Below the pieces are notes generated by a model that did not search any database, was not told the origin of the DNA, and worked only from the letters and a program-made list of their open reading frames with translations. The position numbers and the translations under genes were made by a program. A stretch of 54,611 bases of DNA from an uncultured delta proteobacterium (GTDB lineage: Bacteria; Desulfobacterota; Desulfobulbia; Desulfobulbales; Desulfurivibrionaceae): the NCBI GenBank assembly GCA_903869265.1, contig CAIPYE010000013.1, forward strand, positions 1 to 54,611, written 5' to 3'. Shown piece after piece: positions 1 through 54,611 of this stretch. Position 1 is the first letter of the stretch; each line of letters opens with the position of its first letter.

Positions 1-87
1 CAGCCACCGGTCCTTGGGGTGAAATTTTTTGGTGAGCAGATATGTAGCAATGGGGATAATCGCCAGTAAGATCAGTAATTGTGTCAT
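1..87 (-). CDS. N-terminal fragment of a small membrane protein
   Basis: The ATG is at 87-85 on the minus strand and is preceded by a good Shine-Dalgarno (AGGAG, 8 bases upstream). The 29 visible residues begin MTQLLILLAIIPIATYLL, one hydrophobic membrane segment, followed by a basic stretch (TKKFHPKDRW). The gene runs off the left edge, so no family can be named. Its upstream region carries the twin palindromes at 265-313, the only operator-like sites nearby. The start is well supported; the function is unknown. Confidence 0.55.
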   Translation of the reverse strand, partial: MTQLLILLAIIPIATYLLTKKFHPKDRWL

Positions 88-391
88 GAGCGTTCTCCTG
101 AAAATGTGTTGCCGGTTAAAATCTCAACAAGTATTTAGTTTTTTAGTAATTAGTTACATTGCATTTCCCATGCCGTTGCAGATGTGGATGCATAAGTTTG
201 TATTTTTGTAATCATTATCAAGAGGTTGTCTGTTTTTTGTCGGGATGGTTGGTGTCTGGCTTGCATTGCATAAATGCAATATAAGCGTGCAAAATGCATT
301 GCATTTATGCAATTATTGCACGGAGAAGCAGGTGCGGTTTTGTAGAGGGGGGCTTGCAGGTAGCGTGTGGATTTGCGGTAGCGGAAATGTG
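88..391. other. Intergenic region upstream of the left-edge gene
   Basis: This 304-base stretch lies between the stop of ldcA (minus) and the start of the left-edge gene (minus). It is AT-rich compared with its neighbours. It holds two exact 16-bp palindromes (265-280, 298-313) and loose half-sites such as ATTGCATTT near 161. Short ORFs here have no coding character. No convincing terminator for ldcA is visible. The region probably contains the promoter and operator of the left-edge transcription unit. Confidence 0.5.
265..313. promoter_or_regulatory. Twin 16-bp palindromes, candidate operator pair
   Basis: ATTGCATAAATGCAAT (265-280) and ATTGCATTTATGCAAT (298-313) are perfect 7+2+7 inverted repeats and exact reverse complements of one another. 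Their centres are 33 bp apart, about three helical turns. Extra TTGCA/TGCA half-sites flank and separate them (261-265, 288-298, 316-320). The geometry suits cooperative binding of two dimers on one face of the helix. The regulator is not identifiable from the window; the likely target is the minus-strand gene starting at 87. Confidence 0.5.
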
Positions 392-1309
392 TTACTGCGT
401 CATCTGTCCCAGAAGGGTGAGGCATCCTGCGGCAGAATCAAGTCGTGCCGCAACGCCCACGGGCAGGATGTGGTTTCTCTTGCCATGACCGCAGGGAAAA
501 TTGGCCCAGATGGGGATGGGGTGGTGGGCCAGCAGGTCAAGCACCCGCTGCCAGATGGTATCACGCTCTCCGCATTGGTCAAAATTTCCAAGGATAAGCC
601 CGGCGATCTGCTCCAGCCGACCCGCAGCCCAAAGATGGGTGAGCAGCCGGTCGATGCGGTAGGGCGCTTCGCCGATATCCTCCAGCACGAGAATTGTATC
701 CCGCCATTCCGGCTCCCAGGGGGTACCCAGCAGGTGGAGCAGGCTGGTCAGGTTGCCGGGCAAAAGTCTCCCGCTGGCCTTGCCGCCTTTGAGGATTTCC
801 AACCCCTTTATCTTGATCTCCGGCCTCGGTTTGCCCGTGAGCAGATTGAAAAATGCCTCCTGTGAATCGCGGTCGCTTTTGGGCAGGGTGGTGAGCATGG
901 GGCCGTGGAAGGTGATGAGTCCGGTTTTTTGCTGGATTGCGGAGAGCAGGACCGTGAGGTCGGAAAAACCGATGAGCATTTTCGGTTGCTGCCGGATAAG
1001 GTTTAGGTCCAGGTCCGGCAGGATCCGCAGGCAGCCATAGCCCCCGCGCACCGCCAGGATGGCTTTGACCTCCGGATCGCGCCAGAGTTCGTGCAGCTCG
1101 GCCAGACGCTCCTGGTCGGTTCCGGCCAGAAAATCGTTGTGGCGCAGGATGTCGCTTCGGTATCGGGTCTTGAATCCCAGCTCGGTGAGCATCTTCAGCC
1201 CAGCGCTGAAATCAGCTTCGTTGCGCACCGGCCCGGCCGGGGCGATGATACCGATGGTATCCCCTTTTTTCAGGGGGGCAGGGAGTGTGAGATTAAGTGT
1301 TGCGTTCAT
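392..1309 (-). CDS. ldcA: LD-carboxypeptidase (peptidase family S66)
   Basis: A 305-aa S66-family serine peptidase, which trims the terminal D-Ala from tetrapeptide stems during murein recycling; MccF-type immunity proteins share the fold. The family triad can be placed: nucleophile Ser116 in IGFSDLT, Glu210 in LVLEDIGEAPYR, and His275 in FPCGHG. The RGGYG motif (about 88-92) is also present. The reading frame continues upstream over coaX without a stop, but homology begins at the ATG at 1309 (MNATLNLTLP), which overlaps the end of coaX by 17 bases, so the two are probably translationally coupled. No signal peptide is seen, consistent with a cytoplasmic enzyme. Confidence 0.88.
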   Translation of the reverse strand: MNATLNLTLPAPLKKGDTIGIIAPAGPVRNEADFSAGLKMLTELGFKTRYRSDILRHNDFLAGTDQERLAELHELWRDPEVKAILAVRGGYGCLRILPDLDLNLIRQQPKMLIGFSDLTVLLSAIQQKTGLITFHGPMLTTLPKSDRDSQEAFFNLLTGKPRPEIKIKGLEILKGGKASGRLLPGNLTSLLHLLGTPWEPEWRDTILVLEDIGEAPYRIDRLLTHLWAAGRLEQIAGLILGNFDQCGERDTIWQRVLDLLAHHPIPIWANFPCGHGKRNHILPVGVAARLDSAAGCLTLLGQMTQ

Positions 1310-2066
1310 GGAGCAGCTGCAGTCCGTTGAGGGTGAGCATGGGATCAACGTGATCAATGCTGGTGGTGTACGGGGCGATGAGGGCGGCCATGCCGCCGGT
1401 CGCCACCGTCTGCGGCATGGTCGGGGCCATCTGCTCCCGCAGTCGGCGAATAAGACCGTCCACCATGCCGCCGTAACCGAAGAGGATGCCCGACTTGATC
1501 GCGGCCACGGTATTGGTGCCGATGGGTGCGGCGGGCGGGGTGGAGATGTCAACCTGGGGCAGCTTGGCTGTGCGGCTGCCCAAAGCCTCCATGGCAATGG
1601 ACAACCCCGGGGCGATGGCGCCGCCCAGGTATTCGCCGGAGGCGGAAACGCAGTCCCAGGTGATGGCGGTGCCGAAATCAACGACAATGAGGGCGCATTT
1701 AAATTTTTCATAGGCAGCCACACCATTGACCAGACGGTCGGCGCCGATCTCCGCTGGGTTGTCGATAAGCACCTCCATGCCGGTCTGCACGGTATCCGTA
1801 CCCACCACCAGCGGGGTGGTGTGTAGGTAGCGGGTGGCAAAGGCTGCCCAGGCGGCCTGCATCGTCGGCACCACGCTGGAGATGATCGTGTCGGATATAT
1901 CGTTGAAGCGGAGGCCTTCCATGGTGAAAAGGGTATGGAAGATGGCGGCCAGTTCATCCACCGTGCTGCCCTTGTCGGTTTTCACCCGCCAGTGACAGCG
2001 CAGCGTCGGGCCGGTGAAAACGCCGATCACCATGTGGGTATTGCCGATGTCAACTGCCAGCAGCAT
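1293..2066 (-). CDS. coaX: Type III pantothenate kinase
   Basis: A 257-aa CoaX-type kinase that phosphorylates pantothenate, the first step of CoA synthesis, with the ASKHA fold. Visible motifs are the N-terminal phosphate loop DIGNTH (6-11), the pantothenate/dimer motif IGADRLVN, and DFGTAITWD (about 130-138). CoaX enzymes are typically insensitive to CoA feedback and need a monovalent cation. The start at 2066 has AAGGAG seven bases upstream. It is the first gene of a two-gene unit with ldcA. Length and motifs are normal for the family. Confidence 0.93.
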   Translation of the reverse strand: MLLAVDIGNTHMVIGVFTGPTLRCHWRVKTDKGSTVDELAAIFHTLFTMEGLRFNDISDTIISSVVPTMQAAWAAFATRYLHTTPLVVGTDTVQTGMEVLIDNPAEIGADRLVNGVAAYEKFKCALIVVDFGTAITWDCVSASGEYLGGAIAPGLSIAMEALGSRTAKLPQVDISTPPAAPIGTNTVAAIKSGILFGYGGMVDGLIRRLREQMAPTMPQTVATGGMAALIAPYTTSIDHVDPMLTLNGLQLLHERNT

Positions 2067-2251
2067 AGCCGACTCCTTGGTTGTGGTGAGGAAAGCTGTT
2101 GCGAATTTTTTAAATGTACCAGAGATTGAGCCAGGCTGTCCATGCTCTTGGTAGCCTGGTAAAAACTTTGCTTATACAGTAATGATTGACAGATTCCGGT
2201 TTGGGAACAAGAATATACGGCATGCTGTCTGTTCCCTAAGGAGGGAGTCCA

Positions 2252-2578
2252 ATGAGCGAATATATCCAGGTTGCCACCATGGTCGCCACCGAGAAGGAGG
2301 CCGGGGCCATTGCCGGATTGCTGGTCGAGCAGCGGCTGGCTGCCTGTGTTCAGGTGATCGGACCCATGACCAGCCATTACCGCTGGCAGGGAAAGATCGA
2401 AACGGCGGGGGAATATCTCTGTCTTGCCAAAAGCCGTGCAACGCTTTATCCTGAGATTGAGGCGGCGATTAAGTCGATCCATCCCTATGAGGTTGCCGAG
2501 ATTATCGCCACGCCGATAATTGTCGGGAGTAAAGAGTATCTGTCCTGGCTGACCGCCGAAGTCAAGGAGCCTGCTTGA
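2252..2578 (+). CDS. cutA: CutA1-type divalent cation tolerance protein
   Basis: A 108-aa CutA1 protein, a small cytoplasmic trimer of ferredoxin-like fold, historically linked to copper tolerance but of unclear biochemical role. Family signatures are ATxxxxEAxAIAxLLVEQRLAACVQ near the N-terminus, Y-R-W-Q-G-K-I at about 48-54, and HPYEVAEI near 77-84. A strong AAGGAGGG Shine-Dalgarno precedes the ATG. A TTGACA box at 2186 and the inverted repeat GGGAACA/TGTTCCC (2203-2236) lie just upstream. The next gene overlaps its stop codon. Confidence 0.92.
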   Translation: MSEYIQVATMVATEKEAGAIAGLLVEQRLAACVQVIGPMTSHYRWQGKIETAGEYLCLAKSRATLYPEIEAAIKSIHPYEVAEIIATPIIVGSKEYLSWLTAEVKEPA

Positions 2579-2787
2579 GTATGGATGGGGAGCAGCCGAA
2601 AAAGGCGGGTCGTCGTCGAAATCCCAAGGAGTTTCAGTGCCATTGCTGTCGGCAGAAATTGCCTTTTTGCTGGAACTGTCCCTGCGGCTTTCAGATCTGC
2701 GATGACTGTTTCAAGGAAAATATGTGGACCATCAGCAATGGCCCGACCTGGGTCTGCCCGGATTGCGGCAGGATACGGATGATGTGA
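2575..2787 (+). CDS. Small zinc-ribbon-like protein
   Basis: About 70 residues with paired cysteines: CHCC (22-25), CWNCPCGFQICDDC (32-45) and CPDC near the C-terminus. This is a treble-clef or double zinc-ribbon pattern, with a basic N-terminus (KKAGRRRNPK). The family is not recognised; metal binding is inferred from the Cys spacing. The start may be the TTG at 2575, which overlaps the cutA stop by four bases and lies five bases after AAGGAG, or the ATG two codons later at 2581. Coupling to cutA suggests co-expression but does not prove a shared role. Confidence 0.7.
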   Translation: MSMDGEQPKKAGRRRNPKEFQCHCCRQKLPFCWNCPCGFQICDDCFKENMWTISNGPTWVCPDCGRIRMM

Positions 2788-2840
2788 TTTGTGTCTGCAC
2801 TTGAGTACGGAACAAGGGGTGTCCTGAAAAAAATGGGGGG

Positions 2841-3200
2841 ATGAGCATGGAGAATCAGCGGGAAAGCAGGCGGTGCCGTAGGTTTCCGGTGAAGGATGGA
2901 GTGATTGCCCTCGATTCCGTGTATGGCGAGATCATCGACGTGAGCTTCGGCGGATTGTCCTTCAGGTACACGGCTTATGACGACATGACCACGGAGCCTG
3001 CGGAGTTCGGTATCATCTTTGGCGGGGAGGAACTCTTCTTTGACAATATCCCCCTCACCAATGTCTGTGACATTGTCATGGATGAAAAGGCTGGAGGAGG
3101 GGGTGAAGTCAGGCGACGGGGCATGGCCTTTGGCGATCTTGTCCCGGAGCAGGTAATAGTCCTGGCCCGGTTTATCAGGCAATTTTCCCTGGGAAAATAA
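2841..3200 (+). CDS. PilZ-domain protein (probable c-di-GMP binder)
   Basis: A 119-aa single-domain protein. It carries both halves of the PilZ c-di-GMP signature: an arginine-rich N-terminal RRCRRF (about 10-15) and the D-x-S-x-x-G motif as DVSFGG (about 33-38). The rest is predicted beta-strand, ending in a helix. Stand-alone PilZ proteins act as c-di-GMP-responsive adaptors for motility, secretion or polysaccharide export. The ATG at 2841 follows a G-rich run; the ATG at 2847 is an alternative. No diguanylate cyclase gene lies in the window. Confidence 0.8.
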   Translation: MSMENQRESRRCRRFPVKDGVIALDSVYGEIIDVSFGGLSFRYTAYDDMTTEPAEFGIIFGGEELFFDNIPLTNVCDIVMDEKAGGGGEVRRRGMAFGDLVPEQVIVLARFIRQFSLGK

Positions 3201-3230
3201 AGAGAGAGATTGTTGGCGGCGAGACGCCAT

Positions 3231-3704
3231 TCATCGAGATACGGCTTGCGGTACTCCAGTTGCATGCCTGGTCAGATATCGGTCCAGCTGATTGGCAAAC
3301 GCCTGGAGATGCACCTTGCTCAAGGGGGATGGCCCGCCGGTAATGGCGCCGGTTGAGCGTATTTCATCCATGAAGTCCCGGCGCGCCAGGTGTTCCTGGA
3401 TGGTGTCGGGCGTATAGAGTGTGCCCCGAGGATTCAGGGCGGTTGCCGAGGCCGCGACCACCTCGGCCGCAAGGGGAATATCTGCGGTGATCACCAGATC
3501 GCCTGGGGCAAGGCTGTCGATGATCCGGGCATCTGCGACATTGAAGCCTGACGCGACCTGCACCGTTTTGATAAAGGGTGAGCGCGGGATTTTTAGGCCG
3601 TGGTTTGCCACCAGAATACTCTCGATCCGCATCCGGTCTGCTGCTCGGAACAGAATCTCCTTTACTGGGCCGGGGCAGGCATCGGCGTCAATCCAAATGC
3701 GCAT
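3231..3704 (-). CDS. YaiI/YqxD family protein (UPF0178, DUF188)
   Basis: A 157-aa member of the conserved YaiI/YqxD family. The diagnostic N-terminal motif is WIDADACPGPVKEI, and the family segments FNVADARI and DLVITADIPLA are present, as is the Gly-Pro-rich C-terminal patch TGGPSPLS. The fold is PIN-like (NYN), suggesting a nuclease or RNA role, but no activity is established. It is convergent with the PilZ gene, with 30 bases between stops. It lies downstream of the lipoprotein gene and a large hairpin (3731-3778). Confidence 0.88.
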   Translation of the reverse strand: MRIWIDADACPGPVKEILFRAADRMRIESILVANHGLKIPRSPFIKTVQVASGFNVADARIIDSLAPGDLVITADIPLAAEVVAASATALNPRGTLYTPDTIQEHLARRDFMDEIRSTGAITGGPSPLSKVHLQAFANQLDRYLTRHATGVPQAVSR

Positions 3705-3730
3705 GGTCTAGGTCTGGCCCTTTTTCCCAT

Positions 3731-3778
3731 GATGTCCGGGGCACCATTCCGTTTTGTGGAATATCGTCCCCGAACATC
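3731..3778 (-). repeat. Imperfect palindrome between lipoprotein and yaiI genes
   Basis: The arms GATGTCCGGGG (3731-3741) and CCCCGAACATC (3768-3778) form an 11-pair stem when read on the minus strand, with one G-U pair; on the plus strand that position is a C/A mismatch. An inner ATTCC/GGAAT stem sits inside. No T-tract follows in the minus direction, so it is not a clear terminator. It may be a 3'-end processing or stabilising hairpin of the lipoprotein transcript. Confidence 0.5.
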
Positions 3779-3804
3779 GTCCGTCTGGAATATCCCGCAG
3801 GGGA

Positions 3805-4266
3805 TTATTTTTGAATCACCCACCTGCCGTCATTGTCTCTGCAAGCCGTGGAGACCACCTTTTCCGGGCGTCCGTCCACGGTGGCGAGAATTTCAGCCTC
3901 ACGGCATACCTGGCCGGACGGCTGCGTGTAAGCAGGTTTGGGCGTTACGGAGTATGAGCGATTGGTGTCCGGGTTGACCCATTGGGTGCGCTGATGGGAA
4001 GGCGAACTCTCGTATACCTGATTGAGTTGCGCCTGGTCGTATTTGTCCATCTCGTTACCAATGATATAGCCGAGCATGCCGCCCACTGCCGCGCCGAGCA
4101 GGGTTCCTTTGGTGTTGTGGCCGATGGCCTGGCCGACGATGGCGCCAGTTGCCGCGCCGATGGCCCCACCGCTTGCTCCCTTCGAGGTATTGGTGGCGCA
4201 CCCGGAGGTGATCAGCATGAAAATAATCGCCATTGCTGCCATCTGTAGTCCATGTTTTTTCTGCAT
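3805..4266 (-). CDS. Glycine-zipper outer-membrane lipoprotein
   Basis: A 153-aa lipoprotein precursor. The signal peptide ends in a lipobox (LITSGC, Cys23). A glycine-zipper stretch follows (about 32-70, repeated GxxxG spacing: GGAIGAATGAIVGQAIG and GAAVGGMLGYIIG), as in the rickettsial 17-kDa antigen/SlyB-like family. A C-terminal soluble domain begins near ERTQW-like sequence and contains a conserved-looking Cys pair. Envelope integrity is the usual inferred role. The ATG at 4266 has AAGGAG upstream, and a sigma-70-like promoter lies at 4399-4427. Confidence 0.8.
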   Translation of the reverse strand: MQKKHGLQMAAMAIIFMLITSGCATNTSKGASGGAIGAATGAIVGQAIGHNTKGTLLGAAVGGMLGYIIGNEMDKYDQAQLNQVYESSPSHQRTQWVNPDTNRSYSVTPKPAYTQPSGQVCREAEILATVDGRPEKVVSTACRDNDGRWVIQK

Positions 4267-4398
4267 TATGCTCTCCTTATCTTGTTGAGTTTTCTGTTTG
4301 GTTAAGGTCTCAAGCCGAAGCAGGGATAGTCTCCCGTTCGAGGCGCTTGCCTGTTTTGCACAGGAATAAGCAATAGAGGCTGTTGCTATGTTGTTAAA

Positions 4399-4427
4399 AG
4401 CATATAACGCTTAACGTCAAACGTCAA
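4399..4427 (-). promoter_or_regulatory. Sigma-70-like promoter of the glycine-zipper lipoprotein
   Basis: On the minus strand, TTGACG (4427-4422) and TATGCT (4404-4399) are separated by exactly 17 bases. This lies about 130 bases upstream of the lipoprotein start and 14 bases beyond the end of thiD. The box matches are good but untested. Confidence 0.55.
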
Positions 4428-4440
4428 TGGTGAGCGAGAG

Positions 4441-5295
4441 TCAAACCTTGCCCTGAAAGAGATGGTGGGCCAGCGGGCCTTTACCTCTGCCAAGGGTAAG
4501 GTTGGCGCTCTGCCGCAGGACGGTATCAATGAAGGCCACTGCCTTGAAAAAAGCATCTTGGTCGTTGCCGTGGAGCAGATGGTAGGCACCAAAGGCGGAG
4601 GCAAAGGTGCAGCCGGTGCCATGGGTGTTTTTGGTGGCGATCCGCGCATGTTTGGCCGTGGAAATCTCTTGGCCTGATCCTTGTCTGAGGATCAGGAAAT
4701 CCTCCACCTCATCGGCCTGTTCCTGGATATGCCCTCCGGTGAGCGCAATGGCCCGCAGCTTAGGGTAGCAGGCAAGCAGGGCGGTTGCTGCTTCCACGGC
4801 TTCCTGGGGAGTTTCAAGACTTCGCTTGGTCAGGAGCGCCAGTTCAGGGAGGTTGGGGGTGAGGATCGTGGCAACGTTGAGCAGGGCTTGCAGGCCTGTA
4901 TTTCGTGCCGTTTTTTGGAAAAGTTCATGCCCGTCGCTGGCCATAAACACTGGGTCGCAGATGATTTCTCCTGAAAAATCGTGCAGAGCTTCGGCTATTG
5001 CTCCGGCGATTTCGTCGGTGCCAAGCATCCCGGTTTTGATGTGGCTGACAGGCAGATCGGCCAGAACCAGTTGGATCTGGTTTTTGACAAACGCAGGAGC
5101 TATAGGCAGATAAGAGGAAACGCCGAAGCTGTTTTGGGCGGTGAGGCAGGTGATCGCCGCCCCACCATAAACCCCGATGGCGGTGAAGGTTTTTAGGTCC
5201 GCCTGGATGCCGGCGCCGCCCGAAGGATCGGAACCGGCAATGCTCAGGATCGCCCGCGAGGCATGCCGATCCGGGAGATTGACTTCCGTTGCCAT
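4441..5295 (-). CDS. thiD: Hydroxymethylpyrimidine/phosphomethylpyrimidine kinase
   Basis: A 284-aa ribokinase-fold enzyme that phosphorylates HMP and then HMP-P to give the pyrimidine half of thiamine. It shows the ThiD N-terminal signature AGSDPSGGAGIQADLKTF and the C-terminal anion-hole motif HGTGCTFASA, with the catalytic Cys characteristic of HMP kinases. DPVFMASDGH and LTPNLPE match the family core. The ORF is open upstream, but homology begins near the ATG at 5295, 14 bases after the FKBP stop, so the pair looks co-transcribed. No other thi gene or TPP riboswitch is present here. Confidence 0.92.
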   Translation of the reverse strand: MATEVNLPDRHASRAILSIAGSDPSGGAGIQADLKTFTAIGVYGGAAITCLTAQNSFGVSSYLPIAPAFVKNQIQLVLADLPVSHIKTGMLGTDEIAGAIAEALHDFSGEIICDPVFMASDGHELFQKTARNTGLQALLNVATILTPNLPELALLTKRSLETPQEAVEAATALLACYPKLRAIALTGGHIQEQADEVEDFLILRQGSGQEISTAKHARIATKNTHGTGCTFASAFGAYHLLHGNDQDAFFKAVAFIDTVLRQSANLTLGRGKGPLAHHLFQGKV

Positions 5296-5309
5296 GTGGA
5301 GAATGCCGT

Positions 5310-5828
5310 TCAGGCGCAACCGCAGCTGCGGTTCGGGGTGCAGCCGCCTGTGTTGCCTGTGCCGCAACCGCAGCCAGCGGTCTCGGTGACAGGGGTGTCG
5401 ATGGAGAGCAGGGTGATCTGATAGGTGATATCCTGGCCTGCCAGCGGGTGATTGAAGTCAACGGTCATTGTGTCTGCATCAACCGCAAGCACCGTGGCCG
5501 GAACCTTGTGCTGCTGTCCATCATGTTCCATATCCATGCCGAGGATCATCCCCGGGGCGATGGGCTGGTCGGCAAACCCCTGACGGCTCACGGTCATGAC
5601 CAGGTCTTCGTTTTTCAGGCCATAGGCGTCCTTGGCCGCAACGGTGAGGCTCTTGGTTTCCTTGACTGCCATGCCCAGCAACGCCTGCTCAAAGGCGGGC
5701 AGCACCCCGCCACTTCCCATCTGGAATTGCAGGGGGCCGGTATCCTGGGAGGAATCAAATTTTTCACCGGTGGACAGAAGTCCATCGTAGACAATGGTGA
5801 CTGTGTCGTTTTCGGAAACTCGCTGCAT
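5310..5828 (-). CDS. SlyD-like FKBP peptidyl-prolyl isomerase
   Basis: A 172-aa protein: a FKBP core (TIVYDGLLSTGEKFDSS near the N-terminus; GVLPAFEQALLGM) interrupted by an insert-in-flap chaperone domain (about 70-125), as in SlyD. It ends in a cysteine-rich tail with GCGCGTGNTGGC and SCGCA, a likely Ni/Zn-binding site analogous to the metal-binding tail of SlyD. SlyD assists nickel delivery to [NiFe] hydrogenase via HypB in E. coli, so a similar role for the island 30 kb away is a reasonable inference. The start at 5828 is chosen for its AAGGAG at nine bases; the frame is open further upstream. Confidence 0.88.
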   Translation of the reverse strand: MQRVSENDTVTIVYDGLLSTGEKFDSSQDTGPLQFQMGSGGVLPAFEQALLGMAVKETKSLTVAAKDAYGLKNEDLVMTVSRQGFADQPIAPGMILGMDMEHDGQQHKVPATVLAVDADTMTVDFNHPLAGQDITYQITLLSIDTPVTETAGCGCGTGNTGGCTPNRSCGCA

Positions 5829-5881
5829 GATGTGCTGCTCCTTACTCGTATATAGCGGTAATGTTGATGGCAGGGGGTGGA

Positions 5882-6103
5882 TCAAGATTGACCATGGAAC
5901 AGCCACCACTTGAGTCCAAGCAGCAGCAATGGAGCCAGATGAAACAGGAGGTCAAAGATGTCAATCGGCCGAGTGAGCTGACCGTTTTTCAGCATGAGGA
6001 TTTTTTCCACCACATGCGGCATGGGGTGAAACGGTGCCAGCAGCATGAAGATCGCAAAAACGATCAGAACCGGAAATGGAAGTTGGTCGAGGAATTGGAA
6101 CAT
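5882..6103 (-). CDS. Small two-helix inner-membrane protein
   Basis: A 73-aa protein with two hydrophobic helices (about 9-24 and 50-68) joined by a short loop containing a Pro-Ile-Asp-Ile-Phe-Asp stretch. The pattern is that of a conserved small membrane protein of unknown function. It starts two bases after the stop of the upstream 500-aa gene, so translational coupling is very likely. No catalytic or metal-binding motif is visible. Confidence 0.68.
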   Translation of the reverse strand: MFQFLDQLPFPVLIVFAIFMLLAPFHPMPHVVEKILMLKNGQLTRPIDIFDLLFHLAPLLLLGLKWWLFHGQS

Positions 6104-6105
6104 GC

Positions 6106-7608
6106 TCAGCTTTTGTTGCTTTCCAGATTTGCGGTGCGCACTTCCAGCTTGGCGATAAGACGTCCCACCGTGGTCTTGTGTGCTGGGGAGGGCTTCTCGT
6201 CCTTGTCATCGGTGCTGCAATCGGTGGTCTCAAAGCCGTACAACAGCTTTTCGAGTCGGGAGCCGTAAGTGCCTATGGTTTCTTTGGCCGTAAGAAAGAG
6301 GCCTTCGTAGGGAAAGGGTTTTTCGAAATCGCAGAGTTTGGCGTCGATGAATTTGTGCAACCTGGCAACATCCTTCCTGGAGTTGCCATAGTAAATTTCG
6401 CAGGTGTTGAGAAGATCGATGAGGATTTGGTGCAGGTCTTCGGATTTTATGGCCTTTTGGCCTCCAGCGGCGCTGAAAAGCAGTTTGACGGCCCGCACAA
6501 AGCCCTTTAGCCCCATGAAAAAATCGGCGGTTTTTTCGGCGGCAATAGTGTTTGGGTTGATCGGTGAGCCTGGTGCGTTTATCTGGCGTTTCAGCTCAGG
6601 GAGGATGGTGTTTTTCATGGTGTAATGGAAGGTCCGCGTTTCCTCCAAGACGATGGGAAGAAACTGGATCTGCTTGAGGCTCTGCGCCTTGTTTCGAAGA
6701 CCGACCAGATTTCTGGAAAGGCTGGCGGCAATGGCTTCAATTTGTGCCAAAATCACTGGGGCTGGTGTTTCCCGCAGGTCGGCCAATTCTTGTTGGGCCT
6801 TGTCCACCACAGAAATCTCTCCCGGAAGATTTTTCAGGAAAAATTCAATGAATTCCTTGAGCTGGTCGGTGGCGGCCATTGCTATCTGAAGATTGTGTTC
6901 GACGATGGCTCGGGCGAGTCCGGAGAGGCTGTTCAGGTCGATATGGCGGATTCGTTTTTCCAGATCAATGGCCTGAGTGTGATAGCCATGCAGGCTGGGC
7001 GTGTCGCCTTGGTCGCCTTCGTCTTTGACCATGCGGTAGAAATTATACCCCTCATCCACCATTGCTCCGGTTCGTCTGCCGAGTTCCCTGGCCAGGGGGA
7101 GGAGCCCACGCACCGAAAGCCTTTCTCGAAAGGCTTTGTCCGCGTCGAGCAAAAGGGTGGTCTGGTCTCGCCATTTTTTCACGGTGTTCTGATAAGTGGC
7201 ACATTCCTGCACGATCTTTTGCGCCTGGCCGAGAGCCTTGTGGGGCTGGATGGTTTTGCGACGGATATCGATATCCAGGGCGCCCAGCTCGTTTTCACAT
7301 TTTTCAATGTGCTTGAGGATTTTTGCTGCCTTTTGGGGGAGCTGATCCCTGACCTCGGCAATGGTGTCCGGCAGACCGAGAAAGCCCAGGATGTGGCCGT
7401 AATTGTTGAAATTGCAATCTTGCCACTGGGCCACGCGGGGATCGGCGGAGAGGGTGAGCGTCTCTTTTTTCTGCGCGGCCAGAGCCTCTTTTGCCTGACT
7501 GATAACGCTTTCGGCTTGGGCAAGCGTGGCAGGCGGGTTTTGGCCTGTCCCTGCGGGGGGCTGGTCAAGTTTTGGCTGTATGGAGACAAAGGGCTCGGGT
7601 GTGATCAT
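6106..7608 (-). CDS. Unrecognised helical cytoplasmic protein
   Basis: About 500 residues, almost entirely predicted helix, with charged coiled-coil-like stretches (around 110-170 and 270-310). There is a Pro/Gln-rich N-terminus and a Lys/Asp/Glu-rich linker near the C-terminus (DDKDEKPSPAHK). No signal peptide, membrane segment or catalytic motif is seen and no family is recognised. The start is uncertain: the ATG at 7608 lacks a strong Shine-Dalgarno, while a TTG at 7665 has GGAAAG seven bases upstream and would add a hydrophobic 19-residue N-terminus. It is paired with the downstream small membrane protein. Confidence 0.7.
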   Translation of the reverse strand: MITPEPFVSIQPKLDQPPAGTGQNPPATLAQAESVISQAKEALAAQKKETLTLSADPRVAQWQDCNFNNYGHILGFLGLPDTIAEVRDQLPQKAAKILKHIEKCENELGALDIDIRRKTIQPHKALGQAQKIVQECATYQNTVKKWRDQTTLLLDADKAFRERLSVRGLLPLARELGRRTGAMVDEGYNFYRMVKDEGDQGDTPSLHGYHTQAIDLEKRIRHIDLNSLSGLARAIVEHNLQIAMAATDQLKEFIEFFLKNLPGEISVVDKAQQELADLRETPAPVILAQIEAIAASLSRNLVGLRNKAQSLKQIQFLPIVLEETRTFHYTMKNTILPELKRQINAPGSPINPNTIAAEKTADFFMGLKGFVRAVKLLFSAAGGQKAIKSEDLHQILIDLLNTCEIYYGNSRKDVARLHKFIDAKLCDFEKPFPYEGLFLTAKETIGTYGSRLEKLLYGFETTDCSTDDKDEKPSPAHKTTVGRLIAKLEVRTANLESNKS

Positions 7609-7789
7609 GTCTTGCAGTTTTACCGGGGTTGAAAAATAAAGAAAAAGAAAGATTGCTGCACCCAATGGCGATCTTTCCGCACGGAGCAGGAAACCTAAAA
7701 AAATAGTCTTTTTTCTAAGGATATGCTACTTTATTTTTTTTCAATTTTTGGACCAGGTGTTTTGGGATGCCTGCCATTGCCGCAACCAC

Positions 7790-7818
7790 TTGACAAGATA
7801 GAAAGATAGGCATATTTT
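7790..7818 (+). promoter_or_regulatory. Sigma-70-like promoter for the 57-aa protein-hisI-hisG unit
   Basis: A consensus TTGACA at 7790-7795, a 17-base spacer, and TATTTT at 7813-7818. The start point would fall near 7825, about 15 bases before the ATG at 7840. The transcript then runs through hisI and hisG. Confidence 0.65.
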
Positions 7819-7839
7819 GCGTGTTTTTCAGGTGGCGAA

Positions 7840-8013
7840 ATGGAACTGGTCTGCGAAAAATACCAGGAAAAGGTTGATTCCGAAAAGGCTGTCTGTCGGA
7901 GGCCCACGGAATACTGTAAATTCAGAAATGGTTGCCTGCTTTATTTCCTATCCAGGGAAAAATCTGGGGATGAGAAAAAAGAGCCGGAGGACATGGACGG
8001 ACAGGACAAGTAA
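7840..8013 (+). CDS. 57-aa cysteine-containing protein
   Basis: A short ORF starting [13 protein letters not shown], with four cysteines (5, 19, 26, 32) arranged C-x13-C-x6-C-x5-C and a highly acidic/basic tail ([13 protein letters not shown]). AGGTGG lies four bases before the ATG, and a consensus promoter is placed to start transcription just before it. It ends 26 bases before hisI. The Cys pattern suggests a small metal-binding protein, but no family is recognised. Support is the promoter, the Shine-Dalgarno and the composition. Confidence 0.55.
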
Positions 8014-8039
8014 GCAATGTCTGCCATTGTGGGAGAGTT

Positions 8040-8417
8040 ATGAGTGTGCTGCGATTTGACAAGGGAGGCGGTCTGCTGCCCGCCATTGCCCAGGACCACC
8101 TGACCAAGGAGATCCTCATGCTTGCCTATATCAATGAAGAGTCTTGGCAGAAAACCCTGGAAACAGGCAAGGCCCATTACTGGAGCCGTTCCCGTAACCA
8201 GCTCTGGCTTAAGGGGGAGTCGTCCGGGCATGTGCAGCTGGTAAAAGAAATACTGGTTGACTGCGACGCCGACACCGTGGTCTTTTTGGTGGAACAGTTG
8301 GGCGGCGCTGCCTGTCACAAGGGGTATCGAAGCTGTTTTTTTCGAAAGATGCAGGGCAACGGGCTTGAGGTAAACGATACGCCGGTTTTTGATCCCGGGA
8401 AGGTTTATAAAAAATGA
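8040..8417 (+). CDS. hisI: Phosphoribosyl-AMP cyclohydrolase
   Basis: A 125-aa single-domain HisI that hydrolyses PR-AMP to ProFAR, step three of histidine synthesis. It has the metal-binding DCDAD motif (about 75-79) and the zinc Cys motif [12 protein letters not shown] (about 89-100). The substrate-binding stretch [19 protein letters not shown] is complete. It is not fused to a HisE pyrophosphatase domain. GGGAGAG precedes the ATG, and the stop overlaps the hisG start (ATGA). Confidence 0.95.
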
Positions 8418-9286
8418 ACATCTTGAAGCTGGGTATTCCCAAGGGCAGTCTGGAGAAAGCGACTGTTGAACTTTTTGAAAAGTCGGGTTGGCGGATCAAG
8501 CTCTCCTCCCGCAATTATTTCCCGGAGGTGGATGATCCCGAGCTCTCCTGCTCCATCTGCCGTCCCCAGGAAATGTCGAGCTATGTGGAAAAAGAGGTGC
8601 TCGACGCAGGCATCACCGGCAAGGACTGGACTCTGGAGAACGAATCCGACGTCGTGGTGGTGGCCGACCTGATCTATTCCAAGGTCAGCAGGCGGCCGAC
8701 CCGCTGGGTGATCGCCGTGCCAGGGGACTCCAGTATCCAGCGGCTTGAAGATCTGGAAGGCAAGAAGATCGCCACCGAGCTGGTCGGCTATACCCGGAAA
8801 TTCTTTGCCCAAAAGGGCATCAACGTTGATATTTCCTTTTCCTGGGGCGCCACCGAGGCCAAGGTCGTTTCCGGGCTGGCCGATGCCATCGTCGAGGTCA
8901 CCGAAACGGAAAGCACCATCCGGGCCCATGGTCTGCGGATCATCCACGAGTTGATGACCTCCAATACCCAGTTCATCGCTTCCAAGGCTGCCTGGGCTGA
9001 TCCCTGGAAGCGGGAGAAGATCGAGAACATCGCCCTGTTGCTACAGGGGGCTTTGCGGGCCGACAAGATCGTCGGCCTCAAGATGAACGTGCCCCAGACG
9101 CATCTAGATCAGGTGATCGGTATCCTGCCCAGTTTGAATGCACCCACGGTGGCGCACTTGTATCACTCGGATTGGTATTCGGTGGAGACGGTCATCTCCG
9201 AGCATGAGGTGCGGGATCTTATCCCGAGGCTTTTAAAAAACGGCGCCGAAGGCATCATCGAATACTCATTGAACAAGGTTATTTGA
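8414..9286 (+). CDS. hisG: ATP phosphoribosyltransferase, long form
   Basis: A 290-aa HisG of the long (HisZ-independent) class, which condenses ATP with PRPP in the first, feedback-regulated step of histidine synthesis. The N-terminal GIPKGSLE and the PRPP loop [16 protein letters not shown] (about 154-169) are clear. The C-terminal 75 residues form the ACT-like histidine-binding domain of the long class (starts near [11 protein letters not shown]). It overlaps hisI by four bases. A structured repeat begins four bases after the stop. Confidence 0.95.
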
Positions 9287-9289
9287 GTT

Positions 9290-9437
9290 GTAAACGTCCA
9301 GCAGCACCGCATCTGCTTCGCAGTCTCGCTGTGCTCGCTTAGCTGTCATCGGCCTGCTTGCATAGGCTGGCTATATAGCTCACAGGCCTCTTTCGCGCAT
9401 CTGCGGCAGCAGCGAAGCGGCGCTGCTGAACGTTTAC
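9290..9437 (-). repeat. ERIC-like structured intergenic repeat, copy 1
   Basis: A 148-bp imperfect palindrome with 21-bp terminal arms (9290-9310 and 9417-9437). Read on the minus strand, all 21 positions pair, 19 Watson-Crick and 2 G-U. An inner GGCCTGU/GCAGGCC stem is also present. It shares a 24-base identical block, the block GCAGGCCGATGACA and a 21-base block with copy 2 at 26767-26872, in opposite orientation on the chromosome. It begins four bases after the hisG stop. It is non-coding and the family is not recognised. Confidence 0.8.
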
Positions 9438-9523
9438 ATTTTAGAGGTTGAGCCTGAGTTTTTTGTTTCTGCGGACAGGGCTGTCAAACAAAGACTGGGC
9501 GACTGTGTCGCCAGGGAGAAAAT

Positions 9524-10120
9524 GTGACCGACTCTGCCGTGAATTACGCGAAGATCGAATTTGTGAAAAGCGCCTACAAGATGGCGCAGCTGCCCGAGGA
9601 ACCCCTGCCGGAAATCGCCTTTGCCGGGCGTTCCAACGTGGGCAAGTCGAGCCTGATCAACCGGTTGGTGAACCGCAACGGGTTGGTCAAGGTCAGCGCC
9701 CGGCCGGGCAAAACCCAGAGCCTCAACTATTTTATAGTGGACGCCAAGCTCTACCTAGTCGATCTGCCTGGCTACGGTTTTGCCAAAGTCTCGAAAAAGC
9801 TTCAAGACGAATGGCAGGGGCTGGTTACCGAATACCTGTCCACCAGCCCGACCCTGCGTTGCGTGGTGGTGCTGATCGACATCCGGCATCTTCTCAAGGC
9901 CCAGGACCGGGAGTTGGTAGAATGGCTTCGGAGCCGGGGCCGTCCCTTTATCATCGTCTATACCAAACGGGACAAGCTGTCCAACAACGAGCAGGCCAAG
10001 CAGGCCGCGAACCTCGATGCCGCTCTCGGTCTGAGCAAGCATGAGCGGGTGTTGTTTTCCGCGAAAACAGGCGAAGGCAAGGCTGAGTTACTGGCTGCAA
10101 TCGCCACCTTTTTGGGGTAG
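9524..10120 (+). CDS. engB: Ribosome-biogenesis GTPase EngB/YsxC
   Basis: A 198-aa TrmE-Era-EngA-like GTPase needed for large-subunit assembly. G-motifs in order: G1 GRSNVGKSS (about 35-43), G2 around PGKTQSLNYF, G3 DLPGYGFAK (about 81-89), G4 TKRDK (about 147-151), G5 FSAKTGEG (about 178-185). The start is the GTG at 9524 after GGGAGAAAAT; the open frame in the +1 register upstream is a shadow. It stands alone between the repeat and a small Cys-rich gene. Length and motifs are complete. Confidence 0.94.
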   Translation: MTDSAVNYAKIEFVKSAYKMAQLPEEPLPEIAFAGRSNVGKSSLINRLVNRNGLVKVSARPGKTQSLNYFIVDAKLYLVDLPGYGFAKVSKKLQDEWQGLVTEYLSTSPTLRCVVVLIDIRHLLKAQDRELVEWLRSRGRPFIIVYTKRDKLSNNEQAKQAANLDAALGLSKHERVLFSAKTGEGKAELLAAIATFLG

Positions 10121-10205
10121 TCTTTTTGCTGGTCTTGATCGTGATGACAACGCCGTCGGCTCGGCCGGGGGCTTTTCTCTTTTCAGGAAGTGTGAGGACA
10201 AAGCA

Positions 10206-10481
10206 ATGATGGCACAGGAAGAATGGCACTGTTGGCAGATTACCCTTTGCGGGAGCGAGGACAGCTGTGTTGCCTGGAAGCAGGGGCTTGAGGACAGGCC
10301 GTGCTGGGAGGTTGCCCAGGAACTGGACGATTACCGCAGCGCGCTCAATGTCTGTAAGGATTGCATCGTTTTTATCTCAAAAGAAAACAGCGCAGCCTTA
10401 AGCGAAGAAGAAGTCCAGGAAATCCTGGAGCGAAAAATTGAGTGCGTGCTTGCCACCCAATGCCCCAGACGAAGAACATGA
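10206..10481 (+). CDS. Cysteine-rich 91-aa protein of unknown function
   Basis: A small acidic soluble protein with eight or so cysteines, including C-K-D-C (50-53) and spaced single Cys near 9, 15, 21, 33, 75 and 81. The arrangement suggests a metal or Fe-S site, which is inference only. The ATG at 10206 (or 10209) is preceded by GTGAGGA. The frame opens upstream, but that part lies across the engB end and lacks coding character. It is convergent with lepA, 45 bases apart. The family is not recognised. Confidence 0.68.
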   Translation: MMAQEEWHCWQITLCGSEDSCVAWKQGLEDRPCWEVAQELDDYRSALNVCKDCIVFISKENSAALSEEEVQEILERKIECVLATQCPRRRT

Positions 10482-10526
10482 GAAGCATCGCCGAAGACAT
10501 GATTCCCGGCGGTTGTTCCGACCTCT

Positions 10527-12320
10527 TTATTGATCTGACTTGAGTACCGCCAGAAAGGCGCTCTGCGGAATCTCCACATTACCCACGGTTTTCATCCGCT
10601 TCTTGCCGGCTTTTTGTTTTTCCAACAGTTTTCTCTTGCGGCTGATATCGCCGCCATAGCATTTCGCCAGCACGTCCTTGCGCAGGGCGGAGATGGTTTC
10701 CCTGCCGATGATGTTGCCCCCCACCGCTGCCTGGATGGCGATCTTGAACATCTGCCGCGGGATTTCCTCTTTCAGCTTTTCGCAGGCATGGAGTCCGCGT
10801 GCCCTGGCATTGTTGCGGTGCACCAGTTGGGAAAGGGCGTCCACCCGCTCCCCGTTCACCAGGATATCCAGCTTGACCAGATCGCTTTCCCTATAATCCA
10901 GGAGATCATAATCAAAGGAGCCGTACCCCTGGGTGATGGATTTGAGTCGGTCGTAGAAATCGTAGATAATTTCCGCCAGGGGCAGCTCGCAGGTGAACTC
11001 GATCCGGCCGGGAATTGGGTAGTGGTAATGGGTGTTTTCGCCCCGCCGTTCCATGCACAGGGTCATCACCACCCCCATGTAGCGTTCCGGGATGAGGATG
11101 GTGGCCTTGATGAAGGGTTCCTCGATGCGCTCGATGGTGGTCGGGTCCGGGTAGTGGGCCGGGTTGTCCACCTCTTTCATGGTCCCGTCCTTGAGGAAGA
11201 TTTTGTAGTTTACCGAAGGCACGGTGAGGATCAGCGAGAGGTCGAACTCCCGTTCCAACCGTTCCTGAACCACCTCCAGATGGAGCAACCCCAAGAATCC
11301 GCAGCGGAAGCCGAAGCCCAGGGCGGTGGAAGCGTCCTTCTGGAAGGAGAGGGAGGCGTCGTTGAGGGTAAGCTTTTCCAAGGCCGTGGCCAGAATTTCG
11401 TAGTCGTCGGTGGAAACGGGATAGATGGAGGAAAACACCACCTGTTTGATCTCTTGAAACCCAGGCAGGGGTTTGGCGCAGGGGTGATCCTTCAGGGTAA
11501 TGGTGTCGCCGGGCCTGGTGTCGGTGATGTTTTTGATCCCGGCGATGATGTAGCCGACCTGGCCTGCGCTCAGTTCTTTTTGGGGTTCGCGGGTCAGGCG
11601 GAAAAAGCCGACCTCTTCGACCCGGTAGGCGGCATTGTTGGCCATGAAGAGCATGGTGTCCCCGGCTTTGATCCGTCCTTCAAAGATGCGGCAGGAGATG
11701 ATGGTCCCCCGGAACGGGTCGTAGAAGGCGTCAAAGATCAGGGCCTCCAGGGGCTTTTCCGGGTCGCCTGTGGGCGGGGGCAGGAGATTGACCACTGCCT
11801 CCAACACGGCATCGACGCCCAGGCCTGATTTTGCCGAACAGAGCTGGATGTGGCTGGCGTCCAACCCAAGGTCTTCCTCGATTTGCAGGGCAACCCCCTC
11901 CGGGTCCGCGGAGGGGAGATCGATCTTGTTGATGACCGGGATTATTTCCAGGTTATGCTCCATGGCCAGGTAGAGATTGGCCAGGGTTTGGGCTTCAATG
12001 CCCTGGGCCGCGTCAACGAGGAGCAGCGCTCCCTCGCAGGAGGCAAGGGCCCGGGAGACCTCGTAGCTGAAATCGACGTGGCCAGGGGTGTCAACGAGGT
12101 TGAGGATGTAGTCCTTGCCGTTTTTGGCCCGGTAGGGAAGGCAGATCGCCTGGCTTTTGATGGTGATGCCGCGTTCCCGCTCGATATCCATGCTGTCAAG
12201 GAGTTGGTCGTGGAACTGGCGGTCGGTAACCATGCCGCAGAGTTGAATAAAGCGGTCGGCCAGGGTTGATTTTCCGTGGTCAATATGGGCGATGATGCTG
12301 AAGTTGCGAATGTTTTCCAT
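10527..12320 (-). CDS. lepA: Elongation factor 4 (LepA)
   Basis: A 597-aa translational GTPase that back-translocates or remodels stalled ribosomes. It has the P-loop [10 protein letters not shown] (about 9-18), switch region [16 protein letters not shown]3 DTPGHVDF, and G4 NKIDLP. The C-terminal LepA-specific domain ends in a basic stretch ([17 protein letters not shown]). The start is set at the ATG at 12320 ([12 protein letters not shown]), where homology begins; 30 in-frame codons further upstream are unlikely to be translated. It is divergent from rpoH. Full length for the family. Confidence 0.96.
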
Positions 12321-12416
12321 GGATAATCCGGGATGTCCTGTTTTTTCGGGAAGACAGTTTTGTACTGTATCAGAATCATGCAAATGTGCGGAAAAATGTG
12401 CTGATTCCACAGAAGA

Positions 12417-12441
12417 GGCTATCTATCATAAAAAGATAGCC
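12417..12441. repeat. Hairpin in the lepA-rpoH divergent region
   Basis: GGCTATCT (12417-12424) and AGATAGCC (12434-12441) form a perfect 8-bp stem around a 9-base AT-rich loop, followed by a small TTGC/GCAA stem. No T-tract adjoins it in either direction. It lies between the divergent lepA and rpoH starts and may be an operator or a leader hairpin. Confidence 0.4.
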
Positions 12442-12556
12442 TTGCAAAGGCAATTCTAAAATGGGGGATCGGGTTCGCCGGTGAAATCGACGGGGTATGC
12501 GGCGGGAATCAGGGTGTTGTGGAAAGAGATTGACCTTTGACGTGGTTCTATTAATA

Positions 12557-13543
12557 ATGGCAAACATGAAAGAAGACCCGGAAGTCCTAGAAATAGTCAA
12601 TGATGATGAGGATGAGCAGGAAGCGCTGCATCCCCTTGTCGCCCTGCCGGATGACGATAATCTCCCGGCCCTGGGCAATGCGGGGCTCCATAGGTATCTG
12701 CAGGAAATCAGCCAATACAAGCTCATGACCCGTGAAGAGACCGATGAGTTGGCCCGCCATTTTCAGGAAACCGGCGACCCGGAAGCGGCCTACAAGCTGG
12801 TCACCTCCAATCTGCGGCTGGTGGTCAAGGTGGCCATGGATTTCCAGAAATACTGGATGCAGAACTTCCTCGATCTCATCCAGGAGGGCAATGTCGGCCT
12901 GGTGCAGGCGGTGAAAAAGTTCGATCCCTACCGGCAGGTGAAGTTTTCCTACTATGCCGCCTATTGGATACGGGCCTATATCCTCAAGTTCATCATGGAT
13001 AACTGGCGGCTGGTCAAGATCGGCACCACCCAGGCCCAGCGCAAACTTTTTTTCAGCTTGAATAAAGAAAAAAAACTGCTAGAATCGCAGGGCTTTGCGC
13101 CGGAGGTTAAATTGCTGGCCCAGCGCCTCAATGTGAAGGAAAGCGAAGTCATTGAGATGAGCCAGCGCATGGACAATTGGGATGTTTCCCTGGAAAGTCC
13201 GGTGCGAGAAGGTTCCGACGAGGAGCAGAAGAATTTTCTGCCCATGGTCGGGCCCACCGTGGAAGAACGGGTGGCGGAAAAGGAAGTGAAAGAGTGGATG
13301 GGCACGGTTCTCGACAAGCTGCGCGAGACCTTAAACGACAAGGAAAAGGCCATCCTGTCCGGCCGGTTGCTCAGCGACGAGCCTCTCACTCTGCAGGATA
13401 TTGCCGATAAGTTTGACATCTCCCGGGAACGGGTGCGTCAGATCGAGGCCAATCTTCTAAAAAAGATGCGGGAGTATTTTGAGAAGGAAGTCCCTGATAT
13501 CAAGGATTTTCTTGCTGAATTTTTGAACCCTTGGCGTTCATGA
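12557..13543 (+). CDS. rpoH: RNA polymerase sigma factor RpoH (sigma-32 type)
   Basis: A 328-aa group-3-like sigma factor. Region 2 includes NLRLVVKVAMDFQ and NFLDLIQEGNVGL. The RpoH box appears as QRKLFFSLNKEKK (QKKLFFNLR in E. coli). Region 4 ends in a helix-turn-helix, LQDIADKFDISRERVRQIE. The acidic N-terminus (DDEDEQE) is longer than in E. coli. No Shine-Dalgarno precedes the ATG at 12557 or the one at 12566, and a TTGACC/TAATAA promoter-like pair (12530-12557) overlaps the start, so the start is the uncertain part. An in-frame ATG at 12497 exists. Confidence 0.88.
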   Translation: MANMKEDPEVLEIVNDDEDEQEALHPLVALPDDDNLPALGNAGLHRYLQEISQYKLMTREETDELARHFQETGDPEAAYKLVTSNLRLVVKVAMDFQKYWMQNFLDLIQEGNVGLVQAVKKFDPYRQVKFSYYAAYWIRAYILKFIMDNWRLVKIGTTQAQRKLFFSLNKEKKLLESQGFAPEVKLLAQRLNVKESEVIEMSQRMDNWDVSLESPVREGSDEEQKNFLPMVGPTVEERVAEKEVKEWMGTVLDKLRETLNDKEKAILSGRLLSDEPLTLQDIADKFDISRERVRQIEANLLKKMREYFEKEVPDIKDFLAEFLNPWRS

Positions 13544-13592
13544 TCGTTGGATAATATTCCCCGCCGTTTTCGGCGATACCTGGAAAAACCTT

Positions 13593-14786
13593 ATGCGAGT
13601 TCCTCTTTTAGATTTGCATGGCCAAATGGCTCCCCTGCGCGACGAGATTCTTGCCGCGGTGACCGAGGTCATTGATTCGACCCAGTACATCCTTGGCCCC
13701 AAGGTCGAACAGTTTGAGAAAAATGTTGCCGCGTACTGTGGCGCAGGCTATGGCATTGGTGTTGCCAGCGGCACCGACGCTCTGTTGGCCGCGCTCATGG
13801 CTCTGGGGATCGGCCCTGGCGATGCGGTCCTGACCACGCCCTATTCCTTTTTTGGCACCATGGGCTGCATTCTCAGGCTGGGGGCAAAGCCGGTTTTTGC
13901 CGATATCGATCCGGTGACGTACAATATCGACCCGGAGCGGATGGCCGAGGTGTTGGCCGAGGATGCCCGGACCGGCAAGCGGATCAAGGCGATTATTCCG
14001 GTGCATCTCTATGGTCAATGTGCGGACATGGGGGCGATTCTTGGCCTAGCCAGACAGTATAGTCTGCCGGTGGTAGAGGATGCCGCCCAGGCTATTGGCG
14101 CTGTGTATCCCATGAAAAATGGTGATCAGACCGTCTGGCATCGGGCAGGTTCCATGGGGGAGGCAGGGTGCTTTTCCTTTTTTCCCAGCAAAAATCTCGG
14201 CGGCATCGGTGACGGTGGGCTGATTACCTGCAATGATCCTCAGTTGGCCGAGCGCATCAGGATAATCCGGGTGCACGGCGGAGCGCCCAAGTACCATCAC
14301 GGGGTGGTGGGAGGGAATTTCCGCATCGATCCCATCCAGACCGTGGTGCTGGATATAAAACTTGCCCATCTGCCCGAGTGGCACAAGGCAAGACGGCGCA
14401 ATGCCGCAACCTATCGCCGACTCTTCGCCAAAACCGGCCTGCTGGAGAGCGGGGCGGTATCTCTGCCTGAAGCGGTGTATCAGGCAGAGGGGTTGACGGT
14501 GGGGGAAGAGTGCGACTATCATATCTACAATCAGTTTGTCATCAGGGCCAGGGACCGTGACGGGTTGCTTCGGCATCTTTTAAGCAATGAAGTCGGGGCG
14601 GAGATATATTATCCCATCCCTCTGCATCGGCAGGGATGTGTCGCTGGACTGGGGTACGAAGATGTGTCGTTTCCCGAAGCGGAACGGGCGGCGCTTGAGA
14701 CCCTGGCGCTGCCTATTTTTCCAGAACTTACGGACGCGATGCAATGTTTTGTTGTTGAAAAGATTGCCGAATTTTATACACGGTAG
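13593..14786 (+). CDS. DegT/DnrJ/EryC1/StrS-family sugar aminotransferase
   Basis: A 397-aa PLP-dependent aminotransferase that transfers an amino group to a nucleotide-linked keto sugar. The PLP lysine is Lys200 in FFPSKNLGG. The cofactor-binding VEDAAQAIGA (about 161-170) and N-terminal ASGTDALLAAL match the family. Substrates are usually UDP- or dTDP-4-keto/3-keto sugars for surface glycans. The next gene encodes a TPR outer-membrane protein of exopolysaccharide-export type, 69 bases downstream, which fits a surface-sugar role. No sugar-nucleotide dehydratase or glycosyltransferase is adjacent. Confidence 0.9.
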   Translation: MRVPLLDLHGQMAPLRDEILAAVTEVIDSTQYILGPKVEQFEKNVAAYCGAGYGIGVASGTDALLAALMALGIGPGDAVLTTPYSFFGTMGCILRLGAKPVFADIDPVTYNIDPERMAEVLAEDARTGKRIKAIIPVHLYGQCADMGAILGLARQYSLPVVEDAAQAIGAVYPMKNGDQTVWHRAGSMGEAGCFSFFPSKNLGGIGDGGLITCNDPQLAERIRIIRVHGGAPKYHHGVVGGNFRIDPIQTVVLDIKLAHLPEWHKARRRNAATYRRLFAKTGLLESGAVSLPEAVYQAEGLTVGEECDYHIYNQFVIRARDRDGLLRHLLSNEVGAEIYYPIPLHRQGCVAGLGYEDVSFPEAERAALETLALPIFPELTDAMQCFVVEKIAEFYTR

Positions 14787-14855
14787 ACCTGTTTTCTCTT
14801 TTTTCAGCTTCTGAAGCCGGTCCTTTTCACGGTTGCCAAAAGGACACCTTTGCGG

Positions 14856-17800
14856 ATGCGTATCAGATTGTCTATTCTCCTGCACCCCGTCTTGCCTTTC
14901 CCACGAGCGAGAAATCGCGTCCTCATTTTCGTGCCTGTTTTTTTCCTGTTTTCGTGGTTCTTTCTTTCTGCTTCGGGATATGCGGCAGAGTCTCCTGCGT
15001 CACAGGGAAAGCAGGTTGTTCCGGCGCGAACCATCCAGGTCAAGGAGGACAAGGATGTCGCCTGGAAGGCTCTCTGGGATCAGGGGCGAGAACTGGCGCG
15101 CAATGGCAAGCTTGCCGAGGCGGTTCCTGTTTACGAGGGGTTGCTGGCCATGCGGGAAGGCCTCGATGCTGCCCGTTGGGAGTTGGTTACCATCCTTCTG
15201 CAGTTGAAGAGAGAAGAGGGCGCCCTTGTCCATCTTGAATTGCTGGTTGAGGCTGCTCCCCGGAATCTGCAGTATCTGCAGGCCCTGGCAGAGGCGAGCA
15301 GGGGGCAGGGCAATGGTGCCCGGGCTGTGGAGTTGTACAAAAAGGTTCTCCAGCGGGAGCCGGACAATATTCCGGCCTTGCGTGGCGCGGCTTCGGCGTT
15401 TCTCGCTCAGCAGAAAAAGACCGAAGCGGCAGCAATGTTGGAGGCTTTGCTTCAACGGGATCCCGCGCGGCTGGCCTTGCGGGAAGAGTTGGGCAATCTC
15501 TATTACGATATGGGCGCCTACGATAAGGCCAGAGCGCATTTCACCGTTCTGGCCAGGGGAAATCAGGTCGACCCGGCAATCCTGCTCAAGACGGCCCAAG
15601 CCTATGACAAATCAGGGCTTGAGAGCCAGGCGGTGGAGTACTGGCAGCGCTTGGCGCGCACCTCCCAGAGCCCTGAGGCAAAAGAACGGTTGACCGCCTA
15701 TTACCTTAAGAGTGGCAAGGGAGAGGATGCCTTGGCCTACCTTCTTCCTCTTGTTGAGAAGGAGCCCTCATCCCCCAGACTTCTCAAGCGGCTTGGCCAG
15801 ATTTATTCCGGTCTTTCCCGTCTCCCTGAGGCCCTTGCCTATTTTGAACGGTATATTTCTTTCAAACCCGAGGATAAAGAGGTTCTGCGGCAGGTCATCG
15901 ATATCCATGCCGCCCTGGGGAACAAAACCGAGATGGCGACCTTGGGGCATGGCCTTAGCCTTGAACCTGCGCCAAATCTTGAGAACCTGGCGCGCGGGGC
16001 CGGGCAGTATGAGGCCAATGGCGAGCTTCAGGAGGCTGTCGCCCTGTACGACCAGATCCTGGCGGTTACCCCTGACGATCCCAAAATTCTGGCCAAACGG
16101 GCCAAGGCTCTGTTGGCAGCCGGGAATGACGATGAGGCCAACGCCATGTGGGCGCATCTGGAGCGAAGGCAAAAGCTCCTCGAAGTGCTGGAGATTCTTT
16201 TCAAGATGGAGCCGGGAAACAGGACGGTTCTTAAAAAGCTGGCCCGCATGTACCTTGACCGTGGGGAGTTCTCCAAAAGTCTGGACATGTTTTCCCGTCT
16301 GGAGGTTCTTGGGGTAAGGACGCCTGATGTCTTGGCCGGACAGGCTTTGGTGAATGAGCGGCTTAGGTGTTCCGCCAAGGCGCTGGCCCTGTATGAGCAG
16401 CTGCTGGACGGGGCCGACGAAACCGGCATGTTCAGGTTGCGTTGCGTCCAGCTGGCAGGGGAGCTTGGTCTGCTCAGGAAAACCCAGGATCATCTTGCCC
16501 GGCTGCAGGAAAAATTTCCTGGGTTGTGCGAAACTCCGCAGACCCAGCTGCTCATCGCCAAAGCTCTGACTGAAACCGCTTCCTATGCCGCAGCCAGGGA
16601 ATATTATGCCCGAATATTGGCAAACCACCAGGCCGATGGGGAGCTGGGCAAGGCTGCTTTTTTCGGCCTAGCCGAGGTATACGGGCAGAGCGGGCAGCTC
16701 TATGAGGCGGAGCAGGCCTTGCGGCAAGCTTATCTTTATAATCCTCGGGACGAGGAGATTTTGGGCCGCTTATTTGAATTGTCCCTTCAGGAAAAGCGTT
16801 TTGCCGAGGCTTGGGTCTGGCTTGGGCAACTGATGCAGCAAAATGGTAATGCTTTCCGCAAGCCAGGAGTTTTAGCGCAAGAAACCCTTGATCCCAGGTT
16901 GTTGCGGGTGCGGTTGCTGGCGGCTGAGGGCGAAACCGGGGACGCAGTCAAGGCTCTGGGGCAGCTGGCCCGTGAGTTGTCGGATGCGGCTGGGAGCGGA
17001 CATCTGCCGCCGTTGCCACTGCTGCGTCGGGAGGTTGATCTGCTGCATGCACGGCTGTTGTTTGCTGATGTTCATTATGCCGAGGCCGAGCAGATGGCTG
17101 TGTCTTTGTTGGGTCAGCGTGGAAGGCTCGAGACAGAGTTGCTTCTGTGGCGTATTTATCGCGCGCAAGGGAAAAGCGGGGCGGAAAATGCGCTTTTTCA
17201 GCGAATGCTGGCGGAATCCACCCAGGATCAGGGCCTTGTTCTTGATCTTCTGAAGGCTCTAAAAAAGGAGGAGTTGGTTGTGGAACTGGGCGAACGGGCG
17301 GAGCTCGCCAGTCGGCAGTATCCCGAGTCCGTCACGATCCGCTCTTTGTCTGCCTCGGCCCGGGAGGCCAATGGCGAGATCGACGCGGCCATTGAGATTT
17401 GGCAGGGTATGCTCCGGGATTTCCCGGAGCAGGAATTTGCCGCCGTGCGTCTTGCTCAGCAGCTTTTTAGCCGTGGCCGTTTTGCCGAGGTCAGGGCGGT
17501 GGAAGAGCGCTTTCCGCACATTGCGGCGCGACCGGACATGATCCTGCTCAAGGCGCGGATTCTCTGGGCTGAGCATGAGTTGGAAAAGGCCGTGGCCATG
17601 TACGACGTTTTTCTGAAGCCCTCGGTGGCGGATAGTTTGGTGGCACAGAGCAGGGAGCGGGGCGTGACCCTGCCCCGAAACGAGGCGCCTGGCCTCTGGA
17701 CCCAGTTGACCGTTGCCGAGGTTGACAGGCAAACGATGGTCGATGCGTTGATGGAGCCTGAGGCCTTGCTTGCGTCCGGGTCTGAGGCGGCTGCGCGTAA

Positions 17801-19004
17801 TCAGCTGGCCGTGCCGTTTTATGCCCGATACCGCTGGCACAGACAGTTTGCCCTGGAAAGAACCGCCCGGCAGGCGGTGATGCAGCGAGAGTATCTTGCT
17901 GCCGAAAATTATTTTAGGACCTTGCTGCGGGAATATCCAGCGGATACCTCCCTACAGTTTGATCTTGCCGGCATTTACAGCAGGTTCGGGCAACTGGGGC
18001 ATGAGGCGGCCCTCTATGAGGAGATACATACCGCCGGGGGCGACTTTCCGGGGTTAGCTGAGGCCAGGCAGAGAAACGAGCTGAAGCGGCAACCCCGGGT
18101 CGCCCTTGGGTATGGCTATCTCCGGGAGGAGGGCCGGGAGGGTTATACGGCGATTAGGAAAAGTTGGGAAGAGACCAGTCTGCAATACTCGCCCTATCTG
18201 CAACACGATTTGGGGGTGAAGCTTGCCCGGCTCGACTACCAGGATCCAGGCGGTAGTGGCAAGATCCGAGGAACCCGCGCTCTTGTTTCCTATGCGGCCA
18301 ATATCAACGAGCAGCTTCTTGTGCGCGGCGGTGTAGGGTCGGAGTTGTTGGAAAACAGCCAGCCCGATACTGGTATTCTTGAGATGGCTGCGGAGGGCCG
18401 CTGGGGGGATCGGTTGACCGGCATTCTTTCCTATGACCGGGATGTCAAACATGATACCCTGGCCAGCCTCGGCCGGAATATCGTGCAGCAGGATTATAAG
18501 GCGAATTTTGTGCTGGACATGGTTCGCAGCGTCCAGGCGGGAGGGGGGTATCTCTACACCAGTTTTTCCGACGATAATACCATGCGGGGTTATGATTTAT
18601 GGGCTGCCTACCTGCTTTTCTTTGAGCCGGCATTTTTGAAATTCAGCTATACGTACGATTTTAAGGACACTGCGGAGGGAAGGGGCGGCGGTCCTCTGCA
18701 GCCGGATGGGTTTGCCGCCTCTGACCATCCATACTGGACTCCGATGAATTACTGGCAGAACCGGTTCAGCGTATATTTCAAGCACCAGCTTTCCGACGAT
18801 CAGTTCCGTCGCGGGGTTCCCAGGTATTATGATCTTGAGTATGCCGTGATCTATGATGAGATGGGATATGCCATGCAAACCTGGAAGGGCGGATTTTTTG
18901 TGGAGTGTGTCCCGCAGGTCATTCTTTCCGCAACCACCGAGCTGACTTCAGGCCCGGAGTACCGGGCCAAGGAGTTTTTTCTTTCGGCTGTTTACCGCTG
19001 GTAG
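14856..19004 (+). CDS. Very large TPR outer-membrane protein with C-terminal beta-barrel
   Basis: About 1382 residues. It starts with an N-terminal signal region (hydrophobic core about 22-38, cleavage likely after SGYAA). Some 20 or more degenerate TPR-like helical repeats follow (about 60-1060). The C-terminal ~300 residues are rich in alternating aromatic/polar strands and end in the outer-membrane-type residue Trp (FFLSAVYRW). This is the architecture of the exopolysaccharide exporters PgaA, BcsC and PelB. The start may be the TTG at 14850 or the ATG at 14856; AAAGGA precedes both. No synthase or c-di-GMP receptor lies beside it, so the substrate is unknown. Confidence 0.82.
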   Translation: MRIRLSILLHPVLPFPRARNRVLIFVPVFFLFSWFFLSASGYAAESPASQGKQVVPARTIQVKEDKDVAWKALWDQGRELARNGKLAEAVPVYEGLLAMREGLDAARWELVTILLQLKREEGALVHLELLVEAAPRNLQYLQALAEASRGQGNGARAVELYKKVLQREPDNIPALRGAASAFLAQQKKTEAAAMLEALLQRDPARLALREELGNLYYDMGAYDKARAHFTVLARGNQVDPAILLKTAQAYDKSGLESQAVEYWQRLARTSQSPEAKERLTAYYLKSGKGEDALAYLLPLVEKEPSSPRLLKRLGQIYSGLSRLPEALAYFERYISFKPEDKEVLRQVIDIHAALGNKTEMATLGHGLSLEPAPNLENLARGAGQYEANGELQEAVALYDQILAVTPDDPKILAKRAKALLAAGNDDEANAMWAHLERRQKLLEVLEILFKMEPGNRTVLKKLARMYLDRGEFSKSLDMFSRLEVLGVRTPDVLAGQALVNERLRCSAKALALYEQLLDGADETGMFRLRCVQLAGELGLLRKTQDHLARLQEKFPGLCETPQTQLLIAKALTETASYAAAREYYARILANHQADGELGKAAFFGLAEVYGQSGQLYEAEQALRQAYLYNPRDEEILGRLFELSLQEKRFAEAWVWLGQLMQQNGNAFRKPGVLAQETLDPRLLRVRLLAAEGETGDAVKALGQLARELSDAAGSGHLPPLPLLRREVDLLHARLLFADVHYAEAEQMAVSLLGQRGRLETELLLWRIYRAQGKSGAENALFQRMLAESTQDQGLVLDLLKALKKEELVVELGERAELASRQYPESVTIRSLSASAREANGEIDAAIEIWQGMLRDFPEQEFAAVRLAQQLFSRGRFAEVRAVEERFPHIAARPDMILLKARILWAEHELEKAVAMYDVFLKPSVADSLVAQSRERGVTLPRNEAPGLWTQLTVAEVDRQTMVDALMEPEALLASGSEAAARNQLAVPFYARYRWHRQFALERTARQAVMQREYLAAENYFRTLLREYPADTSLQFDLAGIYSRFGQLGHEAALYEEIHTAGGDFPGLAEARQRNELKRQPRVALGYGYLREEGREGYTAIRKSWEETSLQYSPYLQHDLGVKLARLDYQDPGGSGKIRGTRALVSYAANINEQLLVRGGVGSELLENSQPDTGILEMAAEGRWGDRLTGILSYDRDVKHDTLASLGRNIVQQDYKANFVLDMVRSVQAGGGYLYTSFSDDNTMRGYDLWAAYLLFFEPAFLKFSYTYDFKDTAEGRGGGPLQPDGFAASDHPYWTPMNYWQNRFSVYFKHQLSDDQFRRGVPRYYDLEYAVIYDEMGYAMQTWKGGFFVECVPQVILSATTELTSGPEYRAKEFFLSAVYRW

Positions 19005-19130
19005 GCGCGGGTTTTCCGGTGCGCTTTCCCTTGCAATCTTTTTTGCTGTGTGCTAATTGAAGGTCTTGTCGTTGTCTCGGCGCTCTTATTTCGGAGCGTA
19101 CTGGGCAGTTGATGTGTTGAAAAGATTCCC

Positions 19131-19191
19131 GCCGTTTTGTCCGGGACAATCGCTGCTGTGATTGTCTGCCGGGAAAACGGCCATTTTTTTT
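19131..19191 (+). terminator. Strong intrinsic terminator in the greA leader
   Basis: The stem GCCGTTTT (19131-19138)/AAAACGGC (19174-19181) stacks on CCGG/CCGG and GACAATC/GATTGTC. An 8-base loop closes it and a T8 run follows (19184-19191). It lies only 31 bases before the greA ATG and 127 bases after the preceding stop. Confidence 0.85.
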
Positions 19192-19222
19192 ATAGAGTTA
19201 TTGTTTTGGCAAGGAGGGTGCT

Positions 19223-19708
19223 ATGGTTGTGCGTATTCCCATGTCTCAGGAAGGACATGCCAGATTGCGTCAGGAGCTGGATCGGCTGTTGAAGAAGGAA
19301 CGGCCCGCAGTCATTGAGGCGATTGAGGTGGCACGGGGGCACGGCGATTTGAAGGAAAACGCCGAATACCATGCGGCTAAGGAGCGTCAGGGGCACATCG
19401 AAGGGCGGATCATGGAGCTTAAAGACAAGCTCGGTCGAGCCGAGGTTATTGACTGCACGAACGTGAATTGTTCTCGGGTGGTTTTTGGCACGGTTGTCAC
19501 CCTTGTTGATCTGGATACGGAAGATGAGATACGGTATCAGCTTCTGGGGCCGCTGGAGGCAGATGTGAGCACGGGCAGCATTTCCGTGCTTTCCCCGATT
19601 GGTCAAGCAATGATCGGGAAAAGCGTGGGCGACGAGATAACCGTGAAAACTCCGGGAGGGGTGCGGCAACTTGAGGTTATGGATATCAAGCCGCCGGAAC
19701 GGGCTTGA
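19223..19708 (+). CDS. greA: Transcription elongation factor GreA
   Basis: A 161-aa GreA that rescues backtracked RNA polymerase by stimulating transcript cleavage. It has an N-terminal coiled coil with the acidic tip signature GDLKENAEYHAAKE (about 41-54), then the FKBP-like C-terminal domain with SPIGQAMIGKSVGDE. AAGGAGGG lies four bases before the ATG. A strong terminator sits immediately upstream with no room for a promoter between, so transcription must read through it. E. coli greA has a comparable leader terminator that yields the GraL RNA. Confidence 0.94.
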   Translation: MVVRIPMSQEGHARLRQELDRLLKKERPAVIEAIEVARGHGDLKENAEYHAAKERQGHIEGRIMELKDKLGRAEVIDCTNVNCSRVVFGTVVTLVDLDTEDEIRYQLLGPLEADVSTGSISVLSPIGQAMIGKSVGDEITVKTPGGVRQLEVMDIKPPERA

Positions 19709-19720
19709 TGGGAACCGGAT

Positions 19721-20314
19721 TCAGGTCTGATTGTCAGCCATGATTCCGGAAATGAAGATATCGCTGATCTGTCGGGCTGCTTCGTCAATGGTATAGCTGT
19801 GGTCCGGGGACAGAACCCAAAGCCTGGATGTCTCATCCAGAGCCCCGAAAAAGGCCCGCTTGAACACGCCCGGCAGGAGGCTTTTGCGAAAAACCCCCTT
19901 TTCCTGGCCTTTGTGGATAATGGCGGAAACCACATCCACATATTCAATAAACTTTGTATTTCTGTACTCTTTCATGAACTTGTTGCTCTGACGCAACTCC
20001 ATCTGCAGAACCTCGGCCAGATCCCGCTTCTCTTCCATGAGCTGCATGTGGTGCAGGGCGAAAATCTGGAGCATTGTCCGGGGGTCGTTCTCTTTTTCTA
20101 TGAGAAGCTTCACCTCCAGGATGATCTTGCCGATCTCTTCTTCGAACAACGAGATGAGAATATCGTATTTATTGTTGAAGTACAGATAGATGGTTCCGTC
20201 TGCAACCTGGGCTTCCTTGGCGATATCAGAAATGCGCGCGCTGAAGAAACCTTTTCTGGCAAAAACGGTGATGGCTGCTTCGATAATTTTTGTATGTTTG
20301 TCCGAGGTTCTCAT
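19721..20314 (-). CDS. TetR-family regulator, FadR (YsiA)-like
   Basis: A 197-aa TetR regulator. The N-terminal helix-turn-helix covers about 8-52 (AAITVFARKGFFSARISDIA, then GTIYLYFNNKYDIL). The C-terminal ligand domain resembles acyl-CoA-responsive FadR/YsiA repressors (FEEEIGKII, LRQSNKFMKEYRN). The operator at 20364-20381 matches the Bacillus FadR box TGAATGANTANTCATTCA at all but one position and lies just downstream of its own promoter's -10. Autoregulation and control by long-chain acyl-CoA are therefore likely. No fatty-acid genes are adjacent. It is convergent with greA. Confidence 0.85.
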   Translation of the reverse strand: MRTSDKHTKIIEAAITVFARKGFFSARISDIAKEAQVADGTIYLYFNNKYDILISLFEEEIGKIILEVKLLIEKENDPRTMLQIFALHHMQLMEEKRDLAEVLQMELRQSNKFMKEYRNTKFIEYVDVVSAIIHKGQEKGVFRKSLLPGVFKRAFFGALDETSRLWVLSPDHSYTIDEAARQISDIFISGIMADNQT

Positions 20315-20363
20315 GGATTCAGTAGATTGGGCAGAAGTGGAGGGGCAGGGGGTTGCTATCTTA

Positions 20364-20381
20364 TGAATGCGTATTCATTCA
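20364..20381. promoter_or_regulatory. FadR/YsiA-type operator
   Basis: TGAATGCGTATTCATTCA matches the 18-base Bacillus-type FadR operator TGAATGANTANTCATTCA except for C in place of A at position 7. It sits 12 bases downstream of the tetR -10 box, where a bound repressor would block initiation or clearance. Confidence 0.7.
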
Positions 20382-20392
20382 TTTTTCGGTCT

Positions 20393-20421
20393 ATCATAGA
20401 AGGGGAAGAGGCGGGTGTCAA
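20393..20421 (-). promoter_or_regulatory. Sigma-70 promoter of the TetR regulator gene
   Basis: On the minus strand a perfect TTGACA (20421-20416), a 17-base spacer and TATGAT (20398-20393). The FadR-like operator lies immediately downstream. Confidence 0.75.
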
Positions 20422-20426
20422 GGCAA

Positions 20427-20455
20427 AAAAATCTCTTCCGCCAGAAGAGATTTTG
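20427..20455 (-). terminator. Terminator-type hairpin pointing away from purD
   Basis: The stem AATCTCTTC/GAAGAGATT has a five-base loop. Read on the minus strand it is followed by a T7 run (20433-20427) that ends a few bases before the tetR -35 box. Only T4 follows on the plus strand. No minus-strand gene precedes it. Confidence 0.55.
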
Positions 20456-20621
20456 CTGGTAGGCGCAGGGAGTTGTTGGGCAATGGCGGGGGCGGCTGGA
20501 TTTTTAATGCTTTCTTGGTTAGTGGTTTTAGGGTAAAATGCCTCACCCTGTTTTTTTGAGATTTTGTTAGTAACTCCAATGGGATAACAGGATATTTTAG
20601 AAAAAAGCCAAGGAGATTTTG

Positions 20622-21902
20622 ATGAAGATTTTGGTTGTTGGTTCGGGGGGCCGGGAGCATGCCATGGTCTGGAAATTGCGGCAGAGTCCCAGGGTAACGA
20701 AGATTTTCTGCGCTCCGGGTAATGCCGGAATCAGCGGACTGGCAACCTGCGTCGAAATCAGCGCCACCGACATTGAAGGGCTTGCCGATTTTGCCCGGAG
20801 TGAAGGGATTAATCTCACCGTGGTCGGGCCGGAAGTTCCCCTTGCCCTGGGGATCGTCGATCATTTTGAAGAAAAAGGTCTGCGGGTATTCGGTCCGAGG
20901 AAAAACGCCGCCACCCTTGAAGGCAGCAAGGTTTTCATGAAGGATCTGCTTGAAAAATATCATATTCCCTCTGCTTTTTACGCGACCTTCACGGACCGGG
21001 AAAAGGCGCTTCGATATGTCGACAAGCAGGCTGCGCCGATGGTGGTCAAGACTGACGGCCTGGCTGCGGGCAAGGGTGTTGTCGTTGCCCAAACCATTGC
21101 CGAGGCCAAGGCGGCGGTGGATCTGTTCATGAAGGAAAAGGCATTCGGCGAGGCAGGCAACAGGGTGGTGGTCGAGGAGTTTCTTCGCGGGGAGGAGGCT
21201 TCTTTTCTGGCCTTTACCGACGGAGAGACGGTGCTGCCCCTGCCAACCTCCCAGGACCATAAGGCGATTTTTGATGGCGACAAAGGCCCAAACACCGGTG
21301 GCATGGGGGCCTATTCCCCGGCCCCGGTGGTGACCGAACCCCTGCACCGGCAGGTCATGGAAACGGTGATGTTGCCGACGGTCAAGGCCTTGGCAGCGGA
21401 AGGCTGCCCGTACAAGGGCGTGCTCTACGCCGGGTTGATGATTGACCAGGGGGTGGTCAAGGTGCTGGAGTTCAACTGCCGGTTTGGCGACCCCGAGGCC
21501 CAGCCTTTGCTCATGCGGCTGAAAACCGACCTGCTGGAGGTCATGGAGGCTGTGGTTGATGGCCGCCTTTCCGAGATTTCCCTGGAGATCGATCCGCGGC
21601 CCACCGTCTGTGTGGTCATGGCTGCCGGAGGGTATCCCGGGAGGTACGAAAACGGCAAGGTCATTGAAGGCCTTGCCAAGGCTGGGCAGCACAAGGATGT
21701 GGTGGTTTTTCACGCCGGCACCAAATTGCAGGACGATACCATTGTCACCAATGGCGGACGGGTGTTGGGAGTGACCGCCATCGGCGACACGGTGCAGGAG
21801 GCCATTGGTAAGGCATACAAGGCTGCAGAAGAAATCAGCTGGGACGGTTGCTATTACCGGAAGGATATCGGCCGTAAGGCCTTGGACCGAAAAGGAGAGT
21901 GA
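20622..21902 (+). CDS. purD: Phosphoribosylamine-glycine ligase (GAR synthetase)
   Basis: A 426-aa ATP-grasp ligase that makes GAR in step two of purine synthesis. It has the N-terminal VVGSGGREHAM, the ATP-grasp segment VVKTDGLAAGKGV (about 140-152), the A-loop PLPTSQDHKAIFDGDKGPNTGGMGAYSP, and the metal-binding EFNCRFGDPEAQ (about 286-297). The ATG at 20622 follows AAGGAG; a TTG one codon earlier is possible. It is first of a purD-purE-tsaC run, with 3 and 16 bases between genes. Confidence 0.96.
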   Translation: MKILVVGSGGREHAMVWKLRQSPRVTKIFCAPGNAGISGLATCVEISATDIEGLADFARSEGINLTVVGPEVPLALGIVDHFEEKGLRVFGPRKNAATLEGSKVFMKDLLEKYHIPSAFYATFTDREKALRYVDKQAAPMVVKTDGLAAGKGVVVAQTIAEAKAAVDLFMKEKAFGEAGNRVVVEEFLRGEEASFLAFTDGETVLPLPTSQDHKAIFDGDKGPNTGGMGAYSPAPVVTEPLHRQVMETVMLPTVKALAAEGCPYKGVLYAGLMIDQGVVKVLEFNCRFGDPEAQPLLMRLKTDLLEVMEAVVDGRLSEISLEIDPRPTVCVVMAAGGYPGRYENGKVIEGLAKAGQHKDVVVFHAGTKLQDDTIVTNGGRVLGVTAIGDTVQEAIGKAYKAAEEISWDGCYYRKDIGRKALDRKGE

Positions 21903-21905
21903 GCT

Positions 21906-22394
21906 ATGGTTGGTATTGTCATGGGCAGTGATTCGGATTTGCCGGTTATGCAGGGTTGTGTCGATTTTTTAAAGAAGATGGGTATCCCGTACGAAATAAC
22001 GGTGGCCTCGGCCCATCGCAGTCCGGCGCGGGCCATGGAATACGCCAGTAGCGCCAAGGACCGCGGCCTGAAAATAATCATTGCCGCAGCCGGAATGGCG
22101 GCCCACCTGGCCGGAGTTCTGGCTGCCCATACCACCCTGCCCGTTATCGGGGTGCCGGTGGACTCGTCCTCTTTAAACGGGCTTGATGCCCTGCTTTCCA
22201 CAGTGCAGATGCCGCCTGGGGTGCCGGTGGCCACCATGGGCATCGGCAAGGCCGGGGCGAAAAACGGTGCTATTCTTGCGGCGCAGATTCTGGCGCTTGG
22301 GGATGAAAGCCTGGCCGGAAGGCTTGTCTCCTTCAAGGAAGATATGGCCCGCGAGGTTGAAGAGAAGGCGCAGCGGCTTGTCGGAAGCATGTGA
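21906..22394 (+). CDS. purE: N5-carboxyaminoimidazole ribonucleotide mutase (class I PurE)
   Basis: A 162-aa class I PurE that moves the carboxyl group of N5-CAIR to C4. The conserved MGSDSDLP (6-13), SAHRSPARA (about 40-48, catalytic His) and GVPVDSSSLNGLDALLSTVQMP are all present. It needs PurK, which is not in the window. Stop-to-start distance from purD is 3 bases, with GGAGAGTGAGCT before its ATG, so co-translation is likely. Confidence 0.95.
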   Translation: MVGIVMGSDSDLPVMQGCVDFLKKMGIPYEITVASAHRSPARAMEYASSAKDRGLKIIIAAAGMAAHLAGVLAAHTTLPVIGVPVDSSSLNGLDALLSTVQMPPGVPVATMGIGKAGAKNGAILAAQILALGDESLAGRLVSFKEDMAREVEEKAQRLVGSM

Positions 22395-22410
22395 CAGGAT
22401 AAGCCCTGGA

Positions 22411-23028
22411 GTGGAACCCAAAGTAACAGACAAAGCCCTGGCCCAAGCCTGTGCGGTCCTCCGGGCTGGCGGGGTTGTCGCCTTTCCCACGGAAACATAT
22501 TACGGGCTGGCGGTTGATCCGTTTAACCAGGCGGCCCTCTCCCGTCTTTTTGTTTTGAAAGGACGCTCTCCCGACAAGCCGGTTTTGCTGATTATTGACA
22601 ATCCGTCCCAGCTTGGCGGATTGGTCGAGGAGATTCCGCCTCCCTTCGTTAGCCTCATGGAGAAATTTTGGCCGGGGCCATTGACCCTTGTTTTTCCGGG
22701 GGCGGAGTCGTTGCCGGATTTGCTCACAGGACATCGGGGCACCATCGGGGTCCGGGTATCTTCCCACCCCGTGGCCCGGCAACTTGTCAGGGCCTTTGGT
22801 AGGCCGATAACCGCGACCAGCGCTAATTTTTCCGGACAGCTGGCAGCGGTGGCGGCCAGCGGCGTGCGGGATCAGTTGGGGCCGGAGGTGGATGCCGTTC
22901 TCGATGGCGGAGCAACGCCGGGTGGCCAGGGCTCTACTCTTTTGGGCTATCAAGAGGGCAAGGTGTGCCTGCTCAGGGCCGGAGTTATTCCTTTTGCCGA
23001 GATAGAGGCGGTGCTGGCCGGAGCATAA
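22411..23028 (+). CDS. tsaC: Threonylcarbamoyl-AMP synthase (TsaC/YrdC type)
   Basis: A 205-aa YrdC-domain enzyme that makes L-threonylcarbamoyl-AMP for tRNA t6A. It has the signature GGVVAFPTETYYGLAVDP (about 18-35), KGRSPDKP, FWPGPLTLV, IGVRVSSHPVA and TATSANFSG. It lacks the extra C-terminal Sua5 domain. The start is a GTG at 22411, 16 bases after purE; the frame stays open into purE but that part is not homologous. Its partner tsaE is 3 kb downstream in the opposite orientation. Confidence 0.9.
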   Translation: MEPKVTDKALAQACAVLRAGGVVAFPTETYYGLAVDPFNQAALSRLFVLKGRSPDKPVLLIIDNPSQLGGLVEEIPPPFVSLMEKFWPGPLTLVFPGAESLPDLLTGHRGTIGVRVSSHPVARQLVRAFGRPITATSANFSGQLAAVAASGVRDQLGPEVDAVLDGGATPGGQGSTLLGYQEGKVCLLRAGVIPFAEIEAVLAGA

Positions 23029-23045
23029 TTTTTCCATTTATACAT

Positions 23046-23074
23046 TTGCCGATCCGCAACGCTTTCGGTATGAT
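23046..23074 (+). promoter_or_regulatory. Sigma-70-like promoter of the Hpt-HDOD-kinase operon
   Basis: TTGCCG (23046-23051), a 17-base spacer, and TATGAT (23069-23074), about 90 bases before the Hpt start. Confidence 0.55.
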
Positions 23075-23167
23075 AGATTCATTGATCGAGGAATTGATGT
23101 GATTGCTGTGGTCGTAGCCTTGTTTCTTGGGCTGTGGCGAACGCCAAATTCAGGATAAGGAACAGAG

Positions 23168-23494
23168 ATGGCAGAGCTTGATTGGGACAGAAACTTCGCC
23201 CTGGAGCAGTCTGGCGACGACGAGGAGATGTTGGCGGAATTGCTGGTGTTGTTTCGCGATTCTTCCGCCTCGGATCTGGCGCGGATTACCGACGGTCTTG
23301 CCGCGGAAGACGCGGAGGCCGTGGCTGACGCCGCGCACAGCATCAAGGGAGCCTCGGCCAGTCTTGGGGTGGAGGGCGTGCGCAAGGTCGCGGCCGAGCT
23401 TGAAAAACAAGGGCGGGCAAAAGACCTGACCCAAGGGAAAGACCTCGTTGCCCAGCTTGCTGCCCTCCTCAAGGCTTTTGAAGGGGTGCAATGA
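23168..23494 (+). CDS. Stand-alone Hpt (histidine phosphotransfer) protein
   Basis: A 108-aa four-helix Hpt domain. The phospho-accepting residue is His57 in AHSIKGASASLG, the classic Hpt motif. It would relay phosphate between receiver domains. It is followed by an HDOD gene and a hybrid kinase with a C-terminal receiver, so it is the natural partner of that receiver. GGAACAGAG precedes the ATG. No dedicated output regulator is present in the operon. Confidence 0.85.
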   Translation: MAELDWDRNFALEQSGDDEEMLAELLVLFRDSSASDLARITDGLAAEDAEAVADAAHSIKGASASLGVEGVRKVAAELEKQGRAKDLTQGKDLVAQLAALLKAFEGVQ

Positions 23495-23559
23495 AAGCGT
23501 TTGGGGCAGAAACAATACTGTACCGGGAAAGTTCTTTCCTGAACTTGCGTGCATGAGCC

Positions 23560-24402
23560 ATGCCCAGCGCCAAAGATATACTGAAAAAATTTACTGAGCT
23601 TAAAACGCTCCCGCATGTGGCGATCAAAGTGACCCAACTGGTCAACGATGATCGCAGCACCATGCAGGATTTCGAGGAGATCATCAAGCTCGATCCCGTT
23701 CTGGTCACCCGGCTGTTGCGTCTGGTCAACAGCCCCTATTTCGGTTTATCCCAAAAAGTCGAATCCATTTCCAAGGCCGTGGTGTTTGCCGGCATGAAGC
23801 AGCTCCGCAATCTGGTTGCGGTTGAAGGGTTGCGCGGGATGTTCAAGGGCGACGACGCTGATTTTTCGGCCCAAAAACTCTGGCTGCATTCCGCCACCGT
23901 GGCCATCCTCTCGGGCATGATCGCCAAGCGTATTTTTGGCAAGGACGGCGAGGATGTCTTTCTGGCCGGCATCATCCACGACATCGGCCTCATCGTTGAA
24001 AATCAGATAGTCGGGGAGCAGCTGCGTGAAGCTTGCAAGGCTTTCAGGGAGGGGAAGGGAATCCTCACCGAGTGTGAGCGCAATGCCATTGGCACCGATC
24101 ATACCGAGGTGGGCTATCTTCTTACCAAGGCATGGGGGTTGCCCCAGGAAGTGCTCAGCTCCATAAAATCGCACCATCTGGCCAAACAGGTGAAAGATGT
24201 TTCCAGCACTGGCAGCATTCTGCAACTGGCTGAATTCATGGCGGGAAAAATGCAGTACTGGGCCATTCCCGGACCCACCGAAACCCTGCCCCCCGAATTG
24301 ACCGAGCATGTGAAAATGAAGGTGGCGGATTACAAGATTATCATCAGGGATCTGCCTGGGGAAATGGCCAAAGCCAAAGAGCTGTACGAATCGGACGAGT
24401 AA
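23560..24402 (+). CDS. HDOD-domain protein
   Basis: A 280-aa protein. The HDOD domain (about 15-215) includes LPHVAIKVTQLVND, the conserved LRLVNSPYFGLSQKVESI and IIHDIGLIVENQ, a degenerate HD-phosphohydrolase core. HDOD proteins are usually non-enzymatic signalling adaptors. There is no receiver or GGDEF domain. It sits 8 bases before the hybrid kinase, so the two are likely a unit. The start at 23560 lacks a strong Shine-Dalgarno. Confidence 0.88.
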   Translation: MPSAKDILKKFTELKTLPHVAIKVTQLVNDDRSTMQDFEEIIKLDPVLVTRLLRLVNSPYFGLSQKVESISKAVVFAGMKQLRNLVAVEGLRGMFKGDDADFSAQKLWLHSATVAILSGMIAKRIFGKDGEDVFLAGIIHDIGLIVENQIVGEQLREACKAFREGKGILTECERNAIGTDHTEVGYLLTKAWGLPQEVLSSIKSHHLAKQVKDVSSTGSILQLAEFMAGKMQYWAIPGPTETLPPELTEHVKMKVADYKIIIRDLPGEMAKAKELYESDE

Positions 24403-24409
24403 AGCGCTG

Positions 24410-26191
24410 ATGACCGAACCCACTTTTGACGCCATATTCGATGACCTGCTCGACGCCAACGAGGAGTTGCAAGATTTTCTGGCAATTCTCGATGCGCTGC
24501 TACCGGAGGCATCGGTACTCCTGGTGAGCGAGACGGGTGCCCTGCTTGACGGGGCGCACCCCTTGACGCTTGCCCAGCCGGTGCGGGAAAAGTTGGTCCA
24601 AGAGGCGAGATCGACCGATGGTTTTGTCGCGGGAAAGGCGGATAACGGCGCCCGGTGCCATGCGGTGTATAATGCCAAACTTCCGGGGGTGCTGATCATT
24701 TCTTGCGCCGCCCCGAAAGATGACTGGCCGCCAGGCTCCGCGCTCACCACCCTGTTGCAGAACACCCTTGATCTTGCCCTGCACAGGCAGGAGCGGGAGA
24801 TGCTTGTCGCCGATCACGAACAGTCGGTTCGGCAGATCAACATCCTGCAGCAACAGCATGGCAAGCTTATTGAAGACAACTATCGCCAGTACCGGCTCAA
24901 CCAGGATCGGGAAAAAGAGTATGCCCGGAAGCTGGAAAGCGAAATAGCCAAGCAAACCGCCGAGTTGCGGGAAGCAAATGCGCGGCTTGAGGAGATCAGT
25001 CGGCTCAAGAGCGATTTCCTGGCCAATATGAGCCACGAGCTGCGGACCCCCATGAACGCCATCATCGGCTTCAGCGAACTTCTGTCCGAAACCCCCCTTG
25101 CCGAAGAGCAGCTCGATTACACCAGGACCATCGCCCAGTCCGCAGCAAGCCTGCTGAGCCTGATCAACGACATCCTTGATCTGGCAAAAATCGAGGCTGG
25201 AAAACTCGAACTCGAACGGTTACCCTTTAATCTTGCCGAGGTGGTGGACAACGTGGCCGCCATGTTCAAGATCCCTGCCAGGGAAAAGGGGGTTGTCTTC
25301 ACCTGCAAGATCGACAGCCGTATCCCGAAAAGAGTTATGGGGGACAGCAACCGGCTGCGTCAGGTCTTGATAAATCTTTCCGGAAACGCCATGAAATTCA
25401 CTGAGCGGGGCGGGATTGATATTACGGTCGACTATGAGCGTGAAGCTGCTGGTCAGATTGTCAGCCGTTTTTCAGTGCGCGACAGCGGCATAGGCATCCC
25501 TGCCGACAGGGTGGAGGCGATTTTTGAAAAATTTACCCAGGCCGACGGCTCGACCACCAGGAAATACGGGGGCACGGGTCTGGGGTTGGCCATTTGCCTC
25601 CAGCTCGTGGAGCTCATGGGTGGTCGTCTCACGGTGGACAGCGAGGTGGGCAAGGGCAGCACTTTTTATTTCGTGATTCCCCTGGAAGAGGCCCCGGCAG
25701 AAATCATCTCTTTGCAAGAGCACAAGGAAGCGGGTCGAGAAAAACTGGGCAGGGGCGGGAGGATTCTTTTGGTTGAGGATAATGCGGTCAACCAGCGATT
25801 GGCCAGCATTTTGATCGCCCGGCAAGGATATGAGGTCGAGGTGGCCTCCGATGGGGCCGAATCCTTGGAGCATCTTCGGCATCAGACCTTTGATCTTGTT
25901 TTGATGGATGTCCAGATGCCCAATATGGACGGCATGGAGGCCACCAGAAAAATCAGGGAGATTGAGGCTGATCCGGCCCTGCGGCAGGAATATGTCGGAC
26001 TGCGCGCCCTGAAAGAGCCGCTGGCTATAGTCGGCCTCACGGCCCATGCCAGAAAAGAGGATGAGACCGCCTGCTATGCGGCAGGGATGAACGGCTTTCT
26101 CACCAAGCCTATTATCAAGGCGAAGCTGGCCTTGATTCTCAACGAGATGATGCCCCGGGTTTCCTGCCTGGAAACTAAAGACCCCTCCTGA
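24410..26191 (+). CDS. Hybrid sensor histidine kinase with C-terminal receiver
   Basis: A 593-aa cytoplasmic kinase. An N-terminal GAF-like or unassigned sensor occupies about 1-125 and a coiled coil about 130-200. HisKA carries His209 (NMSHELRTP), and HATPase boxes are N (INLSGNAMKF), G1 (DSGIGIP), F and G2 (GGTGLGLAI). The receiver domain (about 452-580) has Asp500 in LMDVQMP and the conserved Lys of LTKP. There are no membrane segments, so it senses an internal signal. It is a hybrid without its own Hpt domain; the separate Hpt protein two genes upstream would complete the relay. Confidence 0.92.
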   Translation: MTEPTFDAIFDDLLDANEELQDFLAILDALLPEASVLLVSETGALLDGAHPLTLAQPVREKLVQEARSTDGFVAGKADNGARCHAVYNAKLPGVLIISCAAPKDDWPPGSALTTLLQNTLDLALHRQEREMLVADHEQSVRQINILQQQHGKLIEDNYRQYRLNQDREKEYARKLESEIAKQTAELREANARLEEISRLKSDFLANMSHELRTPMNAIIGFSELLSETPLAEEQLDYTRTIAQSAASLLSLINDILDLAKIEAGKLELERLPFNLAEVVDNVAAMFKIPAREKGVVFTCKIDSRIPKRVMGDSNRLRQVLINLSGNAMKFTERGGIDITVDYEREAAGQIVSRFSVRDSGIGIPADRVEAIFEKFTQADGSTTRKYGGTGLGLAICLQLVELMGGRLTVDSEVGKGSTFYFVIPLEEAPAEIISLQEHKEAGREKLGRGGRILLVEDNAVNQRLASILIARQGYEVEVASDGAESLEHLRHQTFDLVLMDVQMPNMDGMEATRKIREIEADPALRQEYVGLRALKEPLAIVGLTAHARKEDETACYAAGMNGFLTKPIIKAKLALILNEMMPRVSCLETKDPS

Positions 26192-26212
26192 TCCTTTCCC
26201 ATTCCCGTTTTC

Positions 26213-26716
26213 TCAGCCGTTCTTGTTTGGCCTCTGCCACTCCTGGTGGTTCTGCATTCCGGCTATTTTTTCCTCCCACGCCTTGCCATGACCGGTTAGC
26301 TCCGCCCGTCGCGCTGTTTCGCTCAGCAGTATCAGCTCGATCTGGAGCCGTTCCTCCGGCATAAGGTTGCCGAGTCTGTCCGGCCATTCGATCACGGAAA
26401 GTCCTGTTCCATAGAGGTACTCCAACAGGCCGAGATCCTCGATTTCCGTTTCATCGTTCAACCGGTAGAGATCCAGATGATAGAGGGGCAACCGTCCCGG
26501 ATATTCGTGCAGAAGGCTGAAGGTGGGGCTGGTTATATAGCAGGACTCCTCCACCTGCAACCCCTGGCCGATTGCCTGGGTGAGGGTGGTTTTTCCGGCT
26601 CCCAGAGAACCGGCCAGGGTGATCACCTCGCCGGGGCGGGCGGTCTCTCCGAGGTAGCGGCCCAGGGCAAGGGTGGTGCGCAGATCCGGCAGGGAAAGGG
26701 AAATGGCGGTTGTCAT
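26213..26716 (-). CDS. tsaE: tRNA t6A biosynthesis ATPase TsaE
   Basis: A 167-aa P-loop ATPase of the t6A complex (with TsaB/TsaD). It has Walker A GSLGAGKTTL (about 36-45), SPTFSLLHEY, the HLDLYRL segment, and IEWPDRL near the Walker B region. It is slightly longer than typical at the C-terminus, which is polar and may be disordered. It is convergent with the hybrid kinase, 21 bases apart. The second structured repeat lies just upstream of it. Confidence 0.93.
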   Translation of the reverse strand: MTTAISLSLPDLRTTLALGRYLGETARPGEVITLAGSLGAGKTTLTQAIGQGLQVEESCYITSPTFSLLHEYPGRLPLYHLDLYRLNDETEIEDLGLLEYLYGTGLSVIEWPDRLGNLMPEERLQIELILLSETARRAELTGHGKAWEEKIAGMQNHQEWQRPNKNG

Positions 26717-26766
26717 GTTATTTAACTATCCCGCTAAAATCGAAAAACAGGCTGAAGCATCCAGCT

Positions 26767-26872
26767 GTAACTGTTCGGCGGCACCGCAGATGCGCGAAAG
26801 AGGCCTGCGACGTGTGCTATTGCCCATGAGCAGGCCGATGACAAAGCAGATGCGGTGCTGCTGGGCAGTTAT
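26767..26872 (+). repeat. ERIC-like structured intergenic repeat, copy 2
   Basis: A 106-bp imperfect palindrome with 21-bp arms (26767-26787 and 26852-26872). In the plus orientation all 21 positions pair, 16 Watson-Crick and 5 G-U. An inner GGCCTGC/GCAGGCC stem (26802-26808, 26830-26836) is perfect. Compared with copy 1 it lacks about 14 bases after the 5' arm and about 25 bases before the 3' arm. Its 3' end touches the stop codon of the diheme cytochrome gene, the same relation copy 1 has to hisG. Confidence 0.8.
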
Positions 26873-27156
26873 CATCTTGTTTGTATTTTCTTATGGCAGA
26901 AGAGACACCGGTATTTCGGGGGATGGCCATCTGGCAGGGGTGCTTGGCCTTCTGGGGCATGGCAGGAGCCGCAATGTTTTTCCGCTTCTTTTTTCTCCAT
27001 GGGGTAAAAAGGAAGGTGAATCTCATCCTGAGGCAGCTTGTGGGTTGATTCGGGCGGCGCTTTGAGTAAAAAAACAAGGATGGCTGCACAGCCAGCGATG
27101 AACAGAATATTGAACAGCCGGGTTTTGTTTTTTTTTGGCTCAGGGTTCACGGGCAA
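26872..27156 (-). CDS. Membrane-anchored diheme c-type cytochrome
   Basis: A 94-aa protein with one N-terminal membrane helix (about 14-32) and two heme-binding motifs, CGSCH (62-66) and CLFCH (84-88), in a short periplasmic domain. No cleavable lipobox is evident. It starts five bases after the stop of the flavoprotein gene, so both are made from one transcript. The protein could pass electrons between the quinone pool or flavoprotein and periplasmic carriers; this is inferred from context. The family resembles small cytochrome-c7/NapC-fragment-like proteins but is not firmly assigned. Confidence 0.78.
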   Translation of the reverse strand: MPVNPEPKKNKTRLFNILFIAGCAAILVFLLKAPPESTHKLPQDEIHLPFYPMEKKEAEKHCGSCHAPEGQAPLPDGHPPKYRCLFCHKKIQTR

Positions 27157-27161
27157 GTCCT

Positions 27162-28193
27162 TTATGAGGGTTGGTCGATTCCCATTTCCAGGGCGCTGAA
27201 AGGGATAAGGCCGGTGCGCAGGCAGAAAACCATGGTCTCCAAAATAAGTTTGCCAGCCAGTTTCCCGCCGGAGGCCAACTCGAGAAGGCGGGCATGCTGG
27301 TGGTGTTTTGCGATGAGTTGGGCCATTTTTTTGCCTTCATACTCTCCGTCCAAGATGGTGCGGGCGGCTTCTTCTCCGGAAACGATGGCGGAATAGATGC
27401 CCTCGCCGGTGAGGCCCGAGGCAAGGCCTGCCGCGTCGCCAATCAAAAAGCGGTTGTTGAATCGCCAGCCGCGAAAGTCGAAGTTGATCAGGGCTGCTTG
27501 CGGCTGGCGGGACTTGAGTTCATGGCCGTGGTTTGCGGCCCACTGGTGCAGGCTATCCAGCAGGAGTCCTGGTTTGCTGGTGCTGCGCCTGGCGTATACG
27601 CCAATGGAAGCCGTGTCCTGGTGGGGGAAAATCCAGGCGTAGCCATTGCCGAAAAGATCGGTGTTCAGGTGCCACTGCATCTCGGGGAAGTCCCCCGCGA
27701 TCTGATAGTTGATGCCAACCCCAATTTTTTCGGTGGGAATCCCCATTTGACGCCGCACCAGGGAACTGCTGCCATCGGCCCCCACCAGAAAATCATAACC
27801 AAACTCTTCCCCCCCCCTGGTTCGCACTCGGTCTTCGCTAATTTTCAGAACAAGCGTGTTGGTGATGATGCTGACTCCGGCGGCTTGGGCACGTTCTGCC
27901 ATCCAGCGTCCGAGCCGACCCCGGTCAACGGTGCGGATAATGGGCTTGTCGTCTTGGATTATGGTGTGCTGCCAATTGCTGTGGATGTGCTGGCGGGTGA
28001 AGGAACGTTCCCACAGGGTCTCCGGAAAGCCGAGACCGTGTGCCGCGGCGGGAATGCCTCCGGCGCAGACTTTGGGGCCGATGACGCTGTTGCGCTCAAG
28101 CACCAGGACCTCTTTGCCCTGCTGGGCAAGAAGAGTGGCGCAGGCCAGACCTCCAGGGCCTCCGCCCACAATGACAGTATGGAATTTTTTCAT
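27162..28193 (-). CDS. Geranylgeranyl-reductase-family flavoprotein
   Basis: A 343-aa FAD-dependent oxidoreductase. It has the Rossmann motif VGGGPGGLACATLLA (about 8-22), the family's CAGGIP segment, the mid-protein GADGSSSLVRRQMG and the late FAD motif FLIGDAAGLASGLTGEGI. Relatives reduce prenyl chains (chlorophyll, archaeal lipids, menaquinone) or other alkenes. The start is the ATG at 28193; upstream codons overlap the promoter. The coupled downstream diheme cytochrome is unusual for this family and may supply or receive electrons. Confidence 0.86.
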   Translation of the reverse strand: MKKFHTVIVGGGPGGLACATLLAQQGKEVLVLERNSVIGPKVCAGGIPAAAHGLGFPETLWERSFTRQHIHSNWQHTIIQDDKPIIRTVDRGRLGRWMAERAQAAGVSIITNTLVLKISEDRVRTRGGEEFGYDFLVGADGSSSLVRRQMGIPTEKIGVGINYQIAGDFPEMQWHLNTDLFGNGYAWIFPHQDTASIGVYARRSTSKPGLLLDSLHQWAANHGHELKSRQPQAALINFDFRGWRFNNRFLIGDAAGLASGLTGEGIYSAIVSGEEAARTILDGEYEGKKMAQLIAKHHQHARLLELASGGKLAGKLILETMVFCLRTGLIPFSALEMGIDQPS

Positions 28194-28511
28194 GGTCGTT
28201 GCCTCGATCCCCCAGAGAAAAACACCTCGCACACTATATGAGGATGGCTTTTCCTGTCAAGATATTAGGAGCCGTTGCGGAACAAAGATTTTGTCAGACT
28301 GTGCCGTTACGGCTCTTTATGCCGCCATTATTATTCAGACGGTGAGGTTGTTTTTTCACAACGGCTTAAGAGCTCTGGAATCATGGGACGGTTCATGGTA
28401 TTATCGCGGAAATTTTAAGACGAGAGAAGGCCTGGGGATGTTCCCGCGAGGCCATCGTTGTCAGATCAAATAAGTCTCCTGTCGGGGACGCTTGTATACG
28501 AGGATGGACGC
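28194..28511. other. Divergent intergenic region, flavoprotein / M23 peptidase
   Basis: 318 bases without a convincing gene. The left part carries a strong minus-strand promoter for the flavoprotein-cytochrome pair. The right part must hold the M23 promoter, but only a TATTAT-like -10 (near 28400) with a poor -35 is visible. The M23 frame is open back to 28458, yet the first good ribosome-binding site is at 28500. Confidence 0.45.
28233..28260 (-). promoter_or_regulatory. Sigma-70-like promoter of the flavoprotein-cytochrome unit
   Basis: On the minus strand TTGACA (28260-28255), a 16-base spacer, and TATAGT (28238-28233). It lies 40 bases upstream of the ATG at 28193. Confidence 0.7.
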
Positions 28512-29882
28512 ATGAAGCTTGACCCGTTTGCTAAAGTGAAAAAAAACAGGGGCGCACTTCCCGCGCTGGTCCTTGGGGGAGCAGGGTTGCTCGCCTTGGT
28601 TCTGGTGGCGTTCTTCTGGCTGGTGGGGGAGATGGAAAAGCCGCAGGTGGCGCTCAATGGGGAGAGTCCCCATATCGGCCTTGCCAAACAGCTAACCTTA
28701 ACGGCCAGCGATGCCAAGAGCGGCTTGAGCTCCATTGAGGTTGCCCTGATTCAGGAGGGCAAAAAGGCGGTGCTGCTGGAAAAAACCTATCCCAGGGCCG
28801 GGTATTTTTCCGGGGCCGGGCCGCATAAAATCGAGGAGACCATCGAGATTACGCCCAAATCCCTTGGCTTGAAGGATGGCTCGGCGGAGTTGCTGGTGAA
28901 GGCGGTTGATTTCTCCTTGTGGAACTGGTTCAGGGGCAATGTCACCATCCATTCCTCAGCGGTCACCATCGATACCAAGCCGCCGGTGATCAGCGTGATG
29001 GAATCGCCCAAGTATATCAAGGGCGGCGGGGCCGGCGTGGTTGTCTACCGGGTCAGCGAGCCTGCTGGCAGGCACGGAGTAATGGTCAACGACATCTTCT
29101 ACCCGGGATTTGCCATGCCCAAGCGGGGTGCGGGAATTTATGGCGCCTGCATGGGACTGCCCCACGATATCGCCAAGATAGAAAATGCCTTTGTGGTCGC
29201 GGCGGACCAGGCCGGAAACGAGGCCAAGGCCCCGTTCACCATGGATCTGCATGTGCGTAAGATTGTCAGTGACAAGATCACGGTCAGCGACGCATTTCTT
29301 TCCGCCAAGCTGCCGGAATTCGCCACCTATTATCCGGAGTTGAGCGGCACGCCCGTCGAGCAGTATATCAAGGTGAACAACGATATCCGGCAGGCGAATT
29401 ATAAGAAGATTCAGGAGATCTGCGCGAAATTTCAGCCCGAGCGCCTTTGGGACGGCCGTTTCGGGATGATGGAAGGAAGCCCACGGGCCGGATACGCCGA
29501 TCATCGGACCTACCTGTACAACAACGAGAAGATCGACGAGCAGGTCCATCTGGGGGTTGATATTGCTTCGCTTGAGCATGCCAATGTCGAGGCCGCCAAC
29601 CGTGGGCTGGTGGTTTTTGCCGAGTATCTGGGAATTTACGGGAACACTGTTATCCTGGACCATGGCCAGGGAATTTTCAGCCTGTACTCCCACATGAGCC
29701 AGATCGACGTCTCGGTTGGGACCATGGTCGAAAAGGGCGCACTTTTGGGTCTTACCGGCACCACCGGCATGGCGGGGGGCGATCATCTCCACTTCAGCAT
29801 GCTGGTCAACGGGATCTTTGTCGATCCACGGGAGTGGTGGGACGAGGAGTGGCTGAAAATTCACATGCTGAGCGTGCTCTAA
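28512..29882 (+). CDS. M23-family (LytM) peptidoglycan endopeptidase
   Basis: A 456-aa protein with an N-terminal cytoplasmic tail, one membrane helix (about 18-38), two Ig-like/beta-rich periplasmic regions (about 45-240), and a C-terminal LytM domain. Zinc ligands are intact: His and Asp in HLGVDIA and the HLHFSM pair; the catalytic YSHMS is present. It should cleave murein cross-bridges. The ATG at 28512 follows GAGG at eight bases. mutL begins three bases after its stop, an unusual but tight coupling. Confidence 0.88.
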   Translation: MKLDPFAKVKKNRGALPALVLGGAGLLALVLVAFFWLVGEMEKPQVALNGESPHIGLAKQLTLTASDAKSGLSSIEVALIQEGKKAVLLEKTYPRAGYFSGAGPHKIEETIEITPKSLGLKDGSAELLVKAVDFSLWNWFRGNVTIHSSAVTIDTKPPVISVMESPKYIKGGGAGVVVYRVSEPAGRHGVMVNDIFYPGFAMPKRGAGIYGACMGLPHDIAKIENAFVVAADQAGNEAKAPFTMDLHVRKIVSDKITVSDAFLSAKLPEFATYYPELSGTPVEQYIKVNNDIRQANYKKIQEICAKFQPERLWDGRFGMMEGSPRAGYADHRTYLYNNEKIDEQVHLGVDIASLEHANVEAANRGLVVFAEYLGIYGNTVILDHGQGIFSLYSHMSQIDVSVGTMVEKGALLGLTGTTGMAGGDHLHFSMLVNGIFVDPREWWDEEWLKIHMLSVL

Positions 29883-29885
29883 GCC

Positions 29886-31724
29886 TTGTCCAGGATCAGG
29901 ATTCTTCCGGAAAATCTGGCCAACCAGATCGCGGCCGGCGAGGTTGTCGAGCGGCCTGCCTCGGTGGTCAAGGAGCTGCTGGAGAACGCCATCGATGCTG
30001 GGGCCAGTCAGGTTTTCATCCAGGTGGAAGGCGACGGCACGCGGCTGATCCGGGTGATTGACGATGGCTCTGGCATGGATCAGGACGATGTGCTTCTCTG
30101 TCTGGAGCGCCATGCCACCAGCAAGATTACCAGCCTTGCCGAGCTTGGTTCCATCCGAACCCTGGGTTTCCGGGGCGAGGCCTTGCCCAGCATCGCCTCG
30201 GTGGCCAGGATGCGGATCACCTCGCGCCCTGCGGCCCAAACCCTGGGCACCCAGATTGATCTCCGTTTCGGCAAGGTTCTTAAGGTGCACGAGATGGGGG
30301 GCAGCCCAGGTACTGCCTTTGAGGTTACGGATCTTTTCGGCAATGTCCCTGCCCGGAAAAAATTTCTCAAATCCACCAGAACGGAACTGGCCCACATCGA
30401 AGAGGTGGTGAAGAATTATGCCCTGGCCCGCCCGGAGTTGGGGTTCGGTTTTACGGTGGATGGCCGCGAGGTTTTGCGGCTGCCAGCCGGGCTTGATACC
30501 CCCCGGAGCCGGGCGGAACGGATTTTTGGTAAGGGTGGTGGATCTCTGGTGGAGGTCGGTCGGCAGGCCTCAGCCGGGAACGAGGAGACTGAGCCCGGCG
30601 TTTCCGGGTTTCTTCTGCCGCCGGATTCCCCTGCCGCCGCTCGGCTCAGGATCTTTATCAATGGCAGGGCGATCCATGATCGGCTGATCAGCCATGCGGT
30701 GAGTGAGGGCCTTCAGAACTATCTCATGAAAGGGCGTGGGGTGGGCGGGGTGATTTTTCTGACCCTGCCGCTCGTCAGCGTTGATGTGAACGTTCATCCC
30801 ACCAAGCAGGAAGTCAGGTTTAATAAACCTACAGCGGTGCATCAGGCCGTGGTCGCCGCAGTACAGGCCGCCATGGCGGATTATCAGCAGACCCTGAAAC
30901 AGGAGATATTCCGGCCCGCTCCCGGTGGCTCAGGCACGGTGCAGGCAAAAGTTACCCCGGCCAAGGTCTATGCGCCGGTCTCCGCTCATCCGGCGCCTGC
31001 GGTGCAGGAGGTGTTGCCGCTGTTCAAGGCCACCGCCGTTGCTGTTGCGCCTTCTGTCCTTCAAGCTGGCTCGGACAGGGAGGCGGAGCAGGGCTGTGAG
31101 GCAGAGAAGTCTCAACCCCCGCCTTTGTCGGAGGACTCCGCCGCTCCGTCTGGCGGCTTGCGTTATCTCGGACAGCTGCTGGATACCTATCTGCTCTGCG
31201 CCACGGAAAACGGCCTGCTTGCCATTGACCAGCATGCCGCCCATGAGCGGCTGCTGTTTGAGGCGCTGAAGCGGCAGTTTGCCAGTAAAAAGATCGTCCG
31301 TCAGACCCTGCTGTTCTCAAAGGTGCTGGAGTGCACCCTGGAAGAGATTCAGATTCTCAAGCAGTACGCCGAGGAGATTGGAGCCCTCGGGGTTGAGATC
31401 GAGGATTTTGGGGGAGGCAGCCAGGTGGTGAAGGCCGTGCCTGCGGTGCTTGGCCGCTCTCCGGTTGAGGAGGTGATGGCTGGGATCTTTGCCCGGTTTG
31501 CTGAGGCAGGGTCGGGGAAAGGCGGGGTACGCGCCGAGGAAGTGCTTTCCGACATGGCCTGCAAGGCAGCCATCAGGGCAGGACAAAGACTGACATCAAC
31601 AGAAGCCGAAGCCCTGTTGGCCGAGATGCAGCGGGCCGATGTTTTTTCCCATTGCCCCCATGGCCGTCCGGTGGCCAAGAGTTTTACCCCCCATGACATC
31701 AAAAAATGGTTTTATCGCGGCTGA
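29886..31724 (+). CDS. mutL: DNA mismatch repair protein MutL (endonuclease type)
   Basis: A 612-aa GHKL ATPase. It has the N-terminal IAAGEVVERPASVVKELLEN, DDGSGMD, and TLGFRGEALPSI, then a linker of about 100 variable residues. The C-terminal domain carries DQHAAHERLLFE, the DQHA-x2-E-x4-E endonuclease signature found in organisms lacking MutH. The start is the TTG at 29886 (MSRIRILPENL), three bases after the peptidase stop and without a Shine-Dalgarno, so initiation is probably by coupling. mutS is not in the window. Confidence 0.94.
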   Translation: MSRIRILPENLANQIAAGEVVERPASVVKELLENAIDAGASQVFIQVEGDGTRLIRVIDDGSGMDQDDVLLCLERHATSKITSLAELGSIRTLGFRGEALPSIASVARMRITSRPAAQTLGTQIDLRFGKVLKVHEMGGSPGTAFEVTDLFGNVPARKKFLKSTRTELAHIEEVVKNYALARPELGFGFTVDGREVLRLPAGLDTPRSRAERIFGKGGGSLVEVGRQASAGNEETEPGVSGFLLPPDSPAAARLRIFINGRAIHDRLISHAVSEGLQNYLMKGRGVGGVIFLTLPLVSVDVNVHPTKQEVRFNKPTAVHQAVVAAVQAAMADYQQTLKQEIFRPAPGGSGTVQAKVTPAKVYAPVSAHPAPAVQEVLPLFKATAVAVAPSVLQAGSDREAEQGCEAEKSQPPPLSEDSAAPSGGLRYLGQLLDTYLLCATENGLLAIDQHAAHERLLFEALKRQFASKKIVRQTLLFSKVLECTLEEIQILKQYAEEIGALGVEIEDFGGGSQVVKAVPAVLGRSPVEEVMAGIFARFAEAGSGKGGVRAEEVLSDMACKAAIRAGQRLTSTEAEALLAEMQRADVFSHCPHGRPVAKSFTPHDIKKWFYRG

Positions 31725-31834
31725 GTCCGGCTAAAAAAATATCGCGCAAGCAGTCGGGAAAATGTATCCTTTTTAAAAAAGCATCCAGCATATCCAAGCC
31801 CTTCGCGGCTGTAATTTTTGATAAGGACAACCCC

Positions 31835-32725
31835 ATGACAACACCGGTAAGCCAAACGAATTTTGCCAATCTCCATCTGCTGCACCGCGGCAAGGTCCGG
31901 GATCTCTACGAGGTGGAAGAGCATCTGCTGATGGTGGCCTCGGACCGGATCTCCGCCTTTGATGTGATCATGGACGATCCCATCCCCGACAAGGGCGCGA
32001 TCCTGACCAAGCTTTCTCTATTCTGGTTTGATTATCTCAAAGACATTGTGCCCAATCATCTGATCACGGCAAATGTGGCGGAATATCCGGCGGTCTGCGC
32101 CCCGTATCGCGAGCAGTTGGCGGGTCGCAGCCTGCTGGTGAAAAAGGCCAAACCCTTGCCGGTGGAGTGTATTGTCCGCGGCTATCTCTCCGGTTCCTTC
32201 TGGCAGGCATATAAAAAAGACCCCACTGTCTGCGGCTTTGCCTTGCCCGCCGGGATGCGGGAGTCGGACAAGTTTCCTGAGCCGCTCTTCACCCCGTCCA
32301 CCAAGGCGGCGCTTGGGTTGCACGATGAGAACATCTCCCTGGCCGAGATGGAGAACCTCCTGGGCAGGGAACAGACGGCCAAGATCAAGGATATCTGTGT
32401 GCGCCTGTACGTTAAGGCGGCGGATTACGCTCGGAGTAGGGGAATCATCATTGCCGACACCAAGTTTGAACTCGGCGTCTATAACGGCGAGATTATTCTC
32501 ATCGATGAAGTGCTGACCCCGGATTCATCCCGTTTCTGGCCCCAGGATCAGTACCAGCCCGGCGCCGGACAGGCGAGTTTTGATAAACAGTATCTTCGGG
32601 ACTATCTTTGCACCCTCAACTGGGGGAAAAATCCGCCGCCGCCCAAACTGCCGCGGGAAATCATCGAGAAAACCGCTTCCCGCTACCGAGAGGCGCTGGT
32701 CAAGATAACCGGCCAAGATATTTAA
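31835..32725 (+). CDS. purC: Phosphoribosylaminoimidazole-succinocarboxamide synthase
   Basis: A 296-aa SAICAR synthase of the longer (yeast ADE1-like) class. It has GKVRDLYEV, VASDRISAFDV, VECIVRGYLSGSFW, and the C-terminal ADTKFELG and DEVLTPDSSRFWP motifs. It joins aspartate to CAIR. The frame extends to 31706, but homology and AAGGACA set the start at the ATG at 31835. It lies 110 bases after mutL; no clear promoter between them was seen. The other purine genes (purD, purE) are 10 kb upstream. Confidence 0.95.
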   Translation: MTTPVSQTNFANLHLLHRGKVRDLYEVEEHLLMVASDRISAFDVIMDDPIPDKGAILTKLSLFWFDYLKDIVPNHLITANVAEYPAVCAPYREQLAGRSLLVKKAKPLPVECIVRGYLSGSFWQAYKKDPTVCGFALPAGMRESDKFPEPLFTPSTKAALGLHDENISLAEMENLLGREQTAKIKDICVRLYVKAADYARSRGIIIADTKFELGVYNGEIILIDEVLTPDSSRFWPQDQYQPGAGQASFDKQYLRDYLCTLNWGKNPPPPKLPREIIEKTASRYREALVKITGQDI

Positions 32726-32732
32726 ATCTTAC

Positions 32733-32757
32733 GGCTTACAGATTAAAGCTGTAAGCC
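32733..32757. repeat. Perfect hairpin between purC and lipoprotein gene
   Basis: GGCTTACAG (32733-32741) and CTGTAAGCC (32749-32757) pair over 9 bp with a 7-base loop. No T-tract follows, so it is not an intrinsic terminator. It ends about 20 bases before the next start and may protect the purC end or tune translation. Confidence 0.45.
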
Positions 32758-32778
32758 CCTGTGCCGCGAGGTGGTGTG

Positions 32779-33492
32779 ATGTCGAGGCCCGTTGTCTGGG
32801 TCCTGTCTAAAGCCGTTGCCCTCATACCGATGGTCGTTGTTGTGCTCGGGTTTGCCGGCTGTGGGTTGTCCGGGAGCAGTGCCGGCGATGGCGTCAGGGA
32901 ATTTTTCACCCCGACGGATGTCAGCATCATTCGCCATCATATGCAGCAGTATCGCAGTTCCTTGCGGAATTTTACCACACGTCTGTACGCCAAAAACCCC
33001 AAATACGAGAAAGATCCGGCCCAGCAGCAGAAAAAGATTGATTCCATCTATGGATCTCTGCCCACCGGGGAACAGGTCTATGCCTTCAAGCCTTCCCATG
33101 AGATACTCACTGCGGCGTTTCAAGGGGAGGTTGCCGAGCCGGACCGGGTATACCTGCTGAGCCTTGGGTTGTGGAAAAGCATCCAGGAAGCTTATAATAT
33201 TAAAAATGGGGATCTTTTTCTGAGTGGTCTTCAGGTTTCCCTGGAGCGGTTGCAGCGGCTTCACTATAATGTCAGTCAGGTGAATTGGCGGCTGAAGACA
33301 TACAAGGACAAGAACGGGAAGCTGCTGTTTATCACCAACCAAGCAGGGGAAGACGGCTACATCAATATGGGCTACGAGGTTATCATGACCCAGATTCTCA
33401 CCCGCATTGAGGATGATATCATCATGCGGGGAGGGCTGCCGGGGCAATACATGTTCAAGATGTCCACCCTGTTCATCGGCATCATCATCTGA
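32779..33492 (+). CDS. Putative lipoprotein of unknown function
   Basis: A 237-aa precursor. It has a signal peptide with hydrophobic core (VVVVLGFAGC, likely lipid Cys), then a mainly helical, polar domain without recognisable motifs. Residues such as IRHHMQQYRSSLRNFTTRLY and the C-terminal hydrophobic TLFIGIII stand out. The ATG at 32779 follows GAGGTGGTG; a GTG at 32761 is possible. It is convergent with the DnaJ-like gene. No family is recognised. Confidence 0.7.
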   Translation: MSRPVVWVLSKAVALIPMVVVVLGFAGCGLSGSSAGDGVREFFTPTDVSIIRHHMQQYRSSLRNFTTRLYAKNPKYEKDPAQQQKKIDSIYGSLPTGEQVYAFKPSHEILTAAFQGEVAEPDRVYLLSLGLWKSIQEAYNIKNGDLFLSGLQVSLERLQRLHYNVSQVNWRLKTYKDKNGKLLFITNQAGEDGYINMGYEVIMTQILTRIEDDIIMRGGLPGQYMFKMSTLFIGIII

Positions 33493-33504
33493 GCGCGGCA
33501 AGCT

Positions 33505-34443
33505 CTACAATCCGGATTCCTTCAATTTATCCACCAGCTCTTTCTGTTCATCCGACAGGGCTTTCGGCACCGCCACCAAGATTTTCACCAACAAATCTCC
33601 CCGCGCTCCTCCCTGGCTGTCCGGTAACCCGTGTTTGCGCAGGCGCAGTTTTGCTTGGGGCTGGCAGCCCGGCGGAACCTTGACTTTGAGCTGCTTTCCT
33701 TCCAGGGTCGGAACTTCCACCTCTGCGCCAAGTACGGCGGAGCTGTAAGGTATTTGCAGATCCATGCTGAGATGGGAGCCTTCCCGGACAAAGGTCGGGT
33801 GCGGCTCGACCCTGATCAGCAGATACAGGTCGCCCGACGGCCCGCCCATGGGGGAAGGGGATCCCTTGCCAGAAATCCGTAGTTTTTTGCCGGTCTCGAT
33901 TCCGGCGGGGATTTTCACGGAAACCTTCTCTGCCGCACCGCCGCGGCCAAGGGAGATGGTTTTTTCTGCGCCGGTCAGCACTTCGCTAAGGGTGATCGGC
34001 AGTTCCAGGGAAAGATCATTGCCCTTCACCTGTTGCTGCTGGCGGAAATCCTGAAAGCCTTGGCTGGACCGTCCGCCTGCTCCTGGCTGGCGGAACATCT
34101 CCTCGAAGCCGCCCATCCCGCCGGAACTCCGAAAGGTGGCGCGGCCCCCGCCGAAGTTGATCCCGAATTCGCGCAGGATATCGCCCAGATCGGCGTTGCG
34201 GAAGATATCCTCCTGGGAATAGCGCTGCTGGAACCCGGCGGAGCCAACGGTGTCGTATTGCTGCCGCTTTTCCTTGTCGGAGAGAACGGCGTACGCCTCG
34301 CTGATTTTCTTAAACTGCTCCTCCGCGTCCTTATTTCCCTTGTTGCGGTCCGGGTGGTGCTTGAGGGCAAGTTTGCGGTAGGCTTTCTTGATTTCCTCCG
34401 GGGTAGCGTTTTTTTCTACACCGAGCAATTTATAGTAATCCAT
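33505..34443 (-). CDS. DnaJ-like co-chaperone (CbpA type)
   Basis: A 312-aa type II J-protein. The N-terminal J domain has HPD (about 30-32, KHHPDRNKG). A Gly/Phe-rich linker follows (about 75-135), then two beta-barrel client-binding domains with no zinc-finger Cys repeats, and a short C-terminal dimer helix. It should stimulate DnaK. It follows ssb in the same direction after about 60 bases. No dnaK or grpE lies here, so it is likely a secondary J-protein. Confidence 0.92.
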
Positions 34444-34502
34444 ACCTGGCCTGCCTGCCTGTCTTGGCTTCTGTCATTGAATTGTCTTGCTGTAACGAGC
34501 TG

Positions 34503-34913
34503 CTAGAACGGAACGTCATCACCCATGACCGGCTCGGGAAAAGGCTGATCGTTGTACTGCTGAGACTGCGAAGAATCTCCGCTGCTGCCACGGGGAGAGA
34601 GCATTTTCATCTCCCTGGCCACGATCTCGGTGGTGTATTTGGTGTTGCCGTCTTTGTCCTCCCATTTGCGGGTTTGCAGCCTCCCTTCGATGAAAACCTT
34701 GGAGCCCTTTGACAGGTACTCGCCGCAAATCTCTCCCAAGCGGCCAAAAGCCACGATCCGGTGCCATTCGGTCAACTCTTCCTTGGTGCCGTCCTGTTTC
34801 TTCCAGGTTTCCGTTGTGGCGACATTGAAGCTGGCGATGGCGGCTCCTGCCTGCGAGTAACGGACTTCCGGGTCTTTGCCAAGGTTGCCGATGAGGATGA
34901 CTTTATTGACCAT
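34503..34913 (-). CDS. ssb: Single-stranded DNA-binding protein
   Basis: A 136-aa SSB. The OB fold covers residues 1-105 ([47 protein letters not shown]). A Gln/Ser-rich linker and the conserved acidic tip MGDDVPF follow, the docking tail for partner proteins. AAGGAG sits eight bases before the ATG. A structured leader with a T8 tract lies directly upstream, suggesting regulated read-through. Confidence 0.96.
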
Positions 34914-34944
34914 TTCTTCTCCTTATATTCTCGATCAGATTTAC

Positions 34945-34982
34945 AAAAAAAATGAGGCGTTGTCTTGAAAGCCCGCCCATCA
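34945..34982 (-). terminator. Terminator-like hairpin before ssb
   Basis: On the minus strand, ATGGGCG and CGCCTCA form an imperfect 7-pair stem with one bulge. A T8 run follows (34952-34945), ending about 20 bases before the ssb Shine-Dalgarno. It is weaker than the greA and hydrogenase examples. Confidence 0.4.
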
Positions 34983-35046
34983 TAACGGCTATTGCCGGAG
35001 CCTGCACCAACCTTTTCCGGGGCACCCTGGTTTCCGTGCGTGATGG
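34977..35046 (-). ncRNA. Candidate three-way-junction leader RNA of ssb
   Basis: The minus-strand RNA can fold with P1 CCATCA/TGATGG (35046-35041 with 34982-34977). P2 is GCAC/GTGC extended by AACC/GGTT (35039-35029 with 35012-35004). P3 is GGCT/AGCC (35002-34999 with 34990-34987). It lies between a plausible ssb promoter and the T8 hairpin. It does not match a riboswitch class I can name. Confidence 0.35.
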
Positions 35047-35063
35047 TCGCGGCACGATATCCC

Positions 35064-35092
35064 ATAGTAAGGATCGCCTTGGTAAAAATCAA
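35064..35092 (-). promoter_or_regulatory. Probable ssb promoter
   Basis: On the minus strand TTGATT (35092-35087), a 17-base spacer, and TACTAT (35069-35064). The transcript would carry a leader of roughly 140 bases before the ssb ATG. Confidence 0.5.
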
Positions 35093-35146
35093 CACCCAAA
35101 AGGTTGGGGCACGGAATTGGCATCAGTACGAATTATGGCGTTGTGC

Positions 35147-36286
35147 TCAGGGCTGTCCGCATTTTGTCCGGGCAGCCAGGTCGAGCATGGCGGGTAAGCC
35201 GCCTTTTTCTTCCGGGATGAAACCAAAGACATCCTGCCAAATCTCGTCGCTTTCCATGCAGAAATACAGGCAGGTGTCTGGGGCCAGGTGGCGGAAAAGA
35301 TGGTGCGCCAGGTGTCGGTACATCTCCGTGCGCAGGGGTCGGAAATAACGGAATTTGTTGTCCAGTCCCAGAACAAACTCTTCATGGAAGAAACGGGATC
35401 TGGGGAACCGTCCGGTGGCAATGCCTTTCAGAGCGGGGAGAAAACGCAGTGCTCCCATGCTGATCCAGACGATGCTTGCCGCAGGAACCGTGGCAAAGAG
35501 CCGGTCAATGGTCTCTTTGTAGCCGTTTTCCCAGCCGGGATGATAGATGATCGGGTCAAAATGAAAGGCCAGTTTGTAGCCCCATTCGGCGCATTGGGCT
35601 GCCGCAGCCAGACGCTGGTCCAGGGTGGCGGTGCGCAGCTCTTCCTTGGCCATGATTTCCGTGCTGTTGAGCGACCAGGCCATGATGGTGCGACCGCCAT
35701 GCTCGCAGTGCTGGAGGTTGTCCAGGGCAACGGCTTTGGATTTGAGCTCAAGCACCGCGTTGGGCTGGTCCTGGAAAAATTCAATGAGGATCCGGCTCAA
35801 ACCCGTGACCCGGTCCAGGGCCATGCTGTCGGTGAATTCGCCGGTGCCGATGCGTCGAAAGGTCTGCGGGGTCTCGGTAAAGGTGGCGGTGAGTTCGGCC
35901 AGCAGATCATCGGTATTCACAAAAAAAGAAAGCCAGGGGTTGTTCAGATAGGCCTGCAGGATGCAGTACACGCAGTCCATGGGACAGTTCATGCCCACAT
36001 TGAGCACCTGGTAGTCGCAGCAGCGGTATTCCCTGGTCGCCGGGCAGGGCTTGAGAAAGCGGCCCCGGTTTTTGCAAAGGACCAAGTGTTTTTTCCCGCT
36101 GGTGAGGCTGTTGGGTCCGTGTTTGGCTACGGAAAGGTCCGGGCCGGAGCGGGACGGAATAATCCGCGCATCCCGGCCCGGAAGATTGGCCAGGATATTT
36201 CTGGTAAGCGGCAGATCCCGGCAGTCCTCTTCCACATAGACATGCTGGATAATGCTGGCCGGATCGAGAAGGGCAGTCTGCGGCAT
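35147..36286 (-). CDS. SPL-family radical SAM protein
   Basis: A 379-aa radical SAM enzyme related to spore photoproduct lyase. The [4Fe-4S] motif is CPMDCVYC (C-x3-C-x2-C, about 121-128), followed by LQAYLNNP, RIGTGEFTDS and LKSKA as in the SPL fold. A YRCCDYQVLNVG stretch precedes the cluster. In a non-spore-former the role would be DNA-lesion or unknown radical chemistry. The ATG at 36286 has AAGGAAG upstream. Its promoter region contains a palindrome and faces the hydrogenase operon. Confidence 0.88.
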   Translation of the reverse strand: MPQTALLDPASIIQHVYVEEDCRDLPLTRNILANLPGRDARIIPSRSGPDLSVAKHGPNSLTSGKKHLVLCKNRGRFLKPCPATREYRCCDYQVLNVGMNCPMDCVYCILQAYLNNPWLSFFVNTDDLLAELTATFTETPQTFRRIGTGEFTDSMALDRVTGLSRILIEFFQDQPNAVLELKSKAVALDNLQHCEHGGRTIMAWSLNSTEIMAKEELRTATLDQRLAAAAQCAEWGYKLAFHFDPIIYHPGWENGYKETIDRLFATVPAASIVWISMGALRFLPALKGIATGRFPRSRFFHEEFVLGLDNKFRYFRPLRTEMYRHLAHHLFRHLAPDTCLYFCMESDEIWQDVFGFIPEEKGGLPAMLDLAARTKCGQP

Positions 36287-36389
36287 GGTGTTGGCTTCCT
36301 TGTTTGCGTTTTGGTTGCGGCACCATACCGTAAAGAATCTGGGCGGCCAACGAGAAAATTCTTGACTGGTGGTCGGAAAGTGCACTACC

Positions 36390-36418
36390 ATTTTATAGGT
36401 GTTTATACCTAGTCAATA
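36390..36418 (-). promoter_or_regulatory. Probable SPL promoter with spacer palindrome
   Basis: Minus-strand TTGACT and TAAAAT boxes lie 15 bases apart. The spacer contains TAGGTATAAACACCTA (36411-36396), an inverted repeat with one mismatch. A protein bound there would occlude the promoter. The box spacing is short, so the assignment is tentative. Confidence 0.4.
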
Positions 36419-36490
36419 GTGCTTGACTTGTGACGTACATTTATGATGCAATAATGGACAATCTTTTGAAGTTCCGCTGTTATTTGGTAA

Positions 36491-36503
36491 GGGGTTATAC
36501 CCC
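36491..36503. promoter_or_regulatory. Perfect inverted repeat before hybO
   Basis: GGGGTTATACCCC is a 5+3+5 perfect inverted repeat. It ends about 8 bases before the hybO Shine-Dalgarno (AAAGAGG). It could act as an operator or as an RNA hairpin limiting translation of the hydrogenase operon. Confidence 0.45.
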
Positions 36504-36524
36504 ACACACGTAAAGAGGCGAACG

Positions 36525-37649
36525 ATGAAAGAGCAGGATTTTGCCAGGGTCAGTGAGCGTCTGAACGGGATATCCCGTCGTGATTTCATGAAGTTCTGCA
36601 CGGTGATGGCCGCTGGCATGGGGCTGCCCCTTGAGTTTGCGCCGCAGATCGCGGCGGCGGTCACGGCTCCGCAACGTCCTCCGGTGATCTGGCTATCCGG
36701 CTCAGGTTGTACCGGTTGCACCGAATCGCTGCTGCGCCCCTCCCATCCCTCCCTTGAGCATCTTATTCTTGACCTTATCTCTCTGGATTACAATGAAACC
36801 CTCAATACCGGAGCCGGGCATCAGGCGGAAGCTGCCTTGCAGTCCTCGATTCAGAAGAATGCCGGCAAGTTCATCCTGGTGGTGGAAGGGGCCATTCCTG
36901 TAAAGGATAACGGCGTGTACTGCATGATCGGCGGCAAGCCTTTCACTGAAATCGTGCGCGATACCGCAGCCAAGGCCGCCGCCGTTATCGCCATTGGCTC
37001 GTGCGCCTCCTGGGGCGGGGTTGCCGCGGCAAAGCCAAACCCCACCGGCGCCATGGGTGCGCCGGAGTTTCTCAAGGGCAAGACCGTGGTGACGATTCCC
37101 GGATGTCCGCCCAATGCCTATAATTTTCTTTCCACCGTGATCCATTTTCTGACCTTTAAAAAATTGCCTGCTCTTGATGAAAAAGGGAGACCGAAATTCG
37201 CCTATGGCCGCCTCATTCACGAAAACTGCGAACGCAGACCCCATTTCGACGCGGGCCGTTTTGCCATCAAGTTCGGCGACGATGGGCATCGCAAAGGTTA
37301 TTGTCTGTACAAGCTCGGTTGCAAGGGGCCGATGACCTTTGCCAATTGTCCGGCCATTCTTTTTAACGATGTGGGTCCAGGCGCCTGGCCCGTGGGCACC
37401 GGGCATCCCTGTTTCGGCTGCACCGAGGAAGGGGTTGGTTTTAATATCCCTCTGCATACCCAGGCCGACTTGAAATACATCACTCCTGGGGCTGCGTATC
37501 CGCACATTGTCTCCGAGCGGGGGGAGGGCGCCTCGGTGGGCGCGGTGGCCCTTGTTGCCGGGGTGGCTGGCGTGGCATTGGGAGCCGGGGTAGCGGTTGC
37601 CAAGAACCTTGGCAAGCCCGGGCAAGGGTCTTCCTCAGAGGGAGAATAG
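36525..37649 (+). CDS. hybO: [NiFe] hydrogenase small subunit (HybO type)
   Basis: 374 aa, exported by Tat (SRRDFMKFC at 17-25). Fe-S ligands: proximal Cys62/Cys65 (GCTGC), GSCASWGG and GCPPN; distal His/Cys in HENCERRPHFDAGRF and YCLYKLGCKG; medial NCPAILFN and HPCFGCTE. The extra proximal cysteines of O2-tolerant enzymes are absent, with Gly at both places. A C-terminal membrane anchor (about 336-358) matches HybO. It starts a hybO-hybA-hybB-hybC operon, group 1 uptake type with a quinone-linked membrane module. Confidence 0.95.
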   Translation: MKEQDFARVSERLNGISRRDFMKFCTVMAAGMGLPLEFAPQIAAAVTAPQRPPVIWLSGSGCTGCTESLLRPSHPSLEHLILDLISLDYNETLNTGAGHQAEAALQSSIQKNAGKFILVVEGAIPVKDNGVYCMIGGKPFTEIVRDTAAKAAAVIAIGSCASWGGVAAAKPNPTGAMGAPEFLKGKTVVTIPGCPPNAYNFLSTVIHFLTFKKLPALDEKGRPKFAYGRLIHENCERRPHFDAGRFAIKFGDDGHRKGYCLYKLGCKGPMTFANCPAILFNDVGPGAWPVGTGHPCFGCTEEGVGFNIPLHTQADLKYITPGAAYPHIVSERGEGASVGAVALVAGVAGVALGAGVAVAKNLGKPGQGSSSEGE

Positions 37650-37653
37650 GGTT

Positions 37654-38604
37654 ATGAAGATACGACGCAGGGATTTTTTAAAAGGGATCGCAGCCAGCGG
37701 TCTGTTGGTGGCTGCGGAGCAAAACCCGGCCCAGGCCAAACGGGCCCGGAAGGATCTTCCCCCCAATGCCGTTGGTATCCTGTACGATTCCACCCTCTGT
37801 ATCGGCTGCAAGGTCTGTGTGTATGCCTGCAAACAGGCCAACAACATGCCGGCGGAACACACTAAGGCCAACGAGCCGATGTGGGATGACCCCCAGGATC
37901 TATCCGCCAAAACCCTGAATATCATCAAGCGCTACGGCGTTGAGGGGCCCAAAGACTCGGTCGCGGGGTTTGCCTTTATCAAACGGCACTGCATGCACTG
38001 CCTTGATCCCGCATGCGTTTCAGCCTGTCCGGCCTCGGCGCTGGTGAAAAATCCCGAGAACGGGGTGGTGACGTACAACAAAAAAGCCTGCATTGGTTGC
38101 CGCTACTGTCAGGTGGCCTGTCCCTATAATATCCCCAAATTTGAGTGGGATTCGCCTTTCCCGGAGATTGTCAAGTGCCAGATGTGCGCCCATATCCTGG
38201 CCAAGGGCGGGATTTCCGCCTGCTGTGCTGCCTGCCCCACCGGGGCTTCCCTGTTCGGGCCGGTGGAAAAGCTGCGGATAGAGGCCAAGCGGCGGCTGAG
38301 CATGACGCCTGGAGAGTATTACGATTTTCCGGTGGCCAATATCGAGTCCACCGAGGTGCAGCAGCACCGGGCAGGTGGATATGTTCAGCATGTGTATGGC
38401 GAGCGGGAGCTCGGCGGCTCTCAAGTTCTCTATCTGGCCGGAGTGCCGTTTGCCAATCTCGGCCTGCCCGATCTGCCCGAGGATTCCTATGTGGCCCTGG
38501 CGGACGGCATCCAGTACGCCATTTACAAGGGCATGGTCTATCCCCTCGTGGTCCTGGGCGGTTTGATCTATATCATCCGGAACAGGGAAGAGAAAAAAGA
38601 GTAG
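37654..38604 (+). CDS. hybA: Hydrogenase ferredoxin-like subunit (HybA type)
   Basis: 316 aa with a Tat signal (RRRDFLKGIA). Four [4Fe-4S] Cys clusters: CIGCKVCVYACKQ, CMHCLDPACVSACP, CIGCRYCQVACPYN, and CQMC...CCAACP. A C-terminal membrane helix (about 290-308) anchors it, as in E. coli HybA. It carries electrons from HybO to the membrane subunit HybB. The ATG at 37654 lies four bases after hybO, with a GGGAGAA Shine-Dalgarno; an open frame further upstream overlaps hybO and is not used. Confidence 0.93.
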   Translation: MKIRRRDFLKGIAASGLLVAAEQNPAQAKRARKDLPPNAVGILYDSTLCIGCKVCVYACKQANNMPAEHTKANEPMWDDPQDLSAKTLNIIKRYGVEGPKDSVAGFAFIKRHCMHCLDPACVSACPASALVKNPENGVVTYNKKACIGCRYCQVACPYNIPKFEWDSPFPEIVKCQMCAHILAKGGISACCAACPTGASLFGPVEKLRIEAKRRLSMTPGEYYDFPVANIESTEVQQHRAGGYVQHVYGERELGGSQVLYLAGVPFANLGLPDLPEDSYVALADGIQYAIYKGMVYPLVVLGGLIYIIRNREEKKE

Positions 38605-38644
38605 GGGCTTGAGGCTCTGACTTTTCAAGGAAAGGAGTGTTCCC

Positions 38645-39781
38645 ATGCAGGAGAGACAAGCATTAGGAGGCAGGTTGCTGACCGTGCCCTTCAAGGTGTG
38701 CGCCGCTATCGTGCTCATAGGTCTTTTTTTCCTCGGCAAACGGTTCATCTTTGGCATCGGTTCGGTTACCAACTTGAACGACGGCTATCCATGGGGAATC
38801 TGGATCGCCTATGATGTGGTGGTGGGTACGGCCCTGGCCTGCGCTGGGTATTCCATCGCCTTGCTTGTTTATGTGTTCAATAAGGGTGAATATTCGCCCC
38901 TGGTGCGCCCCGCCTTGATGACCAGCATGTTCGGCTACACCCTGGCCGGGGTCTCGGTTATTTTCGACATTGGTCGGTATTGGCAGGGCTACAATATCTT
39001 CCTGCCCTGGCTCAGCAATCTGCATTCGGTCATGTTTGAGGTTGCGCTGTGCATCGGCACCTATATTCTGGTGCTGTGGATGGAGTTTGCCCCGACCATG
39101 CTGGAAAAATTCAAGGCGGATGAGTTGAAGGCCAGACTTAACAGGGTCATTTTCGTGTTCATCGCTTTGGGTGTTCTTCTGCCCACCATGCATCAGTCCT
39201 CGTTGGGCACTATGATGCTCATGGCCGGGCACAAACTTTCGCCCCTTTGGTGGAGCGGCTTTCTGCCCCTGCTTTTTCTCATCACCGCCGTGGTCATCGG
39301 CTATGCCGCAGTGATTTTTGAGTCGCTCGTATCCTCCATTGCTTTCAAGCGGCCGCTGGAGATGCACCTGCTGAGCAAGATCTCGGCGTTCATGCCTTGG
39401 ATGCTTGGCCTCTATCTGGTGGTCCGGATCGAGGACGTGAACCTGCGTGGCTATCTGCCCCTGGCCTTTGACGGAGGACTTCTGGGCAACCTCTTCCTTC
39501 TGGAAAATTTATTGTTTCTGGCCGCCTTGCTGATTCTGGCCTATCCTAATAATCGGCAGAGTCCGCGCCTTTTGTTTATCGCTTCCTGTGCCATGCTGCT
39601 GGGTGGGGGCATGTACCGTTTCAACACCTACATTGTCGGTTTTGATCCCGGCACCGGCTGGCGGTATTTCCCCTCGGTGCCGGAACTGTTTATCACCTTC
39701 GGGATCATTGCTGCGGAAGTGATGGTCTATCTGTGGTTTGTCAAGAACTTGCCGGTATTGCCCAGACTCAAAAAAGCATAA
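38645..39781 (+). CDS. hybB: Quinone-reactive membrane subunit (HybB/NrfD family)
   Basis: A 378-aa polytopic inner-membrane protein with about ten hydrophobic helices. Family features include the N-terminal DGYPWGIWIAYDVV (about 38-51) and MHQSSLGTMMLMAGHKLSPLWW (about 183-204). HybB/NrfD proteins exchange electrons between a periplasmic Fe-S subunit and quinone and may move protons. AAGGAG precedes the ATG at 38645. It has no heme motif, unlike the HyaC cytochrome b partner of other hydrogenases. Confidence 0.92.
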   Translation: MQERQALGGRLLTVPFKVCAAIVLIGLFFLGKRFIFGIGSVTNLNDGYPWGIWIAYDVVVGTALACAGYSIALLVYVFNKGEYSPLVRPALMTSMFGYTLAGVSVIFDIGRYWQGYNIFLPWLSNLHSVMFEVALCIGTYILVLWMEFAPTMLEKFKADELKARLNRVIFVFIALGVLLPTMHQSSLGTMMLMAGHKLSPLWWSGFLPLLFLITAVVIGYAAVIFESLVSSIAFKRPLEMHLLSKISAFMPWMLGLYLVVRIEDVNLRGYLPLAFDGGLLGNLFLLENLLFLAALLILAYPNNRQSPRLLFIASCAMLLGGGMYRFNTYIVGFDPGTGWRYFPSVPELFITFGIIAAEVMVYLWFVKNLPVLPRLKKA

Positions 39782-39808
39782 TAATATATACCCTGAAGGA
39801 GAGTGTTC

Positions 39809-41512
39809 ATGGCTAAGAGAATCGTCGTTGATCCCATCACCAGAATCGAAGGGCATCTCCGGATTGATTGCGAGATTGACAATGGCCGGATAACCAAGGC
39901 CTGGTCCTCTGGCCAGATGTGGCGTGGAATCGAGTTGATCCTCCAGGGACGTGATCCGCGTGATGCCTGGATTTTCACCCAGCGGATCTGCGGAGTCTGC
40001 ACCACCGTGCACGCCATTGCCTCGGTGCGGGCCGTGGAGAATGCCCTGAACCTGGAGGTGCCGCTCAACGCCCAGTACATCCGAAACATGATCGTCGGTG
40101 CCCACGGGATATTTGACCATATCGTGCACTTTTATCATCTTTCCGCCTTGGACTGGGTCGACATCGTTTCCGCCCTCAAGGGCAGTCCCAAGGGGGCCGC
40201 TGCCCTTGGTCAGCAGCTTTCCCCCTGGCCTCGCAACAGCGAACAGGAAATCAAGGCGGTGCAGGAAAAACTGAAAGGGTTTGTCGGCAGCGGCCAGCTT
40301 GGCATCTTTGCCAGTGGCTACTGGGGGCATCCGGCCATGAAGCTCTCCCCGGATGTCAATCTGCTCGCCGCCACTCATTATTTCCAGGCCCTGGAGTATC
40401 AGCGAAAGATTAACAAGGTCGTGGCCATTCTCGGCAGCAAGACCCCGCATATCCAGAACATGGCTGTGGGTGGGGTGGCTAACCCCATCAATCCGGACAG
40501 CCAGTCTACTCTGACCATTGAGCGGCTTCTCTACATCAAGACCCTGATCGATGAGGTCGGGGATTTCATCAAGAATGTCTACATGGTCGATGTTGCCGCC
40601 ATCGGCGCTTTTTATGCCGACTGGACCAAGTATGGAGCCGGTGTGACCAATTATCTCTCGGTGCCGGATATGCCCCTGGACACCAAAGGGACCGTGTTTG
40701 ACCTTCCCGGCGGGTACATTGGTGATGGAAAGGTGGGATCGTTTAAGCCGATCACGAGCTTCAACGACGATTTTTTCAAGCAGGGGGTAAAAGAGGGGAT
40801 CAAGCATTCATGGTACAAGGGAGACTGGGACCGTCATCCCTGGGAAGAGGAGACCGTGCCCCAGCATACCGATTTTCAGGACAACGGCAAATATTCCTGG
40901 GTCAAGTCACCGACCTTCAATGGAAAACCGGCCCAGGTCGGGCCGCTGGCAAATGTATTGGGCATGTATGCCGCAGGGCATGGGCCTACTAAAAGGTATA
41001 CCGACATTATGCTGGAAACAGTGAGTAAACTTGCCGGAGCCAAGGTCGGGATCGAGGCCCTCCATTCCACCATAGGCCGACATGCGGCAAGGTCGGTGCG
41101 CTGCGCCGTGCTGCACGACTCCCTGCTTGGCCAGTGGCAATCTCTGATGGACAACATTGGCCGGGGGGATTATGCAACCTTCAACCAGCCGGTGTTCCCG
41201 AAGGGCGAACAGCGTGGGATGGGTTTTCATGAGGCGCCGCGCGGAATGTTGTCTCACTGGGTCGTGATCCAGGATGGCAAGATCAAGAATTATCAGTGCG
41301 TTGTGCCCTCAACCTGGAACGCCGGGCCCAGAAATAACAATGATGCGCCTGGGCCATACGAAGCCTCGCTGGTGGGCAACCCGGTGGCTGATCCGGAAAA
41401 ACCCCTTGAGGTGTTGCGCACGGTCCATTCCTTTGACCCGTGTCTTGCCTGCGCCATCCACCTTTTGGACCCGGAGAGCCGGGAAATCGTCACCGTCAGG
41501 ACTGTAGCATAA
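39809..41512 (+). CDS. hybC: [NiFe] hydrogenase large subunit (HybC type)
   Basis: 567 aa. L1 nickel motif RICGVCTTVH (Cys61, Cys64); L2/L5 motif DPCLACAIH (Cys545, Cys548, His551). Sixteen residues follow His551 and would be removed by the maturation protease after nickel insertion. It has no signal peptide and is exported with HybO's Tat signal. AAGGAG lies seven bases before the ATG at 39809; a GTG two codons earlier is less likely. A strong terminator follows at 41534-41573. Confidence 0.96.
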   Translation: MAKRIVVDPITRIEGHLRIDCEIDNGRITKAWSSGQMWRGIELILQGRDPRDAWIFTQRICGVCTTVHAIASVRAVENALNLEVPLNAQYIRNMIVGAHGIFDHIVHFYHLSALDWVDIVSALKGSPKGAAALGQQLSPWPRNSEQEIKAVQEKLKGFVGSGQLGIFASGYWGHPAMKLSPDVNLLAATHYFQALEYQRKINKVVAILGSKTPHIQNMAVGGVANPINPDSQSTLTIERLLYIKTLIDEVGDFIKNVYMVDVAAIGAFYADWTKYGAGVTNYLSVPDMPLDTKGTVFDLPGGYIGDGKVGSFKPITSFNDDFFKQGVKEGIKHSWYKGDWDRHPWEEETVPQHTDFQDNGKYSWVKSPTFNGKPAQVGPLANVLGMYAAGHGPTKRYTDIMLETVSKLAGAKVGIEALHSTIGRHAARSVRCAVLHDSLLGQWQSLMDNIGRGDYATFNQPVFPKGEQRGMGFHEAPRGMLSHWVVIQDGKIKNYQCVVPSTWNAGPRNNNDAPGPYEASLVGNPVADPEKPLEVLRTVHSFDPCLACAIHLLDPESREIVTVRTVA

Positions 41513-41533
41513 TTGTTGTTTGAAATATCTATT

Positions 41534-41573
41534 AAAAACAGGCCGTCCCGACAACCGGGACGGCCTGTTTTTT
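41534..41573 (+). terminator. Strong intrinsic terminator between hybC and the protease gene
   Basis: A perfect 15-bp stem (AAACAGGCCGTCCCG with its complement, 41536-41570), a 5-base loop and a T6 run ending at 41573. The next gene's Shine-Dalgarno AAGGAGG begins at 41574, so it abuts the terminator. There is no space for a promoter before the ATG at 41584. Confidence 0.9.
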
Positions 41574-41583
41574 AAGGAGGCGT

Positions 41584-42072
41584 ATGGCTGACAAGATTCT
41601 GGTGCTTGGCGTGGGGAACGTGCTGCTTTCCGACGAGGGGGCGGGAGTAAGAGCGGTGGAACAACTCCAGCGGAGCTATGTTTTTTCTCCCCAGGTGGAG
41701 CTTATCGACGGCGGCACCATGGGCCTTGACCTCCTGGGATATCTTGATGATACGAGCCATCTGTTCATTATCGATGCAATTGTCTCGAGCAAACCTCCCG
41801 GTTCGGTGGTCATTGAAAAATTGCTCGACCCTCCCGCCTATTTTCGGCAGAAGATTTCTCCCCACCAGATCGGGATTTCCGAGCTTCTGGCCGTAGCGGC
41901 CATGCAGGATTGCCTGCCCCCTTCCATCACTCTTTTCGGCATCGTTCCCCTTGATCTGTCCACCGGCATAGAGATGTCGCCTATGGTCAATGCCGCAGTT
42001 GAGCAAGTGGTTCTGGCCGTGGTAGAAGAACTTGACCTGATGGGGGTTAAGGTCGGAGCGGCAAGCTGTTGA
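41584..42072 (+). CDS. hybD: Hydrogenase maturation endopeptidase (HybD/HyaD family)
   Basis: A 162-aa M52 protease that cleaves the C-terminal tail of the large subunit once nickel is in place. It has GVGNVLLSDEGAGV (nickel-sensing Glu, about 9-22), DGGTMGLDLL (second Asp region) and the His near ISPHQIG. It presumably processes HybC after His551. Expression appears limited by the terminator pressed against its ribosome-binding site, which would keep the protease below subunit levels. No hybE, hybG or hybF duplicates are present. Confidence 0.92.
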   Translation: MADKILVLGVGNVLLSDEGAGVRAVEQLQRSYVFSPQVELIDGGTMGLDLLGYLDDTSHLFIIDAIVSSKPPGSVVIEKLLDPPAYFRQKISPHQIGISELLAVAAMQDCLPPSITLFGIVPLDLSTGIEMSPMVNAAVEQVVLAVVEELDLMGVKVGAASC

Positions 42073-42227
42073 TCTGTTCTCCGTGATTGCCGGGTTGATC
42101 GTTGCCGGGTGTTGCCTTGTGAAAAAAACTTGATCCTGCCAGCCAAATAGTATTGTATTAAAGTTCCGCTTGTATCTGAAAGCGGGGGGCATGGCAGGCA
42201 AGCGGCTGTTTTTCTCAAGGAGAAAGG

Positions 42228-42902
42228 ATGGCGAAGATCGGTGTTTTTGTGGCGGATGACCATTCTGTGGTCAGGGAAGGGCTGCGTCAGATGCTTGCCA
42301 AAAGCAAGGGTTTGGCGCTGGTTGGCGAGGCTGCGGACGGCGAGGTCGCCGTCAAGGAGATCCGCAGATTGCAGCCGGATGTGGCGATCCTTGATGTCGC
42401 CATGCCCATGGTCAGCGGTCTCGAATGCATTCCGCTTATCAAGAACGATTCTCCCGGCACGGCAATTGTGATCCTGTCGATGTTTGCCCGCGAAATGTAT
42501 GTGCAGCAGGCCCTGGCAGCCGGAGCCCTTGGCTATGTTTTAAAAACCGCCCCTTGGCCAGAGGTTCTTGAGGCGGTGCAGATGGTGGCCCAGGGCAAGT
42601 ATTTTTTAAGCAGGGAGATAAATTCCGATCTCATTCGCGGCTACCTCAACAATGAGGAGCAAAAATCAGCCGAGTCGAGCAGGTACGACCTGTTGTCTGT
42701 ACGGGAACAGCAGATATTCAGGCTGGTCATTGAGGGCAACCCCACCAAAAACATAGCCGAAATCCTGTGTCTCAGCCCAAAAACCGTGGAAAAGCACCGC
42801 TCCAACATCAGCAAAAAGCTCGGGATGAGAGAGCCGCTGGCCATGCTCAAGTTTGCCATGAAGATCGGCGTGGCCAATCCCGATCTTTGGCCGGATTCAT
42901 AA
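42228..42902 (+). CDS. NarL/LuxR-type response regulator
   Basis: A 224-aa regulator. The receiver has Asp56 in AILDVAMP, acidic pair ADDH (9-12) and Lys in VLKTA. The C-terminal LuxR helix-turn-helix is LSPKTVEKHRSNISKKLG. It lies between the hydrogenase genes and the sensor kinase, so it likely controls one or both. The neighbouring kinase has a HisKA rather than HisKA_3 core, which is atypical for NarL-type partners. A GGAGAAAGG Shine-Dalgarno precedes the ATG. Confidence 0.9.
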   Translation: MAKIGVFVADDHSVVREGLRQMLAKSKGLALVGEAADGEVAVKEIRRLQPDVAILDVAMPMVSGLECIPLIKNDSPGTAIVILSMFAREMYVQQALAAGALGYVLKTAPWPEVLEAVQMVAQGKYFLSREINSDLIRGYLNNEEQKSAESSRYDLLSVREQQIFRLVIEGNPTKNIAEILCLSPKTVEKHRSNISKKLGMREPLAMLKFAMKIGVANPDLWPDS

Positions 42903-43023
42903 AGGGAGCAGGTTTTTTTCTGAGAATTCTTCCCGCGTCCTGGGTTTCTGTTGCCTGTCTGTAACAAAACACATCTCTGTTTTTTCTTATCTGGCCAAAG
43001 GGAATGTGGGTCGGTATAGTTGT

Positions 43024-43038
43024 CACAGTGTTACTGTG
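43024..43038. promoter_or_regulatory. Palindrome upstream of the heme-c sensor kinase
   Basis: CACAGT-GTT-ACTGTG is a perfect 6+3+6 inverted repeat about 40 bases before the kinase start. It may be an operator; the regulator is unknown. Confidence 0.35.
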
Positions 43039-43078
43039 CAGGTGTTGAAAGCTTATTTGGCAACTTCATGGTGAGTGT

Positions 43079-45119
43079 GTGAACGATTTTGTAGGGTCGC
43101 ATATTTCTTCAAAAATCATGCCCGTGCCTGTCCAACGGTTTACCTGGATTCTGGTCGGGGTATGGACCTTGTTCCTCACCGGTCTTACTTTGTACGCGAT
43201 AAGTGATATCCGGCAGATCACCCGGGAAATAGCCATTAGCGAAATTCGGGCCTACTGCAACAAGGACCGCGCCATGCGCACCTGGGGGGCTTCCCATGGC
43301 GGGGTCTATGTTCCCCATCGATGAGCGGACGCCGGTGAATCCATATCTGGCGCATCTTCCAGAAAGGGATTTGGTGACGCCTTCCGGCAGGGCGCTAACC
43401 TTGATGAATCCCGCCTACATGATGCGGCAGATGGGCGAGGACTTTTCGAGTCTCTACGGGGTGGTCGCCAGGATGACAAGCCTTAATCCGCTACGGCCTG
43501 AGAATGGCCCGGATGCGTGGGAACGCCGGAGTCTTGAAGAGTTCGCACACTCCGCTCAGCGGGAAAAGATCGAATTCACCCAGATCAACGGAGTGCCCCA
43601 CCTGCGTTTGATTCAGGCGGTGCTGGTTATTCCGGACTGTCTGCGTTGTCACGGCCATCAAGGGTATAAGGAAGGGGATATCCGGGGCGGTATCAGCATC
43701 AGTCTATCCATGGCAGGCGCGTTGGCTCTTCAGAAAAAGCAGATTTTGTCGACCGTGTTGCGCTCGGGGCTAATTTGGGGGCTCGGGCTAGCCGGACTGC
43801 TTATCGGCGGAGGCCTCCTGCGGCGGCGGGTTGCGGAGCGTGATGCGGCCCAGGAGGCGTTGCAGCAATCCAAAGACCGTCTTGCCAGCAAAAGCGAAGA
43901 GCTTGCGGAGGCCAACGCTGCCTTGCTCAACGAGATTGCCGAGCGGAAAAAGGTCGAAGCCGAGATTCTGGTCAGCGAGGAAAAGTTTCGCACTGTTGCG
44001 GATTTCACCTACGATTGGGAATACTGGAAGGATGCCGAAGGTAATTTCGTGTATGTCTCTCCCTCTTCCGAGCGGATCACAGGGTACAGGCCGGAGGAGT
44101 TCAAGGAAAATCCCGAGCTATTTATGGAGATCATCCATCCGGACCACAAGGATCAGATGAAAAGTCATTCCAGGCATGTCGTGTCCGAATACGGAGTGTG
44201 CATGCTGGAATTTCGGATCATTACCCGGGACGGAAAAGAACGCTGGATTGGCCATATCTGTCAGCCTGTGTATGGGCAGTCTGGTGAGTTTTTGGGGATC
44301 AGGGCAAGCAATCGTGACATCACCGGCAGCAAATGGAGCGAGAAAAACCTCAACAAGTTCGCCGTGGATCTGGCCCACAGCAACAGGGATCTTCAGGATT
44401 TTGCCTACATGGTCTCCCATGACCTGCGGGAACCGCTGGTTCTTGTTCAGGCATTTAGCGAGCGACTGCGAGCCCGCTATGGGGAAAACATCCCCGAAAA
44501 GGGGCTGGAATATATTAGGCGGATCGAAAGCGCGACTACGCGGATGCAGGAGCTGATCTCCGGGGTGCTGGCCTATTCGCAGGTTTCTGCCAAGGTTCAG
44601 TCCTTCGAGGAGATTGACCTGGAGAAGATTGTGCTACAGGTGATTTCCGATTTGGAGATGCGGATCGCCGAGACCGGCGGGCGGGTTGAGGTTGGCAGCC
44701 TGTGCCGGATCAAGGCGGACCCTCTCCAGATCAGGCAGCTCTTTCAGAACCTTATAGCCAACGGTCTTAAATATCGCAGGCAGGATGTACCCCCGCACGT
44801 TCTGGTCTCCAGCCGGATCATCCCCAGTTCGGAGGGCGACGGGACGGGGGAGTTCTGCTGCATTACCGTTGAGGATAACGGCATTGGCTTTGCCTCGGAG
44901 TTCGCCGACAGAATCTTCGGTCTTTTCCAGCGGTTGCATGGCCGGAGCCAGTACGAGGGTGCCGGTATCGGCCTTGCCGTATGCAAGCGGATTACAGAGC
45001 GGCATGGCGGAACCATCACTGCGGAATGCTCGCCAGGGAAGGGGGCGCGGTTTATCGTTACTCTGCCGGTGCAGGGCCCTGCGATTGATGATCTGGAGCA
45101 GCTTGACTCTCAGAAATAA
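43079..45119 (+). pseudogene. DUF3365 heme-c sensor histidine kinase, interrupted by a +1 frameshift
   Basis: Two frames together make one kinase. The first (43079 or ATG 43118 to 43324) gives a membrane helix and the start of a DUF3365 (Tll0287-like) sensor, ending SHGGVYVP-HR-stop. The second continues from IDERTPVNPYL. The break is one extra C in CCCC at 43313-43316. Downstream: heme motif CLRCH, second membrane helix, coiled coil, PAS, HisKA (MVSHDLREP) and HATPase (VEDNGIGF, GAGIGLAV), with no other lesion. It is either a sequencing error, a phase-variable tract or a recent inactivation. Confidence 0.85.
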
Positions 45120-45186
45120 GGCCGGAAAAAAAACGGAATCCTGCTCTTGTCTGGCACATGCCCCCGCCTTTGTGTATCATGAAACA

Positions 45187-45531
45187 ATGCATGAGATGTC
45201 TCTGGCAATAAACATCGTCGAACTTGTTTCGGCAAAGGCGCAGGCCGCTGGGGGACAAAGGGTCACCTCGGTCGAACTTGAGGCTGGCAAGCTTTCCGGG
45301 GTAATGATCGAGGCGCTGGTCTTCTGTTTTGAAGCCGCCACCTGTAATACTCCGGCTGAAGGTGCTCGTCTTGAGGTCCGCGAGGTTGAAGGACGCGGCC
45401 GCTGTCTGGGCTGCGGTCATGCCTTTGCGCTTGATTCCCTGCTTGCCCAGTGCCCGCAGTGTGGCGGATACGCGGTGGAAATCGTACAGGGCAAGGAATT
45501 GAAGGTTGTAGCCCTCACCATTGACGAATAA
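45187..45531 (+). CDS. hypA: Hydrogenase nickel incorporation protein HypA
   Basis: A 114-aa HypA. It has the N-terminal MHEMSLA, in which Met1-His2-Glu3 binds nickel, and a zinc domain with CLGCG and CPQCGG (a C-x2-C pair at each end). It passes nickel to the large subunit together with HypB. The longer open frame over the kinase end is a shadow; the MHE start is required for function. It heads hypA-B-F-C-D-E and lies 67 bases after the kinase. Confidence 0.94.
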   Translation: MHEMSLAINIVELVSAKAQAAGGQRVTSVELEAGKLSGVMIEALVFCFEAATCNTPAEGARLEVREVEGRGRCLGCGHAFALDSLLAQCPQCGGYAVEIVQGKELKVVALTIDE

Positions 45532-45542
45532 TAGGTGGATCC

Positions 45543-46304
45543 ATGTGTGATTCCTGCGGTTGCAGTCGGCCGGAGAACAGCGTAACCATCACGAGGCCTG
45601 GGCAGGCTCTGTCCGGTCCCGGCTCGGCAGGGCACCACCATTCACATCAAGCCCGGCAGGGCCGGGTTGTGGAGGTGCGGGAGGCGGTGCTCGGTAAAAA
45701 CGACGGGATTGCCGCGCACAACCGGGCTTTCTTTAAGGAGCGGCGGATCGTGGCCTTCAATCTGGTCAGTTCTCCAGGTTCGGGCAAAACCACGATTCTG
45801 GAGCGGACCATCCGGGAGCTGCGGCAAGAGATTCCCATGGCGGTCATCGAAGGGGATCAGCAGACCATGCTCGATGCCGAGCGGATCGATGCCACCGGGG
45901 TGCCTGTGGTGCAGGTGAACACCGGGGCGGGTTGCCATCTTGACGCGGACATGGTGCATCAGGCCCTGCACCAGATGGATCTGGCCGAGAACTCCCTGCT
46001 CTTTATTGAAAATGTTGGCAATCTGGTTTGTCCGGCCATGTTTGATCTGGGCGAGGCAGCCAAGGTTGTGATCATCAGCGTCACCGAGGGGGAAGACAAG
46101 CCCCTCAAGTATCCGGCCATGTTCGATGCGGCCAGCCTGTGTCTGATCAACAAGACCGACCTGCTGCCCCATGTGGATTTTGATGTGGCCCGCTGTCGGG
46201 AATATGGACTGCGAGTGAATCACCATCTGGAATTTTTTGAGATATCCGCCAAGACCGGCGAGGGCATGCCTGCCTGGCTGGACTGGCTGCGTAGTCAAAT
46301 CTGA
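45543..46304 (+). CDS. hypB: Hydrogenase nickel incorporation GTPase HypB
   Basis: A 253-aa SIMIBI GTPase. It has the N-terminal high-affinity nickel motif MCDSCGC (C-x2-C-G-C) and a short His cluster HHHSH (31-35). P-loop SSPGSGKTT (about 77-85), EGDQQTMLDAERI and NKTDLLP (G4) are present, as are the metal-site residues in NTGAGCHLD. It lacks the long poly-His nickel store of some rhizobial forms. The gap from hypA is 11 bases with AGGTGG upstream. Confidence 0.95.
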   Translation: MCDSCGCSRPENSVTITRPGQALSGPGSAGHHHSHQARQGRVVEVREAVLGKNDGIAAHNRAFFKERRIVAFNLVSSPGSGKTTILERTIRELRQEIPMAVIEGDQQTMLDAERIDATGVPVVQVNTGAGCHLDADMVHQALHQMDLAENSLLFIENVGNLVCPAMFDLGEAAKVVIISVTEGEDKPLKYPAMFDAASLCLINKTDLLPHVDFDVARCREYGLRVNHHLEFFEISAKTGEGMPAWLDWLRSQI

Positions 46305-46312
46305 AGGATTTC

Positions 46313-48583
46313 ATGCCAAGCGAGCGCTGGAAGATATCGGTTGGCGGCATTGTTCAGGGCGTCGGCTTCCGGCCCTTTGTCTATCGGCAGGCATTGGCGC
46401 ATGGCCTGGCGGGTTTTGTGGCCAATACTTCGGAAGGGGTTGCCATCGAGGCCCAGGGGCAGGCTAGGCAACTTGAGGATTTTTTGGTTGCCCTGCGAAA
46501 AGAAGCGCCCCCCCTGGCCCAGGTCGGCAAGATCAGGTTTGCACCCATTCCTCTGAGCCAGGATGACGGATTTGTCCTTCACCATTCGGTGGCTTCCGGT
46601 CCGGTCTCCACTCTGATCTCCCCCGATGTTGCGGTATGCGAGGCTTGCCTGGCTGAGTTCTTCGACCCGGCTGATCGTCGGTTCCGCTATCCCTTTATCA
46701 ACTGCACCAACTGCGGCCCCCGCTATACCATCGTGCAGCGCATCCCCTACGACCGTCCCCACACGACCATGCGGGGGTTTACCATGTGCGCGGCTTGCCA
46801 GCGGGAATACGATGATCCCTCCAACCGGCGTTTTCACGCCCAACCCAACTGCTGCCCGGATTGCGGGCCGCAGCTCCGCCTGGTTGCGATGGATGGGCGG
46901 CGGGTGGCTGAACGGGATGAGGCGCTCAGCGAGGCGGTCCGGCGGCTGGCGGCGGGCGAGATTGTGGCGGTCAAGGGGATTGGCGGGTTTCATCTGGCAG
47001 TGGATGCGACCAACGGCCAGGCGGTGAGCCGATTGCGGCAGAGGAAGGGGAGGGAGGCCAAGCCTCTGGCGGTCATGGTTCCCCATCTGTTCGCGGCCCG
47101 GAGAATCTGTCGGCTGGAACTCCTGGAAGAGCAGGCCCTTACGAGTCAGGCGCGGCCTATTGTTCTGGCTGCCAAAAAAGAGGGGCATGGGTTGGCGGAA
47201 GAGGTTGCGCCGGGATACGATCAGTTTGGCCTTATGCTGCCCTATGCGCCGCTCCACTTTCTTCTCTTGCAGGAGGGGGTGGTGCGGGCCTTGGTCATGA
47301 CCAGCGGTAACCGCAGCGAAGAGCCGATCTGTATCGAAAATAATGAGGCTGTGCAGCGGTTGTCCGGAATTGCCGACTGTTTTCTTCTGCATGACCGGGA
47401 CATTCACCTTCCCTGCGACGATTCGGTGGTTGGACTTCAGGCTGGAATGATTCGACAAATCCGGCGCAGCCGTGGCTTTGCCCCCAAGCCCATCGGTCTT
47501 GCGGAGACAGGGGGTATGGTTCTCGGGGTGGGGGCGGAACTCAAGAACACCGTCTGTCTGTTGAAAGGGGACCAGGCTTTTTGCAGCCAGCACATCGGGG
47601 ATCTGAAAAATCTGGAGGGTTACCGGGTCTTTCAGCAAAGCATCGGCCAGTTGGGGGCTCTTTTTGAGATCAGCCCAACCCTGATCGTGCATGACCTGCA
47701 CCCCCAGTATCTCTCCACTCGATGGGCCCAGGAACAGAGTGTGCCTACTCTGGCCGTGCAGCACCACCATGCCCATCTGGCCGCATGTCTGGCCGAGAAC
47801 CACCAGGACGGCCCTGCCATCGGCATTATTCTCGATGGGACGGGGTACGGCCCGGATCAAACCATCTGGGGCGGCGAAGTTTTGCTGGGAGACGCCCGTG
47901 GCTACCAGCGGTTTTCCACCCTGGAATCCTTGCCCCTGCCGGGCGGGGATGCCGCGGTGCAGGCGCCCTGGCGGATTGCCTTGAGTTATCTCCATGCCGC
48001 CTATGGCACGGATCTGCCCGACCTGCCCTTTATGGAGGCCCATGAGTGCGGGGTGATTCTGACCATGGTGCAAAAAAGGGTGAACTCCCCTTTGACCAGC
48101 AGTTGCGGCAGGCTTTTTGATGCGGTGGCCGCCATGAGCGGAGGCAGGCAGATTATCCAATATGAGGCCCAGGGAGCCATTGAGCTGATGCAGGTGGCTG
48201 GCGACAGGCTTGACGAGGAGGGTTTTCCCTGCGAAGTTTACGCAGAAAATGATATGCTGAAAATCTCGGTGCGGTCTTTGATCCGGGCGGTGGCTCAAGC
48301 CGTGCAAGCCGGTATGGCGCAGAGCGAAATCAGCCGCAGGTTTCATGCCGGGTTGGTTGCGGTCTTTGCTCGGGTGGTTGAGGAGGCGCGACGCCGGGAG
48401 AAAATAAATACAGTGGTCTTGAGTGGCGGCGTTTTTCAGAACCGGCTGCTCCTGGAAGGGCTGGGTGCCTCCCTGGAACGTGCCGGGTTTCAGGTGCTGC
48501 TCCATAAAGAGCTTCCTTGCAATGATGGTTGCATTTCCCTGGGGCAGGCTGTGATCGGCCGTGCGGCTTTGAAAAAAAGGTGA
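46313..48583 (+). CDS. hypF: Carbamoyltransferase HypF
   Basis: A 756-aa multidomain enzyme that makes the CN ligands from carbamoyl phosphate. Domains: acylphosphatase (GIVQGVGFRPFVYR, about 11-24), two zinc fingers (CEACLAEF...CTNCGP and CAACQRE...CCPDCGP, about 108-185), a YrdC-like domain (VAVKGIGGFHLAVDATN), and a C-terminal Kae1-like carbamoyltransferase with HHHAHLAACLAEN. It follows hypB by eight bases. The huge antisense frame over it is a shadow. Confidence 0.95.
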   Translation: MPSERWKISVGGIVQGVGFRPFVYRQALAHGLAGFVANTSEGVAIEAQGQARQLEDFLVALRKEAPPLAQVGKIRFAPIPLSQDDGFVLHHSVASGPVSTLISPDVAVCEACLAEFFDPADRRFRYPFINCTNCGPRYTIVQRIPYDRPHTTMRGFTMCAACQREYDDPSNRRFHAQPNCCPDCGPQLRLVAMDGRRVAERDEALSEAVRRLAAGEIVAVKGIGGFHLAVDATNGQAVSRLRQRKGREAKPLAVMVPHLFAARRICRLELLEEQALTSQARPIVLAAKKEGHGLAEEVAPGYDQFGLMLPYAPLHFLLLQEGVVRALVMTSGNRSEEPICIENNEAVQRLSGIADCFLLHDRDIHLPCDDSVVGLQAGMIRQIRRSRGFAPKPIGLAETGGMVLGVGAELKNTVCLLKGDQAFCSQHIGDLKNLEGYRVFQQSIGQLGALFEISPTLIVHDLHPQYLSTRWAQEQSVPTLAVQHHHAHLAACLAENHQDGPAIGIILDGTGYGPDQTIWGGEVLLGDARGYQRFSTLESLPLPGGDAAVQAPWRIALSYLHAAYGTDLPDLPFMEAHECGVILTMVQKRVNSPLTSSCGRLFDAVAAMSGGRQIIQYEAQGAIELMQVAGDRLDEEGFPCEVYAENDMLKISVRSLIRAVAQAVQAGMAQSEISRRFHAGLVAVFARVVEEARRREKINTVVLSGGVFQNRLLLEGLGASLERAGFQVLLHKELPCNDGCISLGQAVIGRAALKKR

Positions 48584-48586
48584 CAT

Positions 48587-48859
48587 ATGTGTCTGGCGAT
48601 TCCCGGTAAAGTGGTGGAGATATTTAAGGAAAACGGCTTGCTCATGGGGCATGTGGATTACAGCGGCACGGTCAACAAGATTTGTCTCGAGTATGTGCCG
48701 GAGATCGTGGTGGGTCAGTATACCGTGGTGCATGCAGGGTTTGCCCTGTCGGTGCTTGACGAGGAAGAGGCGCAACAGAGCTTTGCGGCCTGGCAGGAAC
48801 TGGTCCAGGCCGTGGCTGCTCAGGGCACGGATATCTTCGGCAATCCATTGGAAAAATAA
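48587..48859 (+). CDS. hypC: Hydrogenase maturation chaperone HypC
   Basis: A 90-aa chaperone. The obligatory N-terminus MCLAIPGKV (Cys2 binds the Fe(CN)2CO unit and the large subunit) is intact. It shuttles the iron centre from the HypCD complex to HybC. It starts three bases after hypF. Only one HypC/HybG homologue is present, so it should serve HybC alone or all hydrogenases of the cell. Confidence 0.95.
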   Translation: MCLAIPGKVVEIFKENGLLMGHVDYSGTVNKICLEYVPEIVVGQYTVVHAGFALSVLDEEEAQQSFAAWQELVQAVAAQGTDIFGNPLEK

Positions 48860-48877
48860 AGAGGTTCTTGTCTCTCC

Positions 48878-49972
48878 ATGAAATTTGTTGATGAATACCG
48901 CGACCCGGCCCTGGCCAAGCGTCTTCTTGAGGAAATTCGCCACACCGTGACCCGACCCTGGGTGATCATGGAGATCTGCGGCGGCCATACCCATGCCATC
49001 ATGAAAAACGGGCTTGATCAGCTTCTTCCCGCCCAGGTGGAGCTGGTGCATGGGCCTGGTTGCCCGGTTTGCGTGACCGCGGTGGAAACCATTGACCGGG
49101 CCGTAGCCATCGCAGCCAGACCCGAGGTGATCTTTACCAGCTTCGGCGACATGCTCCGGGTGCCGGGCAGCGTCTCCAGCCTGTTCATGGCGAAATCATT
49201 TGGGGCCGATGTGCGCATGGTCTATTCGCCTCTGGAAGCCGTGGCCCTGGCCCGCCAGAATCCGGAGCGGGAGGTGGTTTTTCTGGCCGTTGGTTTTGAA
49301 ACAACAGCGCCGGGCAATGGCATGGCCCTGTTGCAGGCCAAGCGGGAGGGGCTGACGAATTTCAGCCTGCTGGCCAGCCATGTTTTGGTGCCCCCTGCCA
49401 TCCGGGGTTTGCTCTCCTCGCCCTCCAACCGGGTGCAGGGCTATCTGGCTCCTGGGCATGTCTGCACCATCATGGGCTGGCAGGAATACGAGCCGCTTGC
49501 CGAGGAATTTAAGGTGCCCATTGTGGTCACCGGCTTCGAACCTGTCGACATCCTTGCCGGGCTGCTCATGGTGCTCCGGCAGCTTGAGGCGGGTCGCCAT
49601 GAGGTGGAGAACCAGTACGGCCGGTCGGTGAGCCGGGAAGGCAATGGGGCGGCGCAACGGATCATGGCTGAGGTGTTTGCGGTGAGCGATCGCGCCTGGC
49701 GGGGGATCGGAGTGCTGCCTGCCAGCGGGTTGGTGATCAGGGATCATCTCGCAGCCTATGACGCCGAGCGGAAGTTTGCCGTGGAGACCATCACTGTGCG
49801 GGAATCGGAGTTGTGCAGGAGCGGCGGCGTGTTGCAGGGTCTGCTCAAACCCGATGGCTGTCCGGCCTTTGGCCGGGAATGCACCCCGGAGCATCCCCTG
49901 GGGGCGACCATGGTCTCGGGCGAGGGAGCCTGCGCCGCCTACTACAAATACCACAGGACATCCCATGCCTAA
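48878..49972 (+). CDS. hypD: Hydrogenase iron-centre scaffold HypD
   Basis: A 364-aa Fe-S scaffold on which CO and CN are attached to iron. Motifs: [11 protein letters not shown] (about 29-39, catalytic Cys), HGPGCPVC (about 59-66), and C-terminal [4Fe-4S] cysteines in [20 protein letters not shown] and GEGACAAYY. It works with HypC and HypE. It overlaps the hypE start by eight bases, so these two are translationally coupled. Confidence 0.96.
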
Positions 49973-51020
49973 TCTGAATCCGGAAGATTTCAGCTGCCCT
50001 TTGCCCTTCATGGAGTATGAGACGATCCAATTGGCGCACGGCAGCGGCGGGCGTTTGTCCTCCGAGCTTGTCAGTCGCTTTTTTTTACCGCGTTTTGGCA
50101 ACGAAACCTTGAACCGTCTGGAGGATCAGGCGGTGGTTGATTTTCCTCCGGGCCGTTTGGCCCTGACCACCGATTCCTTTGTGGTGGACCCTCTTTTCTT
50201 CCCCGGCGGCGATATCGGCGATCTGGCGATCAACGGGACCGTGAACGATGTCTGCATGAGCGGGGCCACACCGCTCTATCTGGCCGCGGCCTTTATCCTC
50301 GAAGAGGGGCTGCCCCTGGCCACCCTGCATCGGATTTTGCTCTCCATGGAAAAGGCGGCGAAAACCGCCGGGGTGCAGATCGTGACCGGGGACACCAAGG
50401 TGGTCAACCGGGGTTGCTGCGACAAGCTCTTCATCACCACCACCGGGGTGGGCCGGGTGCCGGAGGGGGTGGATATCTCCGCGGCCAATCTTAAGCTCGG
50501 GGACAAGGTCATCCTCTCCGGTTCCATCGCCGACCATGGCATGGCAATTTTGACTTCCCGAGAGGGGCTTTCCTTTGCCTCCCGGGTGCAGAGCGACACT
50601 GCGGCTTTGAACGGTCTGGTGGCGCAGATGCTGCACGCCTCTTCCCGCATCCATGCCATGCGCGATCCCACCCGGGGGGGGCTTGCCACCACGCTCAACG
50701 AGTTTGCCGCATCCTCCCAGGTTGGCATTGTCTTGGACGAGACAGCCGTTCCGGTGCGGCCCGAGGTGCGGGGCGCCTGCGAGGTGCTGGGCATCGACCC
50801 GATGTATGTCGCCAACGAGGGCAAGCTGGTGGCTGTGGTTCCGGCTGAGGCTGCCGACAGGGTGGTGGCTGCCATGCGCAGTCATTCCCTGGGCCGGGAG
50901 GCCGTGATCATCGGCGAGGTTGTTGCGGACAACCCAGGAATGGTGGCCATGCGCACCGCCCTTGGGGCGCACCGGATTGTCGATATGCCGGTGGGCGAAC
51001 AGCTGCCCAGAATCTGCTGA
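49965..51020 (+). CDS. hypE: Carbamoyl dehydratase HypE
   Basis: A 351-aa PurM-like enzyme that dehydrates a carbamoyl group on its own C-terminal Cys to a thiocyanate. It has [47 protein letters not shown] and the essential C-terminal PRIC. The start is set at the ATG at 49965, which overlaps hypD; the open frame upstream runs within hypD. It closes the hyp operon; the cytochrome promoter begins 80 bases later. Confidence 0.95.
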
Positions 51021-51102
51021 TTTGATAAAAAAACGGAACAAACCCTAGAGTGATCAAGGAGTAGTGGTAAGTTTAAAAGTGAATCAACATTCAGTTTATG
51101 TG

Positions 51103-51132
51103 TTGACTTTTTTTAAAGTAACCCTGTATAAA
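51103..51132 (+). promoter_or_regulatory. Sigma-70-like promoter of the cytochrome-porin unit
   Basis: TTGACT (51103-51108) and TATAAA (51127-51132) with an 18-base spacer, in an AT-rich gap after hypE. The transcript would start about 45 bases before the cytochrome gene. Confidence 0.65.
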
Positions 51133-51184
51133 CTCTCGAGAAACAGTATTTCTGTTATCAATTTTTACAAAGGGAGGTGAGTTG

Positions 51185-51487
51185 GTGCAGAAGCGAATCG
51201 TAACAATGCTGACAGCAATGTCGCTGATGCTTCCTGCTGTCGCCATGGCGGCCAGCGGGGACGCGCTCTTTTTACAGAGCTGTGGCGCATGTCACAAAAA
51301 GGGAGGCAAGGCTGCTATCGTAAACCCTGCCGACAAGGCCGGAACCGTGTGGTCTAACTATTTTGCCCGGGGACGTCATCCTGGTGATATGGGCATGAGT
51401 GATGCAGACCTGCAGGCGGTGATAAAATATTTGGTGGCGCATGCAGCCGACAGTGATCAACCTGCAGCCGCGGTTATCCCCAAATAA
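51185..51487 (+). CDS. Periplasmic class I cytochrome c (c553-like)
   Basis: A 100-aa precursor. The signal peptide is cleaved near AMA-ASG (about 22-23). Heme motif CGACH (33-37); the axial Met is probably in the GDMGMSD stretch. Small monoheme cytochromes of this kind accept electrons from periplasmic hydrogenases or dehydrogenases in related bacteria. A GTG start seven bases after GGAGG is preferred over the TTG one codon upstream. It shares a promoter with the porin gene 42 bases downstream. Confidence 0.88.
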   Translation: MQKRIVTMLTAMSLMLPAVAMAASGDALFLQSCGACHKKGGKAAIVNPADKAGTVWSNYFARGRHPGDMGMSDADLQAVIKYLVAHAADSDQPAAAVIPK

Positions 51488-51529
51488 TTCACTGGCAAAA
51501 ACAGATATCCACTGGGAGGAGGAGAATAA

Positions 51530-52948
51530 GTGAAAAAAATATTATTGACTGCAGGTGCATTACTGGCCTGGACGGGCTGCGCCGTTGCAGGAGCGGGTGG
51601 TTCGGTTGTATCCATTCCGGCAGAAGACTATAAGGCGATTCTGGAACGTCTGGACACCTTGCAGAAGCGTGTTGACCAGATGGAGAAGGCCGAAAGCCCT
51701 TCCGGCAAGGCAAGTACCGCCGCCATGCCGAGCAAGCTGGCCAAGGATGTGGAAAACATCTATGACACCTTGGACAAGGTTGAAACCAAGTCCTTGAAAG
51801 ACCGGATCAACTTGGGCGCGGAGTTGCGCACCAGAGTGGACAGTTTTAGATTGAAGGATGATGTCTCTGTTGACCACAATGATAATTTTTGGACCAACCG
51901 CTTTCGTCTGAATCTTGATTCGGAGATCCAGAAGAACCTGTTGTTCACCGGTCGTCTCACCGCCTACAAGAATTTTGCCAACACAGGGACTGACTCTACC
52001 GTTGATGCCAACCAAGCCCATGTGCTCGGCAGCTCCAGTATAAAACTGGACCGCGCCTATGTGGACTGGATTCCCGAGGGTATGCCCTTCCCGTTGGCCT
52101 TGACCTTTGGTCGGCATCCTTCTTCCGAGGGCCCTCCCTCCGAGTTGAAGGAGAACCGGCTCCGTCAGTCCACCTATCCGTCCCTCCTGTTTGACGGCGA
52201 GGCGGACGGTGTGGTGGCCACCGTTGGTTTGGAGCGGTATCTTGGCTGGAAAAATTCCGGCATCCGTTTTGCCTATGGCAAGGGATATCAGGACTCTGGC
52301 AATACAAGTTACTTGGATGACCCGACTCACCAGTATGAAGACATCAATGTCTATGCCATGTTTTTTGAAACCGAGATCCCTGGCGTGCGGGACAGCCTCC
52401 TGGTCTTGAGTGCCCTCCAGGCAACAGATATCAACTCAACAATGGCAATGGGAGCAGAGAAAATAGGCAACATGAGCCTGTACGGTGCCCATGTCCAGGC
52501 CAATAATGTTGCAGATTCCGGTTTTGATCTCTTCCTTTCCACGGGCCTGAACAAGACTGATCCCAATGGAAATGCGACTGGAGGGTTGGGCTTACTGAAT
52601 AGTGATGGGACCAGCGAGCATACTGGTTGGTCGGTGTACACCGGTTTGCGCTACAATGTCCCCTACAAGCCCTGGAATAACCCCAAGGTCGGGTTTGAGT
52701 ACAACCATGGCAGTGAATACTGGGCCAGCTTTACCTGGGGCGCGTCCGAACTGTACAATAAGCTCGCCACCCGTGGCGATGCCTATGACCTTTACTACAT
52801 CCAGCCGTTCAACGATAACCTCTTTGGCCGTCTGGGCTACACCCGTATCAACTACGATCATGGGGGGTCAGGGGGACTGTTCGGCGAACCTGGCGATTCC
52901 AATGCCTCACTGGATAACGTTTACTTCCTGCTTGACTGCCGCTTCTAA
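51530..52948 (+). CDS. DUF3373-like outer-membrane porin
   Basis: A 472-aa protein. It has a signal peptide (about 1-20, AVAGAG), a short N-terminal coiled coil (about 30-50, ILERLDTLQKRVDQMEK), and a long beta-rich region with alternating aromatics ending in Phe (FLLDCRF), typical of an outer-membrane barrel. It resembles the DUF3373 porins of Desulfo- and Geobacter-type bacteria. The start is a GTG after GGAGGAGG. A strong terminator follows. Confidence 0.85.
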   Translation: MKKILLTAGALLAWTGCAVAGAGGSVVSIPAEDYKAILERLDTLQKRVDQMEKAESPSGKASTAAMPSKLAKDVENIYDTLDKVETKSLKDRINLGAELRTRVDSFRLKDDVSVDHNDNFWTNRFRLNLDSEIQKNLLFTGRLTAYKNFANTGTDSTVDANQAHVLGSSSIKLDRAYVDWIPEGMPFPLALTFGRHPSSEGPPSELKENRLRQSTYPSLLFDGEADGVVATVGLERYLGWKNSGIRFAYGKGYQDSGNTSYLDDPTHQYEDINVYAMFFETEIPGVRDSLLVLSALQATDINSTMAMGAEKIGNMSLYGAHVQANNVADSGFDLFLSTGLNKTDPNGNATGGLGLLNSDGTSEHTGWSVYTGLRYNVPYKPWNNPKVGFEYNHGSEYWASFTWGASELYNKLATRGDAYDLYYIQPFNDNLFGRLGYTRINYDHGGSGGLFGEPGDSNASLDNVYFLLDCRF

Positions 52949-52973
52949 GGCATAAGCATTAGGATGGTTGTTA

Positions 52974-53004
52974 AGGGTGGCCGAGTCGGCCACCCTTTTT
53001 TTTA
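52974..53004 (+). terminator. Intrinsic terminator after the porin gene
   Basis: GGGTGGCCG/CGGCCACCC pair over 9 bp with a 3-base loop, flanked by A-A/T-T pairs and a T8 run to 53004. It closes the cytochrome-porin unit. Confidence 0.9.
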
Positions 53005-53123
53005 TGCCTTTTCTGGAAAAACAGGCGCTGCTTGCGTTTGGCCGCTGGATTGAATACAGTTGGCGGAACAATCTGCAACTCCTTGCAAGTGCTTCGTGCA
53101 ATTATCCTGGCAGGTATCCTCTG

Positions 53124-54440
53124 ATGCATCGTGTCCAATGGTTAAGTCTATTCCTTTTTGTCCTGGCTCAGGCCCTGCTCGCCGGCTGTGCCGTGAATCC
53201 CGTTACCGGCAAATCGGAGCTGGCCTTTTACAGCATGAGCGAACAGGAAGAAGTTTCCCTTGGCAAAAAAGCCTTTCCCGAGGCGATCCAGCGGATGCAG
53301 GGCGAATACGATGACCAGCACCTCAAGGAGTATGTCTCGGCGGTGGGGATGCGGTTGGCCAAGATCAGCCAGCGGCCCAATCTGGACTATACCTTCAAGG
53401 TCGTCAACGACTCCAGTCCCAATGCCTTTGCCATGCCCGGCGGCAATATCGCCATCACCCGCGGTCTGCTGGTTGCCCTGGAAAACGAGGCCCAGCTGGC
53501 GGCGGTGCTGGGGCATGAGCTTGGCCATGTCACGGCCAGGCATTCGGTGCAGAATCTGCAACGGGGCATGCTTCTCAATGTGGGGCTGCAGGTTTTGTCC
53601 GTTTCGAGCAGCGGCACCTCTTATAGCGGAGTGGCGCGACAGGCGGGGCAAATAGCCGGCTCGATTCTGGACAGCTCATACAGCCGGGAGCAGGAACGCG
53701 AGGCGGATCGGTTGGGCATCGACTATATGGTCAAGGGTCATTACAGCCCCAAGGGGGCGGTTGAGTTGCAGGAATTTTTAGCCAAAAAAGGTGGCGAGGG
53801 AGACTCCCAGTGGCTTCAGGGTCTGTTCCGCACCCATCCTTTTTCCAAGGAGCGGATGCTGGACAACCAGTACTACATCGACACCAGATACAGTTGGGCC
53901 ATGAACAACGAGGAATATGCCTCCGGGGCCGGGGATTTCCAGCGGGCCATGGAGCCGTTGCGTAAAACCAAGGAGGCATACGGCGATTACGACAAGGCAA
54001 GGGAGAAAGAGCAGGCCAAGGATTTGGCCGGGGCCATTGCCCTGTATGAGCAGGCGGTTTACAAGGCCGCGGAGCAGGGCTTGCTGCAAAGTGCGTTGGG
54101 AATGGCGCATTTAAAAAACAACAACCAGGCCGAAGCCAAGAAATATTTGACCAAGGCCGTGCAGTTGGATGGGGATTATTATGAAAGCCATTTTGGCCTG
54201 GGGTATCTGTATCTGAAAGAGAACAACCCTGTTTTGGCCAAGGAGCATCTGCAAAAAAGCATGAAGCTCATGCCCACCCTGAACAGCGCTTTTTTTCTAG
54301 CGGAAAGCTATGAGAAAACAGGGGAGATTGCAAAGGCCCAGACCTTGTACGGACAGGTGGCTGCGGCCGATCCCGGCGGCAACCTGGGGAGGCCTGCGGC
54401 TTCCAGAGCCAGGGCTCTTGGGGATGGGGGGCGCCGCTAG
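53124..54440 (+). CDS. M48-family metallopeptidase lipoprotein with TPRs (BepA-like)
   Basis: A 438-aa precursor. The lipobox is LLAGC (Cys21), followed by an M48 domain with HELGH (about 131-135, zinc) and the third ligand Glu in EREADRLGIDYM. The C-terminal third holds TPR-like helices (about 290-420). This is the layout of BepA/YfgC, which cleaves or assists outer-membrane proteins. The frame is open upstream, but the lipoprotein signal starts at the ATG at 53124. It ends just before the mobile-element-like tail. Confidence 0.9.
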   Translation: MHRVQWLSLFLFVLAQALLAGCAVNPVTGKSELAFYSMSEQEEVSLGKKAFPEAIQRMQGEYDDQHLKEYVSAVGMRLAKISQRPNLDYTFKVVNDSSPNAFAMPGGNIAITRGLLVALENEAQLAAVLGHELGHVTARHSVQNLQRGMLLNVGLQVLSVSSSGTSYSGVARQAGQIAGSILDSSYSREQEREADRLGIDYMVKGHYSPKGAVELQEFLAKKGGEGDSQWLQGLFRTHPFSKERMLDNQYYIDTRYSWAMNNEEYASGAGDFQRAMEPLRKTKEAYGDYDKAREKEQAKDLAGAIALYEQAVYKAAEQGLLQSALGMAHLKNNNQAEAKKYLTKAVQLDGDYYESHFGLGYLYLKENNPVLAKEHLQKSMKLMPTLNSAFFLAESYEKTGEIAKAQTLYGQVAAADPGGNLGRPAASRARALGDGGRR

Positions 54441-54495
54441 TGTCTCGTTTTTCAAAAACAAGGACATGACTCCGTTCGGCCTGAGATTCTATGGT

Positions 54496-54611
54496 TTACG
54501 TCAAGCATTTTGTGAGCCGTTCGGGGTTAAATGTCGAGCGGTAATGATGAATAGACCAGGCGGCTCGGGCGATTTTTCGGGCGATGATCACCAGCGTTGC
54601 GGTCGTGCTCC
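54496..54611 (-). CDS. C-terminal fragment, possibly transposase-like
   Basis: The minus frame runs from the right edge to a stop at 54498-54496 and gives 37 residues (LVIIARKIARAAWSIHHY, then RSTFNPERLTKCLT). The basic helix with a repeated A-R-K-I-A-R core resembles the C-termini of some transposases and mobilisation proteins. The family cannot be fixed from this length. The adjacent GTTTTTCAAAAAC palindrome (54447-54459) might be part of an element end. Confidence 0.4.
   Translation of the reverse strand, partial: STTATLVIIARKIARAAWSIHHYRSTFNPERLTKCLT

Follow-up and report, generated by a model that had tools for sequence, protein, structure and literature searches.

A single extra base in a four-cytosine run splits a conserved, predicted heme-c sensor kinase gene beside hydrogenase genes in an assembled Desulfurivibrionaceae genome

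Has a conserved sensor kinase recently lost its reading frame in this bacterium, is the loss an error of sequencing or assembly, or are both of the resulting frames put to use? The question is raised by two overlapping ORFs in the 54,611-nucleotide stretch of DNA analyzed here (hereafter the window), which is part of contig C13 of the 2.82 Mb, 17-contig, 99.2% complete genome of an uncultured delta proteobacterium of the Desulfurivibrionaceae. The two frames meet exactly at a CCCC run (Table 1). The upstream ORF terminates in ...GGVYVPHR at a TGA (43322-43324) that starts six bases past the end of the run, and the downstream frame reads ...PIDERTPVNPYL... through to 45119. Such runs are common in the window, where 115 stretches consist of exactly four C and 452 runs of C or G reach four or more bases.

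Table 1. Positions of the split kinase gene, its landmarks and its neighbors in the window.
Feature	Position	Strand	Description
hyb-type [NiFe] hydrogenase genes	36525-42072	+	small subunit, HybA, cytochrome b subunit, large subunit, maturation protease (NCBIfam)
Response regulator	42228-42902	+	receiver and LuxR/GerE-type HTH (Pfam PF00072, PF00196); presumed kinase partner
Upstream ORF	43079-43324	+	81 aa; GTG start at 43079; N-terminal TM helix, Cys60, HGGVYVP, then out of frame to TGA
GGGGGG and ATG 43296	43284-43298	+	possible internal start of the downstream frame; anti-SD duplex -9.3 kcal/mol
Downstream ORF	43296-45119	+	607 aa from ATG; rest of Tll0287-like domain, second hydrophobic helix, PAS, HisKA, HATPase_c
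CCCC run	43313-43316	+	frame break; one base longer than in the 12 closest orthologues
CLRCH	43638-43652	+	heme-c attachment motif (CXXCH) inside the downstream ORF
hypA, hypB, hypF, hypC, hypD, hypE	45187-51020	+	maturation genes (NCBIfam, each above its curated cut-off)

Relatives of the kinase show what the unbroken gene looks like. The 607-residue ORF was used to search 58 genomes, the source genome among them, and 38 had a match at E 1e-60 or better. Ten of the 16 other genomes of the genus, together with two genomes from other genera in the family, supply the 12 closest orthologues (L003-L014, 59-82% identity); the remaining six genomes of the genus, several of them incomplete, gave no match at that threshold. 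Eleven of the 12 also exist under the same sequence as named records (L032-L042), all metagenome-assembled and labeled as Deltaproteobacteria (six), Desulfobulbaceae (two), Proteobacteria (two) or Desulfurivibrio sp. (one). Aligned base by base, all 12 orthologues are one base shorter than the window at this site, and all 12 have a single open frame throughout. When 29 loci (L003-L031) were searched with both ORFs, 17 matched both parts, and in all 17, distant homologues included, both parts share one frame. The residues that span the break are themselves conserved: H72 and G74 to D80, numbered as in the first row, do not vary across the 12 aligned rows, and position 73 is nearly invariant. 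The first-pass annotation, made from the letters of the window, had proposed that one extra base at the CCCC run splits the kinase and that the remaining 600 codons are intact. The first proposal agrees with the shorter site in every orthologue, and the second with the absence of any stop in the 600 codons 3′ of the run. Two of the orthologues, L013 and L014 (named records L041 and L042), are without the PAS region, at about residues 211-347 of the query, and have about 522 open codons in an unbroken frame.

The relatives also bear on whether the gene is naturally divided, with a start of its own for the second ORF, an outcome that the same annotation had named as one that would overturn its reading. 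This is ruled out: an ATG equivalent to the internal one of the window occurs in seven of the 12 orthologues and opens only 25-35 codons, a short dead end. Nor is the tract conserved. The longest C run at the site is two in ten of the relatives and three in the other two, and there is nothing special about the run itself.

What the gene encodes was judged from its domains. The downstream ORF matches Pfam family PF11845 (Tll0287-like, the former DUF3365) at 72.3 bits against a cut-off of 24.1, over profile positions 32-143 of 144. It also carries the CLRCH motif, in which both cysteines and the histidine are invariant in the 12-row alignment, as well as a second hydrophobic helix and kinase motifs; with the PAS, HisKA and HATPase_c domains, these features bear out the earlier description of the gene as a heme-c sensor kinase. 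The upstream ORF alone matched no Pfam family at E 0.001 and, by phmmer, nothing in the PDB at E 1. It contains one hydrophobic helix, with a hydropathy peak at residues 21-42, and Cys60 (43256-43258), a position that is Cys in nine of the 12 orthologues and G or F in the other three. According to passages of a 2026 preprint (PMC12889525), DUF3365/Tll0287 has been reclassified as a heme-c Cache domain, sCache_heme, with CXXCH conserved at 99% and 99.4% in the preprint's two sets, and c-type heme lies outside the cytoplasm, since attaching it involves membrane transport. By analogy with the ligand reported for Tll0287 in the same passages, Cys60 might be a candidate axial heme ligand.

To place the break in the fold, the sensor region of the intact orthologue L032, rather than the window protein, was modeled with AF2 from an 11-row alignment (mean pLDDT 71, moderate). 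The model has a long helix (18-72), a first strand (76-79) and a helix bearing the heme motif (185-194). Its top PDB match by Foldseek is Tll0287 itself (5b82; E 4.7e-6, TM 0.42/0.59, rmsd 7.5, 15% identity), to which a sequence profile also points, weakly (E 0.031). Intact orthologues are predicted to be membrane proteins in which two TM helices flank a heme-c Cache domain that lies outside the membrane, followed by a PAS domain in most and by the kinase. The window gene has much in common with sCache_heme (PF11845) kinases, namely the Pfam match, the CXXCH motif, the fusion to a kinase and a hydrophobic helix on each side of the domain, but differs in that the domain is split over two frames, which makes it a broken member of the group. 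In the L032 model the break maps to the sensor domain's first strand, so that the anchor helix and HGGVYVP are in one frame of the window and the heme motif and kinase in the other, parts that are continuous in all 12 orthologues. Given this separation, loss of normal sensing is to be expected.

The next consideration is how long the gene may have been in this state. We counted a codon change as unique to the window or to the sister L032 if the codon of the other of the two recurs in one or more further relatives. Over the downstream part, unique N/S was 53.0/72.0 for the window versus 29.2/34.8 for L032, and pairwise dN/dS between the two was 0.105 at a dS of 0.90, which is fairly saturated. 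Seven neighboring genes scored in the same way gave dN/dS of 0.049-0.145, a range that includes the kinase; hybB was left out of the scoring, as L032 lacks most of that gene. The downstream part of the window gene therefore shows neither relaxed selection, its N/S being no higher than that of L032, nor further stops. As 188 of the 5400 possible single changes in the 600 codons give a stop, three expected stops would correspond to about 0.048 substitutions per site. The short upstream part shows the opposite trend (N/S 6.0/7.0 for the window versus 1.0/4.0 for L032), over only 69 codons. The lack of decay in the kinase part means that the lesion is young, that it is not real, or that the product survives it, and if the gene is a frameshift pseudogene, the observation is compatible with a very young lesion only.

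The last of these options, that a product is still made, has two conceivable routes. ATG 43296 is preceded by a G-rich stretch whose anti-SD energy is matched or beaten by only 2.3% of the 972 plus-strand ATGs in the window, compared with merely -2.8 kcal/mol for GTG 43079, and production of an anchor-less 607-residue kinase from this ATG is plausible. The sequence at the break, GTT-CCC-C, offers a second route to a full-length product: in work cited in a passage of PMC4519876, CCC-C is a recognized +1-slippery site for tRNA-Pro, slipping up to 1% when it is the second codon in E. coli. A scan of 967 kb (34%) of the genome with aragorn found 12 tRNAs, none of them for proline, a result with no bearing on slippage at CCC-C. 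With the downstream frame undecayed, use of both frames by either or both routes deserves consideration, but neither the internal start nor a C run of four is conserved in the 12 relatives, all of which read through in one frame, and the conservation expected of a programmed +1 site failed to appear. Moreover, the heme-c domain requires export, and the anchor sits on the other ORF. While the break resembles the +1 frameshift errors described in that passage (PMC4519876) in having GTT-CCC-C at its center, it differs from them in that the site exists here only together with the lesion. The internal ATG is likewise unlike an evolved second start, and both the internal start and slippage would be by-products of the lesion. 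We consider use of both frames improbable.

If the extra C was instead introduced during base calling or polishing, the kinase of the organism is intact, and the single lesion, the otherwise intact frames and the absence of relaxed selection downstream would all follow; against this, the run is merely four bases long. To look for other frame lesions, we set 967 kb (34%) of the source genome against another genome of the genus, G008, of which 1.6 Mb, or 57% of its main contig, was covered. Among 1354 predicted G008 genes, 444 had a best match of at least 50% identity, covering 147,526 aligned residues; these are best matches and not strict orthologues. Seven rows in six genes of the source genome hinted at a frame change, and three were kept after inspection by eye. 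Besides the window gene, these are two other kinases of the source genome. One is a sensor histidine kinase (L100:15437; minus strand at G000:C1 about 155437) whose frame is broken by an extra base, lacking in all 11 aligned relatives, in a T run; the other is a hybrid GAF/PAS kinase of about 1085 aa (L209:3624; minus strand at G000:C1 about 303624), split where a G run has one base more than in G008. Orthologues of the hybrid kinase are whole in eight genomes of the genus, including G008, whose copy is a kinase by Pfam; in a ninth, G004, the gene is cut at contig ends. Three further candidates were dropped: at C1:141-142 kb the N-terminal extension of the reference is probably not part of the gene, at C1:183.5 kb there is a similar N-terminal mismatch, and at C5:22-23 kb the reference resembles a shadow ORF.

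The reverse survey (447 pairs) returned two rows, of which one, with stretches of only 19 and 31 residues, was discarded as weak. The other is a likely +1 lesion in a G run of G008 (L145:7622-8057; G008:C1 about 307.6-308.1 kb), whose whole counterpart in the source genome (L226:6809-7345) is a methylated-DNA-protein-cysteine methyltransferase by NCBIfam. These figures supersede a smaller run (150 and 146 pairs; four and zero rows) and replace a cruder earlier survey based on stop-to-stop ORFs on both strands, which included many shadow ORFs (11 and six rows).

All three lesions kept in the source genome are a +1 in a homopolymer, are the sole lesion in their gene and lie in a histidine kinase; among tested genes outside the HATPase class, none was accepted. 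Of the 444 queries, 17 are HATPase-bearing genes, and these hold 7.4% of the aligned residues; the class counts MutL and two queries matching one gene, so that the share of kinases is not understated, and the whole genome contains 78 HATPase_c matches. Leaving aside the window gene, which prompted the survey, both remaining lesions fall in this class, for which 0.074 squared gives about 0.0055, a post hoc figure. This mildly favors real loss of sensors, the class having been chosen after the cases were seen, and it speaks against an artefact, as does the finding of one likely lesion in 447 pairs when G008 was surveyed alike. Conversely, residual error could yield three +1 lesions in the roughly 443 kb of coding sequence that was surveyed, or about one per 150 kb. 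An error in the assembly or the sequencing is a serious contender, though we hold it to be somewhat less than probable.

Lesions in homopolymers, here and in two other kinases of the same genome, could also suggest a reversible phase switch that works through slippage in the C run. Like contingency (phase-variable) genes, the window gene is broken at a homopolymer, but it differs from them in that its run is only four bases long and is absent from all 12 relatives. Runs of the same length are abundant in the window, and the part of PMC5854121 on mismatch-repair mutants of two Vibrio species describes single-base indel rates that climb with run length, which would make a run of four a poor switch. 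In the source genome, mutS is a single open frame and mutL, which lies in the window, is whole; these genes argue against a switch and leave the hypothesis of a mutator strain unsupported. We therefore regard a phase switch as very improbable. We think it similarly far-fetched that the species trims or toggles a large sensor repertoire by run-length mutations while the hydrogenase-linked kinase is still made, anchor-less and blind to its signal, from the internal start. The first-pass annotation had allowed for a recent lesion, an artefact or a switch; the first two are in keeping with the missing extra stops, the unrelaxed selection and the unbroken orthologues, whereas the switch is disfavored by the length of the run, its absence from the relatives and the open mismatch repair genes.

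Most likely, then, the gene was broken recently in an unremarkable way, or else a sequencing error has survived in the assembly. Of the specific explanations, we prefer a real and very recent breakage of a conserved sensor kinase, in which a short C run gained one base, with the confidence of an evenly balanced judgment; the reality of the base itself is inferred. Breakage of this kind is suggested by the 12 intact orthologues, by a gene order kept in the relatives (see below), by a kinase part that was constrained until recently, and by the two other lesions of the survey, which are also in histidine kinases. Set against these points, a homopolymer insertion that is the only lesion in its gene also resembles residual sequencing error; three insertions out of three are untypical of natural mutation, given that deletions outnumber insertions two- to three-fold in the wild-type Vibrio lines of the part of PMC5854121 that treats them; the kinase class was noticed after the fact, from two independent cases; and the short upstream part has more unique non-synonymous changes than that of L032. 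A real breakage would proceed as follows: the gain of one base would break the frame of the histidine kinase in the first strand of its sensor domain, so that the anchor would no longer be joined to the heme motif and the kinase, and normal sensing would, judging from this separation, be lost. At most, some anchor-less kinase initiated at ATG 43296 or a trace of full-length protein made by +1 slippage would be left. The gene would then share with recent frameshift pseudogenes of bacterial regulators a single indel, a frame that is otherwise intact and intact orthologues in related genomes; it would differ in that the internal start could leave a partial protein, and in that both the loss of the product and the reality of the base are deduced.

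The surroundings of the gene indicate what the intact kinase may do. As the first-pass annotation had noted, it lies next to hydrogenase genes, with hyb genes to the left and hyp genes to the right by NCBIfam. Four of the hyb genes exceed their curated cut-offs; the large subunit is assigned by best match only, to the hydrogenase 2 large subunit, at 884 bits and below the cut-off of 969. The order response regulator, histidine kinase, hypA, hypB is found in all 11 named relatives, with contig ends cutting the regulator in L041 and hypB in L042. A large-subunit gene lies upstream of the pair in eight of the ten relatives where this region is visible, L041 being cut by the contig end. In the other two, L037 and L040, no large-subunit match was found in 3.9 and 4.1 kb upstream of the regulator and the block of regulator, kinase and hyp genes is kept, from which it may be that the two-component pair goes with hyp rather than with hyb. 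Promoter and terminator scans near the locus gave numbers close to chance (three versus 2.2 expected and five versus 3.7 expected).

For a HAMP-domain sCache_heme protein, the passages of the preprint mentioned above report the properties of a nitric-oxide sensor and not of an oxygen sensor (PMC12889525). Going by domain family and gene order, the intact kinase and its LuxR-type regulator probably adjust expression of the adjacent hyb and hyp genes according to NO or redox state; among the papers listed in a literature search, none was seen to test control of the hydrogenase by NO or redox state. For the window itself the finding is mainly a caution for annotation, as an automatic pipeline would probably report the locus either as a pseudogene or as two genes, one a small orphan membrane ORF and the other a kinase. 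The intact form is worth notice in its own right, as a heme-c Cache kinase and its regulator stand beside hyp genes in every one of the named relatives, and this conserved gene order suggests NO- or redox-linked control of the hyb-type hydrogenase.
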